The translations under genes were made by a program, and so were the position numbers. Below, one piece after another: positions 1 to 64,000 of a stretch of DNA of 64,000 bases (position 1 is the stretch's first letter; the number at the start of each line of letters is the position of its first letter). The notes below the pieces were generated by a model. That model had not been told where the DNA came from, made no database searches, and worked only from the letters and a program-made list of their open reading frames with translations. The stretch comes from Marivirga arenosa. GTDB taxonomy: Bacteria; Bacteroidota; Bacteroidia; Cytophagales; Cyclobacteriaceae. The stretch covers positions 3,643,001 to 3,707,000 of the forward strand of contig NZ_CP129970.2 in the NCBI RefSeq assembly GCF_030503895.2, given 5' to 3'.

Positions 1-441
1 GTTTAATGTAGCGGTTTCTTGTATGGGCATTTGCATTTGCTCACCATAGACTGCGGAGGATGAGGCATAGCATAGCTTTTTGACTTTAAGCTTTCTTGCC
101 AATTCCAACATATTGATAAAACCACTTTCATTGGTTCGGTGCGTTAAAAATGGCATCTCAAATGATTTAGGAACACTGACCACTGCTGCTAAATGGAAAA
201 TGTAATCTAAATCAGTGATAGATTCCACTGTTGAAGGTTTGGCAACATCCTCATTGATAAATGCTACTTCAGGCAATCCAATAATATCTTCTATATTACT
301 TTGAAGACCAGTAGATAAATTATCGATGATATAAAGCTTAGCAGGTTTTTCTCTAATAATGGTCTTAACCAAATGATGACCGATAAAGCCCGCTCCGCCT
401 GTAACTAAAATATGTTTGCCTTTTAAAAAACTATAATTCAT
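1..441 (-). CDS. NAD-dependent sugar epimerase/dehydratase, partial (C-terminus beyond window)
   Basis: I translated this from the ATG whose complement lies at 439-441; the gene runs off the left edge after about 147 codons. The N-terminus carries the extended-SDR Rossmann motif TGGAGFIGHH, followed by IDNLST (acidic residue contacting NAD), FHLAAVVSVP and the catalytic-region motif SSSAVYGE, where the Ser precedes the expected YxxxK. This pattern fits UDP-glucose/UDP-GlcNAc 4-epimerases and related nucleotide-sugar dehydratases that feed polysaccharide synthesis. Its position at the distal end of the polysaccharide locus supports that role. The substrate cannot be decided because the C-terminal substrate domain is missing. 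Family assignment is firm; the exact reaction is not. Confidence 0.85.
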   Translation of the reverse strand, partial: MNYSFLKGKHILVTGGAGFIGHHLVKTIIREKPAKLYIIDNLSTGLQSNIEDIIGLPEVAFINEDVAKPSTVESITDLDYIFHLAAVVSVPKSFEMPFLTHRTNESGFINMLELARKLKVKKLCYASSSAVYGEQMQMPIQETATLN

Positions 442-456
442 TTAAATTGATTTTTG

Positions 457-639
457 GAGCTAAAGCTCTTTTTTGAACCACAAAGTCAGGGAAACACAAA
501 GGTTTCACAAATAAAATTTTAATAAAAAAGTGGTTTTAGCATAACTATGTATTTTTAAACTGAATTATTAATTACTAATTAATATTCTTAGTGGCTTTGT
601 GCCTCCCGACTTCTGGTACGGGACAAGTTTTGTGGTTCC
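457..639. repeat. Inverted-repeat intergenic element, copy 1
   Basis: This intergenic stretch starts with a small hairpin (gagctaaagctc, 457-468), followed by a plus-oriented accacaaag/cacaaagg repeat (475-502). It ends with a minus-oriented copy (587-639) that has a cttgtcccgtacc...gtcgggagg segment embedded in it. The same layout recurs at 1789-1978, on the other side of the glycosyltransferase gene. The 51 bases at 587-637 are the reverse complement of 1810-1860 with a single mismatch. No coding potential is seen. It resembles a small non-autonomous palindromic element rather than a promoter. Confidence 0.7.
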
Positions 640-640
640 A

Positions 641-1777
641 TCACAGCCTCCGGCTGTCTAAAACCTCTTTATAGTAATCAGCGAATTTTTCCGCTATGAC
701 CTCATTCCTAAAATCCTTTTGCACTAATTCATAAGCTCTTTTGACTCTTTCTTTAGTTGCATCAGGATTCTCAATGGTTTCTATGATCGCTTCAACAAAG
801 CCTTCCTCATCTCCTTTTTTCATCAAAATACCAGTCTGTTCATTTTTTACCACTTCCCCGACTCCGCCCACATTATAAGCCACAACAGGTATTTGGCAAT
901 CAAAAGCCTCTAAAATAACGCCAGGTAAGCCTTCAATGATACTGGGCAATACAAAAACATCCGCTTGTCGAACATAGTGCATAGGATCGGATTGAAAACC
1001 TAAGAATTCCACGTAATTAGTAATCCCCGTATCTTGAACTAGTTGTTCAGTTTCTTTTCTTAAAACTCCATCACCAACTAATTTAAGTTGAGCATTTGGA
1101 TATTCTTTTAATAGCTTTTTGAAAATAGAGAGTAGACCTTGATGATTTTTCTCAAAACTAAAGCCTCCAACATGGACTATGCACAGTTCTCTTTTTCCCG
1201 ATTCGTTCCTCTCGGGATCTCCGCTTTGCTTCGACAATGACGATTTCGTGTCAGGACCTTCGCTAAGCTTCGGTTCAATACCAATAGGTATTACTTTTGA
1301 TTTATTTTCTGTATTAGGAAATAAATCATTCAAATCTTTTTTTGACTGTTGACTTACAGAAGCAATACCCTCTACATTTTGGTATAAAAATCCATTTAAC
1401 TTTTTAATTACAGGATTTTTAATATACAAACTGACCATAGAGGCATTTCTGAAGACAATGGGCTGTGGCCAGCCATGCATTAGCTTTGAAAGCACGGCAT
1501 ATTTTAAAGTATCTCCTGCATTGGCTTGGATAATATCAGGTTTTTCATTTTTGATGATTGCAGCTAAGCTTTTAAAGCCAGCAAAATCCAACCATCTCAA
1601 CTTGCTTGCTAAACCTAAATGAATTTGTTTGCCTGAAAACCTCAATTCACCTGCTCCTTTAAATAATGATACTAAAACTACTTCATGACCTTGAGCCTGC
1701 AGATGATTACTCAACTGGCTTGCAAACATTTCAGCTCCGCGTAGCTGGGGTTTCTGTATGATCTGTATAATTTTCAA
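641..1777 (-). CDS. Glycosyltransferase family 4 with an in-frame repeat-derived insertion
   Basis: This 378-residue GT-B glycosyltransferase would transfer a sugar from a nucleotide donor during polysaccharide repeat-unit assembly at the cytoplasmic face. The N-terminal domain has the acceptor-side RGAEMFASQL motif (residues 13-22). The C-terminal domain has HVGGFSFEKNH (202-212) and the GT4 EX7E motif as EGLPGVILE (282-290), followed by PVVAYNVGGVGEVV. Residues about 169-196, between the two domains, are a polar segment (PDTKSSLSKQSGDPERNESG). It is unlike the family's normally short linker and is encoded by repeat-like DNA. The last codons form a small hairpin that includes the stop. The gene is bracketed by 51-bp inverted repeats. 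Family assignment is secure; donor and acceptor are unknown. Confidence 0.88.
   Translation of the reverse strand: MKIIQIIQKPQLRGAEMFASQLSNHLQAQGHEVVLVSLFKGAGELRFSGKQIHLGLASKLRWLDFAGFKSLAAIIKNEKPDIIQANAGDTLKYAVLSKLMHGWPQPIVFRNASMVSLYIKNPVIKKLNGFLYQNVEGIASVSQQSKKDLNDLFPNTENKSKVIPIGIEPKLSEGPDTKSSLSKQSGDPERNESGKRELCIVHVGGFSFEKNHQGLLSIFKKLLKEYPNAQLKLVGDGVLRKETEQLVQDTGITNYVEFLGFQSDPMHYVRQADVFVLPSIIEGLPGVILEAFDCQIPVVAYNVGGVGEVVKNEQTGILMKKGDEEGFVEAIIETIENPDATKERVKRAYELVQKDFRNEVIAEKFADYYKEVLDSRRL
1190..1272. repeat. Repeat-like insertion inside a glycosyltransferase gene
   Basis: Inside the GT4 gene this stretch contains cccgattcgttcctctcggga, followed by ctttgcttcgacaatgacg and a second cttcg...cgaag-type segment. 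It is more GC-rich than its surroundings, has short palindromes, and resembles intergenic dispersed repeats of bacterial genomes rather than coding sequence. It adds about 28 residues in frame at the interdomain linker (residues about 169-196). Origin by repeat insertion is inferred from composition and from the absence of such a segment in typical GT4 proteins. Confidence 0.55.
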
Positions 1778-1788
1778 GCTAATATTTT

Positions 1789-1985
1789 AGAGAGCTAAAG
1801 CTATTATTAAACCACAAAACTTGTCCCGTACCAGAAGTCGGGAGGCACAAAGACACTAAGTTTATTAAGAAAGTATAAAAAAGATAGTTAAAATAATTCT
1901 GGCCCAACAAAATAATACTTTCATTTAATGTCTAGTGAATTAAAATTGCTTTGTGACTTCGTGTCTTTTTGGTTAGCTACGGACT
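1789..1985. repeat. Inverted-repeat intergenic element, copy 2
   Basis: This is the second copy of the element at 457-639. It opens with gagctaaagct (1792-1802) and carries a plus-oriented accacaaaac...gacactaag repeat (1810-1860) containing the tcccg/cggga segment. It closes with a minus-oriented ctttgtgacttcgtgtc repeat (1949-1974). The right end merges with acggac-ttt-gtccgt, a perfect hairpin spanning the last codons of the next gene. Identity to copy 1 over 51 bases is 50/51 in inverted orientation. Confidence 0.7.
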
Positions 1986-3154
1986 TTGTCCGTCAATACA
2001 CTTTTGTAGAATTCCAACATCTCCTCATGGATTTTATCAATTTGAAATAGCTTTTCAAACCTTTTAAAACTATACTCACCCATTTCTTTTCTTAGATCAG
2101 CGTTTTCAATTAACTCTTGAATTTTTTTGGCAAATTCTTGCTCATTTCCTGCTGCAAACATCAAAGCATTTTTATTCTTTTCCACTACTTCATTTAGTAC
2201 CGGAATATTTGAACAGATGATAGGTAATTCAGCTGCTTGTGCTTCAATTAATGATCCACCTAAGCCTTCGTATAAGGAAGGGAACAAAAAAATATCAGCA
2301 GCTTTCATAAACTGTGCAACATCTGAACGATGACCTAAGAAATGAAGAGTAAGGACTAAATCTGTTTCTTTTAAATAATTTTGTATGCTTTTGCTGGCGT
2401 TCCCTTCTCTCCCAAGAAATAGCAGTTCGATTTTATTTTTAATCGGAACTGGAAGTCTAGCTAATGCTTTAAGTGTGTGAATATGCCCTTTTTGAAATTC
2501 TTGGCGGCCTACTTGAAGAAGCCAGATTTTATCGGGATTTAGACTTTCATTTTCAGCTATTTGAGTTCTTACATTTTCCCTCTCACAAGCATTATCTTTC
2601 CGCCCTCTAAAGATGACATTCATTTTACTCGCGTTTAAACCTAGATAAGACTGATAATGCTTTTTAACTGTTTCTGTAATTGGAATATAAAAATCTCCGA
2701 ATAGGTGAGCAGTAAATTTATCTAATAATCTGTAGCCAGTTAGTTTATAAGCTGATAAGTTTTGATCTTTTAATCGGGAGGGATCATATGTGCAATTCAC
2801 CAAGCTTTCTACTAAAGTAAAAGAGGTGAATAATTTTGACAGTCTAGCTCGCAAAGTTGCTTTAAATAGTACCGAATGCACTAAATCAGGATTAAAGGCT
2901 TTTATCTGACCGGCTATTTTTTTTGCCGTTTTTATAAGATTTCCTTTTTTCAGAAAAGTAACATCAAAGCCTGCTTCTAGTATCTCCTTTTCAATCCCAA
3001 CGGTTCTATGTTCCAACACCAAAATTTTAATATCTATTCCTTGGCTTCTTAGAAAGTACCAAAGATTGGCATTACTACGCTCCGCTCCCCCTGTGCCAAG
3101 TGAATCTTGAATGAATAATATCTTACTGAGGCTTTTCTGCCTGGTAATAGCCAT
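1973..3154 (-). CDS. Glycosyltransferase family 4
   Basis: This 393-residue GT-B enzyme is likely to add one sugar to the lipid-linked polysaccharide repeat unit. The N-terminus shows FIQDSLGTGGAERSNANLW, the glycine-rich acceptor-domain loop of GT4 enzymes. The middle has LLQVGRQEFQKGH, which begins the nucleotide-sugar domain. The C-terminal half has LFPSLYEGLGGSLIEAQAAE, in which EGLGGSLIE is the EX7E motif. It overlaps the upstream sulfotransferase gene by 32 bp, so the two are translationally coupled or the true start is slightly internal; no better ATG is obvious. A perfect 6-bp hairpin (acggac/gtccgt) sits on its last codons. Confidence 0.88.
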   Translation of the reverse strand: MAITRQKSLSKILFIQDSLGTGGAERSNANLWYFLRSQGIDIKILVLEHRTVGIEKEILEAGFDVTFLKKGNLIKTAKKIAGQIKAFNPDLVHSVLFKATLRARLSKLFTSFTLVESLVNCTYDPSRLKDQNLSAYKLTGYRLLDKFTAHLFGDFYIPITETVKKHYQSYLGLNASKMNVIFRGRKDNACERENVRTQIAENESLNPDKIWLLQVGRQEFQKGHIHTLKALARLPVPIKNKIELLFLGREGNASKSIQNYLKETDLVLTLHFLGHRSDVAQFMKAADIFLFPSLYEGLGGSLIEAQAAELPIICSNIPVLNEVVEKNKNALMFAAGNEQEFAKKIQELIENADLRKEMGEYSFKRFEKLFQIDKIHEEMLEFYKSVLTDKVRS

Positions 3155-3992
3155 AGTGCTTAATTGCTTTTTCCGCGTTTTGATTTATTAGACCCCAATC
3201 CTGTTTACTTAATCTTTGAAAGCTCTTATCATTTTGATTCATAATTTTCATAGATTTTCCGTGAACTTCCATTTTTTGTGTAAAAATTCTAGGATCGAAG
3301 TATCTAATTCCTAAGAAATCACAAATTTGATTAGCTAATTTTTGGGGGTCAACTGTAAAGTCTTCGTAGGATAATTCATATAAATTCTGAATTTTTTCTT
3401 TTTCATTTTCAAATACGGTTTGAGAAGCTACCCATTGCTGAATGCAGAGTTCCAAAGGATATTGAACACCATATTTCTGTGCTTGCGCTCCCATAGGTTT
3501 GGCTTTACGCTGAATCCCTTCCGCTACGGCATAAGGATTTCTTCTGATATGGATAAAATAGGCATCAGTAAAATATTTTTGAAAAAAGTGAATTCGTAAG
3601 ATATTTGAAATAGATTTTTCAACTACAATACTAGAAGTTTTAGGAATAAAGAATGCCCAGTGGCCTTTAACAATTTGAGCTTTTTTTTTATTAAGTTTTA
3701 AATCTGATGATCTAATCATTTCAGCACATTTCCACCACATTCTACGCCAGCCAAAATCCTCTGGTCTTTTGAGCTGATTCGTTAACATCACTCCCTCATC
3801 AGGCAGTACCGTTAATTGTGGATGTTGACTTAGCAATTCTGCTAACAAAGTGGTACCAGAATTATAGCAGCCCAATATAAAAACCCATTTTTTAGGTTTT
3901 AATGGTTTTTGAGTAAGATTTAGAAAAGCATTTAGAATTACGCTGTTTCTAAAACGAGTATATATACGAACTTTTAAAGGTTTTTTACTCAA
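3123..3992 (-). CDS. Sulfotransferase family protein (PAPS-dependent)
   Basis: This 289-residue predicted carbohydrate sulfotransferase would move sulfate from PAPS onto a sugar of the polysaccharide. Near residue 40 it has FILGCYNSGTTLLAELLSQH, the 5'-phosphosulfate-binding loop. Later, HIRRNPYAVAEGI matches the 3'-phosphate-binding segment (R...S/A region). A C-terminal LYELSYEDFTVDPQKLANQI stretch is typical of the family. There is no signal peptide, so it should act in the cytoplasm. It is followed by a GT4 gene with a 32-bp overlap. A second, different sulfotransferase lies at 5625-6536. The acceptor sugar is unknown. Confidence 0.85.
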   Translation of the reverse strand: MSKKPLKVRIYTRFRNSVILNAFLNLTQKPLKPKKWVFILGCYNSGTTLLAELLSQHPQLTVLPDEGVMLTNQLKRPEDFGWRRMWWKCAEMIRSSDLKLNKKKAQIVKGHWAFFIPKTSSIVVEKSISNILRIHFFQKYFTDAYFIHIRRNPYAVAEGIQRKAKPMGAQAQKYGVQYPLELCIQQWVASQTVFENEKEKIQNLYELSYEDFTVDPQKLANQICDFLGIRYFDPRIFTQKMEVHGKSMKIMNQNDKSFQRLSKQDWGLINQNAEKAIKHYGYYQAEKPQ

Positions 3993-4049
3993 GTTTTTAC
4001 CGAATTAAATGATATGCTACTAACTAACAAACCCCTGTTAAATATGATC

Positions 4050-4168
4050 GAAGAGGGCGGGTTGGAGGACAAAACATCGGACCAGAGAAGCAGCTTTGTT
4101 TTTTCGTGACTTTTTGTTTCCTTTTGATCCCTGTCCCGACTAATTCGGGAAAGAAAAAAGAAAAAGTA
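4050..4168 (+). repeat. Degenerate hairpin repeat, sixth copy
   Basis: This 220-bp intergenic region carries gggcgggttggaggacaaaac, then gaccag...cagctttgttttttcgtgac, then a long T-rich/A-rich hairpin (4109-4166) whose loop includes gtcccgactaattcggga. The order and wording parallel the reverse complement of the element at 19374-19465 (gacaaaaca, ggccagcg, cagctttgttttgtc, then the ctttttg hairpin). I read it as a decayed copy of the same family, 15 kb away from the cluster. Confidence 0.6.
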
Positions 4169-4213
4169 AAAGGCTTAATACTTAACGATACCATGATATA
4201 GAATTAATGAAAC

Positions 4214-4987
4214 TCACCTCTTTAAAAACCTAAACAACCTCTTCCTCAACGGTAAAACCTTTGAATGCCATCCACTCAAAATAAACCTAAACTTCCATAG
4301 CGGTGTATCATCATTCACGCTTAGGCGAGAAATCCTCATCGGATTTACCTTACCCCTATTGAGTTGATGATTAAATAAAAAAGCATACTTCACTCCTTCT
4401 TCTATTAAAACCTTTTCTGCTAACTCATTATAATTGCCATTAGGATAAGCAAAATATTCGTAGCCTTTTAAATCATACTTCTCAAAGAAAGCTTTTGTCT
4501 TTCTCAACTCATCTCTTAGCTCCTCTTCCGTGCATTGATCAAACATAGGATGCGTAAAACTATGATTGGCAATCATGATCCCCGTTTCCTGCATTTCTTT
4601 TAATTGAGCAACTGTTAATTGCTGCTGCTTCAATGGTGGCAGTTCTGAATTATCCCTTAACTCTTCTAAATAATCCAATCTTTCCTGATTGGGGATCAAT
4701 TTTAACCTTTGAAGTTCTTTAGATCCTTTTTCATTCCCCAAATAATACATCACTTCATCCCACCAAAATGGTATTTCGGTATTTATTAGTGAAGGGATAA
4801 TAAATAAAAAAGTAGGGATTTGATATTGCTTTAATAAAGGAAAGGCATTTTTGCAGAAGGATAAATGCCCGTCATCAACGGTAATTAATACTTTTTGTGA
4901 CTTTAAATATTTAAGGTGTTTTCCAAGATTATTATTAGGATTAAAAGTGTGGTAAGCAATGAATTTTTTAAAATTTGCAATATTCAT
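4214..4987 (-). CDS. NodB-type polysaccharide deacetylase
   Basis: This 257-residue carbohydrate esterase family 4 protein removes N- or O-acetyl groups from sugars using a divalent metal. Motif 1 is KVLITVDDGHLSFC (residues about 31-44), containing the catalytic-base and metal-binding Asp pair. Motif 2 is MIANHSFTHPMF, with the H-x3-H metal ligands. FAYPNGNYNE provides the motif-3-like arm. No signal peptide is visible, so it may act on cytoplasmic or lipid-linked intermediates. It starts 5 bp after the acetyltransferase stop, so the two are co-transcribed. Substrate is inferred only from the polysaccharide context. Confidence 0.85.
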   Translation of the reverse strand: MNIANFKKFIAYHTFNPNNNLGKHLKYLKSQKVLITVDDGHLSFCKNAFPLLKQYQIPTFLFIIPSLINTEIPFWWDEVMYYLGNEKGSKELQRLKLIPNQERLDYLEELRDNSELPPLKQQQLTVAQLKEMQETGIMIANHSFTHPMFDQCTEEELRDELRKTKAFFEKYDLKGYEYFAYPNGNYNELAEKVLIEEGVKYAFLFNHQLNRGKVNPMRISRLSVNDDTPLWKFRFILSGWHSKVLPLRKRLFRFLKR

Positions 4988-4992
4988 TAAAA

Positions 4993-5523
4993 CTAGTTTA
5001 AGGTATTATTTACATACCCAACAGAACCTTTATAATTAATTATTTTGGCAGGATTCCCACTTACCACAGCATTATCAGGTACATCAAAGTTCACAAAACT
5101 TAAAGGTGCAATTAATACATTATTGCCTATCTTAATATTGCCTACTACAACAGCATTAGCACCAATCCATACATTGTCACCAATCGTGGGACAGCCTTTT
5201 ATCTTACCTCTACTAACATATCCTATTGTTACTCCTTGCGCCAAATTACAATTTATACCGATTTTAACATGCTGATTAATAACTATGTTTCCAAAATGAC
5301 CTAGAAACAGGCCGCCACCTATTTCACAAAAATGAGGTATTTGAAAACCATACTTTACTTTACTTGATTTAAGTAATAGTCTGCTAATAAATCCTAAAGG
5401 ATGTGCTAAACCAAATTTTTTTGACCATCGGAAATAATGACAAAATCTATATCCAGGCCGTCTAATAAACTCTCTAAATGAATTACTGCCATACCTGAGC
5501 CTGTCCATCTCTAAACTATTCAT
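4993..5523 (-). CDS. Left-handed beta-helix (hexapeptide) acetyltransferase
   Basis: This 176-residue protein is of the serine-acetyltransferase/colanic-acid acetyltransferase type, predicted to O-acetylate a sugar with acetyl-CoA. From residue about 65 on it shows repeated [LIV]-G-x4 hexapeptides: IGGGLFLGHFGNIVI, KIGINCNLAQGVTIG, PTIGDNVWIGANAVVVG, NIKIGNNVLI. It ends in VVSGNPAKII, the usual family C-cap. A His in FLGHFGN sits where the catalytic His is expected. Its location among polysaccharide genes, rather than next to cysteine genes, argues against a CysE role. It is followed closely by the deacetylase. Confidence 0.85.
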   Translation of the reverse strand: MNSLEMDRLRYGSNSFREFIRRPGYRFCHYFRWSKKFGLAHPLGFISRLLLKSSKVKYGFQIPHFCEIGGGLFLGHFGNIVINQHVKIGINCNLAQGVTIGYVSRGKIKGCPTIGDNVWIGANAVVVGNIKIGNNVLIAPLSFVNFDVPDNAVVSGNPAKIINYKGSVGYVNNTLN

Positions 5524-5624
5524 TCGTTAATAATTTTTACAATATTAATTTAAACAATATTATTCTAGATTTTACAATGTTTGTAAGCAACATGTGAACG
5601 CTAAAAGAATTAGACATATATAAG

Positions 5625-6536
5625 CTATAACGGGTAGCCATAAGACTCCAAGTCTAGGCCTAGATTTGTCATTATCCAGTTATTATCTGCTCTAAAATAT
5701 TTTACATATTTTTCAGAAACAGCATACTTTTGCGTATTTTTATTACTGATAAATTTACTAGCAAAATTAGTAATGCTTTTATGTTTATTATTGCTATAAA
5801 AATTTCTCCACACTCGTAATTGTTCCTTTGATATTATTCTATTGCTATGTAGACAATCAACCACTTTGTTAAAAGGGTAATTTACCAATCTATGCGCTTC
5901 TATTAACTTAGGATTTTTACGAACGTTATTTATTTTTTGGTAATCCTTCTTTATTTTAGGTACCTCACCCAACCATTTATAAATTTTAGATAAAAAATCA
6001 TCTTGATTCTCAATTAATTGTTCATAAAGTAGAATTTTCACATTATGCTGACCAAAAACATTATGATATGTTGTTATTAATGAACTATAACAAAGCTTTT
6101 CTACAATATTATGAGCAATCCTTTCTTCAAAAAATTGGTCAAACTTCGTATAAACATAACCTCTATTTACAACTCTGTAATTATAAAGAGATTCTAAATA
6201 ACCTATTTGATGTCTCAAAACAAGCAGAATTTTGGCATTGGGAAATAGAAACTTGAGTCTATCAGCAACCTTATTTATATTAATTATATTATTGTTCTCT
6301 ATATCTCCAGAAAAGTACTCCTGACTTATAAGCATCTTGTTACTATTTTTTGATTGAATACATCGATCTTTAATCTCGTTCAAAGCCTTTTTTGAATCAA
6401 ATTCATCATTAACGAAATACTCCCTTCTTGGAATAGGTACAAAATTAATATTGATATCTCTGAATACAGACTGCTGCAAAAATGAGCTTGCTGTTTTGTG
6501 TAACCCTATATGAATAAAAACTTCATCTTTCATCAT
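5625..6536 (-). CDS. Sulfotransferase family protein
   Basis: This is a 303-residue PAPS-dependent sulfotransferase, unlike the one at 3123-3992 in sequence. The N-terminus begins VFIHIGLHKTASSFLQQSVF, the 5'-phosphosulfate loop in the KTAS/KTGT form found in carbohydrate sulfotransferases. KILLVLRHQIGYLESLYNY (about residues 100-118) is the 3'-phosphate-binding strand-loop with Arg and Ser. Its start overlaps the upstream gene by 4 bp, placing it as the last gene of the tight operon. With the other sulfotransferase it implies at least two distinct sulfation steps. Local composition is very AT-rich (many Asn, Ile and Lys codons). Confidence 0.82.
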   Translation of the reverse strand: MMKDEVFIHIGLHKTASSFLQQSVFRDININFVPIPRREYFVNDEFDSKKALNEIKDRCIQSKNSNKMLISQEYFSGDIENNNIININKVADRLKFLFPNAKILLVLRHQIGYLESLYNYRVVNRGYVYTKFDQFFEERIAHNIVEKLCYSSLITTYHNVFGQHNVKILLYEQLIENQDDFLSKIYKWLGEVPKIKKDYQKINNVRKNPKLIEAHRLVNYPFNKVVDCLHSNRIISKEQLRVWRNFYSNNKHKSITNFASKFISNKNTQKYAVSEKYVKYFRADNNWIMTNLGLDLESYGYPL

Positions 6537-7642
6537 TCTAAAAGTTTTAGAAGATAGGGATATGTTAATTCCTCTATTGTATCTTCTTCTTTTATATTTT
6601 TTTTAAAATAATGCTTATAGCAATCTTCGTTTACGCTCAACTTGATATCATTTTTATTGATTTTTTCATCTATAAACACCTTAGTTATATCAAGAGTATA
6701 CTGAAAATTATTTATTGCTTTCTTGACTAACTTGTGGTTATTAAATTCATGAAAATCCAAAAGTAGTATAGGTTTTTTGTAAATAACAGCAAAATTGATG
6801 GCTGTAGAATAATGCGTAACCACTAATTTAGAAAATTTAACCAGTTCAGCACTACGACTTTTAATCACCTTAAATGGAAAACTAGCTAAGTATTCTGGAT
6901 ATTTTTCAGATTCGGGATGAGCTGCGATTAAAATAGGAAGTTGTAAAATTTCTTGAATTTCTGAAAGTGTACCTATTAATTTCCTTTTATATTTTTCTTT
7001 ATCGATAAAATTTTCACCTAGAGAAGCCAGAACTGCTGGTTGATGGCAGATCATTTGATCAAGAAAGACTACATAATTCTTTGGGAAATCTATAGGTCTC
7101 TCAGTTTCAATAAGTCGTATATATTCATTGTAGTCTTCACTATGCTGTATGACTATTTTTTTTGGGTCATTAGGAAATTTGAGCCTTAAAACATCTTTGG
7201 AAGTAGCCAATAACAATACATCTGGTTCATACTCGTATCTGATTGGCACAAAACGTTTCAGGTATTGAAATATATTTGAATTATTTAACCATCCAGATGT
7301 AGGTGCCTGCTTTGTTATTCTTCCAATCCAGGCAAAATTGTCGTATTTTCTTATTTGTTCTATAAATGAAGGATATTTACGTTGCAGGCCAAGTTGAGAG
7401 ATAAAAACAACTCTACCGGTTAGTTCTGAAATACTTAAATCTAGTTCTTCTCGCTTATAAAAAATTTTTATTAATCCTTTTAATGAGTTTGGTATTTCTA
7501 ATTTAAAACCTTCAACGGCATTTACAATTTTACCTACATGCCAAATTTCAACCTCATTTCCATTTTGTTTTATTTCTGCAATATCGTAATTCCTATAAAG
7601 ATTACTTCGAATCATTCTTAGCTCTACAAATATTACTTTCAT
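6533..7642 (-). CDS. Putative GT-B-like surface carbohydrate transferase; candidate nonulosonic acid transferase
   Basis: I do not recognise a named family with certainty. The 369-residue protein has no signal peptide or membrane segment. Its C-terminal half reads like a GT-B nucleotide-binding domain: NYVVFLDQM, then ILIAAHPESEKYPEY, then SAELVKFSKLVVTHYSTAIN, followed by FAVIYKKPILLL. The AHPES...V.HYSTAI pattern (donor-site His, then a Ser/Thr loop) is reminiscent of sialyl-, Kdo- and glycerophosphotransferase-like capsule enzymes. It sits directly after the flippase in an operon that makes a CMP-activated nonulosonic acid, with 4-bp overlaps on both sides. That makes a CMP-sugar transferase role plausible, but this is inference from context. 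Confidence 0.5.
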   Translation of the reverse strand: MKVIFVELRMIRSNLYRNYDIAEIKQNGNEVEIWHVGKIVNAVEGFKLEIPNSLKGLIKIFYKREELDLSISELTGRVVFISQLGLQRKYPSFIEQIRKYDNFAWIGRITKQAPTSGWLNNSNIFQYLKRFVPIRYEYEPDVLLLATSKDVLRLKFPNDPKKIVIQHSEDYNEYIRLIETERPIDFPKNYVVFLDQMICHQPAVLASLGENFIDKEKYKRKLIGTLSEIQEILQLPILIAAHPESEKYPEYLASFPFKVIKSRSAELVKFSKLVVTHYSTAINFAVIYKKPILLLDFHEFNNHKLVKKAINNFQYTLDITKVFIDEKINKNDIKLSVNEDCYKHYFKKNIKEEDTIEELTYPYLLKLLE

Positions 7643-9132
7643 GTTTTTTTAATTTTCTTTATTATACGTATTGTTAATCTACGGTTGGAAATAGCTACTA
7701 TTAACATACCAATAGAACCAATTATAGTAGAGTGACCAAATAGCGAGAGCCAAGAGTCGATTGCATATAAATAATCCCTTAAGAGATACAAAGCTAATGC
7801 ATAACCTACAAATGGTAAAAATGCCTTTAAGATAGACCCCTTTAAATACTTTAGCTTATCAACGTTAATTACTGGAAAGGCATACATATATTGAAAAGGA
7901 AGTATAGCTAAAGCAACTATAATTGTCGCATAAACGGTACCTTCCAAGCCGAAATAATTAGCTCCAAAATATCCAATAGGAACGTTTAATATAGCAAATA
8001 CTATAGTTATTATAGAAATAATCTTAATTTTACCTATCCCATGGAATATTTGCATGAGAAAAGAGTTTGATTTCCATACTATTTGGAAAAGACAAAGTAA
8101 TTGAGCTATCCAATAATACTCTTTATACTCATCACCTACCCATAAATACAAAAAAGGCTTTACGAAAAAGAAAGCAGATATACTTATAAGTGCATTGATA
8201 GAATTAAATAACTTTGAACCGTTATAGATAAAATCATTTATGACCGATTCATTTTGTACTGCATTTTTGTGACTTATGTAGGGCATAATTGCCGAGTTGA
8301 ATGTTCCGATTAAGGTACCAATTCCTCGAAAAGGTGTATTTAGAATTTTGTAAACGCTTATTAATTGAACACTAAGAACCGCTCCTATTATTATATTGTC
8401 CAAGTTAAATAATAAAATACCTGCAATGCTAGTAAGAGCAACCCATCCACTGTAAGCAAATATTAGTTTAAAAATGTCCTTATCTAATCTTGGAGAAAAT
8501 TTATAGGATGGAAGAGTATTTTTAATAATAATAAACTTAATTATAAGTCCTATTAAAATAAAAGAATTTTGAACTATAAAAACTTCCACCACCCCCTTAC
8601 CCATTTTCAATAATATAATAGCCCCTATGAAGCCTAGAAGTTGACTTAAAGCGGAAATTGTATTGTCCAAAAGAATTTTTTGTAAACCAATTAGTACATT
8701 GCTTGAAACAGTAGCAGGCCAATAAATCAGTGTCCAAACACCAGCGAAGGTAAATAAACTGTAAAAAGTTGACCTTTGTTGCGCCTTTATATCAAACCAG
8801 TGATCTAATTGGAAAATGCTAGTAGACCATAATAAAATAGAAATAACTAAGCCTATTATAAAATAATAAACGAAATTATTATTAATAATTCTGTTTAGCT
8901 TATCGTAGTCCTCAAGAGCATTAAATTGTGCAATGAACTTGGCAGATCCTTTTGGAAAGCCTAAATTAAGTACAGCTAGGCTACCTGCAATAGATTGAAC
9001 TAAAAGATAAATACCATAATTCTGATAACCCGCGAATTTGATAAATAAAGGAACAGTATAAAAGCTTAAGACAAGTAATAGAATTTTCAGAAAATACTGC
9101 GAAACAGTATTTAGTATTAGTGTTTTAAGCAA
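7639..9132 (-). CDS. wzx: Wzx-type polysaccharide flippase (MOP superfamily)
   Basis: This 497-residue, highly hydrophobic protein has about 12-14 predicted transmembrane helices and short polar loops. It starts with NTVSQYFLKILLLVLSFYTV and the glycine-containing FAGYQNYGIYLLVQSIAGS, typical of polysaccharide flippases. It should move undecaprenyl-linked repeat units from the cytoplasmic to the periplasmic face of the inner membrane. It overlaps the CMP-sugar synthetase gene by 8 bp and the downstream transferase by 4 bp. No Wzy polymerase is recognisable in the window, so polymerisation must be encoded elsewhere or use an unfamiliar protein. Confidence 0.85.
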   Translation of the reverse strand: MLKTLILNTVSQYFLKILLLVLSFYTVPLFIKFAGYQNYGIYLLVQSIAGSLAVLNLGFPKGSAKFIAQFNALEDYDKLNRIINNNFVYYFIIGLVISILLWSTSIFQLDHWFDIKAQQRSTFYSLFTFAGVWTLIYWPATVSSNVLIGLQKILLDNTISALSQLLGFIGAIILLKMGKGVVEVFIVQNSFILIGLIIKFIIIKNTLPSYKFSPRLDKDIFKLIFAYSGWVALTSIAGILLFNLDNIIIGAVLSVQLISVYKILNTPFRGIGTLIGTFNSAIMPYISHKNAVQNESVINDFIYNGSKLFNSINALISISAFFFVKPFLYLWVGDEYKEYYWIAQLLCLFQIVWKSNSFLMQIFHGIGKIKIISIITIVFAILNVPIGYFGANYFGLEGTVYATIIVALAILPFQYMYAFPVINVDKLKYLKGSILKAFLPFVGYALALYLLRDYLYAIDSWLSLFGHSTIIGSIGMLIVAISNRRLTIRIIKKIKKT

Positions 9133-9814
9133 TTCTTAATTGTTTTTGAATTAATTTGGCAAATTTAAAATCAAGTTCACTATCAATATCTATTGATGCT
9201 ATATCATTCATAGGGTATTTTTTAAGTCGTTTTAATTGGGTTAATACTTTCGTATTTAAACTAGCCATATTAATTATATAGATTGCCCCATTAATTTCCC
9301 AAACTTTGGGTATATCCTGCCTTCTTGTAAAATCACCTTCCTTCGATTTTCTCAAATAGCCTTCTTCATTTTCTTCAAACAATACATAATATGGGTTTGA
9401 CTTCGTTTCCTTTACAGAAACCACCATATCTAATTCATTATGATATAAGTATAAAGCTTCCTTAATATGTTCCCCTGTTCTAAAAGGTGAAGTGGGCTGT
9501 AGTAAAATCAGTGTATCAGGGTAATAACCATTTTCTTCTGAAAACTTAATAGAATGTAGCAATACTTCCTGAGTTCCAGCCTCATCAGTAGCTAATTCTC
9601 GAGGTCGTAGAAATGGAACTTTAAGTCCAGTTCTCTCTACAACTTCTTTAATTTCTTCATCATCAGTACTTACCATTATGTATTTATCCTCAAATACTTC
9701 TCTTGCAGCTTCAATCGTATAATAAATAAGAGGCTTCCCTCCTAGTTCTTTAATATTTTTTCGAGGAACACCTTTTGAACCTCCTCTTGCTGGTATCACT
9801 ACTAATGGCTTCAT
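9125..9814 (-). CDS. legF: CMP-nonulosonic acid synthetase (acylneuraminate cytidylyltransferase family)
   Basis: This 229-residue enzyme activates a nonulosonic acid (legionaminic/sialic type) with CTP to give the CMP-sugar donor. The N-terminus PLVVIPARGGSKGVPRKNIK is the family's CTP-binding signature. LLQPTSPFRTGEHI (residues about 104-117) and INGAIYIIN are conserved substrate-site segments, and DIDSELDFKFA near the C-terminus provides the metal-binding Asp residues. Context with LegB, LegI and LegG homologues favours CMP-legionaminic acid over CMP-Neu5Ac, but the sequence alone does not separate LegF, NeuA and PseF. It shares one base with the upstream gene. Confidence 0.88.
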   Translation of the reverse strand: MKPLVVIPARGGSKGVPRKNIKELGGKPLIYYTIEAAREVFEDKYIMVSTDDEEIKEVVERTGLKVPFLRPRELATDEAGTQEVLLHSIKFSEENGYYPDTLILLQPTSPFRTGEHIKEALYLYHNELDMVVSVKETKSNPYYVLFEENEEGYLRKSKEGDFTRRQDIPKVWEINGAIYIINMASLNTKVLTQLKRLKKYPMNDIASIDIDSELDFKFAKLIQKQLRIA

Positions 9815-10857
9815 TAAAATTTTATATGTTTATAATCTTCTTGGGCTTTCTGGAAATCTTCATGTTTACCAATATCTAACCAATAGCCTCTGAGCGGATA
9901 TGAATTCACTTTTTTCCCTCTAATTATCAGCTCTTCCATTAAATCTGTTGCATTGTAGAATTCATTTTCAGGTATTAATTCCAACAATTCTCTTTTGATC
10001 AAATAAATCCCACCATTGGAATAATAAGTATAAGTAGGCTTTTCTTTAAAAGATTTTACACTTCCCTTCTCCATTTCCAATACAGCATAAGGAATTAAGA
10101 CTTCATAAGGAATAGTGACTACCGACAGATCGGCACCTGATTGGATGAAATCTTTATAGAAATCTTCATAATCAAGATTTGTTAAAATATCGGAATTGGT
10201 GACTAAAACAGTTTCATGTTGAAAGTTTTTTATAGCTCTTGCGGCTCCAATAGTACCTAAAGGTTTCTCCTCAGAAACATATTTAATTTGTACACCCTTA
10301 CTTTCTCCTTCTTTAAAATACTCTTTCAATTGGTTTCCAAGATAATTGATGGAGATCCAAAAATCATCGATTCCGTAAGTAATTAAACGATCAATATTAT
10401 GTTCAATTATGGGTTTATCCGCTACTTTTAATAAGGGTTTAGGAATGTCATTGGTTAAAGGCTTTAACCTAGTACCTTTGCCACCTGCCATAATAATAGC
10501 ATCAATGGGCAAATAGGATTTTAGAAATCTAAAATTGATAACATTGATGACCTGATGGGCATCATTTAGAACTGGGATAATTTTTAGATTTGCAGCCCTA
10601 AATTTTTCTAAATCCTCTACATTATAACTTGATTTGAGTATGTATTTTGGATTGGGTTGTATGAAGTCAATCACCTTCTGATGAATTGACATATCTTTTA
10701 GCAAGCCTCTTCTTACATCACCATCAGTTAATGATCCTACAAGCTTCTGCTCATGATCAACCACAAATAAAATAGCATCTGCAGCCAGTACATCTAATTT
10801 TGCAAGTGCTTCTTTTATGGTACTATCTTGGTCAACTAGGTGCTTTTGATAATTCAC
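9814..10857 (-). CDS. ptmE: CBS-domain nucleotidyltransferase, PtmE-like (GDP-glucosamine-type synthesis)
   Basis: This 347-residue protein has two CBS motifs (residues about 1-115; LFVVDHEQKLVGSLTDGDVR is clear) fused to a sugar-phosphate nucleotidyltransferase domain. The latter begins IIMAGGKGTRLKPLTNDIPK near residue 122. In Campylobacter, PtmE of this architecture makes GDP-glucosamine, the entry sugar for legionaminic acid. Neighbouring LegB/LegG/LegI homologues make that role likely here. The TNSDIL segment supplies the metal-binding Asp, and YWLDIGKHEDFQKAQ is the usual C-terminal motif. The CBS pair suggests control by an adenine nucleotide. It overlaps the deacetylase gene by 4 bp. 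Confidence 0.82.
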   Translation of the reverse strand: MNYQKHLVDQDSTIKEALAKLDVLAADAILFVVDHEQKLVGSLTDGDVRRGLLKDMSIHQKVIDFIQPNPKYILKSSYNVEDLEKFRAANLKIIPVLNDAHQVINVINFRFLKSYLPIDAIIMAGGKGTRLKPLTNDIPKPLLKVADKPIIEHNIDRLITYGIDDFWISINYLGNQLKEYFKEGESKGVQIKYVSEEKPLGTIGAARAIKNFQHETVLVTNSDILTNLDYEDFYKDFIQSGADLSVVTIPYEVLIPYAVLEMEKGSVKSFKEKPTYTYYSNGGIYLIKRELLELIPENEFYNATDLMEELIIRGKKVNSYPLRGYWLDIGKHEDFQKAQEDYKHIKF

Positions 10858-11525
10858 TTATCTATTATTTTAAGGGCTTGAAAAGCTTCAGCGTATTCCA
10901 CACCAACTGTGGCCCCTCTGTAAGTCGCTAATGCTTCAATGTTTCTTGCTGATCTGGGAAAAGGATGTTCACCCAATTCTGAATCAAATATTTTCATGAT
11001 CTCAATTTTTTGATGACAAAATTCACTGATGTCCACAAAGTAATTAGGAACAAAAGCCTTTTCAGCAAGTGCTGGAGCAAATTCAGTTTCAGAAAGGCAT
11101 TCGTAAAGTAATACTTTCTTAATAAAAGGATATCTAAATGATTTAGTACAGGCCATTACCGCATCAAACAAAACTCTATGATCTGAATGGGCATCTGATC
11201 GGTTTAAACAATAAATAACCTCTGGTTTAACTTTATTAAATACCTCAGAAATCTCAGGTACCATCTTGATAATACTAGCACTACTAAGGCTCATAGTCGG
11301 ATAATCTAACAGGAATGTCTTCTCGAATCCAAAAGCCTTAGCTACTTTCTTAATTTCCTCTTGCCTCGAATCTACTCTTTCTTTAGAAAAACCATGTTCT
11401 TCAAACACATTGGTAGCGATCAACCAAGTTACCTGATCACCATTTTTTATATGCTTTAATAATGTACCGCCAGCTCCAATAGTTTCATCATCAGGATGGG
11501 CAGAAACTACAATTACATTCTTCAT
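10854..11525 (-). CDS. PIG-L family deacetylase in nonulosonic acid cluster
   Basis: This is a 223-residue zinc-dependent N-deacetylase. It shows VVSAHPDDETIGAGGTLLKH (HPDD zinc and catalytic-base motif, residues about 6-25) and, further on, NRSDAHSDHRVLFD, the third zinc ligand segment. Family members remove N-acetyl groups from GlcNAc-type sugars. It lies between LegG and PtmE genes with 1-bp and 4-bp overlaps, so it belongs to sugar-acid synthesis rather than bacillithiol synthesis (the BshB1 homologue is at 30190-30909). It may free an amine for different acylation, perhaps by the GNAT protein two genes upstream. This is not a standard step of the textbook legionaminate route. Confidence 0.82.
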   Translation of the reverse strand: MKNVIVVSAHPDDETIGAGGTLLKHIKNGDQVTWLIATNVFEEHGFSKERVDSRQEEIKKVAKAFGFEKTFLLDYPTMSLSSASIIKMVPEISEVFNKVKPEVIYCLNRSDAHSDHRVLFDAVMACTKSFRYPFIKKVLLYECLSETEFAPALAEKAFVPNYFVDISEFCHQKIEIMKIFDSELGEHPFPRSARNIEALATYRGATVGVEYAEAFQALKIIDK

Positions 11526-12691
11526 TAATAGGTAATATTTTTATAAATCAAATTCTTATTGATTTCAACAGAAGTTAGCACTTCAACTGCTTTTTCTGCT
11601 GAATTTCCATCGCCATAAGGATTTTGCTTTTTGGCTACTTTTGCAAGATACTCTTCGTTTGTATTGACAAAATCTATTGCTTTCACAATTTGATCTTTAT
11701 TATTATCAACAAATATCACATTATCTCCATGTACTCTTCCCCTTTGCCTGCTTCCAATATTGATAGCAGCTAATCCTAAAGAAGGAGCTTCTAATAGGCC
11801 GGAGCTAGAGTTGCCCAATAAAAAATCAGCATTTCGAAGTAAATTTACATACTGTAAACGATCTAAATTTTTGAATACTTTAAACTGCTTTGGGTATTTC
11901 ATGATATACTCATCATATGCTCTTATAATCTCTGAGCTTCCAGCATCAGAATTAGGATAATTGATAAAGCAAAAATATCCGGATTCAGCTATTGCTTCTA
12001 AAGTAATAAGAATTCTTTTTCTTTGCTCTTCCACTTCAGTAATAATAGAATGCTGAATTAAAACACAGTAGTCTTTATCTTCACTGATGCCAAAATGCTT
12101 TAATACATCATTTTTTGAAACAGTTTCTATTGCTAAAAATCGATCTAAGGCAGGATTTCCCATCACCGTGATTCTCCAATCTTCCTCTCCTAATTTCAAT
12201 AAATTTTTCTTGTGCTCTTCCAAAGTTGTAAAATGAAGATGCGCAAACTTACTGGTTGCATATCTTACCGAATTATCAATATTTCCGTCCTTTGCTATAT
12301 CTCCGCCAAAAAAATGAGCAACTGCAATATCCATAAAAGCACAACTCATGCTTACTGAAATCGCTTCTTCTCTATCGCCTGCAACCAATACTATATCTGG
12401 CTTTTCTCTTGATAAAGTCTGCACTAACAAAGGAATTTGATTACCGATAGAGGCAATTCTAGCCAATTTTTGATCTGAATCTAATAAACTATATATTTTT
12501 TCAGAAATCCTGAAATGATCTCTTTCAATATATTCAGCCGTCAGTCCATATTTCTCTGATAAATGCGGCCCCGTAATAATGATACTAAAATCAATATCAT
12601 CTCTTTGGTTTAGTTTTTCATAAATACTAAACATTAAATCATATTCAGAACGAGCACCCGTTACGGCAATAATTTTTCGCTTCTTCATCAT
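11525..12691 (-). CDS. legG: Hydrolysing nucleotide-sugar 2-epimerase (NeuC/LegG family)
   Basis: This 388-residue GT-B-fold enzyme epimerises C2 and hydrolyses the nucleotide from a UDP- or GDP-amino sugar, yielding the free ManNAc-like sugar for condensation with pyruvate. It shows IIAVTGARSEYDLMFSIYEK at the N-terminus, then VLVAGDREEAISVSMSCAF (D-R-E active-site region) and FFGGDI. Near the C-terminus GNSSSGLLEAPSLGLAAINI, followed by GSRQRGR, is the UDP-binding signature of NeuC proteins. Next to LegB and LegI homologues the LegG role (GDP-linked diacetamido substrate) is preferred. The start is one of two adjacent ATG codons. Confidence 0.87.
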   Translation of the reverse strand: MMKKRKIIAVTGARSEYDLMFSIYEKLNQRDDIDFSIIITGPHLSEKYGLTAEYIERDHFRISEKIYSLLDSDQKLARIASIGNQIPLLVQTLSREKPDIVLVAGDREEAISVSMSCAFMDIAVAHFFGGDIAKDGNIDNSVRYATSKFAHLHFTTLEEHKKNLLKLGEEDWRITVMGNPALDRFLAIETVSKNDVLKHFGISEDKDYCVLIQHSIITEVEEQRKRILITLEAIAESGYFCFINYPNSDAGSSEIIRAYDEYIMKYPKQFKVFKNLDRLQYVNLLRNADFLLGNSSSGLLEAPSLGLAAINIGSRQRGRVHGDNVIFVDNNKDQIVKAIDFVNTNEEYLAKVAKKQNPYGDGNSAEKAVEVLTSVEINKNLIYKNITY

Positions 12692-13651
12692 TTAAAAAAC
12701 ATCGGAATCTCCCATGGTTAAGTCCCATGAATTAAAATACTTTAAGACTTCACATTTTTCAGAGAATGCACGATAGCCCATAAAAGTGAGAGGTTTTTCT
12801 GGTCTAAATTTATTCCGCTCCAATAATTTATGTCTTGGGTCAAATATTGGCATCCAGGTATTCAAAGAAATGATAGTTTCTCCTTTATCCGAAAGAAAAC
12901 TTAAAACTGCTGAGATTACTTCATTAATAACCTCAGGATTTGCATCATAACCATGCTCAAGTATATCTACTTCTTTAGTGCCAGCAGAATCAAATGAATC
13001 AATAATTTTTATTACTACAAATTCTAAATGATCAGCATCCGCCAATTCTATAATATGATACTCATTATCTGGATGATCTCTATACCTCCAATTTAAATAA
13101 TTAGCATCCTTATGAACCGAAATTTCTCCTTTATTATTCTCTTTTATTTTTGCAGCATGTTGCGCTGAAAAATCATAAGCAGTACGGTAATTTACCTTAT
13201 CATATTTATTAAATACCTCACTAAAAAGTCTTAAAGAATGCACAAGGCTCACATCATTCCATTTCAATCTTTTTATTAATCCATAATGTGAATTTAAGTT
13301 AGGAAAGCCCCAGACAGCCTGTATACCATTATTCTTGTAAATATCGTGATATAAATTTTCTGCTAAGTCAGTAAAAATCCCCTTCCCACCATAATCTGGA
13401 TGCGTCATGGTGGTCATCGATAAAGAGGTTAATACTTTTTCCTCCTTGATATTTAATATAACAGGAGAAACTGCATAATGCCCCACTAACTTATCCATGT
13501 CCCACATCAAATTAATTAGAGGTTCTTTAAGAGTGGGATTATTTAAATACCTCCATTCCCAAAATTCCTTTGTCATGTTTTTTCCAAAAGCCAAAGAAAA
13601 TAGTTCTAATATTTCGAGCTCGTCTGAAGGTTTATATTTCTTTAATTCCAT
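12692..13651 (-). CDS. GNAT-fold N-acetyltransferase
   Basis: An upstream ATG at 13693 would overlap the synthase gene by 41 bp. I prefer the ATG at 13651 (protein starting MELKKYKPSDELEILELF), one base after the synthase stop, giving 319 residues. The N-terminal half has the GNAT acetyl-CoA pattern HYAVSPVILNIK...TMTHPDYGGKGIFTDLAEN, with GGKGIF as the pyrophosphate-binding loop (R/QxxGxG/A). It would acetylate, or otherwise acylate, an amino sugar of the nonulosonic pathway. The canonical acetyltransferase of this route (LegH) is a left-handed beta-helix protein, so a GNAT here is a substitution. Acyl donor and site are unknown. Confidence 0.75.
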   Translation of the reverse strand: MELKKYKPSDELEILELFSLAFGKNMTKEFWEWRYLNNPTLKEPLINLMWDMDKLVGHYAVSPVILNIKEEKVLTSLSMTTMTHPDYGGKGIFTDLAENLYHDIYKNNGIQAVWGFPNLNSHYGLIKRLKWNDVSLVHSLRLFSEVFNKYDKVNYRTAYDFSAQHAAKIKENNKGEISVHKDANYLNWRYRDHPDNEYHIIELADADHLEFVVIKIIDSFDSAGTKEVDILEHGYDANPEVINEVISAVLSFLSDKGETIISLNTWMPIFDPRHKLLERNKFRPEKPLTFMGYRAFSEKCEVLKYFNSWDLTMGDSDVF

Positions 13652-13652
13652 A

Positions 13653-14684
13653 TCAATAAAGGTCTGAATATGATAGTTTAGATCCTGGGTCAAGTTCTTT
13701 CTTTGCTCTCTTCCCTATTATGCTTTCCAACTCCATAGGAGAAATTCCATCTCCTGGTCGAAGCATTATTAGGTCCTCTTCGGTTAAGTGCTGATCTTTC
13801 CCTATGTGATTCTTTATATGAATGCTTTTACGTCCCAGCTTTTTATTAGTGACCTCACTCTTACTCACCTCTTTAATACCACTCCCTGCAATGGCAATTT
13901 CAATATTGCGAATAGCTTTCACCATTGATACTAGTTCATCTGGTTCTAAGGAAGCTTTATGGTCAGGTCCTGGTAAATTTCTATCTAAAGTAAAATGTTT
14001 TTCTATTACTTTTGCACCTAATGCTACAGCTGCAGTTGGCACTTCAATTCCTAAGGTATGGTCTGAATAACCTATTTCAACACCCAGTTCCTTTTGAATA
14101 TGCAACATGGCCTTTAAATTAACATCTTCCATTGGCGTTGGATATTCTGTATTGCAATGCAGCACTGTAATATCTTTACGTTTTACGCCAATTCGTTCAA
14201 TCGTTTCAACAGCATCTTTGATTTCATCGATTGTAGCCATTCCTGTTGATAAAACAATAGGTTTTTTCTTACTGGCAATATGTTCAATATAAGGTTTGTT
14301 TGTAATTTCCCCTGATGGAATTTTAAATAAAGCCGGTTTCAGCGAATCTAAAAAATCAATACTTTCTTCATCAAAACCTGTTGAAAGAAACTTAATTCCT
14401 AATTTTTCAGCATATTCGATTAAGTCAAAGTGCCATTGCTCCGACATTTCGAGCTTTTTGAGCATATTATATTGAGAATCATCTCCGTCATTAATATTTC
14501 TGCTTTGATAATCCGCTTTTTTAGCTTCTTTACTTACAATTTTATCCGCCTTAAAAGTCTGGAACTTTACAAAATCAGCTCCAGCTTTAGCTGCTACTTC
14601 GACTAATTGCTTTGCCTTTTCAAAATCCCCATTGTGATTCACCCCGGCTTCCGCAATTATAATCGTTCTTTGTGGCTTAATCAT
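13653..14684 (-). CDS. legI: Nonulosonic acid synthase (NeuB/LegI family)
   Basis: This 343-residue enzyme condenses phosphoenolpyruvate with a 6-carbon amino sugar to form the 9-carbon acid. The TIM barrel begins TIIIAEAGVNHNGDFEKAKQ. It includes GADFVKFQTFKADKIVS, KIPSGEITNKPYIEHI, VLSTGMATIDEI and IGYSDHTLGIEVPTAAVALG, all NeuB signatures, and VIEKHFTLDRNLPGPDH. The C-terminal residues about 285-343 form the antifreeze-like SAF domain (RPGDGISPMELESIIGKRA). LegB upstream (4-bp overlap) and LegG downstream suggest legionaminic acid rather than Neu5Ac. Family membership is near certain; the product is inferred. Confidence 0.93.
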   Translation of the reverse strand: MIKPQRTIIIAEAGVNHNGDFEKAKQLVEVAAKAGADFVKFQTFKADKIVSKEAKKADYQSRNINDGDDSQYNMLKKLEMSEQWHFDLIEYAEKLGIKFLSTGFDEESIDFLDSLKPALFKIPSGEITNKPYIEHIASKKKPIVLSTGMATIDEIKDAVETIERIGVKRKDITVLHCNTEYPTPMEDVNLKAMLHIQKELGVEIGYSDHTLGIEVPTAAVALGAKVIEKHFTLDRNLPGPDHKASLEPDELVSMVKAIRNIEIAIAGSGIKEVSKSEVTNKKLGRKSIHIKNHIGKDQHLTEEDLIMLRPGDGISPMELESIIGKRAKKELDPGSKLSYSDLY

Positions 14685-15673
14685 ATATTATAGATATCAG
14701 ATTTATAGCTTCTTAAGTTTTCTTCTTTTGAAAACCATTCAATCGTTTCTTTTAATCCAGAATTTAAATCATGCTGAGCTTTCCAACTGGTCAGTTCTTT
14801 GATTTTTTTAGATGAGCCAAATAATCTAAATACCTCACTTTTTTCAGGCCTTAATCTATCTTCATCTGTTATAATTTTAGCCTCAGGATTTATAATATCA
14901 ATTAAATTTTGAGCTAACTCTTGCATTGATATTTCAGATTCAGTTGCGATATTAATATGCTCGCCTATCGTTTTTTCTGATTTCGCTATTTCAATAAACG
15001 CATTTGCTGTATCTTCTACAAAAAGAAGGTCGCGAGTTGGTCTTAAATCCCCCAACTTGATTTCTGTCTCTCCTTTTAATAACTGAGAAATAATAGTGGG
15101 AATGATGGCTCGAGCCGATTGTCTTGGCCCGTAAGTATTAAAAGGTCTTACAATGGTAATAGGCAAATCAAAACTCCTGTAGAATGACTCAGCAATACAA
15201 TCAGCTCCTATTTTACTTGCTGAATAAGGTGATTGCGGTTGTTTAGGATGCTCTTCGGTTATAGGTACAAACTGAGCTGTTCCGTATACTTCTGAAGTAG
15301 AGGTAACCAATACCCTATCAGTCCCTAAATCTTTAGCTGCTTGTATAACATTAAGCGTTCCTTTCACATTTGTATCTATGTACGAATCTGGTGAGTGGTA
15401 GCTGAAAGGAATGGCTATTAAGGCTGCCAAATGAAAAACAATATCCACATCCTTCATTGCCGTTCTTACCCCGTTCGGATCACGAATATCACCAGCAAAA
15501 AGTTCTATTTTCGCTAATTTATCTTTAGGTAAAGTATCTAACCACCCCCAAGAATTGAAAGAATTATAATATACAAAGGCTTTCACTTTATAGCCTTCAT
15601 CAATCAATTTTTCAGTCAGATGGCTTCCAATGAAGCCATCTGCCCCTGTTATTAAAATATTTTTATCTTTCAT
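14681..15673 (-). CDS. legB: NAD-dependent sugar 4,6-dehydratase, LegB type
   Basis: This 330-residue extended SDR has ILITGADGFIGSHLTEKLID at the N-terminus, FVYYNSFNSWGWLDTLP (a hallmark of LegB proteins), FHLAALIAIP, TSTSEVYGTA and the catalytic SPYSASKIGADC (YxxxK). RPFNTYGPRQSARAIIPTII follows in the substrate domain. LegB converts GDP-GlcNAc to the 4-keto-6-deoxy sugar, the first committed step of legionaminic acid synthesis in Campylobacter. It overlaps the SGNH protein gene by 11 bp. The aminotransferase that should act next is not found in this window. Confidence 0.88.
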   Translation of the reverse strand: MKDKNILITGADGFIGSHLTEKLIDEGYKVKAFVYYNSFNSWGWLDTLPKDKLAKIELFAGDIRDPNGVRTAMKDVDIVFHLAALIAIPFSYHSPDSYIDTNVKGTLNVIQAAKDLGTDRVLVTSTSEVYGTAQFVPITEEHPKQPQSPYSASKIGADCIAESFYRSFDLPITIVRPFNTYGPRQSARAIIPTIISQLLKGETEIKLGDLRPTRDLLFVEDTANAFIEIAKSEKTIGEHINIATESEISMQELAQNLIDIINPEAKIITDEDRLRPEKSEVFRLFGSSKKIKELTSWKAQHDLNSGLKETIEWFSKEENLRSYKSDIYNI

Positions 15674-16622
15674 TAATCAATACACTTAAATCTTTTTGTA
15701 ATGCTTCACTGAATTTATTCGCACCTATATAGGTCATATGGACTGCGTCATAAAAATCGATTGAATCATTATAATTATTTTGCTTAGTTAAATTAAAATT
15801 TTTGTATAATAAATTATTCTCTGCTAGTGTCAATGATTCGAAAAATGAATCAAATTCTGGCATATTATTAATAGCCTCAAAATAATAATTTGTTATTGGT
15901 GCTTGAAATAGAAATATTTTAGTTTCAGGCAAGGTATTATGAATAAAAGAAATTCCTTTTTCCAGTTTGTCATTTTGATTTGGAGGAAAATCAAAATAGG
16001 TTTTTCTATCTTTCAATCCATGTGCATTTTGGTAATTTTTTTTCATAATAAATCCTCCGGGCAAATACATTTCTTTTTCATTTTCGGTTTTAGCATTAAC
16101 TGGATTAAAAAAAAATTCAAAAACATTAATTATATATGTCAAAGTAATTATTTCCTTTCCGTTGGAATCTAGAAATAGTTGATTTTCAATTTCAGAAACC
16201 CTTGGTTCAATATTGGATATAAAATCAATTGAGGATTCTAGCCCATCGGAATTTAACAATCCAGGGAAAACTTCCCATAAAATGACTTTTGGTTTTAATT
16301 CTGCTAGATACTTATTTAATAAATAATTTGACTGGATAGGAGTCTGTCCGCTAGAACCTAAATTTAAAATACTTATACTCTTAAAAATTTGAGTATTTAT
16401 GGACCGATAAGCATGGGATGAACCAATCACCAGAACATCAATATCTCTAGTCGTATCAGCTTCAGCTAATTTAGCACCTAATAGACCTGAACCATTCTTT
16501 TTATAGTTAATATTTGGTAAAAATGGGCTCGGAAATAATATATGTAATAGATATATAAATGGAGGTATTATTAAAACTGAAACAAAAGAAACTAATAAAA
16601 ATCGCTTTATAAATAATTTCAT
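15663..16622 (-). CDS. SGNH/DHHW-like acyltransferase partner of MBOAT protein
   Basis: This 319-residue protein has an N-terminal signal-anchor (residues about 5-30, FLLVSFVSVLIIPPFIYLLH) and a periplasmic domain. VLVIGSSHAYRSIN carries the GxS catalytic-Ser block, LNLGSSGQTPIQ the second block, and YDAVHMTYIGANKF the D..H pair. Proteins of this kind (DltD-, AlgJ/AlgX-like) work with MBOAT acyl carriers to O-acetylate cell-surface polysaccharide. It lies 6 bp after the MBOAT gene, which supports that pairing. Overall sequence conservation is low and Asn/Ile-rich, as usual for such proteins. Confidence 0.75.
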   Translation of the reverse strand: MKLFIKRFLLVSFVSVLIIPPFIYLLHILFPSPFLPNINYKKNGSGLLGAKLAEADTTRDIDVLVIGSSHAYRSINTQIFKSISILNLGSSGQTPIQSNYLLNKYLAELKPKVILWEVFPGLLNSDGLESSIDFISNIEPRVSEIENQLFLDSNGKEIITLTYIINVFEFFFNPVNAKTENEKEMYLPGGFIMKKNYQNAHGLKDRKTYFDFPPNQNDKLEKGISFIHNTLPETKIFLFQAPITNYYFEAINNMPEFDSFFESLTLAENNLLYKNFNLTKQNNYNDSIDFYDAVHMTYIGANKFSEALQKDLSVLINER

Positions 16623-16628
16623 CTGTTT

Positions 16629-18065
16629 TTAGAATTGAAAATAAATAAATTCAGTTTGGTTAAAATTCCCATAAACAATTAAAAAAATTACTATTAGAAA
16701 ATAGACTGCAATCCTACTAATAACATTTTGAATTTTTACAGTAGAATTAAAACCTTTTGAACGTATTTTCCATTCAATTAATATAAATGGTAAAAATATA
16801 ATTGGTAAATAATATTTAAATAATGAGAAATTTGACGGTAAAAATTCACTTTGAAAAATTTCAAAAAAGTAATTATTAGCATCTACTATCGAATTGGCTC
16901 TAAAAAACACCCAAGCCAGACAAGTCAATGCAAATGTAGTCCCCATTTGCCAGAGTTCTTTTAGGTTGGGTAGAAATCTATTTTCAGCTACGGTATCGGT
17001 ATTTTTCCTGTTTTTACCCATTAGTAAAAGTGGGAGAAAATAAATTGCATTTAAAGCGCCCCAAACAATAAAAGTCCAGTTAGCACCATGCCAAAAACCT
17101 GAGACTACAAAAATCACAAAAGTATTGAAAACGGCTCTGCCCTTGCCTACTCTGCTGCCACCCAAAGGGATATACACATAATCCCTAAACCAAGTAGAAA
17201 GGGAAATATGCCATCTGCGCCAGAACTCTGCCATATCTCTAGAAAAATAAGGTGTCCTAAAATTAGTCATGAGATTAAATCCAAAAAGCTTGGCAGTACC
17301 AATGGCTATATCAGAATAACCGGAGAAGTCTCCATAAATCTGAAAAGCGAAGAATACTGCTCCTAAAATCAGTTCAAGGCCACTTGCACTTTGGTAGTTA
17401 GCAAATACTTCATTTACAAAAAGTGCGCAGTTATCGGCTATCACTACTTTTTTGAACAAGCCCCACAAAATCAGTCGCATGCCATCTGCTCCTTGCTCAT
17501 AGGTAAACTCACGCTTGATCTTAAATTGAGGCAATAAGTTTACTGCTCTTTCAATTGGTCCCGCCACTAATTGTGGGAAAAAGCTCACATAAGCAAAAAA
17601 TGCAATTGGGTCCTTTTCGGCCTTCATTTGTCCTCTGTAGAGGTCAATCGTATAGCTCATAGTCTGAAAGGTATAAAAGCTAATCCCTACAGGTAATATC
17701 ACATTTAATGACCATGGGTTGGCTTGCACCCCTATCATGTTCATCATATCGGCAAAAGACTCGGCAAAGAAATTGAAGTATTTAAAAAAGCCTAGAAAGC
17801 CTAAATTGGTGCAAATACTTATCCACAGAAAAAGTTTTTTTCGAGCCTTAGTACTACTCTTTTCTATTTGCTGCCCAGCTATAAAATCTACCAAAGAGCT
17901 AAAAGCAATCAAAGATAGAAAACGCCAGTCCCACCAGCCATAAAATAAATAGCTAATGGCCAATAAAAAGAAATTCTGTGCCTTTAGGTGCTTCTTAAAT
18001 ACAAACCAATACAGCAAAAAGCTGAGCGGTAAGAAGAGAACAAATTCAAAGGAGTTAAAGAGCAT
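16629..18065 (-). CDS. MBOAT family O-acyltransferase (AlgI-like)
   Basis: This 478-residue polytopic membrane protein has about 11 transmembrane helices. It shows the family blocks SYLFYGWWDWRFLSLIAFSS, LPVGISFYTFQTMSYTIDLY, FFPQLVAGPIERAVNLLPQF and AEFWRRWHISLSTWFRDYVY followed by IPLGGSR. The catalytic His block SGFWHGANWTFIVWG is intact. It should pass acetyl groups across the inner membrane for polysaccharide O-acetylation together with the next gene. It is the first gene of the minus-strand operon that runs to about 5.6 kb. A 215-bp repeat-containing gap separates it from the regulator gene. Confidence 0.93.
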   Translation of the reverse strand: MLFNSFEFVLFLPLSFLLYWFVFKKHLKAQNFFLLAISYLFYGWWDWRFLSLIAFSSLVDFIAGQQIEKSSTKARKKLFLWISICTNLGFLGFFKYFNFFAESFADMMNMIGVQANPWSLNVILPVGISFYTFQTMSYTIDLYRGQMKAEKDPIAFFAYVSFFPQLVAGPIERAVNLLPQFKIKREFTYEQGADGMRLILWGLFKKVVIADNCALFVNEVFANYQSASGLELILGAVFFAFQIYGDFSGYSDIAIGTAKLFGFNLMTNFRTPYFSRDMAEFWRRWHISLSTWFRDYVYIPLGGSRVGKGRAVFNTFVIFVVSGFWHGANWTFIVWGALNAIYFLPLLLMGKNRKNTDTVAENRFLPNLKELWQMGTTFALTCLAWVFFRANSIVDANNYFFEIFQSEFLPSNFSLFKYYLPIIFLPFILIEWKIRSKGFNSTVKIQNVISRIAVYFLIVIFLIVYGNFNQTEFIYFQF

Positions 18066-18115
18066 TAGTTAGGTTGTCGGGTGTTTAGGTTGACAGGTTT
18101 TCAAGTTATATTGTT
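18066..18115. repeat. gttgtcagg-type short repeat upstream of MBOAT gene
   Basis: The stretch aggttgtcgggtgtttaggt, followed by tgacaggttttcaagtt, is built from repeated gtt(g)tcagg-like words. A related run (gttgtcaagt, gtttaagttgtcaagtgatc) lies at 18812-18861, just before the regulator gene. Both flank the regulator/MBOAT gene borders on the upstream side. They may be dispersed repeats or part of the control region; the sequence does not decide. Confidence 0.35.
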
Positions 18116-18158
18116 TACTTAGATTTACATTATACGTTTTTCCAATAAAGTATTTTAA

Positions 18159-18204
18159 GATTCCTACCTCCCGACTTTCAGTGCGGGACAGGTAACGCAG
18201 GAAT
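18159..18204. repeat. 46-bp palindromic repeat, copy 1
   Basis: This copy begins gattcctacctcccgacttt and ends ggtaacgcaggaat; attcct and aggaat form the outer stem. It matches 40 of 46 positions with a copy at 20311-20356 by my manual alignment. The region just after it (cttgtcccgcattttaatcgggaaag, 18207-18232) adds another tcccg/cggga hairpin. It lies between the MBOAT gene and the regulator. Confidence 0.7.
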
Positions 18205-18280
18205 AGCTTGTCCCGCATTTTAATCGGGAAAGGCTAAAGCACACCATTTCGTAATTCCAAAATTCGTTATTCATAATTAA

Positions 18281-18808
18281 TCAACTTTCCCAAAGCAATA
18301 AACCCGCCTCAGCAGTTGGAACTTGTCCTACAAACTCTGTGGGCTCCATAAATAAAAAGCGAATTTTACGATCAATTCTCTTTTCGGCTATGCCGGTCAT
18401 ATTGGCGATGTATTCATGATTAAACTTATTACCAACTAATAGGAAGTCTATTATTCCGCCATCTATTCCTTTCGCATAATCACCAATCAAATATACCTTT
18501 TCTAATTGCCCTACTTTCCCAATGATCTGCTCTATTACGCGGTCTATTCCAATATATTTCTTGATAATGTTGTGAATATCTTCAAAAAGCGGGTGCTTTG
18601 TATTCGCCTGATATAATTTTTTATTGCCTTCGATATCTGCCTTCAACATCCCAGCCTCCTCAAATTTATTGAGCTCTAGGCGAATGGCATTGGTGCTTTC
18701 TCCGAATTCCCCTTCCAAGGAACGCAAATAGCTCTTAGTCTGCGCATTCAAGAAGAACTTAAGCAGAAGTTTAATACGGGTTTTAGAAGTGATGAGGGTG
18801 TCGAGCAA
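18281..18808 (-). CDS. Winged-helix transcriptional regulator with degenerate nucleotidyltransferase-like C-terminus
   Basis: This 175-residue protein stands first in the polysaccharide operon region. Residues about 1-75 look like an ArsR-type winged helix (SKTRIKLLLKFFLNAQTKSY, then a recognition helix around ESTNAIRLELNKFEEAGMLK, and a wing with NKKLYQANTKHPLF). The C-terminal part has VYLIGDYAKGIDGGIIDFLL, which parallels the minimal nucleotidyltransferase motif hG[GS]...DhDh. The Ser is replaced by Asp and the first Asp of the pair by Ile, so catalysis is unlikely. It probably regulates the polysaccharide genes. Similar small regulators are common near Bacteroidota polysaccharide loci. 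Confidence 0.7.
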   Translation of the reverse strand: MLDTLITSKTRIKLLLKFFLNAQTKSYLRSLEGEFGESTNAIRLELNKFEEAGMLKADIEGNKKLYQANTKHPLFEDIHNIIKKYIGIDRVIEQIIGKVGQLEKVYLIGDYAKGIDGGIIDFLLVGNKFNHEYIANMTGIAEKRIDRKIRFLFMEPTEFVGQVPTAEAGLLLWES

Positions 18809-19123
18809 TGTATGTTGTCAAGTTTAACACTTATTCAGTGTTTAAGTTGTCAAGTGATCAGGTTTTTAGCGATTTATAAATAGTTAGATGAAAGATGTAG
18901 GATGTTCGGCCTTCAACAGTTTTAAATAATTTACTATTTCTGTATGATTTTATCAATTTCAATTTAATACTGAACCAACTCAATTCTTAATTAATCAATT
19001 ACTAATTCGTAATTATTTACAGCTTCGCCCTTTCAGTCCCAATTAGAACTTAGCAAAATGCTTTTTCTGTGTGATTTTAACTAAATCAACAATTCGGCTA
19101 GTACTAATGAGATTTTCTCAGGA

Positions 19124-19153
19124 AACACCCCTATAATCCCCTCAAGGGGATAG
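19124..19153. repeat. 30-bp perfect repeat, copy 1 of 3
   Basis: This begins aacacccctataatcccc and ends caaggggatag. It is identical over 30 bases to 20167-20196 and 20710-20739, all in the same orientation. It contains the perfect 16-nt hairpin atcccctcaaggggat. There is no U-run after it, so it is not a classic terminator. Confidence 0.85.
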
Positions 19154-19373
19154 TCTCACACAGTAATATTGGTAACAAATAATTAAGGTATTGTCATCTA
19201 ATAATTAGCCAAAATTTAAATAAAAAACGAGTAAAATAACTACTCAATAATAAAAGTAGTAGATAGATTAAAGAATTGCAATAAGCTAAGGAAAAATTGT
19301 AGGGAAGATGTAAGAGATTATATACATTTAATTATTTTCACAAAGATTAAATCGTTTCATAGACTTACTTTGT

Positions 19374-19465
19374 CTTTTTGCTAGATCAAAAAGAATCAGC
19401 TAGTAAGCGGACAAGCGAAAAAATCATGACAAAACAAAGCTGCTGCGCTGGCCCGCTGTTTTGTC
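19374..19465 (-). repeat. Two-hairpin repeat element A (reverse orientation)
   Basis: Hairpin 1 is ctttttg (19374-19380) with caaaaag (19387-19393) and a 6-nt loop. Hairpin 2 is gacaaaaca (19428-19436) with tgttttgtc (19457-19465), enclosing a loop that holds cgctggcccgc. Its reverse complement resembles element E at 20404-20538, including the words aagcggac.agcgaaaaa and aatcagctagta. With element B it forms an inverted pair spanning 19374-19690. Confidence 0.75.
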
Positions 19466-19559
19466 TTCCCACCCACACGCTTCGAACAAATATATTCCTA
19501 TTAATTTGATTAAATTTCTATGAATTGAATTTAATTCAGATGAAGATTAAAAGATAGCA

Positions 19560-19690
19560 CGACCAAATTTCGCTGCAAACGAAAAAGCGCGTAAGGAAGG
19601 GTGAAATGGCGGGCCAACGTAGGCCTTGAGGGCTGACAGCTTCATTTCACTCAGATTTTTTGCATACTTTTTCATCATTGGAAAAAGTAT
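19560..19690 (+). repeat. Two-hairpin repeat element B
   Basis: Hairpin 2 is gtgaaatg (19601-19608) with catttcac (19643-19650); its loop starts gcgggccaacg. Hairpin 1 is atactttttc (19664-19673) with gaaaaagtat (19681-19690). A preceding cgctgcaaacgaaaaagcg segment is shared with element D. It is the right half of the first composite inverted unit. Confidence 0.75.
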
Positions 19691-19793
19691 TAAGTAAATA
19701 TCAAAACTGTTAAAAGTCTAGCTTAATCGGTAATAAAAGACATTAAACTTAATTTATTCCTTTACTACCCCAAGTAGTTTATACTTGTATTTT

Positions 19794-19879
19794 CTTTTTG
19801 CTAGATCAAAAAGAAAGAAAAAATCATGACAAAAAGATGCTTCCGCGCTGCAATTCAGCTCCCTCCCCGCCTTTTTGTC
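19794..19879 (-). repeat. Two-hairpin repeat element C (reverse orientation)
   Basis: Hairpin 1 is identical to that of element A: ctttttg-ctagat-caaaaag (19794-19813). The aaaaaatcatgacaaaa context is shared as well. Hairpin 2 is gacaaaaag (19828-19836) with ctttttgtc (19871-19879); the stem differs from element A at its inner end but stays perfectly paired. It is the left half of the second composite unit. Confidence 0.75.
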
Positions 19880-19974
19880 CTCCTGCCCGCTTTCTTCTAG
19901 CGATCAATCGTGGTTAAGAAAGCAGTTTTCCCTATAAAATTCCAAATTAGTCACTTCCATTTTTCTGGCTAATT

Positions 19975-20103
19975 CGCCCAACTTTTGCGATAGCGAAAAA
20001 GCGCGAGGCAACGGTGAAATGGCGGGCCAGCGGCGGCCTAGAAGCGTGGAAGCATCATTTCACCTAGATTTTTTGGATACTTTTTTATCAATGAAAAAAG
20101 TAT
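19975..20103 (+). repeat. Two-hairpin repeat element D
   Basis: Hairpin 2 is ggtgaaatg (20013-20021) with catttcacc (20056-20064); its loop starts gcgggccagcggcgg. Hairpin 1 is atactttttt (20077-20086) with aaaaaagtat (20094-20103), which differs from element B at the loop-closing pair on both sides (C-G became T-A). It is the right half of the second composite inverted unit (19794-20103). Confidence 0.75.
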
Positions 20104-20166
20104 TAAGAAGTGAGATACAACAACAAGCTTTTAAATAGGGAAGTCATATAAATGCATTAGAAAATA

Positions 20167-20196
20167 AACACCCCTATAATCCCCTCAAGGGGATAG
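20167..20196. repeat. 30-bp perfect repeat, copy 2 of 3
   Basis: Identical to 19124-19153 over all 30 bases, same orientation, with the same atcccctcaaggggat hairpin. It follows element D by about 60 bp. Confidence 0.85.
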
Positions 20197-20310
20197 TTGC
20201 AGGGATTGATATTATTATGTTGAGAGATAATTTCGCTAAAATTTTTTCTGGAGTGGTATTAAAAGAATTCCATCAAATAATTTACTAGACTAAATATTTA
20301 TTTAAAGTGA

Positions 20311-20356
20311 GATTCCTGCTTCCCGACCTTCAGAACGGGACAGGTTACGCAGGAAT
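20311..20356. repeat. 46-bp palindromic repeat, copy 2
   Basis: This begins gattcctgcttcccgacctt and ends ggttacgcaggaat. It pairs attcctgc with gcaggaat. It differs from the copy at 18159-18204 at six positions, one of which improves the stem. Confidence 0.7.
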
Positions 20357-20403
20357 GAAAGTAGGAACCATCAGCAACAAAAAAACATAGCTAATATCAT
20401 AAT

Positions 20404-20538
20404 TTCCGAAGCATTCGGAAAAGCGGGCTGGACGAAAGTTTAGCGGGCCAGCGCTAGCCTTGTGCTTTGAAGCATTAAACTTTCTTGAATTTTTCGCTGG
20501 TCCGCTTACTAGCTGATTCTTTTTGTTCAAGCAAAAAG
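20404..20538 (+). repeat. Three-hairpin repeat element E
   Basis: A first hairpin ttccgaa-gca-ttcggaa (20404-20420) precedes hairpin 2, gaaagttta (20434-20442) with taaactttc (20476-20484), whose loop starts gcgggccagcg. Hairpin 1 is ctttttg (20519-20525) with caaaaag (20532-20538). The core resembles elements B and D while the stem sequence is completely different, yet perfectly paired. Confidence 0.75.
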
Positions 20539-20709
20539 GAAAAAATCATTTTATTTTCTGTTTTTAATGAGTGCAAAAAGCTTGGAATATATCGAATATA
20601 ATAAGCTAAAGCAAAAGATCCCTGATCAAATCAAGAATGACGCTACTTGCCATTAATATCGTCATTGCTATTAGTAAAAAGTCCAAAAGTTTATAGTTAC
20701 TACTTATAG

Positions 20710-20739
20710 AACACCCCTATAATCCCCTCAAGGGGATAG
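20710..20739. repeat. 30-bp perfect repeat, copy 3 of 3
   Basis: Identical over 30 bases to 19124-19153 and 20167-20196, in the same orientation. Confidence 0.85.
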
Positions 20740-20824
20740 CTATAAAATGTAATATGAATAATGGTTTAACACTGTTAGATTGCTTCATTCCTAGCAAGGA
20801 AGATAATGGCTAATAAAAAAATTT

Positions 20825-20929
20825 AATTCTTAATTCTTAATTCTTAATTCTTAATTCTTAATTCTTAATTCTTAATTCTTAATTCTTAATTCTTAATTCT
20901 TAATTCTTAATTCTTAATTCTTAATTCTT
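20825..20929. repeat. Heptanucleotide tandem repeat, (AATTCTT)x15
   Basis: Fifteen perfect head-to-tail copies of AATTCTT fill 105 bp and end two bases short of the wzc stop codon complement (20932-20934). Each unit reads AAGAATT on the wzc coding strand. Perfect short tandem repeats of this kind change length by slipped-strand mispairing. It lies in the 3' untranslated region of wzc, so length changes would not shift that reading frame. Confidence 0.97.
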
Positions 20930-20931
20930 AA

Positions 20932-23334
20932 TTAACCCTTTCTTCTGAACAATCCTTTACGTTTCTTCAATCTGTCCTCATCATAATAACCATAGCCATA
21001 ACCACCATAGCCCATACCATAAATATATCCTCCATAATAACCATAGCCTCTTCTTCTTAATTGGATATCATTAAAAATGACCGACATCGGTTTTATCTTG
21101 CCTTCATTATAAAGACCATTTACCATATTCAATGCTTGTTTCATACTCACTCCTTGTCTTACAATTAAAAGCGTATGATCTACATGTGGCAATAATTCCA
21201 TAGCATCTGCGACCAAACCGATTGGAGAAGTATCAATAATAATAGCATCAAACTCTTCACGAAGTTTTACCATAAACTCGTTCATCTTGTCACCTGCTAA
21301 TAACTCAGAAGGGTTTGGTGGCACAGCTCCAGCTCCTACGAACCAAAGGTTTTTCGTTTCACCATTAATAACCACTTCATCTTTTTCTGCATAGCCTGCC
21401 AAGTACTCACTTAAACCCCGATCAGGATAAGCTTCAATAAAGTCAGTTAAGTTTGGTTTACGCATATCGGCCCCTATTAGAATAGTCTTTCTACCAGAAG
21501 CCGCTAAAGTATAAGCTAAATTTAGAGAGCAAAAGGTTTTTCCTTCTCCACTCACTGAAGAAGTTACCATAAATGTTTTGGCTTGCTTTTTATCTCTACC
21601 CTGTAAATATTTCATATTAGCTCGCAAAGCTCTGAAAGATTCTGCGACTAAAGATTTAGGTCTATCCTTTACAATGGTATTCGTTTCATCAATTTTGTGG
21701 GCAATATTTCCCAATAAAGGCATATCGGAATTTCTATCTAAATCATCCCTATCCATTATTCGTGGATTAGTAAAATCTTTAATAAAGAAAAAGGCCACTG
21801 GAAGTAACAATCCCATTGCCATCGCTATTAGTAGATTACGCTCCGAATTAGGTCGAACTGGATTATTAGAATAAGAAGGCTCTTCAATTAGTTGATAATC
21901 CGATGTGGCGGAAGCTTTTGAAATAGCCGCTTCAGTTTTACGTTCAATAAAAAGGTCAAATAAATTTTGATTCAATTCAAATAATCTTTTCGCACGATTG
22001 AGTTCTCGCATATCACCCTGTAATTCACTAATCGAACCCATTAAAAAATTACTTCTCCTATTTATTGCGGAAAGTGTATCTCGATTTATTTTCTGGTAGC
22101 TATTTAAAGCTTCGAAAATATTTTTTTCAAGCCTTTTTCTTATGCTATCTTCTCTGTTTACTAAAGGGTTTTTATAATTTTCCTGATTTCTAAAAATCTT
22201 GTCTTTTTGTTTCTGCTGAATATATTGATTGACTAAATCATTTAGCATTGGGGCATCTAACCCAATTAAAGAGGGAGCAAATACTTCAGAAGTTCTATTT
22301 TGCTGTATATATGATTTTAAATAATTATAATAACGCTCTTGTAATAAAACCTCAGCTTTTTGTTGATCTAATTGATTGAGTTTTGAAAATATAGTCTGAC
22401 TTCCTAATGTCAATTCTCTATTTTCCAATTGGAGTTGATCAATTGTTTCCTGAAATTGAACAATTGAGTCAGAAATCATCGCCATCTGTTCATCAATAAA
22501 ATTGATGGTATTCTCCAGATTCTGATTTTTTTCTTTTAACCCTAATTCTTCAACTACCTGATAATAGGTATTCATGAAAAGGATATCCTTTTCAGGAATT
22601 ACACTTTCCATAGCCATATTCAGGATCGCAGACCCTTGCTGTTGCCATGAAATTTTTAACCGATTCTTATACTGACTAACTAGACTTTCTTTTTTATTGA
22701 TTACAAAAAAGTATTTGCCTTGATCAGTTGAGGCTGAAGACCCACCACCTTCTATCACAAATTTCCAATCCCCAATTACATAAGGGGTATTATAATTAAA
22801 ATTCTTCCCCTCTAATTTAGAAGCCCAATCCTGATTTCCCTCAACATTAAATTGAAATTGGTTTTCAGACTTCTTATTAACAAATATTTTTAATCCATAG
22901 GGCACATTATTTCCCATTAGGGTATCAATCACAACTTGATATCCATTCCCACTTTTTTGCTCGGTTGTTTTTATATAACCTTGCGCAAAGTAACTTACTC
23001 TAAAATTTAGTCTGTTGAGAGTTTCCTCTATCTTATCATTTGATTTTAACAGGGGGATTTCCTCATAAACTTCCTGACTTGACCCTAAGTAATATTTTGC
23101 ATCTTCGAGTCCAGGTAAGATTGATTTGTTCTCAGTAAATTTCTTAGTGATAAACTGACCTTTTATAGAATAAACCGGATTTGCATATCGATTGTATAGA
23201 ATCCCTAATGTTGTTGTAAAAGCAAAAAAGAGAATAATAAAAGGCCACCTTCTTAATATCTTAAGCAGATACTTTAGAAAATCTATCGGCTTGTCTTCTT
23301 TTACAGCCTCGTCTTGAAAGTCAAATCCATCCAT
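20932..23334 (-). CDS. wzc: Polysaccharide chain-length determinant / BY-type tyrosine autokinase (Wzc-like)
   Basis: This 800-residue inner-membrane protein controls polymer length and export. Residues about 15-60 hold the Wzz domain start and first membrane helix (WPFIILFFAFTTTLGILY). A long periplasmic coiled-coil region spans roughly 270-470, and a second helix lies near 500-520 (LLIAMAMGLLLPVAFFFI). The cytoplasmic kinase has Walker A VSGEGKTFCSLNLAYTLAAS (about 592-611), A' ILIGADMRKPNL and B AIIIDTSP. The C-terminus is a Tyr/Gly cluster (RRRGYGYYGGYIYGMGYGGY, then GYGYYDEDR) that serves as the autophosphorylation tail. It starts 3 bp after wza, with which it forms an operon. A heptamer repeat follows the stop. 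Confidence 0.94.
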   Translation of the reverse strand: MDGFDFQDEAVKEDKPIDFLKYLLKILRRWPFIILFFAFTTTLGILYNRYANPVYSIKGQFITKKFTENKSILPGLEDAKYYLGSSQEVYEEIPLLKSNDKIEETLNRLNFRVSYFAQGYIKTTEQKSGNGYQVVIDTLMGNNVPYGLKIFVNKKSENQFQFNVEGNQDWASKLEGKNFNYNTPYVIGDWKFVIEGGGSSASTDQGKYFFVINKKESLVSQYKNRLKISWQQQGSAILNMAMESVIPEKDILFMNTYYQVVEELGLKEKNQNLENTINFIDEQMAMISDSIVQFQETIDQLQLENRELTLGSQTIFSKLNQLDQQKAEVLLQERYYNYLKSYIQQNRTSEVFAPSLIGLDAPMLNDLVNQYIQQKQKDKIFRNQENYKNPLVNREDSIRKRLEKNIFEALNSYQKINRDTLSAINRRSNFLMGSISELQGDMRELNRAKRLFELNQNLFDLFIERKTEAAISKASATSDYQLIEEPSYSNNPVRPNSERNLLIAMAMGLLLPVAFFFIKDFTNPRIMDRDDLDRNSDMPLLGNIAHKIDETNTIVKDRPKSLVAESFRALRANMKYLQGRDKKQAKTFMVTSSVSGEGKTFCSLNLAYTLAASGRKTILIGADMRKPNLTDFIEAYPDRGLSEYLAGYAEKDEVVINGETKNLWFVGAGAVPPNPSELLAGDKMNEFMVKLREEFDAIIIDTSPIGLVADAMELLPHVDHTLLIVRQGVSMKQALNMVNGLYNEGKIKPMSVIFNDIQLRRRGYGYYGGYIYGMGYGGYGYGYYDEDRLKKRKGLFRRKG

Positions 23335-23337
23335 TAC

Positions 23338-24249
23338 TTACTGAGTCTGATTTAAGATGATCAAAATGAGAGATAAAGCGGAAGCTGTAACTCCAATAAT
23401 ATTTGTTGTAGCTGGTAATAAATATCTTCTTGATTGTCTTGCTCTTAATGCTGGCACTACAATTAGATCATTTGGTTGTAAATAAAAGCCTTTCTGAGAT
23501 ACTAAATCTTCTCTTAAAGTATTCACATAATACACTTGAGCTTCACTCCCGCTAAAACGTACTACCTTCAATCGGGATCTATCTGCAAAATCAGTCAGGT
23601 TTTCAGCTAAAGTAATGGCGTCAATTACATTGGTTTCAGGATCAAAAGAAGTGTAGCGCCCTTCATTATTCACTTCACCTAATACCGTAAAATGAAAACT
23701 CAAAAGCTGAATACGCACAACAGGAGTTTCAAAATAATTAATCAATTTTGACTTAATCAATTCCTCCGCTTCACGTATGCTCAAACCAGATAACTGCACT
23801 TCCCCTATTTCAGGCAATTCCAAATTACCTTTTCGATCTATAGTAAAACCAGTTTGCTGCCGATCTAACATTATGGGCATTAAACCAGAGCCTTCCTCAC
23901 CAACAGCACCCATTCCCTGCATACGCATATTATTTTGATTTCCACCATCTTGAGTACCCTGGTTATACTGGTTTAATTTTCTTATAATACCTAATTGCTC
24001 CTCATATTGCTTCACAAAATCAAACTCTGCCGGAGTTAAACTGGCAATACGAAGCGAGATAATATCTTCAGGCTGAAGTTCATACGGTTTATTGTAGGTC
24101 TGATAAGTCCTGATAATACTATCCGATTCTGACACCTCACCTTTTTCAGGGTCATCTGGATGCTGTAAATACACGATATCTTTGTTAGAAACACAGCTAA
24201 AAAAAGAAATGGCTATGAATCCTATATATATAAACTTTCTAATCAACAT
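23338..24249 (-). CDS. wza: Outer-membrane polysaccharide export lipoprotein (Wza-like)
   Basis: This 303-residue protein has a lipoprotein signal, FIYIGFIAISFFSCVSNKD, with a Cys lipobox near residue 19. The polysaccharide export domain follows (YELQPEDIISLRIASLTPAE). Next are SLBB-type segments (GNLELPEIGEVQLSGLSIRE, then FTVLGEVNNEGRYTSFDPET) and a C-terminal membrane helix (ATTNIIGVTASALSLILIIL). It should form the outer-membrane channel working with Wzc. A Met/Gln/Asn/Gly-rich insertion (NQGTQDGGNQNNMRMQGMGA) near residues 95-115 is unusual. It is the first gene of the wza-wzc pair, divergent from the thioredoxin-like gene. Confidence 0.92.
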   Translation of the reverse strand: MLIRKFIYIGFIAISFFSCVSNKDIVYLQHPDDPEKGEVSESDSIIRTYQTYNKPYELQPEDIISLRIASLTPAEFDFVKQYEEQLGIIRKLNQYNQGTQDGGNQNNMRMQGMGAVGEEGSGLMPIMLDRQQTGFTIDRKGNLELPEIGEVQLSGLSIREAEELIKSKLINYFETPVVRIQLLSFHFTVLGEVNNEGRYTSFDPETNVIDAITLAENLTDFADRSRLKVVRFSGSEAQVYYVNTLREDLVSQKGFYLQPNDLIVVPALRARQSRRYLLPATTNIIGVTASALSLILIILNQTQ

Positions 24250-24452
24250 TTTACTTTTTCAAATACCAAAACTAATAAATTCTATATGATTTAAAATATC
24301 AATTTAGGCTTTTATTGTAGTTATCAATCATATTTGGTCGAAATTAATAAATACTTGGTGATGATTACAATTCGATTAATAGAACTTATCAAATATCTAA
24401 AAACTAAAAGAATTATTTTTATCGTAAGTAATTTTACTTAGATACTAAAATT

Positions 24453-24767
24453 ATGATAGAACAATTAAATGATGACAATCTTTGGTTGCACCTTTTTACA
24501 AATCAAAGAGTAGTAGTTCGTTTATATTCCGATTATTCCGCTTTATGCAATGCTTTTGAAGCATCCTACAAATCAATAGCAATAGAAAATAAAAAATCTA
24601 TACAATTTATAGATGTTGATGTTTCTGAAAATCCAAATTCAGTAAATGCAATAGGTGCTTACAGCCTTCCTTTTGTAGGGATTTATGAAGAAGGAGAATT
24701 AAAGGAAAAATTCTCTACCTCTAACTTAAGCCAACTGCATACTATGATTCAAAATCAAATAACATGA
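24453..24767 (+). CDS. Thioredoxin-like protein lacking the CxxC motif
   Basis: This 104-residue single-domain protein looks like a thioredoxin: RVVVRLYSDYSALCNAFEAS occupies the active-site strand and helix. IQFIDVDVSENPNSVNAIGA follows, and YSLPFVGIYEEGELKEKFS carries the cis-Pro loop (LPF). The WCGPC motif is replaced by SDYSALC, leaving one Cys, so classic disulfide exchange is unlikely; single-thiol chemistry or a binding role is possible. It is short and cytoplasmic, and transcribed away from wza. Family fold is likely; function is unknown. Confidence 0.65.
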   Translation: MIEQLNDDNLWLHLFTNQRVVVRLYSDYSALCNAFEASYKSIAIENKKSIQFIDVDVSENPNSVNAIGAYSLPFVGIYEEGELKEKFSTSNLSQLHTMIQNQIT

Positions 24768-24818
24768 TAGCTCAATTTCTAACGACTATCTTTCATTAAA
24801 AGAAATCAATAAAAAAAA

Positions 24819-24846
24819 GCCATCCGCAATAGTGCGAATGGCTTTA
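24819..24846 (-). terminator. Rho-independent terminator of tRNA-Thr (possibly bidirectional)
   Basis: The stem pairs agccatccgcaatagtgcgaatggct, with an A-run on its left and tttaaaaa on its right. On the minus strand it reads as a GC-rich hairpin followed by eight U residues, directly downstream of the tRNA. On the plus strand it could also stop transcription from the thioredoxin-like gene. Confidence 0.75.
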
Positions 24847-24853
24847 AAAAGAG

Positions 24854-24926
<73 letters not shown>

Positions 24927-24987
24927 ATAAACTTAATTTTTTAGCTTTTTCAGTTTGTAACCGTTTGTTATTCCCTGAATGCGGATG

Positions 24988-25017
24988 CAAATATAAAGGC
25001 CGTTTTTGTTAATGCAA
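24988..25017 (-). promoter_or_regulatory. Bacteroidota-type promoter for tRNA-Thr
   Basis: On the minus strand TTG (25017-25015) precedes TATATTTG (24995-24988) by 19 bases, matching the -33/-7 consensus TTG-N19-TAnnTTTG of this phylum. It lies about 60 bp upstream of the tRNA. Confidence 0.65.
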
Positions 25018-25048
25018 ACCCATTTGCAGAAAAATTTTAAAGAAATTT

Positions 25049-26971
25049 TTATTCAATTGAACGAACGATTCGTAACTGCTTCTTTAACAGAGAGATTTCT
25101 TTTTCTGCGTCTTCAATTTTTTCTTCAAATTCTTTTTTGAATTTATCAGCAGTCTTTGATGAGGCGAAAAACTCCATATTATTTTTCCAAGTCACAATAT
25201 CATTTTGCAAATCTCCAATTTTCTTACGGATTGAATTCTCTTTTTGATTAAGCTTACGATCTGAATTAGGGCCAGCCATAATCTTTGTAATTTGCGCCAT
25301 CAATTTCACTTTTTCTTTCTGCTCATCATTCAATACATCTTCAGATTTTTCAATAAAGCCTTGAATAGCATTTGAGAAATCTTCTTTCGCTTGTTGAATT
25401 GATTCCTTAGGAACAAAACCTATCTTTCCATAAGCTTGCTCATAGGCTTCTAATTGGTCTAAATCGCCAGGTTCCAGATTATTAATTTGATTGATGATGT
25501 CATTTTTAGCCTTAAGATTTTCCTCATACTCTTTCTGAGCATCTTTTGAGCCTGCTCTCTTATTTTCAAAGAATTTATCACATGCTGCCTTAAATTCTTT
25601 GTAAACACTCTCTCTATACTTCTCTGGAACAGGACCTACCTCTTTCCACTGTCTCTGTAGTGCTTTTAATTGATCAGCTGTTTTATTCCATTCTGTACTT
25701 TCAGATAATTCTTGCGCTTTTTTAACAAATTCCTGTTTTTTCTTAAGATTCTCTTCGCGCATACTATCTAAACGCTTAAAGAACTCATGTTTATTTGTAA
25801 AGAATTGCTTAAAATTACCCCAGAAGGCTTTATTAATATCTTTGGCATTTTCTTTAGGTACTTGCCCTGTCGCTTCCCACTCTTTTTGAATAGCTAATAT
25901 TTCCTTTGTTTTGGCATTCCATTCTTTAATTCTATCAGAATCAAATTCAGTAAATGGATTCAATTTTTCAATTATTAGCTTTTTCTTTTCAAGGTTTTCT
26001 GTTTGTATTTCTTTTAAATTTTTAACAAACTCCTTACGCTTTTCATATATAGCATCTGAAGCTGCTTTAAATCTTTGCCATAAAGGCTCTTGTTCTTCCT
26101 TCGGAACGGGACCTATATGTTTATACTCTTCATGTAGATCATTTAAATGCTTAATAGCATATGGGACGTCTTCTGACTGTGCTAATTCTTCAGCTTGTTC
26201 ACAAAGCTTTAATTTCGCATCTAAATTCTTCTTTCTATCTAACTCTTTTAATTCAAAAAGAATGCTTCTTTGATCATAATAGCGATCTAATAAGGCATTA
26301 TAATTAGCCCAAAGTGTTTTGGATTGATTTCCAGGAACCGGACCAACTGCTTTCCACTCTTTCTGAATTTCTTTAATGACATTTAAACCAGTGATAGTCT
26401 CTTCGCTATCGACTAATTCTCTTAAGCGATCTAATATGGCTTGTTTAGTTTTAAGGTTCTCGTCTTTTTGGTGTTCAAGCTCCTTATAATGTTTTTTTCT
26501 TCTATCCCTATATAATTGATAATTTGCTTCGAAACGTTCATTTAGCTCATCATGCTTCATGGCAAAATCAGCCTCTTCCCCACCTTCAGCTAGAAACTTG
26601 TCTAATGCTTCTTTTCTTTCAGCATTATACATTTCATCATAGAGCGGCTTAATTTCATTTATAATTCTATCTGCTTTTCTGAAATTATCGCTTTTTGAAA
26701 TTTCTTTAATTACCTCAACTAACTGTTCCTTACTGAATTCTGAATAGTCTGGAAGCTCTTCATGATCATCTTGATCTTGTTCTTCCTCATTTTCTGAATC
26801 TGAAGCATTTTCTATTTTTTCGTTTTCCTGCTCGGAAATTTCTTCAGTTTTTTCTTCTTTATCTGAAACAGCTTCTTGATTTTCTGATGTGGCATTCACA
26901 TTATCCTTCTCTTGATCCTTTTCAGAATTATTTTCTTGTGGATTTTCAGAAGTACCTTTTTCTTCTAACAT
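25049..26971 (-). CDS. DUF349 repeat protein
   Basis: This is a 640-residue cytoplasmic protein. Residues 1-75 are an acidic, low-complexity tail rich in Glu, Asn and Ser. The rest contains at least five DUF349 repeats, each with the signature W/Y-K-x-[VIT]-G-x-V-P (WKAVGPVPGNQ, YKHIGPVPKEE, WEATGQVPKEN, WKEVGPVPEKY, YGKIGFVPKES) and a following helix. The C-terminus (KKIGDLQNDIVTWKNNMEFF, then a Glu/Lys-rich tail) is predicted coiled coil. The molecular function of DUF349 proteins is not established. The gene is monocistronic, 61 bp from yqgE. Strong helical and charged content suggests a binding or scaffold role. Confidence 0.88.
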   Translation of the reverse strand: MLEEKGTSENPQENNSEKDQEKDNVNATSENQEAVSDKEEKTEEISEQENEKIENASDSENEEEQDQDDHEELPDYSEFSKEQLVEVIKEISKSDNFRKADRIINEIKPLYDEMYNAERKEALDKFLAEGGEEADFAMKHDELNERFEANYQLYRDRRKKHYKELEHQKDENLKTKQAILDRLRELVDSEETITGLNVIKEIQKEWKAVGPVPGNQSKTLWANYNALLDRYYDQRSILFELKELDRKKNLDAKLKLCEQAEELAQSEDVPYAIKHLNDLHEEYKHIGPVPKEEQEPLWQRFKAASDAIYEKRKEFVKNLKEIQTENLEKKKLIIEKLNPFTEFDSDRIKEWNAKTKEILAIQKEWEATGQVPKENAKDINKAFWGNFKQFFTNKHEFFKRLDSMREENLKKKQEFVKKAQELSESTEWNKTADQLKALQRQWKEVGPVPEKYRESVYKEFKAACDKFFENKRAGSKDAQKEYEENLKAKNDIINQINNLEPGDLDQLEAYEQAYGKIGFVPKESIQQAKEDFSNAIQGFIEKSEDVLNDEQKEKVKLMAQITKIMAGPNSDRKLNQKENSIRKKIGDLQNDIVTWKNNMEFFASSKTADKFKKEFEEKIEDAEKEISLLKKQLRIVRSIE

Positions 26972-27032
26972 AATACTTTCGATTTATCAATTATAAGGTA
27001 CAATATTAATTAAAAAATGTGAAAAGTTTCAA

Positions 27033-27611
27033 TCAATTAAGATTGGGATCGGAAGGGTAATTGGCATAAATTTTAAATCTGCCTCCCATTTTTTCTAAAA
27101 TACTCTTCCAAAGGGTTTCGGGCGGGCTATTAAATATATAGGAAGGATGAACACCCCGGGCAATTATCCAGCTATTATGATCTATTTCCTCCTGCAATTG
27201 ATTTTCTGACCAACCGCTGTACCCAACAAAAAATCTGGATTTTTCATTTTCTAATTTACCTTTTTGCATTAAGGCTTGTAAAACATCAAAACTCCCTCCC
27301 CAATACAATCCATCACGAATTTTCTGTCCTCCTTCTTTTAATTCATCTATATCATGAATAAAGTGAAGTGTATTTTGTTGTACAGGTCCACCTACAAACA
27401 AATCGGCTGCAAAGGGACCAATCTCATCTAAAACCTCATCTACTTTAAGAATGGATAATTTATTCAATACGAAACCAAAAGAACCTTCTTCATTGTGCTC
27501 ACATAACAATATCACGGTCCGCTCGAAATTTTGATCGGGTAAAAAAGGTTCAGATAAAAGAAGGTCTCCTTTCTGAGGTTGTTCTATATTTTTAAACTCA
27601 AAATATTCCAT
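27033..27611 (-). CDS. YqgE/AlgH family protein
   Basis: This 192-residue protein matches the UPF0301 family: KGDLLLSEPFLPDQNFERTV is the N-terminal signature, followed by CEHNEEGSFGFVLNK, FVGGPVQQNTLHFIH and GYSGWSENQLQEEI. Family members are widespread and probably regulatory, but the biochemical role is not known. In Pseudomonas, AlgH is linked to alginate regulation. It starts one base before the miaE stop and is therefore co-transcribed with it. Length is typical. Confidence 0.9.
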   Translation of the reverse strand: MEYFEFKNIEQPQKGDLLLSEPFLPDQNFERTVILLCEHNEEGSFGFVLNKLSILKVDEVLDEIGPFAADLFVGGPVQQNTLHFIHDIDELKEGGQKIRDGLYWGGSFDVLQALMQKGKLENEKSRFFVGYSGWSENQLQEEIDHNSWIIARGVHPSYIFNSPPETLWKSILEKMGGRFKIYANYPSDPNLN

Positions 27612-28196
27612 TTAATGAAGTGCAGCTTTTAGAGGAAGGGCTTTTAAAATATTGGCTTCCTCTTCACTCATTTCTTCTAATCTAGAATATACTTCTTCCT
27701 TTTCAAAATATTGTAACGCCATATCGACAAAAATTTCTCCATGTTTGGCCTCAGATGCCCACAGGCGATGATAAAATTTTTTCAAATCACCTTCAGGTAA
27801 AGCTTCATAGATTAATCTAAACCTTTCAGCTCCTCTGGTTTCTACTAAAGAGGCCAGTAATAGCCTATCCATAAAACGCTCTTCCCTACCCGATCTACAG
27901 GTTTTGATCAAATCATCAACATAGTAATCTTTTTCAATTTTATGAGGTAGTTGAATTCCTTTAGCTTCCATAATAGCGTAGACATCTCTAAAATGCTCCA
28001 ATTCCTCTACCGCAGTGTCAATTAGCTCTGGAATAATTTCAAGTCTGTCAGGAAATTTAGCCACAAAACTCATAGCCATTCCTGAAGCTTTTCTTTCACA
28101 ATTTGCATGATCTTGTAAGAAACTATCAAAATCTGCCATAACTGTATCTACCCATTCTTGACTACTATCTGCTTTTAAATCAATTCTTAATTTCAT
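27612..28196 (-). CDS. miaE: tRNA 2-methylthio-N6-isopentenyladenosine-37 hydroxylase
   Basis: This 194-residue ferritin-fold diiron enzyme hydroxylates the isopentenyl side chain at A37 of certain tRNAs. Iron ligands are visible in ELIDTAVEELEHFRDVYAIM (E..ExxH) and in SEAKHGEIFVDMALQYF (ExxH), with a further Glu in LLASLVETRGAERFRLIYEA. Length and motif order match Bacteroidota and Gammaproteobacteria MiaE proteins. It is followed directly by yqgE. The divergent neighbour is pdxH. Confidence 0.9.
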   Translation of the reverse strand: MKLRIDLKADSSQEWVDTVMADFDSFLQDHANCERKASGMAMSFVAKFPDRLEIIPELIDTAVEELEHFRDVYAIMEAKGIQLPHKIEKDYYVDDLIKTCRSGREERFMDRLLLASLVETRGAERFRLIYEALPEGDLKKFYHRLWASEAKHGEIFVDMALQYFEKEEVYSRLEEMSEEEANILKALPLKAALH

Positions 28197-28325
28197 TAGA
28201 TAATTTCTTTAACTATTTATGACCCTTTTATTGGAAACAATTTGAAACAATAATAATTTTAAAATTATTAACCCACTAATGATTGTGGAATTTTTCATTA
28301 AAGAATTATCAATAAGTCAGATATA

Positions 28326-28967
28326 ATGAGTCAATCTATTGCAGATATAAGAAAGGAATATAATGCTAGAAGTTTAAGCATTTCAGAAGTTGATAAAAAT
28401 CCTATTGACCAATTTTTAATTTGGTTTAATATGGCTTTAAAGGCTGAAATTATGGAGCCCAATGCCATGACCTTATCGACTATATCAAATGATAAACCTA
28501 GCTCCAGAGTTGTATTACTTAAAGGAGTAGAGAATAGCGAATTCGTTTTTTATACTAACTACAATAGTTCTAAAGGAAGACAGATGATTAAAAACCATAA
28601 TGTTTCTCTAAATTTTTTCTGGCCAGAACTAGAACGACAAGTACGAATTGAAGGAGAAGTGAAAAAAGTTTCTTCTGAGGTAAGTGATGCTTATTTTCAA
28701 AGTAGACCCAGAGGTAGCAGAATTGGCGCGTGGGTGTCACCTCAAAGTGAAGTAATCGAAAATAGAGAAGAGTTAGATAAGAGATTAGCTGAAATTGAAT
28801 TAAGATTTAAAGATAGAGAAATAGATCGACCACCACATTGGGGAGGCTATTCTGTAAAACCATCGTTAATAGAATTCTGGCAAGGAAGACCCAGTAGATT
28901 ACATGATAGAATTCAATATACATTAATTGATAACGATAGTTGGAAGATTGAAAGACTAGCACCTTAA
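28326..28967 (+). CDS. pdxH: Pyridoxamine 5'-phosphate oxidase
   Basis: This 213-residue FMN enzyme oxidises pyridoxamine or pyridoxine 5'-phosphate to pyridoxal 5'-phosphate. It shows AMTLSTISNDKPSSRVVLLK (FMN site), FVFYTNYNSSKGRQMIKN, RGSRIGAWVSPQSEVI and the C-terminal dimer/substrate block PSRLHDRIQYTLIDNDSWKI with ERLAP. Length matches the family. The stop codon TAA overlaps the ATG of the following glycosyltransferase (TAATG), implying translational coupling, although the two products have no obvious functional link. Confidence 0.95.
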   Translation: MSQSIADIRKEYNARSLSISEVDKNPIDQFLIWFNMALKAEIMEPNAMTLSTISNDKPSSRVVLLKGVENSEFVFYTNYNSSKGRQMIKNHNVSLNFFWPELERQVRIEGEVKKVSSEVSDAYFQSRPRGSRIGAWVSPQSEVIENREELDKRLAEIELRFKDREIDRPPHWGGYSVKPSLIEFWQGRPSRLHDRIQYTLIDNDSWKIERLAP

Positions 28968-30193
28968 TGTCTGATTTATATTTCGATAGGTATGCCTACC
29001 CAAAAAGATTTATCAAGTCAGAAAGTAGGCCAGACACTTTCATTAGGGTTGTAATTCCGGTATTCAATGAACCTGACATAAGACCAACTTTAGAATCTTT
29101 AGCTCAGTGTAATCCAACAAAAAGAGGCATTGAAGTGATTTTGGTAATAAACCATGCTGAAAACGCAAGTGAAACGATCAAAGAAAATAGTAGGAAAACG
29201 GTAGACCAAATCAACGAATTTATAATTCAAAACACATCAGATTTAGTAATCCATATTATTAAAGCATTTGATCTCCCTAAAAAAAAAGCTGGGGTTGGAT
29301 TAGCTCGTAAAATTGGAATGGACGAAGCTGCCTATAGATTTAATTCCATAAATCAAGATGGTGTTATTCTGTGTTTTGATGCAGACAGTTTATGTGAGAA
29401 GAATTACTTATGTGAAATAGAAAATCACTTTTTAAAATATCCAGATTGTAATGCTGCCTCTATCCATTATGAACATCCAGAAACTAATGAAGATGGAAAT
29501 TTAAATGAACCTATAATTCTATACGAACTTCATCTACGTTATTACATACAAGCATTAAAATACACCGATTATCCTTTTGCGTATCATACGATTGGTTCGA
29601 GCATGGCTGCAAGGTCATCCGTTTATCAAAAACAAGGCGGAATGAATCAAAGAAAAGCTGGAGAAGACTTTTATTTTCTACATAAAATCATTCCTTTAGG
29701 CAATTTTCACACCATCACTTCTACAAAGGTGATTCCCTCAGCTAGAATTTCTGATCGCGTTCCTTTTGGTACAGGAAGGGCCATGCAAGAGCATCAAAAT
29801 AATACCAAAGACTTAAATTTAACTTATGATTTTGAATGTTTTAAGATCATAAAAGCATTTATGAACGAAATCAATATCAAAAGTAATATCAGCGATTTCT
29901 ATTCAACAATAAAATCATTCTTAATTGAAAATGGATTGGAAACAGAATTAAATAAAATTCAATCTCAATCTAAGAATCAAACCCATTTTAAGCAAAGGTT
30001 TTTCGAATGGTTTAATGGATTTAAAATGCTAAAACTTGTTCACTATTTACGAGATAATCAGTTTCATGAAAAATTATTGATCTCGCAAGCAACAGCCTTA
30101 TTAATTGAATTAGGATATGAAATAAATCAAAATCCAACTGCCTTAGAGCTTTTAAAAATTTACAGACAGTTGGATATTGATTCTGGTAATTAA
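28967..30193 (+). CDS. Glycosyltransferase family 2
   Basis: This 408-residue GT-A enzyme has RVVIPVFNEPDIRPTLESL at residues about 27-45 and LCFDADSLCEKNYL, which contains the DxD metal site. GSSMAARSSVYQKQGGMNQR and GEDFYFLHK provide the acceptor-side G-ED motif. No transmembrane helix is apparent, unlike the GT2 at 56748. It overlaps pdxH by one base and ends 4 bp into the convergent bshB1 gene. It lies away from the polysaccharide locus; donor and acceptor are unknown. Confidence 0.85.
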   Translation: MSDLYFDRYAYPKRFIKSESRPDTFIRVVIPVFNEPDIRPTLESLAQCNPTKRGIEVILVINHAENASETIKENSRKTVDQINEFIIQNTSDLVIHIIKAFDLPKKKAGVGLARKIGMDEAAYRFNSINQDGVILCFDADSLCEKNYLCEIENHFLKYPDCNAASIHYEHPETNEDGNLNEPIILYELHLRYYIQALKYTDYPFAYHTIGSSMAARSSVYQKQGGMNQRKAGEDFYFLHKIIPLGNFHTITSTKVIPSARISDRVPFGTGRAMQEHQNNTKDLNLTYDFECFKIIKAFMNEINIKSNISDFYSTIKSFLIENGLETELNKIQSQSKNQTHFKQRFFEWFNGFKMLKLVHYLRDNQFHEKLLISQATALLIELGYEINQNPTALELLKIYRQLDIDSGN

Positions 30194-30909
30194 ATTAGAC
30201 CGTTTAAGTCTTTTACTCCAAGATATCTTTCAATGGTATATCCTTCTGCGTAATCCACTCCAATGATTTGACCAAATTCCATAGCTCTGGCTTCAACCAT
30301 TTTCATAAATCTAGGGCTGGATATATAAGTTTCTGGTTCTTCAGATCCAGGTTTATAGAATTGTGAGTCGAAGGCTTTAATAGAATTCATTTTCTTATCC
30401 CACTGCTCGCTTACATCAACCACAAAATCTGGTTTAATAGGAATGCTTTGAATATAATGGTATACCTGTGAAGGTCTGTATGCTTCTTGAATATTCCCTT
30501 TATCATCCTTAGTTTCAAATTGCTTTAGGCCTGCTAAAAACACTGATTCAGATAACAATTCTGATGCCCTACCATGATCGGGATGACGGTCTGAAATAGC
30601 ATTAGCCAAAACTATTTTAGGCTGATACTGTCTAATCTTTTTTACAATCTCAGTTTGATGCTCCAAATCATTTTTAAAAAATGCATCTTTAAAACCTAGG
30701 TTCTCTCTTACCTTAAGCCCTAATATTTCTGCACTTTTTGCTGCTTCTTCCATTCTTTTTTCAGGAGTTCCTCTAGTACCCATTTCACCTCTCGTCAGAT
30801 CAATGATACCGACATTCTCTCCCATTTCAGCATGTTTTGCAAGCGTACCTGAACAAGCTAATTCTACATCATCCGGATGAGCCGCAAAGGCTAGTATATC
30901 TAATTTCAT
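30190..30909 (-). CDS. bshB1: Bacillithiol biosynthesis deacetylase BshB1
   Basis: This 239-residue PIG-L enzyme deacetylates GlcNAc-malate in bacillithiol synthesis. It has LAFAAHPDDVELACSGTLAK (HPDD), GIIDLTRGEMGTRGTPEKRM (BshB1 hallmark), ISDRHPDHGRASELL (third zinc ligand) and a C-terminal EPETYISSPRFMKMVEARAM block. Length is typical. The neighbouring thioredoxin reductase gene fits a thiol-redox theme, although they are separated by a terminator. bshA and bshC are not in the window. Confidence 0.92.
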   Translation of the reverse strand: MKLDILAFAAHPDDVELACSGTLAKHAEMGENVGIIDLTRGEMGTRGTPEKRMEEAAKSAEILGLKVRENLGFKDAFFKNDLEHQTEIVKKIRQYQPKIVLANAISDRHPDHGRASELLSESVFLAGLKQFETKDDKGNIQEAYRPSQVYHYIQSIPIKPDFVVDVSEQWDKKMNSIKAFDSQFYKPGSEEPETYISSPRFMKMVEARAMEFGQIIGVDYAEGYTIERYLGVKDLNGLI

Positions 30910-30980
30910 AAATTAAAAAGTAATATCATCTTATACAAACATACTACTACATAAGATGTTTAAACATTGATTTTTGTATA

Positions 30981-31053
30981 AAAAAAGAATGTCTTAAAAT
31001 TTAGTATCCTTATAAAATTTAAAGGATTCCCTAAAAACTAAGACATTCTTAAA
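30981..31053 (-). terminator. Long terminator hairpin after trxB
   Basis: On the minus strand AAGAATGTCTTAG (near the trxB stop) pairs with CTAAA...TAAGACATTCTT, and a second stem (AATCCTTTAAA with TTTATAAGGAT) nests inside. A run of U residues follows. The two-tier stem is longer than an ordinary intrinsic terminator. Confidence 0.7.
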
Positions 31054-31058
31054 TAAGA

Positions 31059-32027
31059 TTAAGCCTTCTCAGTTACTTCTTGCTGTTCTAGTTCATCTTC
31101 CTTTTCAGCCAAGAAACGCTCTGCATCTAATGCAGCCATACAACCAGTACCTGCAGCCGTTACAGCTTGACGATAGGTAAAATCCTGAGCATCACCAGAA
31201 GCAAAAACACCTTCAACTTTTGTTTTTGTACTTCCTGCTTTAGTAAGGATGTAACCCGCCTCATTTAAATCTAAATAATCTTTAAAAATTTCGGTATTTG
31301 GTTTATGACCAATAGCAACAAAGAAACCAGTAGCTTTAATTTCTGATTTTTCACCCGTTACATTATTGACGACTCTAACACCTTCTACCGCATCTTTACC
31401 TAAAACTTCTTCCGTTTCAGTATTCCACAGTACCTCTATATTTTTAGTTTTTTCAACTCTTCTTTGCATGATTTTAGAAGCTCTCATTTCATCTCTTCTT
31501 ACCAACATTGTAACCTTATTACAAATGTTAGATAAATAAGTAGCTTCTTCTGCTGCTGTATCACCAGCACCAACCACTACAACATCTTGTCCTTTGTAAA
31601 AGAATCCATCGCAAACAGCACAGGCAGAAACACCCATACCGTTTAATCTTTGCTCAGATTCTAATCCTAACCATTTGGCAGAAGCTCCTGTAGATATAAT
31701 CACTGCATTAGCTGTAATTTCATGCTTATCATCAATAATAACTTTATGAGGATAACCACTGAAATCGACTTTTGTAGCTAAACCAAATCTGACATCCGTT
31801 CCAAATCTTTCTGCCTGTTTTTGGAAATCAACCATCATTTGTGGCCCATTAATCCCTTCCGGATAGCCAGGATAATTTTCAACATCATTAGTGATAGTTA
31901 ACTGACCACCTGGCTGGCCTCCTTGATATAAAACTGGTTTTAAACCTGCTCTTGCAGCATAAATTGCAGCAGTATATCCTGCAGGTCCTGATCCTATTAT
32001 TAATACTTTTACTTTTTCCTCTGTCAT
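31059..32027 (-). CDS. trxB: Thioredoxin reductase
   Basis: This 322-residue FAD/NADPH flavoprotein reduces thioredoxin. The FAD motif is VLIIGSGPAGYTAAIYAARA; the redox-active disulfide is in SACAVCDGFFYKG (CAVC). The NADPH motif is VVVVGAGDTAAEEATYLSN, and GVFASGDAQDFTYRQAVTAA is the C-terminal FAD block. The tail is Glu-rich (LEQQEVTEKA). Length and motif order are typical of low-molecular-weight TrxB. It is a monocistronic unit ending in a strong hairpin. Confidence 0.96.
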   Translation of the reverse strand: MTEEKVKVLIIGSGPAGYTAAIYAARAGLKPVLYQGGQPGGQLTITNDVENYPGYPEGINGPQMMVDFQKQAERFGTDVRFGLATKVDFSGYPHKVIIDDKHEITANAVIISTGASAKWLGLESEQRLNGMGVSACAVCDGFFYKGQDVVVVGAGDTAAEEATYLSNICNKVTMLVRRDEMRASKIMQRRVEKTKNIEVLWNTETEEVLGKDAVEGVRVVNNVTGEKSEIKATGFFVAIGHKPNTEIFKDYLDLNEAGYILTKAGSTKTKVEGVFASGDAQDFTYRQAVTAAGTGCMAALDAERFLAEKEDELEQQEVTEKA

Positions 32028-32096
32028 ATCGTTTAATAGTTTCTGAGTTATGTTACGGTTCTCTGCAAAAACAGATGTAAATTTAATAAATAAAAT

Positions 32097-32126
32097 AAAA
32101 AAAGGTCTTCTAGAAGACCTCTTTAT
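32097..32126 (-). terminator. Rho-independent terminator of rpoD
   Basis: The perfect palindrome aggtcttctagaagacct is followed on the minus strand by a run of seven U residues. It lies 22 bp after the rpoD stop codon. Confidence 0.85.
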
Positions 32127-32147
32127 GTATCATATGTTACGTAAAAA

Positions 32148-33011
32148 CTAACCCAAATAAGGTTTTAATGCTTTACTTCTTGATGTATGTCTAAGTCGTC
32201 TAATTGCTTTTTCTTTAATCTGACGAACTCTTTCTCTAGTTAAACTAAATTTCTCTCCGATCTCTTCAAGAGTCATCGAATGTTCACCATTCAATCCAAA
32301 GTACAAAGTGATAACGTCAGCCTCTCTTTGTGTTAAAGTAGATAAGGCTCTTTGAACCTCTCTTCTCAATGAATCATTCATTAATTCATCATCAGGAGAT
32401 TCTTCACCGTCATTTTCTAATACGTCTAGAAGACTATTTTCCTCACCTTGTATGAAAGGTGCATCCATTGATACGTGACGGCCAGAGATTTTCATGGTAT
32501 CAACTACCTCATTAGAAGTAACCTCTAAAACTTCTGCTAGCTCATCCGGAGATGGCTCTCTTTCAAACTTTTGCTCCAAGGTAGAGAAGGTTTTTGAAAT
32601 CTTATTTAAAGATCCTACTCTATTCAATGGAAGACGAACAATACGAGATTGCTCCGCCAATGCTTGCAATATGGACTGTCTGATCCACCATACTGCATAA
32701 GAAATGAATTTAAAACCTCTGGTTTCGTCAAACCTTTGAGCTGCCTTGATCAAACCTAAGTTTCCTTCATTAATCAAGTCTCCTAAGGATAAACCTTGAT
32801 TCTGATATTGTTTGGCCACAGACACTACGAAACGCAAATTGGCTTTAGTCAATTTTTCAAGTGCAAGTTGATCACCTTGTTTAATCCTAACGGCTAAATC
32901 TACTTCCTCGTCCGGAGTTAACAAATCTACTTTCCCTATTTCTTGTAAGTATTTATCGAGGGATTGACTCTCCCGATTGGTGATTTGCTTGCTAATCTTG
33001 AGCTGTCTCAT
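32148..33011 (-). CDS. rpoD: Primary RNA polymerase sigma factor RpoD/SigA
   Basis: This is a 287-residue sigma-70 factor of the short form typical of Bacteroidota primary sigma factors. Region 1.2 is [20 protein letters not shown]. Region 2 has [20 protein letters not shown] and [20 protein letters not shown]. Region 3 follows, and region 4 ends with [20 protein letters not shown], the -35 recognition helix-turn-helix. It recognises the unusual -33 TTG / -7 TAnnTTTG promoters seen in this window. It is a monocistronic gene with its own terminator. Confidence 0.95.
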
Positions 33012-33114
33012 TAATTATTTTTTGATTTAAACTTAAACGAACTCTTAACATAGGGAATTCACTAAACAGTTCCTTCCCTATACCAAAAATGTAAATTATT
33101 AGATAAAAAAGAAA

Positions 33115-35256
33115 TTATTTCTCTTCTTTTTCTGGTTTAGGTAATAATACCTTTCTCGATAATCTTAATTTTCCAGTCTTTTTGTCGATATCGATCAACT
33201 TCACTTTTACTTCTTCTCCGATTTCTAAAACCCCTTCCATATTTTCAATTTTCTCATGTTTGATCTCTGAAATATGTAAAAGACCATCTTTACCAGGCAT
33301 AATCTCAACAAAAGCACCGTATGGTTGAATTGCTTTCACAACACCATCGTATACCTCACCTACTTCAGGTTTAGCAACAATGCCTTTGATCCATTTAACT
33401 GCAGCATCTAAAGATTCCTTATTAACGGCAAATACATTGATTTTACCACCTTTTTCAGTTTCTTCAATCACAACAGTTGCTCCTGTAGTTTTCTGGATTT
33501 CTTGAACAACTTTTCCACCAGGACCAATTACAGCACCAATCATTTCTCTATCGATCTCAATGTTAACCACTCTAGGAGCATTTGGTTTATAATCTTCTCT
33601 TGGAGCAGCAATTGTTTTAGCCATCTCATTTCTGATATGATCACGACCTGCTTTTGCTTGGTTTAAAGCTTCCATCATTAACTCTGATGACAAACCATCT
33701 ACTTTAATGTCCATCTGGCAAGCTGTGATCCCTTTTTCAGTACCCGTTACTTTAAAGTCCATATCTCCGATATGATCTTCATCACCTAGGATGTCTGAAA
33801 GGATAGCATATTTACCTGTTTCAGCATCAGAGATTAATCCCATAGCAATACCTGAAACTGCGGATTTAATAGGGATACCTGCGTCCATTAATCCTAATGA
33901 ACCAGCACAAACAGTAGCCATAGATGAAGAACCATTTGATTCTAAGATATCTGAAACGACTCTGATAGTATAAGGTAATTCTTCTGGTGAAGGAATTACT
34001 TGCTTTAAAGCACGCATTGCTAAATTACCGTGCCCTACTTCTCTTCTTCCAGGACCTCTATTTGGTCTTGCTTCTCCAGTTGAGAATGCCGGGAAGTTAT
34101 AATGCAAGATGAATTTATTGTAGCCAGAATGCACAGCTCCATCAATCATCTGCTCATCAAGTTTAGTACCTAATGTAACAGTAGTTAATGATTGAGTTTC
34201 ACCTCTGGTAAATACCGCGGAACCGTGAGCCGATGGTAAGTAATCTACCTCACTCCAAATTGGTCTGATCTCATCTAATTTTCTACCGTCCAAGCGACTA
34301 CGCGTTTCTAAAGTAGCATTTCTAATCGCTTTTTTCTGTGTAGCATTTAAATAGCTTTTTGCTAATGTTAAGCTTATTTCTGTCTCATCTGGTAAAGATT
34401 CAAAATATCCATCTTTAATTTCAGAGAATAGTCTAGCTCTTTCATGCTTATCTGCCAAGCCTTTAGCCGCTATATCGTAAAACTGTTGATAGTATTTGTC
34501 AAAAATTTCTTTTTCTAATTCAGCATCTGGCTCTTCTTCGTGGTTGTATTCACGTTTTTCAGTTTTACCAGCATCTTTTGCTAAATCTAATTGTGCCTGA
34601 CATTGGATTTTGATGGCATCATGTGCGAAATTGATGGCTTCCACCATTTCTTCTTCTGAAATTTCTTCCATCTCTCCTTCTACCATCATGATATTATCCA
34701 TGGTGGCTGCGATAATCATATCGATGTCAGATTCTTCTAATTGCTTAGCATCAGGATTAACAATCATTTTACCATCAACACGAGCCACTCTTACTTCAGA
34801 GATCGGGCCTGCAAATGGTATATCGGAAGCAGTAAGTGCAGCTGAAGCTGCTAATGCCGCTAATGCATCAGGTAAGTCATTTTCTCCTAAAGAGAATAAT
34901 TGTATGAAAACCTGTGTTTCTGCATGGTAATCAGAAGGGAATAAAGGTCTTAATGCTCTATCTACTAATCTTGAAGTTAAAACTTCATAGTCAGATAATT
35001 TTCCTTCTCTTTTAAGGAATCCACCTGGTATTTTTCCAGATGAAGCAAATTTTTCTTGGTAATCTACAGACATTGGAAGGAAATCTACTCCCTCTCTAGC
35101 CTCTTTATTTGAAACAACGGTTGCTAATAAAATGGTATCTCCCATTCTAACTTCAACTGATCCGTCAGCTTGTTTAGCTAACTTCCCTGTTTCGATACTA
35201 ATTTCTCTACCATCAGGTAGATTGAATGTTTTTTTTATTGCATTTGGTATAGCCAT
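33115..35256 (-). CDS. pnp: Polynucleotide phosphorylase
   Basis: This 713-residue phosphorolytic 3'-5' exoribonuclease acts in mRNA decay. Two RNase PH domains (first half beginning [20 protein letters not shown]; second with [20 protein letters not shown] and [20 protein letters not shown]) flank a helical domain. A KH domain ([20 protein letters not shown]) and an S1 domain ([20 protein letters not shown]) complete it. Active-site [20 protein letters not shown] is intact. It follows rpsO, the common rpsO-pnp order, but a terminator lies between them. Confidence 0.97.
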
Positions 35257-35356
35257 AAATAATTTTTTTACTGTTTTCTCGTCTTGTTGTTAATTGTCCG
35301 CATTTGCTATACACGTCCTAAATAAGATGTGGTATTTAATGGGGTGATAATAATGG

Positions 35357-35386
35357 AAAAAGGGAACCTAATAGATTCCCTTTTTA
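35357..35386 (-). terminator. Terminator between rpsO and pnp
   Basis: aaaaagggaacctaatagattccctttttat forms a stem of gggaa(c) with (g)attccc and poly-U on the minus strand after the rpsO stop. Some read-through into pnp may occur, as in other bacteria. Confidence 0.75.
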
Positions 35387-35400
35387 TTGTGAAAAGTGAT

Positions 35401-35676
35401 TTATTTTCTTAATCCTAATTCAGCAATGATTGCTCTGTATCTTTCAATATCTTTCTTGTAAAGATAATCTAACAATCTTCTTCTTTTACCTACAAGTTTC
35501 AAAAGACCAGTTCTTGATGAGTGATCTTTTTTGTTAACTTTTAAGTGCTGCGTCAAATGATTGATTCGGAAGGTGAAAAGCGCAATTTGAGATTCTGCCG
35601 AACCTGTGTCATTATCTGCTTTTGACCGACCATGATTTTTGAACAGCTCTTTTTTCTTTTCTGTGTCTAAATACAT
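35401..35676 (-). CDS. rpsO: 30S ribosomal protein S15
   Basis: This 91-residue protein binds 16S rRNA and helps organise the central domain of the small subunit. It has [20 protein letters not shown] and the hallmark [20 protein letters not shown], followed by [16 protein letters not shown]. Length is typical. A good promoter lies upstream (35710-35738). Confidence 0.97.
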
Positions 35677-35709
35677 AGTTAGCGTTATTATATTATTTTA
35701 AAACAGCCG

Positions 35710-35738
35710 CAAATATACATGTATTTTTGATGGAACAA
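35710..35738 (-). promoter_or_regulatory. Promoter of rpsO (-33 TTG / -7 TATATTTG)
   Basis: On the minus strand TTG (35738-35736) and TATATTTG (35717-35710) are 18 bases apart, close to the Bacteroidota consensus. It sits 34 bp upstream of the rpsO start codon. Confidence 0.65.
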
Positions 35739-35747
35739 AAAGACTAT

Positions 35748-37352
35748 TTATTTTTTCCTTTTGAAAAACTTGAAAATTTTTGCGATTTTTACCGCATAAT
35801 AATCCACTTCAAATAATCTTGAATCATTTCTAGCTTGTCTGAGGAAGAACAAACCAAACGGCAGAAGTATTACATTAGAGGCCCAAACCGCTGCAAATAC
35901 GTTTACATCTCCTGCCCTGCCTAATTTTATCCCAGAGGTATTGATCACATAGGAAACAATAAAGAATATAATTGAAATTATAACTGGAAATCCTAAACCT
36001 CCCTTTTTAATAATAGCGCCTAAAGGTGCTCCAATTAAAAACATAACAATACAAGCCACTGCATCAGATAACTTCTTATTTGCTTCAATAGAATATACAT
36101 TGCTTTCAAATTCTCTTCTTTCTATCCTGGTATTTTCGCCTTTCAATCTATTTTTTGCAAATCGAGGTTTGTCAATTATGCTGTTAAAACCCCTATTCCT
36201 ACTAAAAAAAGCACTGTCGGCTTTTGCAATTAAAGTAGAGTCATATTTAGTAATGACGCTTTTAGGTACTTCCTTTTCTTCTTCTGTATTGTTATTATTT
36301 ACGATCGCCTTATTTAAATACTTTTGTTTGGGTCTATTTTGATTTTCTATTGGTTCAATATCATCTATTTTAACTGAGTCGGAATCTACTTTTACAGTAT
36401 CTTCTTTCATTTCCTCCCATTCTGCTACTGATTCGGGTTTGATGTCATCAATTTCCTTCATGTGCAGATTAAAAAAGCGAGGCGTATATCTATAAATTAC
36501 TCTTTTTGATTTTATGATGTCATTTTGCATAGAATCAACATCATTCCTTAGTTGAGCTTCATTCTTCATCAATCTATTTGAAGAAAAGAGTTCTTTATCA
36601 GTCCTTTCCATTTCAAAAGAAGCTAAGCTAAAAACCACTTTATTATGCTGAAATATATTTCTTATATAATTGGATGGTTTATCGGGTTTACTCGGATCTT
36701 GTTCTGTGTATGACCTTCCATCAAACAGTTCCATAACAAGGTATTTATCACCTAAAATGGTATACATTAATGCTGAATCAGCTAAAATGATTTCAGTATT
36801 CCCTTTCTTTTTTGAATGATTATAAATAATTAAATCTCCTAAAGATTTATCATCATCGTATTTTTTATTGGCTTTAATACTATATCCAGGAATACCTCCA
36901 TAAAACGCACCCTCTTTAATATCAATAGAAGGTTTCTTTTGTTTTATATCATATAAAAGACTGTATGCCTCTAAATTCGCTTTGGGTACTATAAAATTAT
37001 TCGAATAATATACAAGCGCACTTAAGCAAACAACAAAAACAAAGAGCGGCCTTAATACTCTAACCAATGAAATTCCTGCACTTTTAATAGCAGTTAATTC
37101 AAAATGCTCCCCTAAGTTTCCAAAAGTCATTAAAGAAGATAATAAAACTGCTAAAGGGAAAGCTATGGGAGTCATATTTATGCTGAAATAAGCTATTAAC
37201 TCAGCAAAAACACTGAAGCCTAAATCTTTCCCCACAAAATCATCAAAATATTTTAACATGTATTGTGTTAGTAAAATAAATACTACCACAAAAAAAGTTA
37301 TCAGGAAGGGCCCTATAAAAGATCTTAAGATGAGTTTATCTATTTTTTTCAT
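35748..37352 (-). CDS. lptF: LptF/LptG family lipopolysaccharide export permease, with long periplasmic insertion
   Basis: This 534-residue YjgP/YjgQ-family protein is part of the ABC complex that extracts LPS from the inner membrane. Six helices are expected: three near the N-terminus (FIGPFLITFFVVVFILLTQY; PIAFPLAVLLSSLMTFGNLG; LFVFVVCLSALVYYSN) and three at the end. LSDAVACIVMFLIGAPLGAI begins the last group. The central periplasmic region is long (roughly 330 residues, with Lys/Glu/Asn-rich stretches), exceeding the usual 360-residue total of LptF/G. A second homologue lies at 54452-55525. Which is F and which is G is not certain. Confidence 0.85.
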   Translation of the reverse strand: MKKIDKLILRSFIGPFLITFFVVVFILLTQYMLKYFDDFVGKDLGFSVFAELIAYFSINMTPIAFPLAVLLSSLMTFGNLGEHFELTAIKSAGISLVRVLRPLFVFVVCLSALVYYSNNFIVPKANLEAYSLLYDIKQKKPSIDIKEGAFYGGIPGYSIKANKKYDDDKSLGDLIIYNHSKKKGNTEIILADSALMYTILGDKYLVMELFDGRSYTEQDPSKPDKPSNYIRNIFQHNKVVFSLASFEMERTDKELFSSNRLMKNEAQLRNDVDSMQNDIIKSKRVIYRYTPRFFNLHMKEIDDIKPESVAEWEEMKEDTVKVDSDSVKIDDIEPIENQNRPKQKYLNKAIVNNNNTEEEKEVPKSVITKYDSTLIAKADSAFFSRNRGFNSIIDKPRFAKNRLKGENTRIERREFESNVYSIEANKKLSDAVACIVMFLIGAPLGAIIKKGGLGFPVIISIIFFIVSYVINTSGIKLGRAGDVNVFAAVWASNVILLPFGLFFLRQARNDSRLFEVDYYAVKIAKIFKFFKRKK

Positions 37353-37536
37353 TCAGTCCTTTAGAATTGAAATGCTATTTTAATATTGTCAATTTATTTC
37401 AAGATGCAAATAAACAAGAATTATGCTAAAGAAATAAATTATGAGAAAAATGAAAGTTAATTATAAATAAAACTCTATATCAGACTATAGAATAAAAGAC
37501 ATAAAACCCTTTATATCTGCGTTTTATAAATTAATA

Positions 37537-38532
37537 TTAATTTATAATATTATTTTTAATAAAATGCCAACTGCTGTCTTGAACACCTATCCAATCCTTG
37601 GAACGAAGTCTAGAGGCAATCACATGATTACCACTTTCTGGGAATGGAATTTCTTTCTTAATTTTTGAAGATAATTGAGCAAACATTTCTTTCATAGCCT
37701 CTACTGAGACTACATTATCCTGATTAGATTCATCTTTATAATAATAAGCCATAAATACAGGACATTGCACCTTTTGAAAAGTTTCCTGAATCATACTTTT
37801 ATTAATCATACTAAACAAGGAATAGTAGGCATCAACATGATAATATTCAGACCAAAAAGCTGCTATTGAATCTGGCCTTACCTCATGATTAATTTCCCCG
37901 CCCATCACCAACTTGGTAATATTCTTACCCCAAGGACCTAAAACCAACCTTTCATTAAAAGCTTGTCTTAAAGCTATATAGGGCGAGTATAATATCAAAC
38001 CTTCAACATCATTCGGAAATTCAGATGCTAACCATAAAGCTTGCGCAGCACCAGTAGAAGTAGCTGCAATAATCACCTTTTCCCCTAATAATTTCCCGAC
38101 AGACAATGCTTCCATAGCTGATTCCATGTAGGACTCAGCAGTTAAGCCTTTATATGCATTTTCAGAATTTAAACCTTGTCCCTTTAAACGGGCTAAATAA
38201 AGGTTAGCGTTTAAACTATCAGCTAAGTTAGTATGAACAGGGAATCCTTCTTGATGACTTGCCCCAAAGCCAGGTAAATAAACAATGGCATATTCAGTTG
38301 ATATTGAAATGCCATCATTCCAAACTATTTTAGCTTCATTACCAGCTTTAAGAGTTGGATATTTACTTTCATGTTGTTTAACCCAATTATCTAACGTAAT
38401 AATATCAGCTGGAATTTCAGGTAATGTATGAGAAAAGATAGGCTCAGGAATTTTAGGACCTAATTTGTAAATTATAAAAATAGTTGCAATAATTAGAATT
38501 AAAGCAATAAGAAACCTTTTAAGAAACTTCAT
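37537..38532 (-). CDS. Alpha/beta hydrolase, membrane-anchored
   Basis: This 331-residue protein has an N-terminal helix (FLIALILIIATIFIIYKLG) that anchors or exports it. The hydrolase core shows AIVYLPGFGASHQEGFPVHT (oxyanion region), AATSTGAAQALWLASEFPND (nucleophile elbow, T-S-T-G variant of GxSxG), FMAYYYKDESNQDNVVS (acid) and ESGNHVIASRLRSKDW (His). It resembles S33-type carboxylesterases/lysophospholipases. It overlaps the DoxX gene by one base and is the last gene of the MarR operon. Substrate is unknown. Confidence 0.82.
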   Translation of the reverse strand: MKFLKRFLIALILIIATIFIIYKLGPKIPEPIFSHTLPEIPADIITLDNWVKQHESKYPTLKAGNEAKIVWNDGISISTEYAIVYLPGFGASHQEGFPVHTNLADSLNANLYLARLKGQGLNSENAYKGLTAESYMESAMEALSVGKLLGEKVIIAATSTGAAQALWLASEFPNDVEGLILYSPYIALRQAFNERLVLGPWGKNITKLVMGGEINHEVRPDSIAAFWSEYYHVDAYYSLFSMINKSMIQETFQKVQCPVFMAYYYKDESNQDNVVSVEAMKEMFAQLSSKIKKEIPFPESGNHVIASRLRSKDWIGVQDSSWHFIKNNIIN

Positions 38533-38897
38533 TAGGTATATTCATTTTTAAAATACTGACCAATCACAAAACTAGCGCCAGCCAAAGCAATATCTTTTAA
38601 TAATGAGCTAGCTGACAGTTGATTACCCTCCATTGCCATCGGAAGATGTACAAATACTGCAAAAATTAATAACATAATGGCGAGTAAATTAGAAACTAAA
38701 TGTATTCGCCTTTTGATAAGGATACTGATTCCCGCTGCAACCAAAGCTGCCCCTGTTAAGTAAACCCAAAAAGTATGGCCAGGAATAAAAGAAGGTACCA
38801 CATTTTGTAAAGTTTTAGTGTTTACAAAATGAAATACCCCAAATATTATCATTGGAATAGCAAATAAGAATCTTCCTATATTAGATATTAGGTTCAT
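38532..38897 (-). CDS. DoxX-like integral membrane protein
   Basis: This 121-residue protein has four transmembrane helices: IGRFLFAIPMIIFGVFHFVN, FWVYLTGAALVAAGISILI, LVSNLLAIMLLIFAVFVHLP and SLLKDIALAGASFVIGQYF. The pattern fits the DoxX/DoxD superfamily, members of which are linked to quinone or thiol chemistry, but most are uncharacterised. It lies between a MarR regulator (41 bp upstream) and a hydrolase (1-bp overlap), so it is probably under MarR control. Confidence 0.78.
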   Translation of the reverse strand: MNLISNIGRFLFAIPMIIFGVFHFVNTKTLQNVVPSFIPGHTFWVYLTGAALVAAGISILIKRRIHLVSNLLAIMLLIFAVFVHLPMAMEGNQLSASSLLKDIALAGASFVIGQYFKNEYT

Positions 38898-38938
38898 TAT
38901 AATTTCAACTTAATTACAACTACCCAATATATAAAAAA

Positions 38939-39388
38939 TTATCCTCTTATTTTATCCAACGCTTTATTAACTGCTGCTGCATCTTCCTCAGTTAAGACCA
39001 TAGCCTCATTGTGGAAGTTAAATAACTCAGGTTCTATTTCTTTTAATAGCTTTTGACCTGAAGTAGTGATAACAACATCAACTTGCCTTCTATCATACAT
39101 GCAAATTGATCTTTCTGCCAACCCTTTTTCTACTAATTTATCCACAAGCCTAGATGCATTAGACATTTTGTCAAGCATTCTTTCTTGTATAGAAGAAACA
39201 GTTAATGGATCAGGAAATGTACCTCTTAATATTCTTAATACATTATATTGAGGTGCTGTTAATTTATGTTTTTTAAATATTTTATGTTGAACAGATCCAA
39301 TCCAATTGGCAGTATAGATAACATTTAAAATGGCTTTTTGCCTTTCAGTCTCGAACTTCGACTGTTTAATTTCTTCTTCTAACTTCAT
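38939..39388 (-). CDS. MarR family transcriptional regulator
   Basis: This 149-residue dimeric winged-helix regulator has LTAPQYNVLRILRGTFPDPL, then SNASRLVDKLVEKGLAERSI (recognition helix) and MYDRRQVDVVITTSGQKLLK (wing with the DRR motif typical of MarR). It heads the operon with the DoxX and hydrolase genes. An inverted repeat tgttaca-N11-tgtaaca lies 31 bp upstream of its start, probably its own operator. Ligand is unknown. The single Cys (SICMYDRR) could sense oxidants or electrophiles. Confidence 0.88.
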   Translation of the reverse strand: MKLEEEIKQSKFETERQKAILNVIYTANWIGSVQHKIFKKHKLTAPQYNVLRILRGTFPDPLTVSSIQERMLDKMSNASRLVDKLVEKGLAERSICMYDRRQVDVVITTSGQKLLKEIEPELFNFHNEAMVLTEEDAAAVNKALDKIRG

Positions 39389-39418
39389 CTTACCTTTAAA
39401 TTTAACTACTTAATAAAT

Positions 39419-39443
39419 TGTTACATTTTGTATTGTTGTAACA
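39419..39443. promoter_or_regulatory. Candidate MarR operator
   Basis: Perfect 7-bp inverted repeat: tgttaca (39419-39425) and tgtaaca (39437-39443), 11-bp spacer. It lies directly upstream of the MarR gene, where autoregulatory operators usually sit. Centre-to-centre distance is 18 bp, nearly two helical turns. Confidence 0.5.
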
Positions 39444-39480
39444 TTAAACACGAATGTATATATTTTGTTCCCGTGTTTAA
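39444..39480. promoter_or_regulatory. Second inverted repeat upstream of marR
   Basis: ttaaacacg (39444-39452) and cgtgtttaa (39472-39480) are perfect reverse complements with a 19-bp spacer. There is no following U-run on the minus strand, so it does not look like a terminator of the upstream PIG-L gene. It could be a second protein-binding site. Confidence 0.4.
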
Positions 39481-39531
39481 ACGTTTAATCGACCAATCGT
39501 GTAAAATTCTTGATTAATGGCACTTAAATAA

Positions 39532-42039
39532 TCAATGCTGAGGATTGGCGGCTAATAAATTTGCTAATAAGCGATATGCACCTGGCACTCCTGCTGGTAG
39601 CTCTCTAAAGAAACTTAGGCCAGTATAAACAAACTTACCTTTGCCATAATCTGCCACTAAAAGTGATCCCCTTTTTGGAGTTTCACCCGGATCATTCCCT
39701 ACTAAAATAGGTTCATAATGAGAATCCCAATTACTTGGAAAATAAAGCCCACGCTCTTGAACCCAACCTTCAAAATCTTGATTTGTAATTTTATTAGGGT
39801 AATTCAATACTTCATGTTTAGGGTTGATGAATTCCATTTCTGTTTCCTCAACAGTAATTCTATCTCTAGAAAGAATTAATGGATAAGGCCAGAAATCAGT
39901 ATCAGGCAGACTGTAAGTAGTGTTGTATTGAACCATATAAACACCTCCAGATTCCATATAATTTTTCATTTTACCATAATGGATCTGTAAAGCTTCATTA
40001 ACATTATAAGCACGTATACCTGCGATTATAGCATCATATTTTTTCAACTCTTCAGGACTAATAGATTCAATATCAATATTTTCAACCTCATAGCCCATAG
40101 CTTTCAAGGCCTCATCTACGGCATCTCCGGCACCTTCAATATACCCTATTTTGCTACCTGCAATTTGAACATCAGCCAATACCAATTGCTGTTCCGCATT
40201 TTGTATGATTACTTGATTTGGAATATGATCGTATTGAATTTCTTGCACATTTTTGTTGACCTCAACATTTCCTATCTGTACAGTAGCTTTTAAAGAAAAT
40301 TTTCCGGGCTTAGTTCCTGATTTAATTTTTATGCTAAATGTCTTAGAATTGTCTTTAAGAAGATTTTCAAATATTAGCTTTTTGTCATTTTCTACTATTT
40401 CCCATCCTTTTGGCAGGTCTAAACTTAACTCACCTGAAGCATTATCTTTCAATGATTTAATATTTAAAGAAATTTCTTTTTCTTGGCCACTTGAAGTATA
40501 AATTGAAACTTCCTCTAAAAACTCAATTGAAACTGGTGGTACCACATAAAAAGGCTGGATAATCTCCCCTTTAATTCTATCCGAAGATTTAAATTTTAAT
40601 GGAGAACTAAATTTAAAATCCTTGCCATTTATTTTCAAAACAACAGTGGCTGTGAAAGAAGGATCATTTTCAGGTTTACCAATTAGTTCTTGATTTTTTA
40701 CAATGTATAAACCATTATCTGATGGCTCATTCAACCAATAAGGATTTGAATACGGGAAGTCTTGTGGTATATTAAATACTAGCTTCTTAATTTCAACCTG
40801 ATTATATTCAAGTGCAACTGATTCATTATTTACACCTTCAACATTAGCCAAACTAGCTGAAATAAATTCTACTTCAGCTGAAGAACGGTTAACTAATTCT
40901 AGATTTGCTGAGATTTTATCTTCGGGTGAACCATAAGGATTACTAGTGTAGAACAAATTGTACAATCCAGCACAATTGATAATTAACTCCTCTAAGGCTT
41001 TTAATTTATCTTTTTTAATGGCAGAATCATCTAATTCCTCAATTAAATCCTTTATTGTGAAAAGTTGATTGATTGAGTTTTCAGGCTTTTTGGGATTGAA
41101 TTCCTTGATTAATTTTTCAATTTCTTTTTGAATACCTGACCCTCCCTTTAATTTTGACCAACTATTATCTATGTCAGCAAATAATTTCTGCTTTGAATCA
41201 GACCCTTCCCAATATTCGAAATACTCTACCTCTTCTCCTCTTGAACCAGCAGTGCCAAAAGCTTGGGATTTATGACTACTTCTACTTAATGCGGCTAATT
41301 CAGTATATGAAATCCCTAATAATGGATCATATCCTCCTACATCTTCGCTAATATATTTATCTTCATCGAAGCCACCATTTCTGCTGAAGAACCAAGATGA
41401 AGTATTCCAATAAATCTTTTTTGGCTGCCATACATTTACCCATTTTAGCTGCTCAGAAAAAGAATTTTTATCTCCTGCTTTTCCAAAGGCTTCATGAGCC
41501 AATATTGCCGAAGCAGTATGATGACCATGTGTGATACCGGGAGTTTCATTAAAGCGAGTTACAATTATATCAGGTTGAAAATTTCTAATGACCCATACCG
41601 CATCTGATAAAAGCTTTTCCTTACCCCATTTATTAAATGCCTCTTTAGGATTTTTTGAATAGCCAAAGTCATTTGCTCTTGTAAAAAACTGCTGTCCACC
41701 ATCTATTGAACGTGCTTTCAATAATTCTTGAGTTCTTATTAATCCTAATCCTTCCCTGAGCTCAGGTCCAATTACATTTTGACCTCCATCTCCACGAGTT
41801 AAGGATAAATACCCAGCATCAAATTTTTTTCCATTTTCTACATAGGCTATGAAGCGCGTGTTTTCATCATCTGGATGAGCAGCCATATATAAAACCCGAG
41901 TGGTATTTTTAAGCTTTTCCATCTGATGAAGAATTTCAGATGAACTTACTGCCTCTTTAACTTGGGCATTGGATAATTGAACAGTAAAAATGAATATTAT
42001 CAGTGCGAATATATTTCTCATAAAAATTTTAAATTTCAA
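39532..42039 (-). CDS. Large secreted PIG-L family deacetylase
   Basis: This 835-residue exported protein has signal peptide IFALIIFIFTVQLSNAQ (cleavage after residue about 25). Residues about 45-290 form a PIG-L domain with VLYMAAHPDDENTRFIAYVE (HPDD), LSLTRGDGGQNVIGPE and TRFNETPGITHGHHTASAIL (HGHH zinc ligands). The middle is beta-rich (NPCBM/Ig-like). The C-terminal 200 residues have a GATase-like/ThuA-like pattern (KKYDAIIAGIRAYNV, GKGKFVYTGLSFFRELPAGV). Family members are annotated as LmbE-like, with unknown glycan substrates. It is upstream of marR but separated by 143 bp. Confidence 0.85.
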   Translation of the reverse strand: MKFKIFMRNIFALIIFIFTVQLSNAQVKEAVSSSEILHQMEKLKNTTRVLYMAAHPDDENTRFIAYVENGKKFDAGYLSLTRGDGGQNVIGPELREGLGLIRTQELLKARSIDGGQQFFTRANDFGYSKNPKEAFNKWGKEKLLSDAVWVIRNFQPDIIVTRFNETPGITHGHHTASAILAHEAFGKAGDKNSFSEQLKWVNVWQPKKIYWNTSSWFFSRNGGFDEDKYISEDVGGYDPLLGISYTELAALSRSSHKSQAFGTAGSRGEEVEYFEYWEGSDSKQKLFADIDNSWSKLKGGSGIQKEIEKLIKEFNPKKPENSINQLFTIKDLIEELDDSAIKKDKLKALEELIINCAGLYNLFYTSNPYGSPEDKISANLELVNRSSAEVEFISASLANVEGVNNESVALEYNQVEIKKLVFNIPQDFPYSNPYWLNEPSDNGLYIVKNQELIGKPENDPSFTATVVLKINGKDFKFSSPLKFKSSDRIKGEIIQPFYVVPPVSIEFLEEVSIYTSSGQEKEISLNIKSLKDNASGELSLDLPKGWEIVENDKKLIFENLLKDNSKTFSIKIKSGTKPGKFSLKATVQIGNVEVNKNVQEIQYDHIPNQVIIQNAEQQLVLADVQIAGSKIGYIEGAGDAVDEALKAMGYEVENIDIESISPEELKKYDAIIAGIRAYNVNEALQIHYGKMKNYMESGGVYMVQYNTTYSLPDTDFWPYPLILSRDRITVEETEMEFINPKHEVLNYPNKITNQDFEGWVQERGLYFPSNWDSHYEPILVGNDPGETPKRGSLLVADYGKGKFVYTGLSFFRELPAGVPGAYRLLANLLAANPQH

Positions 42040-42082
42040 ACGATTTAAAGAATTATCAAACTGAAATCAATCCAATCCTTTT

Positions 42083-42475
42083 TCAGCGGCTATTTTTTGG
42101 TTTAAATGTTGCAATCACAATTGATAATAAAGGAATAAGCCAAACTAAATCATTCATTAATAAATGAAACATGAATTTTTTTGTAAAAACACCATTCATG
42201 ATTACAAAATAAACTGCAATCCCTCCTATCAGTTTAGCAAAAAATGATAACAGAATAAGCCATTTAAATCTTAAAGGTTTTAAGAAACCAAGGAACATCA
42301 TAAACCCTACAATCAGTATTCCAATAGCCTGATAGAAAACCCAATCATTAGAACTCTGATCTCCATTTGTCATCCACTTAATATAACTATCCGGACTCCA
42401 AAACAAAAATATTGCCCATGCAGTATTGTAAACTGAGGCAATTAATAACACCCCTCTCATCCAAGCTTGTATCAT
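42083..42475 (-). CDS. Small four-helix membrane protein, unknown
   Basis: I do not recognise this 130-residue protein. It has four hydrophobic segments (MRGVLLIASVYNTAWAIFLF; FYQAIGILIVGFMMFLGFL; WLILLSFFAKLIGGIAVYFV; LLMNDLVWLIPLLSIVIATF) separated by short charged loops. It is 43 bp from the PIG-L gene and transcribed toward it, so the two may be co-transcribed. No function can be assigned. Confidence 0.7.
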   Translation of the reverse strand: MIQAWMRGVLLIASVYNTAWAIFLFWSPDSYIKWMTNGDQSSNDWVFYQAIGILIVGFMMFLGFLKPLRFKWLILLSFFAKLIGGIAVYFVIMNGVFTKKFMFHLLMNDLVWLIPLLSIVIATFKPKNSR

Positions 42476-42623
42476 ACTTTATATATTTGTATTGATTAAA
42501 TAATTAGTCATATAATTATTAGCCACTTAATCACTGTTATGGCTAATGATTCGCTGATTAAAAAGATAATATTAATCATTTATTTAAAGTCAAACTTATA
42601 AAACCGAAAACAGTTAAATATAA

Positions 42624-43496
42624 ATGTTAAAAATACATTCAAATCCATTTTCAAATTTTACCTCAACTATACTTATTCTTTTCATAATTCTTTACAGTTC
42701 TGCCTGTAAAGTCAGCAAAACAAAAGAGGTGCCCTATATGAAGGATAATGTTATTGCAAACTTACCAGAAAAGAACCTTAACATATTTAGCCCCAAAAAT
42801 AACAGTCAAAATAATCCAGTTTTAATATTTGTGCATGGTGGCAGTTGGAATTCAGGAAAGAAAGAACTTTATAATTACTTTGGAAAAAGATTGGCTCGAA
42901 AAGGTATTGTTGCAGTTATTATCGACTATCCATTAAGTCCAGATTACATTGTTACGGATATGGCACTTGCAGTGTCAGCTGCCACAAAGTGGGTAAAGGA
43001 AAATATTTCAGAATATGGTGGAAATCCAGACCAGATATTTATATCAGGCCACTCTGCAGGAGGACATTTGGCCACTCTAATCAGTTTAAAAGATGATTAT
43101 TTCAATGAGCTCAATACAGAGAATCCGATAAAAGGCGCTATTCTGATCGATGCTGCTGGCTTAGACATGTATGGCTTTTTAAAAAAGAGAAACTACCCAG
43201 CGGGAACTTCCTATTTGAAGACATTTACGAATGATTCTGAGATTTGGAAGCAAACTTCACCTATTTACTATTTGGATAAAAATGATCCGCCATTATTAAT
43301 TATGATGGGTGGAAAAACATTGCCTGGTATTCTTTCAAGCACTGAGAGATTCATGAAGGAGTATAAAAAAATTGAGCCTAAGCCAAATTATCATTTACAA
43401 GAAAAGAAAAAGCATGTGCCCATGATTACGCAATTTATTAATAGTAACAATCAGGCATACGACTGGATAGAAAACTTTATAAATCAAAATCAGTAA
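42624..43496 (+). CDS. Alpha/beta hydrolase lipoprotein (esterase)
   Basis: This 290-residue protein has a lipoprotein signal ILILFIILYSSACKVS, with Cys near residue 28. PVLIFVHGGSWNSGKKELYN is the HGG oxyanion motif. FISGHSAGGHLATLISL is the nucleophile elbow GHSAGG of BD-FAE/hormone-sensitive-lipase-type esterases. PPLLIMMGGKTLPGI and KKHVPMITQFI give the acid-His end, although the acid residue is not obvious. Likely a periplasmic or outer-membrane-anchored esterase. Substrate unknown. Confidence 0.85.
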   Translation: MLKIHSNPFSNFTSTILILFIILYSSACKVSKTKEVPYMKDNVIANLPEKNLNIFSPKNNSQNNPVLIFVHGGSWNSGKKELYNYFGKRLARKGIVAVIIDYPLSPDYIVTDMALAVSAATKWVKENISEYGGNPDQIFISGHSAGGHLATLISLKDDYFNELNTENPIKGAILIDAAGLDMYGFLKKRNYPAGTSYLKTFTNDSEIWKQTSPIYYLDKNDPPLLIMMGGKTLPGILSSTERFMKEYKKIEPKPNYHLQEKKKHVPMITQFINSNNQAYDWIENFINQNQ

Positions 43497-43515
43497 TAGC
43501 ATCAAATGTGATAAT

Positions 43516-43539
43516 TTGAGAAACTCTAGACTTTCTCAA
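43516..43539. terminator. Hairpin after esterase gene
   Basis: ttgagaaa (43516-43523) pairs perfectly with tttctcaa (43532-43539) around an 8-nt loop, 20 bp after the stop codon. No clear U-run follows, so termination is uncertain. Confidence 0.4.
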
Positions 43540-43596
43540 TAGTTGTTACTTATATAATTTTACAATTAGGATTATTCCCAATAAAAAAATATTTAA

Positions 43597-44328
43597 ATGG
43601 AAGATATTAATATCTTATTAACTACAGCTTCAAATTATTGCCAGAACGGTGACTATAAACAAGGTATTCATTTATATTCTCAATACATTACCAAAAACAA
43701 TCAAAACCCAATCGCTTTTTACCAAAGAGGAAAAGCATATTTTAAAATTAAAGATTATCAAGCTGCTCAATCTGATTTAAGCAAAGCTATTAAACTGAAA
43801 CCTGACAGCGCAGAGCTTTTCGCTGAAAGAGGTTTAATCTATTATATGGCTAAGCAGCAGGATGCTGCAATATCAGATTTCAATACTGCAGTGGAAATGG
43901 AGCCCGAAAATCCTTTTCGCTATGCAAGCAGAGCCTTTATAAAAGATCATATGAATGATTTAGCGGGCGCTAAGGATGACTACCAAAAAGCATTAGAACT
44001 TGATCCTGAGGATGCTATTTCACATAATAATCTAGGCTTAGTTTTAGGAAAAATGGGAAACCATAAACGAGCGGAGGAACACTATAAAGATGCTGAAAAA
44101 TTAGATCCTAAAAACTTCGGGATGAAAACTAATAATGCTAAAGAAACACCAGAAGTTGCTCCTCAGCCTAAGCCGGAACCTACTCCTCTTCCAAATATTA
44201 AGAAGGAAGAAAAAGTTAGTGGAACAGCTAATTTTGGCAATACTTTGAAAGCATTAATTTCCTCATCGGAAGAAAGAAAAGAATTCTGGTCATTTGTAAA
44301 AAACAAGGTATTTAAAGCCACAAAATAA
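43597..44328 (+). CDS. Tetratricopeptide repeat protein
   Basis: This 243-residue protein has about four to five TPR units in residues 1-175, with the pattern AFYQRGKAYFKIKDYQAAQS, AELFAERGLIYYMAKQQDAA, AISHNNLGLVLGKMGNHKRA. A Pro/Glu linker (VAPQPKPEPTPLP) leads to a conserved-looking C-terminal tail ending SSSEERKEFWSFVKNKVFKA. No signal peptide, so it is a cytoplasmic adaptor. Partner unknown. Confidence 0.85.
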   Translation: MEDINILLTTASNYCQNGDYKQGIHLYSQYITKNNQNPIAFYQRGKAYFKIKDYQAAQSDLSKAIKLKPDSAELFAERGLIYYMAKQQDAAISDFNTAVEMEPENPFRYASRAFIKDHMNDLAGAKDDYQKALELDPEDAISHNNLGLVLGKMGNHKRAEEHYKDAEKLDPKNFGMKTNNAKETPEVAPQPKPEPTPLPNIKKEEKVSGTANFGNTLKALISSSEERKEFWSFVKNKVFKATK

Positions 44329-44363
44329 TTACTAATAAGTTAACTTAAGTTCACTTTTATTTT

Positions 44364-45380
44364 CTAAAGAGTTAAAACAACCTTCCCTGTTGTTTTTCCA
44401 GATTGAAATAGTTTCAAAGCTTCATGCATTTGGGAGAACTCAAATTGATGACCAATATATGGAGCTTCCATATTTAGATTTTCTAATTCAGCTAAAATCT
44501 GCCTCATAAGATCTTTCTTCTCGTACAGCCAGATCAAATTGAAGCCAAGAATTGCTTTATTAGTTTCAATCATTTTTTGAGGATCAATTTTGGGTCTTGT
44601 CAAATACTGCCAAACCAACTTTGGCCAATTGGGTGAATTACCAGTACTGCCATATCTTGCAGAACCATAATTCACCAATCTTCCTTGTGGGGCTAACATT
44701 TCATATCCGATTTTAAAAATTTTACCTCCTATGCATTCCATAATCACGTTAAGCTCTCTTCCAGCCAATGCTTCATCCAGATCATGCTTGAATTTACTTG
44801 AGCGAACGATATATTTCTGATACCCCTCCTTTTTTAATAAATCAATTTTTGCAGCTGAACCCACAGTTCCAATCGTGTAAGCACCATATTGTTGTGCCAT
44901 TCTATTCGCTAAAAGTCCTACACCACCTGCTGCAGAATGTATTAAAACGGTATCTCCTTTTTTCAAATTCCCTAAATGAAACAAGCCATAATATGCAGTT
45001 AGGGCTTGCACTAAAAAGGAAGCCCCTTCTTCAAAGGTCCAATTAGCTGGAATTTTACTTACATAGGCTTGATCAATATTAATATGAGAAGTGTAAGCAC
45101 CAAAACGAGTCACTCCCATAACTCTATCTCCTATTTCAAAATCTTTGACTTTACTTCCTTTTGCAATGATTTCACCAGAATATTCTAAACCAGGAATAAA
45201 GCTACCTTCAGGAGTCGCGCTGTAGAGACCTAAAATGGCAAAGACATCAGCAAAGTTTAATCCTACCGCTTTTACGGCAACTTGCACCTCGTTTTCACTA
45301 GGATTTAATATTTCTTCTTCTACTAATTTTAGTCTTTTAAATGAGCCTGCTTTATGTGTTCTATAGGATTGTTTGATCAT
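44364..45380 (-). CDS. Quinone oxidoreductase-like medium-chain dehydrogenase
   Basis: This 338-residue zinc-independent MDR protein resembles quinone oxidoreductases and VAT-1-like proteins. GLNFADVFAILGLYSATPEG replaces the catalytic zinc site, and PGLEYSGEIIAKGSKVKDFE is the GroES-like core. The cofactor motif is LIHSAAGGVGLLANRMAQQY (NADPH, AxxGxxG). EALKLFQSGKTTGKVVLTL ends it. It is a single gene, divergent from tyrS; the substrate is unknown but reduction of quinones or enones is usual. Confidence 0.85.
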   Translation of the reverse strand: MIKQSYRTHKAGSFKRLKLVEEEILNPSENEVQVAVKAVGLNFADVFAILGLYSATPEGSFIPGLEYSGEIIAKGSKVKDFEIGDRVMGVTRFGAYTSHINIDQAYVSKIPANWTFEEGASFLVQALTAYYGLFHLGNLKKGDTVLIHSAAGGVGLLANRMAQQYGAYTIGTVGSAAKIDLLKKEGYQKYIVRSSKFKHDLDEALAGRELNVIMECIGGKIFKIGYEMLAPQGRLVNYGSARYGSTGNSPNWPKLVWQYLTRPKIDPQKMIETNKAILGFNLIWLYEKKDLMRQILAELENLNMEAPYIGHQFEFSQMHEALKLFQSGKTTGKVVLTL

Positions 45381-45487
45381 AGTCTAGAATTAAGAAATCA
45401 AATGTAAAGAATTCTAATTTCATCATCTCCATACTCATAATCCAAAATCTAATTTAAAATTCACTATTATTTCCTTACTAAGCCTTT

Positions 45488-45495
45488 TATATTTG
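45488..45495 (+). promoter_or_regulatory. Putative -7 element of tyrS
   Basis: TATATTTG matches the TAnnTTTG consensus 38 bp before the start codon. I see no good TTG at the -33 position, so this rests on one box only. Confidence 0.4.
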
Positions 45496-45533
45496 CAGCC
45501 ACTACAAGTAATCTGACTTTCAACAATAGAAAT

Positions 45534-46835
45534 ATGCAAAAGAATTTTATAGAAGAGCTTCAATGGAGAGGCATGATTCACGACATGATGCCGGGCGTGG
45601 AAAAACAATTGGCAAAAGAAATGAGCAGTGCTTATGTGGGTATTGACCCTACAGCTGATTCTCTTCATATTGGTCATTTAGTTGGAATCATGATGTTAAA
45701 GCATTTTCAAGATGCTGGTCATAAACCATTCGTTTTATTAGGTGGTGCTACTGGAATGATAGGTGATCCATCGGGAAAATCAAAAGAGAGAAACTTATTG
45801 GATGAAGCTACTTTAAGACATAATGAAGCCGCTATAAAAGCTCAAGTTCAAAACTTCTTAGTTTTTGATGATGAAGCTGATAATAAAGCTGAACTAGTGA
45901 ATAACTATGACTGGATGAAAGATTTCAGTTTCCTAGGATTCATCCGCGATGTAGGAAAGCATATCACAGTGAACTACATGATGGCGAAGGATTCTGTAAA
46001 GAAAAGATTGTCATCTGAATCTAGCGAAGGAATGAGCTTTACAGAGTTTACCTATCAACTCGTGCAAGGATATGATTTCCTTCATTTATACAGAGAAAAG
46101 AATTGCAAGCTTCAAATGGGTGGTTCTGATCAGTGGGGAAACATTACTACTGGTACTGAAATGATTCGTAAGATGGAGCAAGGGGAAGCTTTTGCGGTTA
46201 CTTGTCCATTGATTAAAAAGGCTGATGGTTCAAAGTTTGGTAAAACTGAGAGTGGAAATATATGGCTTGACCCTAAAAAAACTTCCCCATATAAATTCTA
46301 TCAGTTTTGGTTAAATGCTTCGGATGAAGACATGAGTAACTTCATCCGAATCTTCAGTACAAAAGGAAAAGAAGAAATTGAAGCATTAGAAAAAGAGCAT
46401 AATGAAGCACCACATTTAAGAGTTCTTCAAAAAGCTTTAGCTGAAGAATTAACCGTTAGAGTTCATTCACAAGAAGCTCTAGATATGGCTCTGAAAGCCT
46501 CTTCTATCTTATTTGGAAAATCAACCACTGAAGAATTAAAGAGTATTGATGAAGAAACTTTATTAAGCGTTTTTGAAGGGGTCCCTCAAATCACAATTAA
46601 TAAATCTGACTTAGACAATACTGAAAATGTAACAGACTTTCTTTCTGAACTAACGCAAGGAACAATCTTCCCTTCTAAAGGTGAAGCCAGAAAGATGATT
46701 AAAGGTGGAGGAGTAAGTGTAAATAAAGAGAAAGTTCAGGATGCTAATGCGGGAGTTGATTTTACTTTGCTTCAAGGAAAATACATTTTAGTGCAAAGGG
46801 GTAAAAAGAATTACTATTTAGTTATTGTAAATTAA
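45534..46835 (+). CDS. tyrS: Tyrosyl-tRNA synthetase
   Basis: This 433-residue class I synthetase charges tRNA-Tyr. The HIGH-type motif is in [37 protein letters not shown] and [20 protein letters not shown] (tyrosine pocket) follow, then [20 protein letters not shown]. The KMSKS-equivalent is [14 protein letters not shown]. The C-terminal residues about 355-433 form an S4 RNA-binding domain ([20 protein letters not shown]). Length matches the TyrS type 1 family. Confidence 0.97.
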
Positions 46836-46989
46836 ATTTAAAGGCTCTTTTGAAAGTTCAATCCATAATTATAAATATTTTTACTATTTGAGTAATGGAT
46901 GTTTAATAAAGGGTGTTATTTATCTGAAAAATTTTATAGTAAAAATCCTAAAATCTAGTCTCTAGAAAATAGATCCTAAAATCTAAAAA

Positions 46990-48183
46990 ATGAAAGATAT
47001 TATAATAGTTGGTGGTGGTATTGTAGGCTTAGCCACAGCTTTGAAAATCAAACAAAAGAATTCAAAGTTATCCGTTTTATTATTGGAGAAGGAAGAAAAG
47101 CTAGCACAACATCAAACGGGTAATAATAGTGGAGTAATTCACTCAGGTGTTTATTATAAACCTGGTAGTTTAAAAGCTAAAAATTGCATTGATGGCTACA
47201 ACCAACTATTAAAATTCTGTGATGAAGAAGGAGTTCCATATGAACTATGTGGTAAAGTAATTGTGGCTACAGATAAATCAGAACTTCCGACCTTATCCAT
47301 GATTGAGGAAAGAGGAAATCAGAACGGATTGTCGGGTTTGTTAAGACTTACTAAAGAAGAAGTAAAAGAGCGAGAGCCTTACGTAAATGGAATCGCAGGT
47401 ATTTATGTGCCTCAAACCGGAATAATAGATTATACTGCTGTTTCTTTAAAGTATGCTGAAAAATTTCAAGAATTAGGCGGAGAAATAATCCTAAGTCAAA
47501 AAGTGACTGATATTCAAGAAAAAGGTGGAGTGACTACTGTTATAACAAATAACAATAGCTATGAAACCAAATTAGTGGTGAACTGTGCTGGATTGTATTC
47601 TGATAAAATTGCTAAACTCACTACGGAAAAGCTTGATTTAAAAATCATTCCTTTCAGAGGGGAATATTTTATGATTAAGCCAGAAAAGCAGTATTTAATT
47701 AAGAATTTAGTATATCCAGTTCCAGATCCTAACTTCCCATTTTTAGGTGTACATTTCACTAGAATGATCAATGGTGGTATTGAAGCAGGCCCAAATGCGG
47801 TACTAGCTTTCAAACGAGAGGGCTACCGAAAGTCATTATTCAATTTAGTTGAGTTAGGAGAATCATTGGCTTGGCCCGGTTTTCAAAAAGTAGCCGCTAA
47901 ATACTGGAAAACTGGCTTTGGGGAGATGTATCGTTCATTCTCTAAATCAGCCTTTACAACTGCTCTTCAGAAGCTTTTGCCCGACATTACTGAAAGTGAT
48001 TTAACTCCTGGTGGTGCGGGTGTTAGAGCGCAAGCTTGTGACAGAAATGGCGGCTTAATTGATGATTTCTTGATACTAGAGGAAAGCAATGCTGTAAATG
48101 TTTGCAATGCTCCTTCTCCAGCGGCTACCTCTTCCCTATCTATTGGGGATCATGTGAGTGATTTAGCATTGAAAAGGTTTTAA
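46990..48183 (+). CDS. lhgO: L-2-hydroxyglutarate oxidase
   Basis: This 397-residue FAD enzyme oxidises L-2-hydroxyglutarate to 2-oxoglutarate. DIIIVGGGIVGLATALKIKQ is the FAD-binding motif. QTGNNSGVIHSGVYYKPGSL is the hallmark of this DAO-like subfamily. PFRGEYFMIKPEK and LTPGGAGVRAQACDRNGGLI complete the pattern. Length is typical. It is preceded by a 154-bp spacer after tyrS and followed by the MscS gene 63 bp later. Confidence 0.9.
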   Translation: MKDIIIVGGGIVGLATALKIKQKNSKLSVLLLEKEEKLAQHQTGNNSGVIHSGVYYKPGSLKAKNCIDGYNQLLKFCDEEGVPYELCGKVIVATDKSELPTLSMIEERGNQNGLSGLLRLTKEEVKEREPYVNGIAGIYVPQTGIIDYTAVSLKYAEKFQELGGEIILSQKVTDIQEKGGVTTVITNNNSYETKLVVNCAGLYSDKIAKLTTEKLDLKIIPFRGEYFMIKPEKQYLIKNLVYPVPDPNFPFLGVHFTRMINGGIEAGPNAVLAFKREGYRKSLFNLVELGESLAWPGFQKVAAKYWKTGFGEMYRSFSKSAFTTALQKLLPDITESDLTPGGAGVRAQACDRNGGLIDDFLILEESNAVNVCNAPSPAATSSLSIGDHVSDLALKRF

Positions 48184-48246
48184 TATTTTTTAGAAGCTTA
48201 AGTCTAAACTTTTCTTAATAGAATCTGCATTTTCCTATATTGCGAT

Positions 48247-49188
48247 ATGGTCGAAAACATCATGTCATATTTCGAAAATGAGTGGCAAATTAGCCCTGAT
48301 TTGCAATTAAAAATATTTCATAGCTTTTTAGCTTTATTTGTTTTACTGCTTATCAGGTTTTTAGCTCTTCAATTAATTTTCAAGAATTTTAAAGATGTAA
48401 AAGATCGCTATCAATGGAAGAATGGGGTTAAAAATGCCTATTATATCATTTTACTTATTGCGCTAGCTAATATTTGGATTGATAAGATTGATTCAATAGG
48501 TACATTTCTAGGTTTAGTAAGTGCCGGTTTAGCCATTGCACTTCAAGTCCCCATAGTAAATTTAGCAGCATGGCTCTTTATTGTCGTTCGTAAACCTTTT
48601 GAAGTTGGGGATAGAATTGAAATCGGAGGTGTTTCTGGAGATGTGATCGATATCCGTTTTTTTCAATTTACTATTAATGAAATTGGCAATTGGGTAGCTG
48701 CAGAACAAAGTACTGGAAGAATTATTCACGTCCCAAATGGTGAAGTTTTTAAAGTAAGTCAGGCGAATTATAATCAAGGTTTTAGTCATATTTGGCTTGA
48801 ATTACCAGTATTAGTAACCTTTGAAAGCAATTGGAGAAAAGCTAAAGAGATTTTAGAAAATATCATCAATATCCATGCAGAAGAGTTATCCTTTTCTGCA
48901 AAGCGAAAGTTACTGGAAGCTTCGAAGAAATATATGATATTTTACAGTAACCTCACTCCTATTGTGTATACACAAGTAAAGGATAGCGGGGTAGAATTAA
49001 CCATTCGTTTTTTATCTGAGCCTAAAAAAAGAAGAGTAGTAGAAAATAATGTATGGGAAGCAATATTAGATAATTTTGCAAAGCAAGATGATATAGATTT
49101 TGCTTACCCAACTCAAAGAGTGTTTTACAACTATACTGAGGGTAAGGAAGGCGCAAAGAAAAAATTTGATCCCAATTTGAATCAATAA
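48247..49188 (+). CDS. MscS family mechanosensitive channel
   Basis: This 313-residue membrane protein has three N-terminal helices, the last being the pore-lining AGLAIALQVPIVNLAAWLFI, then VVRKPFEVGDRIEIGGVSGD, the MscS beta-domain signature. VIDIRFFQFTINEIGNWVAA and IIHVPNGEVFKVSQANYNQG follow. It would release osmolytes on hypo-osmotic shock. A nearby second Met (residue 5) could be the start. The pore helix is poorer in Gly than E. coli MscS. Confidence 0.88.
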   Translation: MVENIMSYFENEWQISPDLQLKIFHSFLALFVLLLIRFLALQLIFKNFKDVKDRYQWKNGVKNAYYIILLIALANIWIDKIDSIGTFLGLVSAGLAIALQVPIVNLAAWLFIVVRKPFEVGDRIEIGGVSGDVIDIRFFQFTINEIGNWVAAEQSTGRIIHVPNGEVFKVSQANYNQGFSHIWLELPVLVTFESNWRKAKEILENIINIHAEELSFSAKRKLLEASKKYMIFYSNLTPIVYTQVKDSGVELTIRFLSEPKKRRVVENNVWEAILDNFAKQDDIDFAYPTQRVFYNYTEGKEGAKKKFDPNLNQ

Positions 49189-49236
49189 ATGCATTCATTT
49201 TTACTGGATTAAATATTATACTCAATAATTAATTTA

Positions 49237-49244
49237 TATTTTTG
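49237..49244 (+). promoter_or_regulatory. Putative -7 element of fabI
   Basis: TATTTTTG fits TAnnTTTG 22 bp before the fabI start. No clear -33 TTG is seen. Confidence 0.35.
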
Positions 49245-49266
49245 CTCAAACACAACACAGAAAACT

Positions 49267-50076
49267 ATGTCAAATAACTTATTAGCAGGAAAAAAAGGAA
49301 TTATAACAGGTGCATTAGATGAAAATTCTATTGCTTGGAAAGTCGCTTTAAAAGCAAAAGAACAAGGTGCACAATTTGTTTTAACCAATGCTCCAGTTGC
49401 TTTAAGAATGGGAGGCATTCAGGAACTAGCTAAAGAATGTAATACTGAAGTGATTCCTGCCGATGCAACTTCTGTTGATGATATCACTAAATTATATACT
49501 GAATCAAAAGAAATATTAGGTGGAAACTTTGACTTCCTTCTTCACTCAATTGGTATGTCACCAAATGTGAGAAAAGGAAAAGCCTACAATGATTTAAACT
49601 ATGATTGGTTGCAAAAGACTTATGATATTTCAGCTGTGTCATTTCATAAAATGATGCAAACAGCAGATAAAATGGACGTAATGAATGAATACGGTTCTAT
49701 TTTAGGTTTATCATATATCGCAGCTCAGCGTACATATCCATTCTATAACGATATGGCTGATGCCAAAGCATTATTAGAATCAATTGCACGTAGCTATGGC
49801 TATCATTTTGGAAAAAGAAAGAATGTGAGAGTAAACACTATTTCTCAATCCCCTACTCCTACTACTGCTGGCTCTGGTATTAGTGGATTTGATTCATTCT
49901 ATAACTTTGCTGAAAAAATGTCCCCATTAGGAAATGCCACGGCCGAAGAATGTGCAGATTATGTCATTATGATGTTCTCTGATTTCACGAGAAAAGTTAC
50001 CATGCAGAACTTATTCCATGATGGTGGTTATTCATTCACTGGAATCTCTGAGGAGCTAATTGACGAAATGAAATAA
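49267..50076 (+). CDS. fabI: Enoyl-ACP reductase (NADH), FabI
   Basis: This 269-residue SDR performs the last reduction step of fatty-acid elongation. GKKGIITGALDENSIAWKVA is the FabI-type cofactor loop. LLHSIGMSPNVRKGK and SYIAAQRTYPFYNDMADAKA follow; Y-x6-K (YNDMADAK) is the catalytic pair distinctive of FabI. ISQSPTPTTAGSGISGFDSF is the substrate-loop region. Length is typical. Confidence 0.94.
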   Translation: MSNNLLAGKKGIITGALDENSIAWKVALKAKEQGAQFVLTNAPVALRMGGIQELAKECNTEVIPADATSVDDITKLYTESKEILGGNFDFLLHSIGMSPNVRKGKAYNDLNYDWLQKTYDISAVSFHKMMQTADKMDVMNEYGSILGLSYIAAQRTYPFYNDMADAKALLESIARSYGYHFGKRKNVRVNTISQSPTPTTAGSGISGFDSFYNFAEKMSPLGNATAEECADYVIMMFSDFTRKVTMQNLFHDGGYSFTGISEELIDEMK

Positions 50077-50090
50077 ATTCTATTTACCAT

Positions 50091-50172
50091 AAACCTGTCA
50101 GGTTTACCCTATATTTGATTGCGGAGTATAATAAACTACTGCCTTTTATCAATATCAAAACCTGACAGGTTT
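50091..50172. repeat. Short element bounded by AAACCTGTCAGGTTT inverted repeats
   Basis: aaacctgtcaggttt (50091-50105) and aaacctgacaggttt (50158-50172) are reverse complements, and each is itself a near-perfect palindrome. They enclose 52 bp without coding potential. The element fills most of the fabI-ispE gap. Confidence 0.7.
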
Positions 50173-50185
50173 TCAAAATCACCAG

Positions 50186-50986
50186 ATGCTCGTATTTCCA
50201 AACGCTAAAATTAATTTAGGACTAAACATCACAGCCAAAAGAGCTGATGGTTATCATGATATTGAATCATGTTTTTACCCTATACCTATCAAAGATGCCT
50301 TGGAAATAATCCCTTCTGAAAAATTGGAATTTCAGACTACTGGTTTAGAAATCCCTGGAAATTATGAGCATAACCTAGTGATCAAAGCATTTAATACTGT
50401 TAAGGAACGTTATAACATCCCCAATGTCAAAATCATTCTTCATAAACATATACCAATGGGAGCTGGTATGGGTGGAGGTTCGGCTGATGGCTCTTTTATG
50501 TTAAATCTCTTAAATGATTATTTTAATTTGAATTTATCCATTTCAGAACGAGAGGAAATGGCACTTCAATTAGGTAGCGATTGTCCTTTTTTTATAGAAA
50601 ACAAACCAAAGTTTGTAAGTGGACGAGGAGAAATTTTTGAGGATTGTAATCTAGACCTTTCTGGTATGTATTTAGGAATTATTTATCCTGGAATTCATAT
50701 TGGAACAGCAGAAGCTTACAGCGGCATTATTCCCAAAAAACCAGAAATATCAGTAAAAGAAGTGATTAACAATTTCGCTATTCAGGATTGGAAGGATAAA
50801 CTTAAAAACGATTTTGAGGAATCAGTTTTTCAAAAGCACCCTCAATTAAAAGGAATTAAGCAATCTCTTTATGATTTGGGTGCAATTTATGCAAGCATGA
50901 CCGGCAGTGGTTCTACTATTTTTGGCCTATTTAATGATAACTCGGACGTTGAATCAATCAAGGCTGATCAAATATTAAAATTATAA
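50186..50986 (+). CDS. ispE: 4-diphosphocytidyl-2-C-methyl-D-erythritol kinase
   Basis: This 266-residue GHMP kinase of the MEP isoprenoid pathway phosphorylates CDP-methylerythritol. FPNAKINLGLNITAKRADGY is the N-terminal substrate motif. IPMGAGMGGGSADGSFMLNL is the ATP-binding GHMP loop. LGSDCPFFIENKP and ASMTGSGSTIFGLF (motif 3) follow. It ends at a terminator. Length is typical. Confidence 0.94.
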   Translation: MLVFPNAKINLGLNITAKRADGYHDIESCFYPIPIKDALEIIPSEKLEFQTTGLEIPGNYEHNLVIKAFNTVKERYNIPNVKIILHKHIPMGAGMGGGSADGSFMLNLLNDYFNLNLSISEREEMALQLGSDCPFFIENKPKFVSGRGEIFEDCNLDLSGMYLGIIYPGIHIGTAEAYSGIIPKKPEISVKEVINNFAIQDWKDKLKNDFEESVFQKHPQLKGIKQSLYDLGAIYASMTGSGSTIFGLFNDNSDVESIKADQILKL

Positions 50987-50990
50987 ACAT

Positions 50991-51023
50991 AAAAAAACCT
51001 CAAAATTAATTTTTGAGGTTTTC
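50991..51023. terminator. Bidirectional terminator between ispE and fasciclin genes
   Basis: aaaaacctcaaaa-ttaa-ttttgaggtttt forms a perfect stem with A- and T-runs on both sides. It can end both the plus-strand ispE transcript and the minus-strand fasciclin transcript. Confidence 0.8.
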
Positions 51024-51043
51024 ATGGTATCTAATTATTCAAA

Positions 51044-51532
51044 TTATTTCATTGATGGAGGTAAAACAACTGCATCAATAACATGTACTACTCCATTAGA
51101 TGCCTTAATATCTGCTTTCGCAACATTCGCTCCGCTTACAGTAGCACCACCTTTTAAACTAATGCTAACTTCCTCACCCTGTACAGTTTTAGCTTTTTGA
51201 CCTTCTTTCAAATCAGTTGACATTACCTTTGCTCCAATAACGTGATACGTTAAAACTGCTACTAATTGATCTTTATTTTCGGGCTTTAGTAGTGACTCCA
51301 AAACACCATCTGGAAGAGCCTCAAATGCTGCATTTGTTGGGGCGAAAACAGTAAATGGACCTGCTCCACTCAATGTTTCTACTAAACCAGCTGCTTTTAC
51401 TGCTGTTACCAATGTTGAAAGGGACTCAGTACCTACCGCTAATTCAACAATATTTTTGTTTTGAGCTTTAACTGAGAATGACAATCCTAATACAAATACA
51501 CTTAATACAACTACTTTCAATAACTTTTTCAT
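51044..51532 (-). CDS. Secreted fasciclin (FAS1) domain protein
   Basis: This 162-residue protein has a signal peptide (LLKVVVLSVFVLGLSFSVKA) and one FAS1 domain. The H1 motif is GPFTVFAPTNAAFEALPDGV, followed by LTYHVIGAKVMSTDL (H2-like) and SNGVVHVIDAVVLPPS. FAS1 domains mediate adhesion or binding at the cell surface. It is a single gene with its own terminator. Partner unknown. Confidence 0.92.
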   Translation of the reverse strand: MKKLLKVVVLSVFVLGLSFSVKAQNKNIVELAVGTESLSTLVTAVKAAGLVETLSGAGPFTVFAPTNAAFEALPDGVLESLLKPENKDQLVAVLTYHVIGAKVMSTDLKEGQKAKTVQGEEVSISLKGGATVSGANVAKADIKASNGVVHVIDAVVLPPSMK

Positions 51533-51679
51533 CTCGTTTGTTTTTAGTAAGCAATTGAAACAGTAAATGATTGATAATGTTTTATTTACAGGATTACATC
51601 TAGTTTTAAAATAAACTCATTTGAAGATAAAAGGTCACTGGTATTCAAATTGAATAAAAAATGCAGGAGAATGGAACTC

Positions 51680-53539
51680 TTAAATCTTATCAATAAAATT
51701 CCATCTTAAATTATCAACTTTCCCCTTCTTATTAAACTTTCTTACTTTTCTTTGAACGTAATTCAAATCCCTATACTCATCTTCTAATCTCCTTAATTCA
51801 ATTCTTTGTTCAATTAAAGCTTGCCTATATGATTGGACTCTATTTACTAATTCACTATTACGAAGTTCATCATCATTTTCATCTTCGATTGAATAGGTGT
51901 TCAAATAACTTTTATTTCGAACTATAGATTTTTCAACATCTTCTAATCTCCCTCTTAAATTAATAATTTTCCCCTCTTGATTAAAAGCAAGTGCATTAAC
52001 ACTACTTGTTACTGCTAATAATGCCCCAGCATAGGGTATAGATTTGTTTGCAATAGTATGATCTTCAAAGAATGAACCTGTTGCACTAAAAGTACCCAGA
52101 AAAAAAGTGGTGAATAATAATCCTTTCTTTAAGCGTTGATTTCTTTGTACTTTACTATCCAGTTCTTTAATCTGCTTTCTAAGTCCAACTAATAAAGCAT
52201 CAGTTGATTTTTGATAATCAATGAGCTGTTCATAGAGTTTTTCCGTGTTTACACCCTCGTTTACAGTAACTGTAAAGAATTTACTATCAGAAGCCCCATC
52301 TGGATCAGTTACAGTAAATAAAACATCAAATTGAACTGGTATTCCATCAGCTTTTACAATATCAAACCCAATGGTATCAGTCATAAGGAAAACTCTGCCA
52401 TTCTGTTGTTGAACATATAACCAATCTGGTTCATTTTCTAATGTAAATGTTAAATCAGAAATCGGATGATTATTATCTTTAATAAAAATCCTTCTCTTTA
52501 AATCATATCCCTCTCTTATACTAAGATTACTTAATTTTGTAATAGAAGGAGGGTCATTTTTATCACTTTTAAGTATAGTAACTTCTTTTTCTACAAAATT
52601 CTTAGAGTCATCAGCTTCTTCAGCTCTAAGCGTAATTTTTAATGGAAAATAAGAACTAATATTACTCATTTCAATAGCACTCAGTTCCCAACTAAATATA
52701 CCATTCTGGTCAATTGAAGGAGCCCCCAAATTAACAGGAATATCAACTGAATACACTATAGGATCATTATTTGGATCATTTACAGAAAAATCAATGTCCA
52801 ACTTTTGATCAGCTGTGATGATGTAGGAATCATTTACATTATTTCTTAAACGAGGAGGTAACTCCTGACTTACTATTTGAAAACGATATTTTCGTCTATT
52901 TACCGCATTAGTATTATCTACTGCGATCAAATCTAAATCAAAATATTTTTTACTAGCCTGATTTTGGCTTGGCGTCCAGGTCAAAAGCAATCTATTTCCA
53001 ATAATATGTGTCTCAGCCTGATCGATTGAATTTAAATCCGTATTATTATTCCAAATGTAATTTAGAATGACATCATCCTCATTTGAACTATTTGCAGTGG
53101 TGGCAACAAACTCTAAATTGTATTCTTCTCCCTGTAAAAGTTTTATAAAAGCTCTACTCTCTAATGAATCTGGTTCCATTTCAATGGTAGGTACTGATTC
53201 ATAGGCATTAATTTTAATCAAAGTTTTAGAAGTTGATACGATCTGGTCAGCTGAATCCTTTAAGTAGAAAAAAACTGAATGTAAGCCGATATCATTTGCA
53301 TCAGTTTTCCAATAAAATTCACCTTCTTGATCATCAAAATTAGCATCCAAAATACTGCTTTTCCATGTAAGCTTTAGGTCTTGATTATTTTGTCTGTCAT
53401 ATTTAACTAAGAATACAACCCCTTCTCCTACTTTCGCTTCAAGTAGTGCTGGTGATTCTAATTCAATATCATTTTGGGCTATTAAATTTGTACTTAAAAA
53501 ACTTACTAAAAGGAATAAAAAAATATTTCTAAAACTCAT
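51680..53539 (-). CDS. Exported multidomain protein with Ig/cadherin-like repeats and coiled-coil tail
   Basis: I do not recognise a named family for this 619-residue protein. A signal peptide (IFLFLLVSFLSTNLIA) is followed by several beta-rich modules (about residues 25-430) with Ig- or cadherin-like segments such as VNDPNNDPIVYSVDIPVNLG, GIFSWELSA and FDVLFTVTDPDGASDSKFFT. Residues about 435-475 and 525-600 are coiled coil, separated by hydrophobic stretches (LLFTTFFLGTFSATGSFF; AGALLAVTSSVNALAF) that may span a membrane. It starts 4 bp after the eamA stop in the tgt operon. Role unknown; periplasmic binding or scaffold is plausible. Confidence 0.7.
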   Translation of the reverse strand: MSFRNIFLFLLVSFLSTNLIAQNDIELESPALLEAKVGEGVVFLVKYDRQNNQDLKLTWKSSILDANFDDQEGEFYWKTDANDIGLHSVFFYLKDSADQIVSTSKTLIKINAYESVPTIEMEPDSLESRAFIKLLQGEEYNLEFVATTANSSNEDDVILNYIWNNNTDLNSIDQAETHIIGNRLLLTWTPSQNQASKKYFDLDLIAVDNTNAVNRRKYRFQIVSQELPPRLRNNVNDSYIITADQKLDIDFSVNDPNNDPIVYSVDIPVNLGAPSIDQNGIFSWELSAIEMSNISSYFPLKITLRAEEADDSKNFVEKEVTILKSDKNDPPSITKLSNLSIREGYDLKRRIFIKDNNHPISDLTFTLENEPDWLYVQQQNGRVFLMTDTIGFDIVKADGIPVQFDVLFTVTDPDGASDSKFFTVTVNEGVNTEKLYEQLIDYQKSTDALLVGLRKQIKELDSKVQRNQRLKKGLLFTTFFLGTFSATGSFFEDHTIANKSIPYAGALLAVTSSVNALAFNQEGKIINLRGRLEDVEKSIVRNKSYLNTYSIEDENDDELRNSELVNRVQSYRQALIEQRIELRRLEDEYRDLNYVQRKVRKFNKKGKVDNLRWNFIDKI

Positions 53540-53543
53540 ATAA

Positions 53544-54455
53544 TCACCTAATTATGTCACTTTGTAAAGCTCTTCTTTTCACTACTCTATTAATTAGAGG
53601 GTAGCTTAGTACAGAAAGTAAAATAATGGCAGTACCTAAATAAAATCCAGCACTCATTTTTTCTTTCTCACCAAAAATAGCAAAAGCTAATACAATTCCA
53701 TAAACAGGTTCAAGGTTGACTGTAAGGTTTACTACAAAAGCACTTAAAACTTTTTGTATTTTTACTGACATTGAAAATGCTAATACTGTGCAAATACCAG
53801 CCAATAATAAAAGATATACCCAGTCCAATTGATTTGGAATGAAGTTTACAATTTCAGTATCGAAATAATAGAGATACAAAGGGATAAATAAAAGTGAAGA
53901 TAAGCATGCCCCCATCATTTCATAAAAAGTTATAACATAATGATTGTGCTTATGAGTTAGTTTTCCATTTAGCACAGTAAAAACACTAGCTAACATTGCA
54001 GCCAGAATTGCCATTATTAAACCTTCGATATATTGAAATTCTAATCTGAAGATTATATACAATCCAAGAACAACTAATATCCCTAATAACAATTCATAGA
54101 TTTTAATTTTTCTACTACTCATGAGTGGTTCTATTAAACTAGTCCAGAATGAACATGTAGCAATACCCACAAGGCAAACGGAAGCCGTAGAGACTCTAGC
54201 AGCAGCAAAAAATAATATCCAATGCAATCCAATTATTAACCCAACCCCGATTATCTTGAAAAACTCTTTAAATTCAACCTTAAAACTTTTTTTCCAAAGA
54301 AGTAATAACCCTAAAAGAATTATCGTAGAAAAGAGCGTCCTATAAAAAACTACCGCAACAGCTGAAACATTAATAAGCAATCCTAAAATAGCTGTTAATC
54401 CCCAAATTAAAACTACAAAATGAAGCTGTAGATAGTTTTTTAATTCTTCTGTCAT
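53544..54455 (-). CDS. EamA/DMT family transporter
   Basis: This 303-residue protein has ten transmembrane helices in two EamA repeats, starting LHFVVLIWGLTAILGLLINV. The second half begins IEGLIMAILAAMLASVFTVL. It includes VVNLTVNLEPVYGIVLAFAI, followed by FGEKE, the family signature near helix 9. Members export metabolites such as amino acids. It overlaps lptG by 4 bp. Substrate unknown. Confidence 0.88.
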   Translation of the reverse strand: MTEELKNYLQLHFVVLIWGLTAILGLLINVSAVAVVFYRTLFSTIILLGLLLLWKKSFKVEFKEFFKIIGVGLIIGLHWILFFAAARVSTASVCLVGIATCSFWTSLIEPLMSSRKIKIYELLLGILVVLGLYIIFRLEFQYIEGLIMAILAAMLASVFTVLNGKLTHKHNHYVITFYEMMGACLSSLLFIPLYLYYFDTEIVNFIPNQLDWVYLLLLAGICTVLAFSMSVKIQKVLSAFVVNLTVNLEPVYGIVLAFAIFGEKEKMSAGFYLGTAIILLSVLSYPLINRVVKRRALQSDIIR

Positions 54456-55525
54456 CGTGGTACGAATTTATAAAGTATTAGGCCTACAATAGAAAAAGTA
54501 ATATTCGGTAGCCATACCGCTAATATTGGGTTCATAGAAGAGTTTTCAGCTATTGCTTTACTTAAAATGAAGAATATGATAAATACAAAAGCAATCACAA
54601 ATCCTAGGGCTATTTGAAACCCCGTCCCCCCTCTTTTCTTTTTTGATGAAACTACTACTCCAATAAATGTTAAAATAATGGCCGCAAATGGAGCCATAAA
54701 TCTAATATAGCGCTCAATTAGGTAAATTTTCACATTATCTGCACCCCGTTCTTTCAATAAGCTAATATAATCATTTAACTCACTTAGGGTCAGTGTTTCC
54801 TGAAGTCCATAAGTGTTACCGAAATCTTTTGGAGTGATATTCAAAACGGTATCCATTTCTCGACCCTTTTCAACTATTTCTTCCATTCCATTGAACTTTC
54901 TTAAATCCCAATCTCTCACTTTCCATTTACTTTGGGCAGAGTCCCACTCAATTCTTCTAGCACTTAGCTTTTCTTTTAATATTTTATCTTCTATTAGTTC
55001 TAATGTAAACCTATAACCAACATCTCTTTGATTATTGTAGCTTTCCATATATGCATAAGTATTAGGGGCTATTTTGAGGTGTATATCTCGATCAGTAAAA
55101 TAGAATGGTTTTTTTACATATGCAGTTTCAAAAGCAATTCGGGTTTTATTAGCATCTGGAATGATGTAGGCGTTTAAGAAAAAACTAGCTAATCCTACAA
55201 TACCAGCTCCCAGCATGTAAGGAAATAAAAAACGTCTGAAGCTCATACCGCTAGCCAGCATGGCTACGATTTCAGTATGCCCAGCCATTTTAGAAGTAAC
55301 AAATACAGCAGCAATAAAAATGGTAATTGGAGTAATCAAGTTTCCGATCCATGGTATGAAGGCTCCATAATAGGGTAGTATTTCCAATAATGATAGATTA
55401 TGCTCCATGAAATCATCATTCTTTTCTGTATAATCAATCACTGTCACGATTGCCAAGATGATTAAAACCACGAAAATGAATGTTGACAAGAATTTTTTAA
55501 GTATGTATTTGTCTAATAACTTCAT
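54452..55525 (-). CDS. lptG: LptF/LptG family lipopolysaccharide export permease
   Basis: An upstream ATG at 55576 would overlap tgt by 43 bp; I prefer ATG at 55525, giving MKLLDKYILKKFLSTFIFVV and 357 residues, the usual LptF/G length. The typical six helices include LSTFIFVVLIILAIVTVIDY, WIGNLITPITIFIAAVFVT and the C-terminal FQIALGFVIAFVFIIFFILS. The periplasmic domain (residues about 125-260) contains WKVRDWDLRKFNGM. It starts 8 bp after the tgt stop. The other homologue, at 35748-37352, has a much larger periplasmic region, so this one may be LptG. Confidence 0.87.
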   Translation of the reverse strand: MKLLDKYILKKFLSTFIFVVLIILAIVTVIDYTEKNDDFMEHNLSLLEILPYYGAFIPWIGNLITPITIFIAAVFVTSKMAGHTEIVAMLASGMSFRRFLFPYMLGAGIVGLASFFLNAYIIPDANKTRIAFETAYVKKPFYFTDRDIHLKIAPNTYAYMESYNNQRDVGYRFTLELIEDKILKEKLSARRIEWDSAQSKWKVRDWDLRKFNGMEEIVEKGREMDTVLNITPKDFGNTYGLQETLTLSELNDYISLLKERGADNVKIYLIERYIRFMAPFAAIILTFIGVVVSSKKKRGGTGFQIALGFVIAFVFIIFFILSKAIAENSSMNPILAVWLPNITFSIVGLILYKFVPR

Positions 55526-55533
55526 ATTGATTC

Positions 55534-56664
55534 TTAAAGACGAGTCATTAATTTTTTGACCATTTTCTCCTTCCAATCATAAAATGTGCCAGAGATAATC
55601 TGTTCTCTAGCTTCACCCACTAGCCAAAGGTAAAAAGTTAAATTATGAATACTCGCAATTTGAGCTCCAAGTATTTCTTTAGAATGAATTAAATGTCTTA
55701 AATACGCTTTTGTATAAAATGTATCCACATAAGTACCAAGATTAGGATCGATCGGAGAAAAATCATCTTCCCACTTTTTATTTCTAATATTGATGATACC
55801 CTCTGTCGTAAATAACATTCCATTTCTTGCATTTCTGGTTGGCATTACGCAATCAAACATATCAACACCCAGTGCTATACATTCTAATATATTAGCAGGA
55901 GTACCTACTCCCATTAAATACCTCGGTTTATCCTGCGGGAGAATATCACAAACCAATTCAGTCATTTCGTACATATCTTCAGCAGGTTCACCAACTGATA
56001 AACCTCCGATTGCATTTCCTGCTCTATTCTTTGAAGCAATTTCTTCCGCTGAACGCTTTCTTAAATCTTTATAGGTACTTCCTTGTACAATAGGAAATAG
56101 AGATTGTTCATAACCATATAGGCCTTCTGAATTGTCAAATTGCTGAATACATCTATCCAACCATCTATGAGTCATATCCATAGATTTTCGAGCATACTCA
56201 TAATCACATGGATAAGGTGTACACTCATCAAAGGCCATAATGATATCAGCGCCTATTTTTCGCTGAATATCCATAACTCCTTCAGGGCTAAAGATATGCT
56301 TAGAACCATCGATATGAGATTTAAAAGTTACTCCTTCTTCCTTAATTTTTCTAGTGCCAGAAAGACTATAAACCTGATAACCACCACTATCAGTTAAAAT
56401 TGGTTTATCCCAACCATTAAATTTATGAAGCCCCCCTGCTTTTTGTAAAACATCCAATCCCGGTCTTAAATAAAGGTGATACGTATTTCCTAATATAATC
56501 TGTGCTTGAATATCATCCTTTAATTCACGCTGATGCACTGCCTTCACAGATCCAGCCGTACCCACCGGCATAAATATCGGTGTCTTTATAGTTCCATGTG
56601 CTGTTGTCAGTTCTCCTGCCCTAGCACTTGAGTTTTTATCTTTATTTGAAATAGTAAATTGCAT
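55534..56664 (-). CDS. tgt: Queuine tRNA-ribosyltransferase
   Basis: This 376-residue TIM-barrel enzyme exchanges guanine-34 for preQ1 in GUN-anticodon tRNAs. TPIFMPVGTAGSVKAVHQRE, LILGNTYHLYLRPG-type (IILGNTYHLYLRPGLDVLQ), LTDSGGYQVYSLSG, IMAFDECTPYP and YLMGVGTPANILECIALGVD are all conserved. The zinc site lies in the C-terminal segment; HLIHSKEILGAQIASIHNL is visible, but the usual CxCxxC block is replaced by VDTFYTKAYLRHLIH, which lacks the cysteines. It heads an operon with lptG, eamA and the exported protein. Confidence 0.9.
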   Translation of the reverse strand: MQFTISNKDKNSSARAGELTTAHGTIKTPIFMPVGTAGSVKAVHQRELKDDIQAQIILGNTYHLYLRPGLDVLQKAGGLHKFNGWDKPILTDSGGYQVYSLSGTRKIKEEGVTFKSHIDGSKHIFSPEGVMDIQRKIGADIIMAFDECTPYPCDYEYARKSMDMTHRWLDRCIQQFDNSEGLYGYEQSLFPIVQGSTYKDLRKRSAEEIASKNRAGNAIGGLSVGEPAEDMYEMTELVCDILPQDKPRYLMGVGTPANILECIALGVDMFDCVMPTRNARNGMLFTTEGIINIRNKKWEDDFSPIDPNLGTYVDTFYTKAYLRHLIHSKEILGAQIASIHNLTFYLWLVGEAREQIISGTFYDWKEKMVKKLMTRL

Positions 56665-56671
56665 AAGATTG

Positions 56672-56679
56672 CAAAAATA
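56672..56679 (-). promoter_or_regulatory. Putative -7 element of tgt
   Basis: The minus strand reads TATTTTTG 8 bp upstream of the start codon, which would make a very short leader. No clear -33 TTG is visible. Confidence 0.3.
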
Positions 56680-56714
56680 TAGCTTCTGAAGAATTTATAG
56701 TTTTTATTTTCTAA

Positions 56715-56722
56715 TATCTTTG
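56715..56722 (+). promoter_or_regulatory. Putative -7 element of GT2-sigma-rsmG operon
   Basis: TATCTTTG fits TAnnTTTG 26 bp before the GT2 start codon. It is divergent from the tgt element. Confidence 0.4.
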
Positions 56723-56747
56723 TTGAAATGCAAAATCAATTTATAAA

Positions 56748-57869
56748 ATGACTGAAATGAGCTTACTAGGTATTGCATTTATTTTCTCATTTCTGATTCA
56801 ATTATACTTTCAGTCAAAATACTTTATACCTTTTATTTTTCATAAGTCAGATCATGATTTCAATAAGTCATCAAAAAAGCCCGTATCTGTAATAATCTGT
56901 GCTCATAATGAGTTAAAAAACCTGAAAACCAATTTAATCTCCTTTTTAAACCAACATTATGAGGATTATGAAGTTATTTTAGTCAATGATCGTTCAAAAG
57001 ATGGCACAAAAGAGTGGTTAAATAAGGTTCAATTACAAAACCGAAAACTTAAAGTTATTGATATAGACAAAGTACCAAATCATTATAATCCTAAAAAATA
57101 TGCAATCACAATTGGCGTAAAAGAAGCAAATAATGAAATTTTGCTATTGAGTGATGCTGATTGTAAGCCATCTTCTTCAAATTGGATTGACAGAATGTCA
57201 TCTTTATTTACAAATAAAATAGATATCGTTTTAGGCGTTTCATTATACCATAAGGGTTCTGGCTTTTTAAGTCAATTTATAAATTTTGAAACGCTTCAAA
57301 CTGCTTTATTATATTTATCATTTGCCTATAAAAATTCTCCCTATATGGGGGTAGGAAGAAATATTGGGTATAGAAAATCATTTTTCTTAAAAACAAATGG
57401 ATTTGATGGTTTCCAAGAAATAATGGGGGGAGATGATGATTTATGGGTTAATAAAAATGCGAATAAAGATAATACTGAAATTTGCATTTCGCCTGATGCG
57501 ATTACTTTTTCAACTCCCAAATCGAACTGGAAGGAATATTTAAATCAGAAGAAAAGACATTTATCAGTAGGGAAATATTATAAAAATAAAGACAAGTTTA
57601 AACTCGGACTATTTCATTTTAGCCAAACATTAATATGGATTTTATTAATATTTAGTTTAATCTTGGGAAGTCGTACTGAATTTTTAATTTTAAGTTTAAC
57701 TTTTTTACTAAGGTTGATAGGACAATATGTCGTGTTTTACAAGCTTAGCATTAATTTTGGAATACTTTTTAGGCATTACTTTTTACCTATCACAGAATTC
57801 TTTTTTGTAGGGTTTTATTGGATATGGGGAGTATATGCTTCACTAACTAAGCATCATAAATGGAAATAA
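56748..57869 (+). CDS. Membrane-bound glycosyltransferase family 2
   Basis: This 373-residue GT-A enzyme starts with a membrane helix (LLGIAFIFSFLIQLYF). Next come PVSVIICAHNELKNLKTNLI, EVILVNDRSKDGTKEWL, LLLSDADCKPSSSNWI (DxD) and GGDDDLWVNKNAN (ED motif). QKKRHLSVGKYYKNKD is a Q/RxxRW-like block. Two or three C-terminal helices follow (LIWILLIFSLILGS; FLILSLTFLLRLIG). Such enzymes act on lipid-linked or surface glycans. It overlaps the sigma factor gene by 10 bp. It lies outside the polysaccharide locus. Confidence 0.88.
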   Translation: MTEMSLLGIAFIFSFLIQLYFQSKYFIPFIFHKSDHDFNKSSKKPVSVIICAHNELKNLKTNLISFLNQHYEDYEVILVNDRSKDGTKEWLNKVQLQNRKLKVIDIDKVPNHYNPKKYAITIGVKEANNEILLLSDADCKPSSSNWIDRMSSLFTNKIDIVLGVSLYHKGSGFLSQFINFETLQTALLYLSFAYKNSPYMGVGRNIGYRKSFFLKTNGFDGFQEIMGGDDDLWVNKNANKDNTEICISPDAITFSTPKSNWKEYLNQKKRHLSVGKYYKNKDKFKLGLFHFSQTLIWILLIFSLILGSRTEFLILSLTFLLRLIGQYVVFYKLSINFGILFRHYFLPITEFFFVGFYWIWGVYASLTKHHKWK

Positions 57870-58477
57870 ATAAAAATAGAAATTTCTCAGAGAAGGCGTT
57901 AAAAGATTTCAGACTAATAGATCAAGCAGTAATTGCCAAAGACCAAATGGCCTATGCTGAGTTAATGAAAAGATATAAAAAACCAGTTTATCACATGGTT
58001 TTAAAAATGGTTCGTAATGTTGATGATGCAGAGGACCTTACTATAGAAGCTTTTTCAAAAGCTTTCAAAAGTTTACATAGATTTAAAAAAGATTATACAT
58101 TTAGTACCTGGCTTTTCAGAATTGCCACCAATAATGCTATTGATTTTATTAGAAAAAAGAAATTAAGAACCATTAGCATTCATTCGTCTTATAAAGATGA
58201 TAATGGTGATGCTGTAGAGATTGATGTAGAAGATAAAGGGAATTTAACCCCTCAAGATAAAGCTATTAAAGAACAGCGAATTGAATTAATGAGAATGTTC
58301 GTTGATAAACTTCCTGCAAAATATCAGCGATTAGTGAAGCTAAGATATTTTCAAGAACTATCTTATGAGGAAATTGCAACTGAATTAGAAGCCCCTTTAG
58401 GAACTATAAAAGCACAATTACATAGATCCAGAGAATTAATGAGAGAATTAATTGAAGGAAAAGAGAATAGATTCTAA
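57860..58477 (+). CDS. ECF-type RNA polymerase sigma factor
   Basis: This 205-residue sigma-70 family member has only regions 2 and 4. Region 2 covers MAYAELMKRYKKPVYHMVLK, VRNVDDAEDLTIEAFSKAFK and FSTWLFRIATNNAIDFIRKK. Region 4 covers LPAKYQRLVKLRYFQELSYE and EIATELEAPLGTIKAQLHRS. No anti-sigma gene is adjacent, which is unusual for ECF factors. Instead it lies between a GT2 gene (10-bp overlap) and rsmG (1-bp gap). It may be controlled by protein interaction elsewhere. Target promoters are unknown. Confidence 0.9.
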   Translation: MEINKNRNFSEKALKDFRLIDQAVIAKDQMAYAELMKRYKKPVYHMVLKMVRNVDDAEDLTIEAFSKAFKSLHRFKKDYTFSTWLFRIATNNAIDFIRKKKLRTISIHSSYKDDNGDAVEIDVEDKGNLTPQDKAIKEQRIELMRMFVDKLPAKYQRLVKLRYFQELSYEEIATELEAPLGTIKAQLHRSRELMRELIEGKENRF

Positions 58478-58478
58478 G

Positions 58479-59102
58479 ATGGATAGTAGTGCGATTATAG
58501 AAAAATACTTTATTGATTTAAGTGAGCAACAAAAAGCCCAATTTAAAGAATTAGGAAGTTTATATGCTGAATGGAACGACAAAATAAATGTAGTTTCAAG
58601 AAAGGATATTGAAAACATTTATGAAAAGCATATACTCCATGCTTTAGCAATAGCTAAATTTCAAGATTTATCTGAAAAAAAAATCTTAGATGTTGGAACT
58701 GGAGGTGGTTTTCCTGGAATCCCTTTAGCAATTTTATTTCCCGATGCAGAATTCACTTTAGTGGACTCCATTGGCAAAAAAATTAAAGTTGTAAATGCAG
58801 TAATTGAAGCATTGGGATTAGAAAATGTTGAAGCATTTCATCAAAGAGCGGAAAAGACAAAAGGTAAATTTAATTTTGTAATAAGTCGAGCTGTAACCAG
58901 AATGAAGCCATTCTTACATTGGGTTAATCAAAAGATTTATTCAAACAAGCCTGAAGATAATTGTGGCGTAATTGCCTTAAAAGGTGGAGATTTAGAGGAA
59001 GAAATGTCTGAAATTAAAAGAATGTATCAAGAAGTGTCTATATCGGATTATTTCGAAGAAGAATTCTTTGATACTAAAAAAATCATATTCGTCCCATTCT
59101 AA
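58479..59102 (+). CDS. rsmG: 16S rRNA (guanine-527-N7) methyltransferase
   Basis: An ATG at 58452 would overlap the sigma gene; the ATG at 58479, one base after its stop, gives MDSSAIIEKYFIDLSEQQKA and 207 residues, the usual length. SAM binding is KKILDVGTGGGFPGIPLAIL. FTLVDSIGKKIKVVNAVIEA and NFVISRAVTRMKPFLHW are further RsmG motifs. It methylates G527 of 16S rRNA. Co-transcribed with the sigma factor. Confidence 0.94.
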   Translation: MDSSAIIEKYFIDLSEQQKAQFKELGSLYAEWNDKINVVSRKDIENIYEKHILHALAIAKFQDLSEKKILDVGTGGGFPGIPLAILFPDAEFTLVDSIGKKIKVVNAVIEALGLENVEAFHQRAEKTKGKFNFVISRAVTRMKPFLHWVNQKIYSNKPEDNCGVIALKGGDLEEEMSEIKRMYQEVSISDYFEEEFFDTKKIIFVPF

Positions 59103-59115
59103 ACTATATTTATAT

Positions 59116-59859
59116 ATGAAAGTTTTAAAGTGGATTATCATCATATTATTAAGCTTAGGACTCATTGGTTATTTCGCCTATCTAATAGTAGATGAAGATT
59201 TACCTACAGGGGAAGAAGGTCCAAAAGCTGAAGAATTAGCTAATAGAATGCTTGAGGCAGTTAATGATTCCGCCTGGCATGCTATCGCAGTAGTAGAATG
59301 GAATTTTACTGGTCAGCGTCACTTAGTTTGGGACAAAGTAAATCATCGGGCAAAAGTATCATGGGATAACTATGATGTATTTATAAAACTTGGAACCAAA
59401 GAAGGTGTAGCATTTGCAAAAGAGAAAAAAATAGAAAGAGAAGAAGTATCTAATAAACTGCTAGATGAAGCTTATGGTATTTGGGCAAATGATTCATTTT
59501 GGTTAAATCCCATTACAAAAATAAAAGATAACGGAACGATTAGAAAATATGTCCCTCAAACCGATGAAAATAAAGAAGGCTTATTGGTAACTTATCAAAC
59601 TGGAGGTGTTACACCGGGCGATTCTTATCTTTGGGTGGTTGACAAAAAAACGGCTTTAGCTGAATACGTTAAAATGTGGGTTCAAATAATTCCAATTGGT
59701 GGAATGAAATTCACTTGGGATGATTGGAATACTACGCCAGAAGGTGCCAAGATTGCTACTTCACATGAAAGTGTAATGACCATAAATATATCAGAACTTA
59801 ATACATGGCCTTCTTTAAATATGTATCCAAATCTTAAAGAATTTGAGGTTTTAAATTGA
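59116..59859 (+). CDS. Conserved-looking membrane-anchored protein, unknown
   Basis: An upstream ATG at 59068 overlaps rsmG; the ATG at 59116 gives MKVLKWIIIILLSLGLIGYF, a clean signal-anchor, and 247 residues. The mature part has many Trp residues (DSAWHAIAVVEWNFTGQRHL, VWDKVNHRAKVSWDNYDVF) and a Gly-rich C-terminal half (WVQIIPIGGMKFTWDDWNTT). I do not recognise the family. It probably faces the periplasm. It is the last gene of the operon. Confidence 0.75.
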   Translation: MKVLKWIIIILLSLGLIGYFAYLIVDEDLPTGEEGPKAEELANRMLEAVNDSAWHAIAVVEWNFTGQRHLVWDKVNHRAKVSWDNYDVFIKLGTKEGVAFAKEKKIEREEVSNKLLDEAYGIWANDSFWLNPITKIKDNGTIRKYVPQTDENKEGLLVTYQTGGVTPGDSYLWVVDKKTALAEYVKMWVQIIPIGGMKFTWDDWNTTPEGAKIATSHESVMTINISELNTWPSLNMYPNLKEFEVLN

Positions 59860-59993
59860 GAATAATCAAATTAATATCATCCAATAATCGTATTAAGTTA
59901 GATTAACCTATTAACTATGAAAGCTTTCTGAATTCATATCAGAAAAATTTATATTATTATCCAAAATAGATGAATTATTTAAAATGCTTATAC

Positions 59994-60001
59994 TACCTTT
60001 G
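59994..60001 (+). promoter_or_regulatory. Putative -7 element of pyrG
   Basis: TACCTTTG fits TAnnTTTG 37 bp before the start codon. No clear -33 TTG is seen. Confidence 0.4.
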
Positions 60002-60038
60002 TATCCCATAAGTATAGCAGGCATTTCAAAATTAACTT

Positions 60039-61676
60039 ATGGCATCTCGAAAAAATACTAAATTCATCTTTGTTACTGGTGGTGTAACTTCCTCTTTAGG
60101 TAAAGGAATTATTGCAGCCTCTTTAGCTAAATTACTTCAAGCAAGAGGGTTTTCAGTTACCATCCAAAAACTAGATCCTTATATAAATGTTGACCCAGGC
60201 ACATTAAATCCTTATGAGCATGGAGAATGTTTTGTTACAGAAGATGGTGCTGAAACTGATTTAGATTTAGGACATTACGAGCGTTTTCTGAACATAAATA
60301 CTTCTCAAGAAAACAATGTAACTACCGGAAGAATATACTATAATGTAATTACCAAAGAAAGAGAAGGCGCTTACTTAGGAAAAACTGTACAGGTTATTCC
60401 ACACATTACGGACGAGATAAAAAGAAATATATATTCAGTAGCCGAGAAAAATGATTATGATCTTGTAATCACTGAAATAGGTGGTTGTGTAGGGGATATC
60501 GAATCACTACCTTTTATTGAAGCCGTAAGACAAGTAAAATGGGATGTTGGACCTAACAATTTTCTAGTTATCAATCTTACCTTAATTCCCTATTTAAGTG
60601 CTGCTGGCGAATTAAAAACTAAACCGACACAACATGCTGTAAAGCAGTTATTAGAGTCAGGTATCCAACCTGATATTTTAGTATGCCGAACTGAACATAA
60701 GTTACCTCAAGAAATTAGAAAGAAATTAGCTTTATTCTGTAACGTAAATATTAATTCTGTTATAGAAGCGATGGATGCTGATTCAATCTATGATGTTCCA
60801 TTACTAATGAGAAAAGAAAAACTTGATGAAAGGGTTTTAGCTAAATTAAAGCTTTCTCATAAACTGGAACCAGAATTAACACAATGGAAAAATTTCCTTG
60901 GTAAATTAAAGAATCCAATATCTGAAATCAGTATTGCATTAGTGGGTAAGTATATAGAACTACCTGATGCCTATAAATCAATTACTGAAGCTTTCATACA
61001 TGCGGGAGCAGAAAATGAGACTAAAGTAAATGTAAAATGGATTCACTCGGAAGAAATCAATGAAGAAAATGTAGCCTCAATTTTGAAAGGCGTTCATGGT
61101 GTATTAGTAGCTCCAGGCTTTGGTGAAAGAGGAATTGAAGGGAAAATTCAAACCATTAAATATTGTAGAGAAGAGAAATTACCATTCTTTGGTATTTGTT
61201 TAGGAATGCAGTGTGCGGTTGTTGAATTTGCTAGAAATGTATTAGGCCTGAAAGATGCCTCTTCTACTGAGATTGATGAGAAAACAAAAAATCCAATTAT
61301 TGATTTAATGGAAGAACAGCATAGCATTACTCAAAAAGGAGGTACTATGCGACTTGGTTCTTACGAATGTGAAATCAAAAAGAACACAAAAGCCTATCAA
61401 GCTTACGGAAAAACAAAAATTACTGAACGACATAGGCACAGATACGAATTTAATAATAGATATTTGCAGGAAATTGAAGCTGCGGGAATGATTGCCACAG
61501 GTAAAAACCCAAAAAGAAATTTAGTGGAAATTGTAGAAATACCAGATCATCCATGGTTTGTAGGAACACAATTTCATCCTGAGCTTAAGAGTACTGTATT
61601 AAATCCACATCCATTATTTGTGCGATTTGTAAAAGCTAGTTTAGAACATAAAATATTATCAGAATCGAATAATTAA
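60039..61676 (+). CDS. pyrG: CTP synthase
   Basis: This 545-residue glutamine-dependent enzyme converts UTP to CTP. The synthetase domain begins [20 protein letters not shown] and has [20 protein letters not shown] and [20 protein letters not shown]. The class I glutaminase domain (from about residue 300) shows [40 protein letters not shown] (nucleophile Cys) and [10 protein letters not shown] (His-Glu). All catalytic motifs are intact. It supplies CTP also used by the CMP-nonulosonic acid synthetase. Confidence 0.98.
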
Positions 61677-61683
61677 AATTTAA

Positions 61684-63522
61684 ATGGACAAAAATCAAGC
61701 AACAGGACTTATCCTGATTTCTATTTTAATGATAGCTTATTTTTGGTTTTTTGCAGAAGAACCAAAAATACCTGAAAATGGTGAGGATACTAAAATAGAA
61801 CAAATCGATGAAAGTCAAATTGAAACAACAAGGACTCCAGAAGTCAAAGAATTTAAAAATGATTCTACTGTAAATCAAGAATTAATTAACCAATATGGTG
61901 CTTTTGCTACTGTGGCTAAAGGTGAATCTGAAATCACAACCTTTAATACAGATAAGCTTCAAATATCTTTTGATACTAAAGGAGGTAGAATCAACTCAGT
62001 TGAGCTAAAAGATTTTGAAACTTTTGATGGAAAACCAATTACCATAACGCAACAAGCTGATGAAGAAAAAGAGTTAATTTTTAATACGGCTACTGGTCCT
62101 GTAAACTTGTACGATCTTTATTTTGAATTAGTAGATGCACCTAAAAGACAAATTACTGATGGTGATACTATTCAATTTAAATATGTTGCTCAGATTGACG
62201 CTAATAAAAGCATAGAGCAAATCTATACACTTTCAGGAAATCAATATGAAGTAGGCTATGCTGTTGCCTTCAATGGCTTTACTAATGAAATTTTAGGCGA
62301 TCAACTTACGCTAAGATGGAATAAAAAAATGCGCAAGTTTGAAAAAGACCTTGAGCAAAGTAGAGTTAAAGCCACTGTAAACTATTATTCTGAAACTGAA
62401 GGAATGGATGGTTTAAGTGAGAGATCTGAAGATGATAGTGAACAATTGACTGAAGCTGTAAAATGGTTCTCATTCAAGCAAAACTTCTTCATGGAGGCTA
62501 TCATCACTGACATTCCGATGAACAGAGCTGAATTTAGCACTAACATTGAAGATCTTTCAGATGATTATGTTAAAAGAGGTACTGCAAAAGTTGAGATCGC
62601 ATATAGCGAGTTTCAGAATAAAGCTGCTGAATTCAAATATTATTTTGGTCCTAATAATTACAAGGCCTTACAAAAGGTGGCTCCTGATTTTGAGGAAAAC
62701 GTTTACTTAGGATGGTTCCCAATTAGTTTAGTTAATAAGTACGTTATCATTAACGTATTTTATGTTTTAGAGAAATACATCAGTAATTATGGTGTAATTA
62801 TTATTATACTAGTTTTATTAATCAAACTAGCATTATCGCCACTTTCTTATAAATCATATGTTTCAATGGCCAAAACCAAGGTATTGAAACCTCAATTAGA
62901 TGAGATTAAGGAAAAGCATGGAGGTGACATGCAAAAAGCTCAGGCAGATCAGATGGAGCTCTATAGAAAAGTAGGGGTAAATCCACTTTCAGGTTGTATA
63001 CCTCTCCTATTACAGATGCCTATTTTATTTGCCATGTTCTACTTCTTCCCGAGTTCAATTGAATTGAGACAAGAAGCATTCTTATGGGCGAGCGATTTAT
63101 CAACTTATGATAGTATAGTAAACTTACCCTTTGAAATACCATTCTATGGAGATCACGTGAGTTTATTCACTATTTTAATGACTGCATCTACCCTACTGAT
63201 TACTTGGTCGCAAGGTCAAGTGAGCTCAGTACAAGGACCAATGAAAAACATTCAATATTTAATGCCAATCATTTTTATGTTCGTATTAAATAGTTTCCCT
63301 GCAGCATTAAGTTTCTATTATTTAATCGCAAACCTTATCACATTTGGTCAGCAAACTTTAATCAGAAGAATGATTGATGAGGATAAAATCATTAAGATTT
63401 TAGAAGAGAACAAGAAAAAGAATGCTAACAAAAAGACTTCTAAATTTCAGCAAAGATTACAAGAGGCAATGAAGGCAAGTGAGGAAGCGAAAAAAGGAAA
63501 ATCAAAAGGTAAAAAGAAATAA
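61684..63522 (+). CDS. yidC: Membrane protein insertase YidC
   Basis: This 612-residue protein has an N-terminal helix (TGLILISILMIAYFWFF) and a large periplasmic domain (residues about 60-350). The conserved five-helix insertase core follows (YGVIIIILVLLIKLALSPLS; GCIPLLLQMPILFAMFYFFP; YLMPIIFMFVLNSFPAALSF). It ends in a Lys-rich tail (KKGKSKGKKK) that likely contacts the ribosome. It begins 7 bp after the pyrG stop. Length is typical of Bacteroidota YidC. Confidence 0.96.
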   Translation: MDKNQATGLILISILMIAYFWFFAEEPKIPENGEDTKIEQIDESQIETTRTPEVKEFKNDSTVNQELINQYGAFATVAKGESEITTFNTDKLQISFDTKGGRINSVELKDFETFDGKPITITQQADEEKELIFNTATGPVNLYDLYFELVDAPKRQITDGDTIQFKYVAQIDANKSIEQIYTLSGNQYEVGYAVAFNGFTNEILGDQLTLRWNKKMRKFEKDLEQSRVKATVNYYSETEGMDGLSERSEDDSEQLTEAVKWFSFKQNFFMEAIITDIPMNRAEFSTNIEDLSDDYVKRGTAKVEIAYSEFQNKAAEFKYYFGPNNYKALQKVAPDFEENVYLGWFPISLVNKYVIINVFYVLEKYISNYGVIIIILVLLIKLALSPLSYKSYVSMAKTKVLKPQLDEIKEKHGGDMQKAQADQMELYRKVGVNPLSGCIPLLLQMPILFAMFYFFPSSIELRQEAFLWASDLSTYDSIVNLPFEIPFYGDHVSLFTILMTASTLLITWSQGQVSSVQGPMKNIQYLMPIIFMFVLNSFPAALSFYYLIANLITFGQQTLIRRMIDEDKIIKILEENKKKNANKKTSKFQQRLQEAMKASEEAKKGKSKGKKK

Positions 63523-63547
63523 CATTCTTTGATTCCTGTAAATATTG

Positions 63548-63577
63548 AAAGGTGAGTGAAAAGCTCACCTTTTTTTA
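63548..63577 (+). terminator. Rho-independent terminator of pyrG-yidC
   Basis: aaaggtgagtgaaaagctcacctttttt has stem ggtgag/ctcacc and a run of T residues, 25 bp after the yidC stop. Confidence 0.88.
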
Positions 63578-63709
63578 TATTCATCTACTTCTAATATTTT
63601 CTACAAATTCTTTTTTAGAACTTCATATCATAATAATAGATTAATTCTATCCGAAAAATACAGATTTATAGGTATTGTTTTATAATTTAATTATTCAAAT
63701 TATTGTTAT

Positions 63710-64000
63710 ATGATTAAGTACCTTTTTACTGCTCTTTTTATATTTATGCAGTTTATACTTCTGGCTCAGGATGTTTCCATAGAATTCAGACATCATGATA
63801 AAGCTTCAGGTTTGGATCAACCTTTTCCTTACAGCATTATTCAAGACAATAGTGGTTTCATCTGGATTGGAGGAGAAAATGGACTTTGGAGATACAGCGG
63901 AAGTGAATATAAACATTACCATCATATAATATCTGATCCAAACTCATTGGTGTATGATTTTGTATGGAAATTGTTCGAGGATAGTAAGGGTAATATTTGG
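63710..64000 (+). CDS. Two-component-regulator propeller protein, partial N-terminus
   Basis: I translated 97 codons from the ATG at 63710 to the window edge. A signal peptide (MIKYLFTALFIFMQFILLAQ) is followed by FRHHDKASGLDQPFPYSIIQ and NSGFIWIGGENGLWRYSGSE, ending in VWKLFEDSKGNIW. The GFIWIGGENGLWRY and GNIW patterns are two-component propeller repeats, as found in the periplasmic sensor of hybrid histidine kinases (HTCS) or related regulators. What lies C-terminal cannot be seen. Family call is sound; kinase output is inferred. Confidence 0.8.
   Translation, partial: MIKYLFTALFIFMQFILLAQDVSIEFRHHDKASGLDQPFPYSIIQDNSGFIWIGGENGLWRYSGSEYKHYHHIISDPNSLVYDFVWKLFEDSKGNIW

Follow-up and report, generated by a model that had tools for sequence, protein, structure and literature searches.

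A recurrent two-hairpin repeat of Marivirga arenosa has covarying pairings and lies within MITE-like units in related genomes

Why does a single intergenic region of Marivirga arenosa hold five copies of a repeat whose stems differ in sequence yet pair throughout, and what kind of element are they? The window analyzed here is a 64,000-nucleotide stretch of contig NZ_CP129970.2 (positions 3,643,001 to 3,707,000), and copies A to E all lie in it between an open reading frame that ends at 18808 and one that starts at 20932. The latter gives Wzz, GNVR, and ParA-type Pfam matches, some of them under the Pfam cut-off. The copies share a core layout: a first hairpin (HP1) is joined by an A-rich linker to a short foot, whose sequence is complementary to the HP1 loop, and a second hairpin (HP2) follows the foot directly. 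Five elements with one layout had been proposed in the initial annotation, and both the sequence and a covariance model, R1, confirm A to E at the positions given below.

Copy A, a type I core on the plus strand, occupies 19370–19476 (R1 67.3 bits; DNA fold z -2.59). Its HP1 (19373–19394, loop CTAGAT at 19381–19386) is followed by a 22-nt insert before the A-run (19396–19417), the foot ATCATG (19423–19428), and the HP2 stem, formed by GACAAAACA (19428–19436) and TGTTTTGTC (19457–19465). Copy B is a type II core on the minus strand at 19587–19689 (91.4 bits; z -2.51), with the HP2 stem GTGAAATG at 19601–19608 and 19643–19650 and HP1 at 19664–19690. Copy C (type I, plus strand, 19790–19890, 82.6 bits, z -3.41) has the stem GACAAAAAG, the loop CTAGAT, and the foot ATCATG; copy D (type II, minus strand, 20001–20102, 102.8 bits, z -2.29) has GGTGAAATG, CATTGAT, and ATCTAG. 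Copy E, again type I, lies on the minus strand at 20423–20542 (83.5 bits; z -2.25), with the stem GAAAGTTTA, the loop CTTGAA, the foot TTCAAG, and an insert like that of copy A between HP1 and foot at 20495–20516. The arms of HP2 are fully complementary in all five copies, and the five stems are all different, as had been claimed. A and B (19373–19690) and C and D (19790–20102) form the inverted pairs that had been described, each of a type I and a type II core with 111 bp between the cores and HP1 outermost. The HP2 loop string gcgggccagcg, which had been ascribed to every copy, is present in A (as the reverse complement), D, and E, and in B as gcgggccaacg, but copy C does not contain it. The degenerate sixth copy, F (4057–4162, minus strand), is found by model score (51.3 bits; E 7.6e-7 for the whole genome), but an insertion lies within its HP1 and its fold is lost (DNA z +0.41, no better than shuffled sequence).

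Partly palindromic short inserts between HP1 and foot, like those at 19396–19417 and 20495–20516, were also seen at loci L106 and L103 (G and L numbers denote the genomes and loci of our collection). The same intergenic region carries a second repeat, AACACCCCTATAATCCCCTCAAGGGGATAG, with 30 identical nucleotides at 19124–19153, 20167–20196, and 20710–20739; a diverged copy is present in the orthologous region of G007. About 15 head-to-tail TTAATTC 7-mers occupy 20823–20933, at the 3' end of an 800-aa gene.

Among the 11 copies of the own genome used for the comparison, 98.0% of HP2 cells are paired against 68.8% after shuffling, a value equaled by none of 500 shuffles. Changes on both sides occur at all nine HP2 pairs, which 2 of 500 shuffles equal, and when the partner is slid along the sequence only 33–54% of cells pair. 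The number of further HP2 pair types in these copies (12) is not above that of shuffles (mean 12.9). On larger sets HP2 is 98.8% paired (56 distinct rows) and 98.5% paired (39 rows), in alignments that are model-fitted and therefore biased toward pairing. Covariation in HP1 was counted alongside that in HP2 as support. HP2 pairing is kept across copies and covaries, which bears out the earlier claim of a repeat family with a covarying fold. The z scores for A to E as DNA run from -2.3 to -3.4, and those for RNA of the element strand from -1.5 to -2.6. The lowest-energy fold of copy E, as DNA and as RNA, pairs the HP2 loop with the upstream insert so that HP2 is not formed, and HP1 of copy A is not formed in the RNA fold.

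A second pairing links the two hairpins. The foot, which mostly reads NNC[AT][AT]G and most commonly ATCAAG, is complementary to the loop of HP1, for which CTTGAT is a frequent sequence; in most copies a change in one is matched by a change in the other. The scan pattern for HP1 and foot described below fixes both sequences, so its matches were excluded from the loop-foot test. A wider parse of alignments A3 and A4 (104 rows, 71 distinct, of which 65 were parsed and 6 were not) shows full complementarity between the end of the loop (its last three bases) and the start of the foot (its first three) in 53 of 65 copies; shuffles give a mean of 22.1 and a maximum of 34, and the rule is broken in the other 12 copies. 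Seven of 14 distinct loop-foot combinations are complementary, which 3 of 5000 shuffles equal. A narrower parse succeeded for 90 of 96 copies (5 failures and 1 duplicate), of which 64 were kept; 43 of these, of strict form, have a six-base loop (C-x-x-G-N-N, with foot n-n-C-y-y-G). In them all 86 cells at the two variable positions are paired in antiparallel order, against a mean of 57.4 and a maximum of 68 in shuffles. The middle bases in 39 six-base cases are TT/AA in 31, TA/AT in 4, AT/TA in 3, and TT/AT in 1, and the seven TA/AT-type cases, perhaps from four lineages, are complementary in crossed order and not antiparallel. By their geometry, the short first loop, the A-rich third loop, and the foot abutting HP2 would fit an H-type pseudoknot, in which the loop-foot contact would lock HP1 onto HP2.

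Searched with R1, the 3.94-Mb genome of M. arenosa gives 12 strong matches and one weak match (E 0.036). Six of the strong matches are the window copies, four form a same-strand array at 3,273.6–3,274.6 kb, and the other two stand alone at 3,771.3 and 2,431.5 kb. R1 matches 26 of 59 genomes including this one, with up to 48 matches per genome, and 8 of the 9 genomes of the genus; the same-genus G008 has none, and the orthologous intergenic region of G007 contains none of A to E. The covariance model thus found the further copies, in the own and related genomes, on which the initial annotation had staked its family interpretation. Among 198 evenly drawn Bacteroidota genomes, searched with strict filters and 20 candidates scored per genome, R1 matched eight, six of them in the same family, own genome included. 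A pattern of HP1 (loop TTGAT) and foot ATCAAG matched at least 117 stretches. Among the 80 matches listed, we take 74 to be from Bacteroidota, one from a borderline Aliifodinibius MAG, and five from MAGs outside the phylum, presumably Fusobacteria, Peribacter, Saganbacteria, Melioribacteraceae, and Marinamargulisbacteria; the pattern also occurs in three viral contigs. Judged from these pattern matches, the HP1-foot module alone is spread over Bacteroidota, and outside this module there are several kinds of second hairpin. Because R1 reached only 8 of 198 genomes, any phylum-wide claim draws on the pattern scan and not on R1. Same-strand arrays of cores were noticed in other genera at L346 (11911–14730, spacing about 300 bp) and L347 (3715–4850, spacing about 517 bp). 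The sole Rfam match in the window is a tRNA, and no match at gathering score was obtained in 20 loci, most of them with copies. No name for the family was found in open-licence papers.

In sister genomes of the genus the core lies inside units of 310–440 bp with inverted ends, recognized by 12-bp motifs (CTGTTTTCCTCG for type II and GGCTCCTCATGA for type I). G002 carries the type I core in units of about 320 bp, and a second unit type of about 380–440 bp, with the ends CTGTTTTCCTCG and CGAGGAAAACAG, is present in G001, G002, G004, G006, and G007. Two different end pairs carry the core, so the core may be a passenger. Both ends were recognized, with at most 3 mismatches per end, in 28 of 116 copies examined, and in 10 of these 28 units direct repeats of 22–181 bp abut both ends (within 8 bases). 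They flank 8 of 14 type II units, with lengths of 22, about 60, 71, 88, 102, 130, 159, and 181 bp, the two sides of the approximately 60-bp case being no more than about 72% alike. Among type I units they flank 2 of 14 (22–33 and 37 bp), and no long repeat was seen in the other 12. By eye only, target duplications of 6–8 bp (TAATTA, TAGATA, and others) were noted at some type I units.

Flanking direct repeats occur at 33 of 95 copies, whereas control points placed 2 kb away have them at 5 of 139; the count for the copies includes some tandem-array artefacts. The tandem arrays or other repeats at L019, L090, L103, L188 (a tRNA repeat), L201, L226, and L274 and the CCCC repeat of the window were counted, here or in the phylum sample below, but not taken as target duplications. 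The empty-site evidence comes from one locus and two relatives: at L101, a 62-bp sequence from the left gene's 3' end is doubled (90% alike) in G006 and single in G004 and G005. In the phylum sample the test covered 93 of 129 modules, the rest being too near a contig end; flanking repeats were found at 18 of these 93 loci and at 8 of 148 controls. Five look clean by eye, at L224 (63 bp), L250 (109 bp), L267 (78 bp), L204 (113 bp), and L200 (259 bp). Copies A to F have no recognizable unit ends and no target duplication, and the case for mobility of the window copies is therefore drawn from the relatives. The suggestion of a REPIN/MITE-like mobile unit holds in its MITE-like part, given the inverted ends, the target duplications, and the one empty site in relatives, but a REPIN moved by RAYT is not supported.

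No mover was found. An IS1634-family transposase was rejected as a candidate, with none over the cut-off of 100 bits in nine genomes of the genus and two weak profile matches (G001, 27.5 bits; G002, 23 bits). The type II end motif has 14 matches in the nine genomes, 12 beside a core and 2 inside long ORFs without a core, and no autonomous element bounded by this motif was found among them. Among recurrent ORFs near the module, the two largest groups are present at 12 and 9 of 120 loci. Seven proteins from groups of this kind were scanned, and Pfam gave matches for five (two ABC transporter proteins, one response regulator, one OmpA, and one sigma factor) and nothing for two. The genes that recur beside the module are common ones, ABC transporters and response regulators among them. 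Two observations favor a REPIN or REP element mobilized by RAYT (TnpA_REP; subclass 2.6 in Bacteroidetes): the repeats are palindromic, intergenic, and sometimes in inverted pairs, with a short sequence at the hairpin foot, and one source describes atypical secondary structures beside subclass 2.6 genes (PMC6006769). The initial annotation had advised looking for a RAYT/IS200-type transposase, and linkage was sought in both directions. The 32 Y1 loci, each with up to 1.5 kb of flank, contain a single R1 match (E 0.34), and a Y1 profile that picked up all 5 unused and all 27 left-out Y1 loci detects no Y1 gene among the ORFs of 120 module-bearing loci (884 kb). The closest case among the matches listed is a Y1 gene about 2 kb from a core on contig 134 of G001; the other Y1 matches listed were compared with cores by eye on coordinates only. 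The own genome's two RAYT-type genes (L026 1581–2129 and L027 2464–3009) adjoin, by eye, other and mutually different palindromes (cctcgtt...aacgagg and gcgagcttcttagctcg). RAYT mobilization was rejected on the absence of linkage in these loci, and we consider it extremely unlikely. A SINE-like element, copied via RNA with target-primed reverse transcription that gives target duplications of variable length, would account for a structured single strand and for repeats of 22–181 bp of no fixed length, but not for the inverted DNA ends of the genus units, and it appears to us very doubtful.

The position of the cores among genes bears on two further readings. Only 2 of 98 copies overlap ORFs of at least 110 aa. 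From 116 copies, less 6 cluster copies, 12 near contig ends, and 12 sharing a region, 86 intergenic regions were classified using mechanical ORFs as genes: both genes are antisense to the element in 34 and sense in 15, and the genes are convergent in 32 and divergent in 5. The cores thereby avoid promoter regions, in keeping with an intergenic mobile element. The antisense-to-sense bias (34:15, p 0.009) is not predicted by mobility alone, and it keeps alive a reading in which the core is a transcript-end element, such as a bidirectional terminator or a 3'-end stabilizer, that is selected at gene ends and whose mobility is incidental and old. The excess of convergent over divergent regions points the same way, as do the antisense strand, which reads HP2 and then a T-run, and L346, where nine R1 matches (two weak) are all on the plus strand and the right-hand neighbor is always a minus-strand ORF. 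The HP2 stems, however, are AT-rich with loops of about 20–35 nt, unlike usual intrinsic terminators, the antisense RNA of A to E folds with z from +0.05 to -2.84, and loop-foot covariation and target duplications are left unexplained; we judge a transcript-end role to be unlikely. A gene cluster linked to the core, encoding an excisionase-like HTH protein and a DnaC-like helicase loader, raises instead the idea of a plasmid-like element whose replication or initiator-binding site is the core, with the chromosomal copies as its debris. In six loci from the genus, a core has a 294-aa-type gene on one side and the loader gene on the other, and Marivirga plasmid p1 (NZ_CP129969.1; L319 24577–24965) has three same-strand cores before a DnaC-like loader gene, which runs across the record start; p1 also carries an integrase gene. 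Loader relatives (E up to 1e-10) occur in only 10 of 59 genomes, however, against 26 of 59 with cores; G007 (27 R1 matches) and G040 (20) carry cores without a loader match, and at the loader loci L141, L142, and L150 no core scores better than E 0.6. We find this origin very improbable, and the plasmid-type cluster genes were also rejected as the mover, their distribution being mismatched to that of the cores. Pieces of the 3' end of the loader gene are repeated downstream of it at L020 (3684–3729 and 5922–5999), and similar partial copies occur close to the loader in G003 and G006 and away from it in G005; this suggests insertion at this gene end.

Neighboring cores within 2.5 kb of each other form 15 pairs, 8 of them inverted and 7 on the same strand, and the other copies have no neighbor in the stretch examined; inverted pairing does not appear to be the rule for cores. 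Taking dnaA as the origin, the counts on the two replication strands among the matches listed are 11:11 in G004, 12:4 in G006, and 6:7 in G000, which gives no consistent bias. At L055 of G033 (1501–2776) two inverted cores flank the gene of a 314-aa Schlafen AlbA_2 protein, perhaps as cargo.

The units of the relatives resemble several known systems, with differences from each. Like IS1634 and IS1549 insertions they have inverted ends and long, variable direct repeats, which for those elements measure 8–514 bp and for which, according to the source, no mechanistic model had been proposed (PMC2266710). Unlike them, the repeat unit has no internal gene, has two different end pairs, and comes with no transposase of the family over cut-off in the nine genomes. 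They share with MITEs a short, gene-less build with inverted ends and target duplications but differ in the long and variable duplications, the conserved covarying internal fold, and the lack of an autonomous parent among the elements found. REP and REPIN-RAYT systems likewise consist of intergenic palindromic repeats, some as inverted pairs, whereas here the core is longer, the foot is not of the GTAG type, and no RAYT linkage was seen. IS200/IS605 elements are not known to make target duplications, and the units of the relatives have them. As in IS608 and ISDra2, a sequence at the hairpin foot is complementary to a nearby target-like sequence, and the covariation of loop and foot recalls, by analogy, the guide pairing of that family. 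The commonest HP1 loop contains the same five bases as TTGAT, given as the IS200/IS605 target in Deinococcus radiodurans (PMC5934647). In the repeat, however, the TTGAT-like loop sits inside a conserved stem of the element, and no linked Y1 gene or consistent replication-strand bias is seen among the matches listed.

On balance, we think that copies A to F are probably old copies of a non-autonomous, protein-less, MITE-like element that was moved in trans. The enzyme responsible would make widely staggered breaks, and the core, whose predicted function from sequence is that of a recognition structure, would be recognized as a folded single strand of DNA or RNA; the window copies would be inactive remnants of the same element. 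Whether this extends to a phylum-wide class of mobile elements, with a pseudoknot-like module, a co-evolving loop and foot with partly crossed partners, and a trans-acting enzyme that duplicates tens to hundreds of target bases, is a possibility that we put forward tentatively. The repeat family preserves a natural record of how two short sequences that seemingly recognize each other have changed together, and the loop-foot code is open to mutational testing. The family also supplies insertions whose target duplications are long and variable; for this feature no mechanistic model had been proposed, according to PMC2266710.
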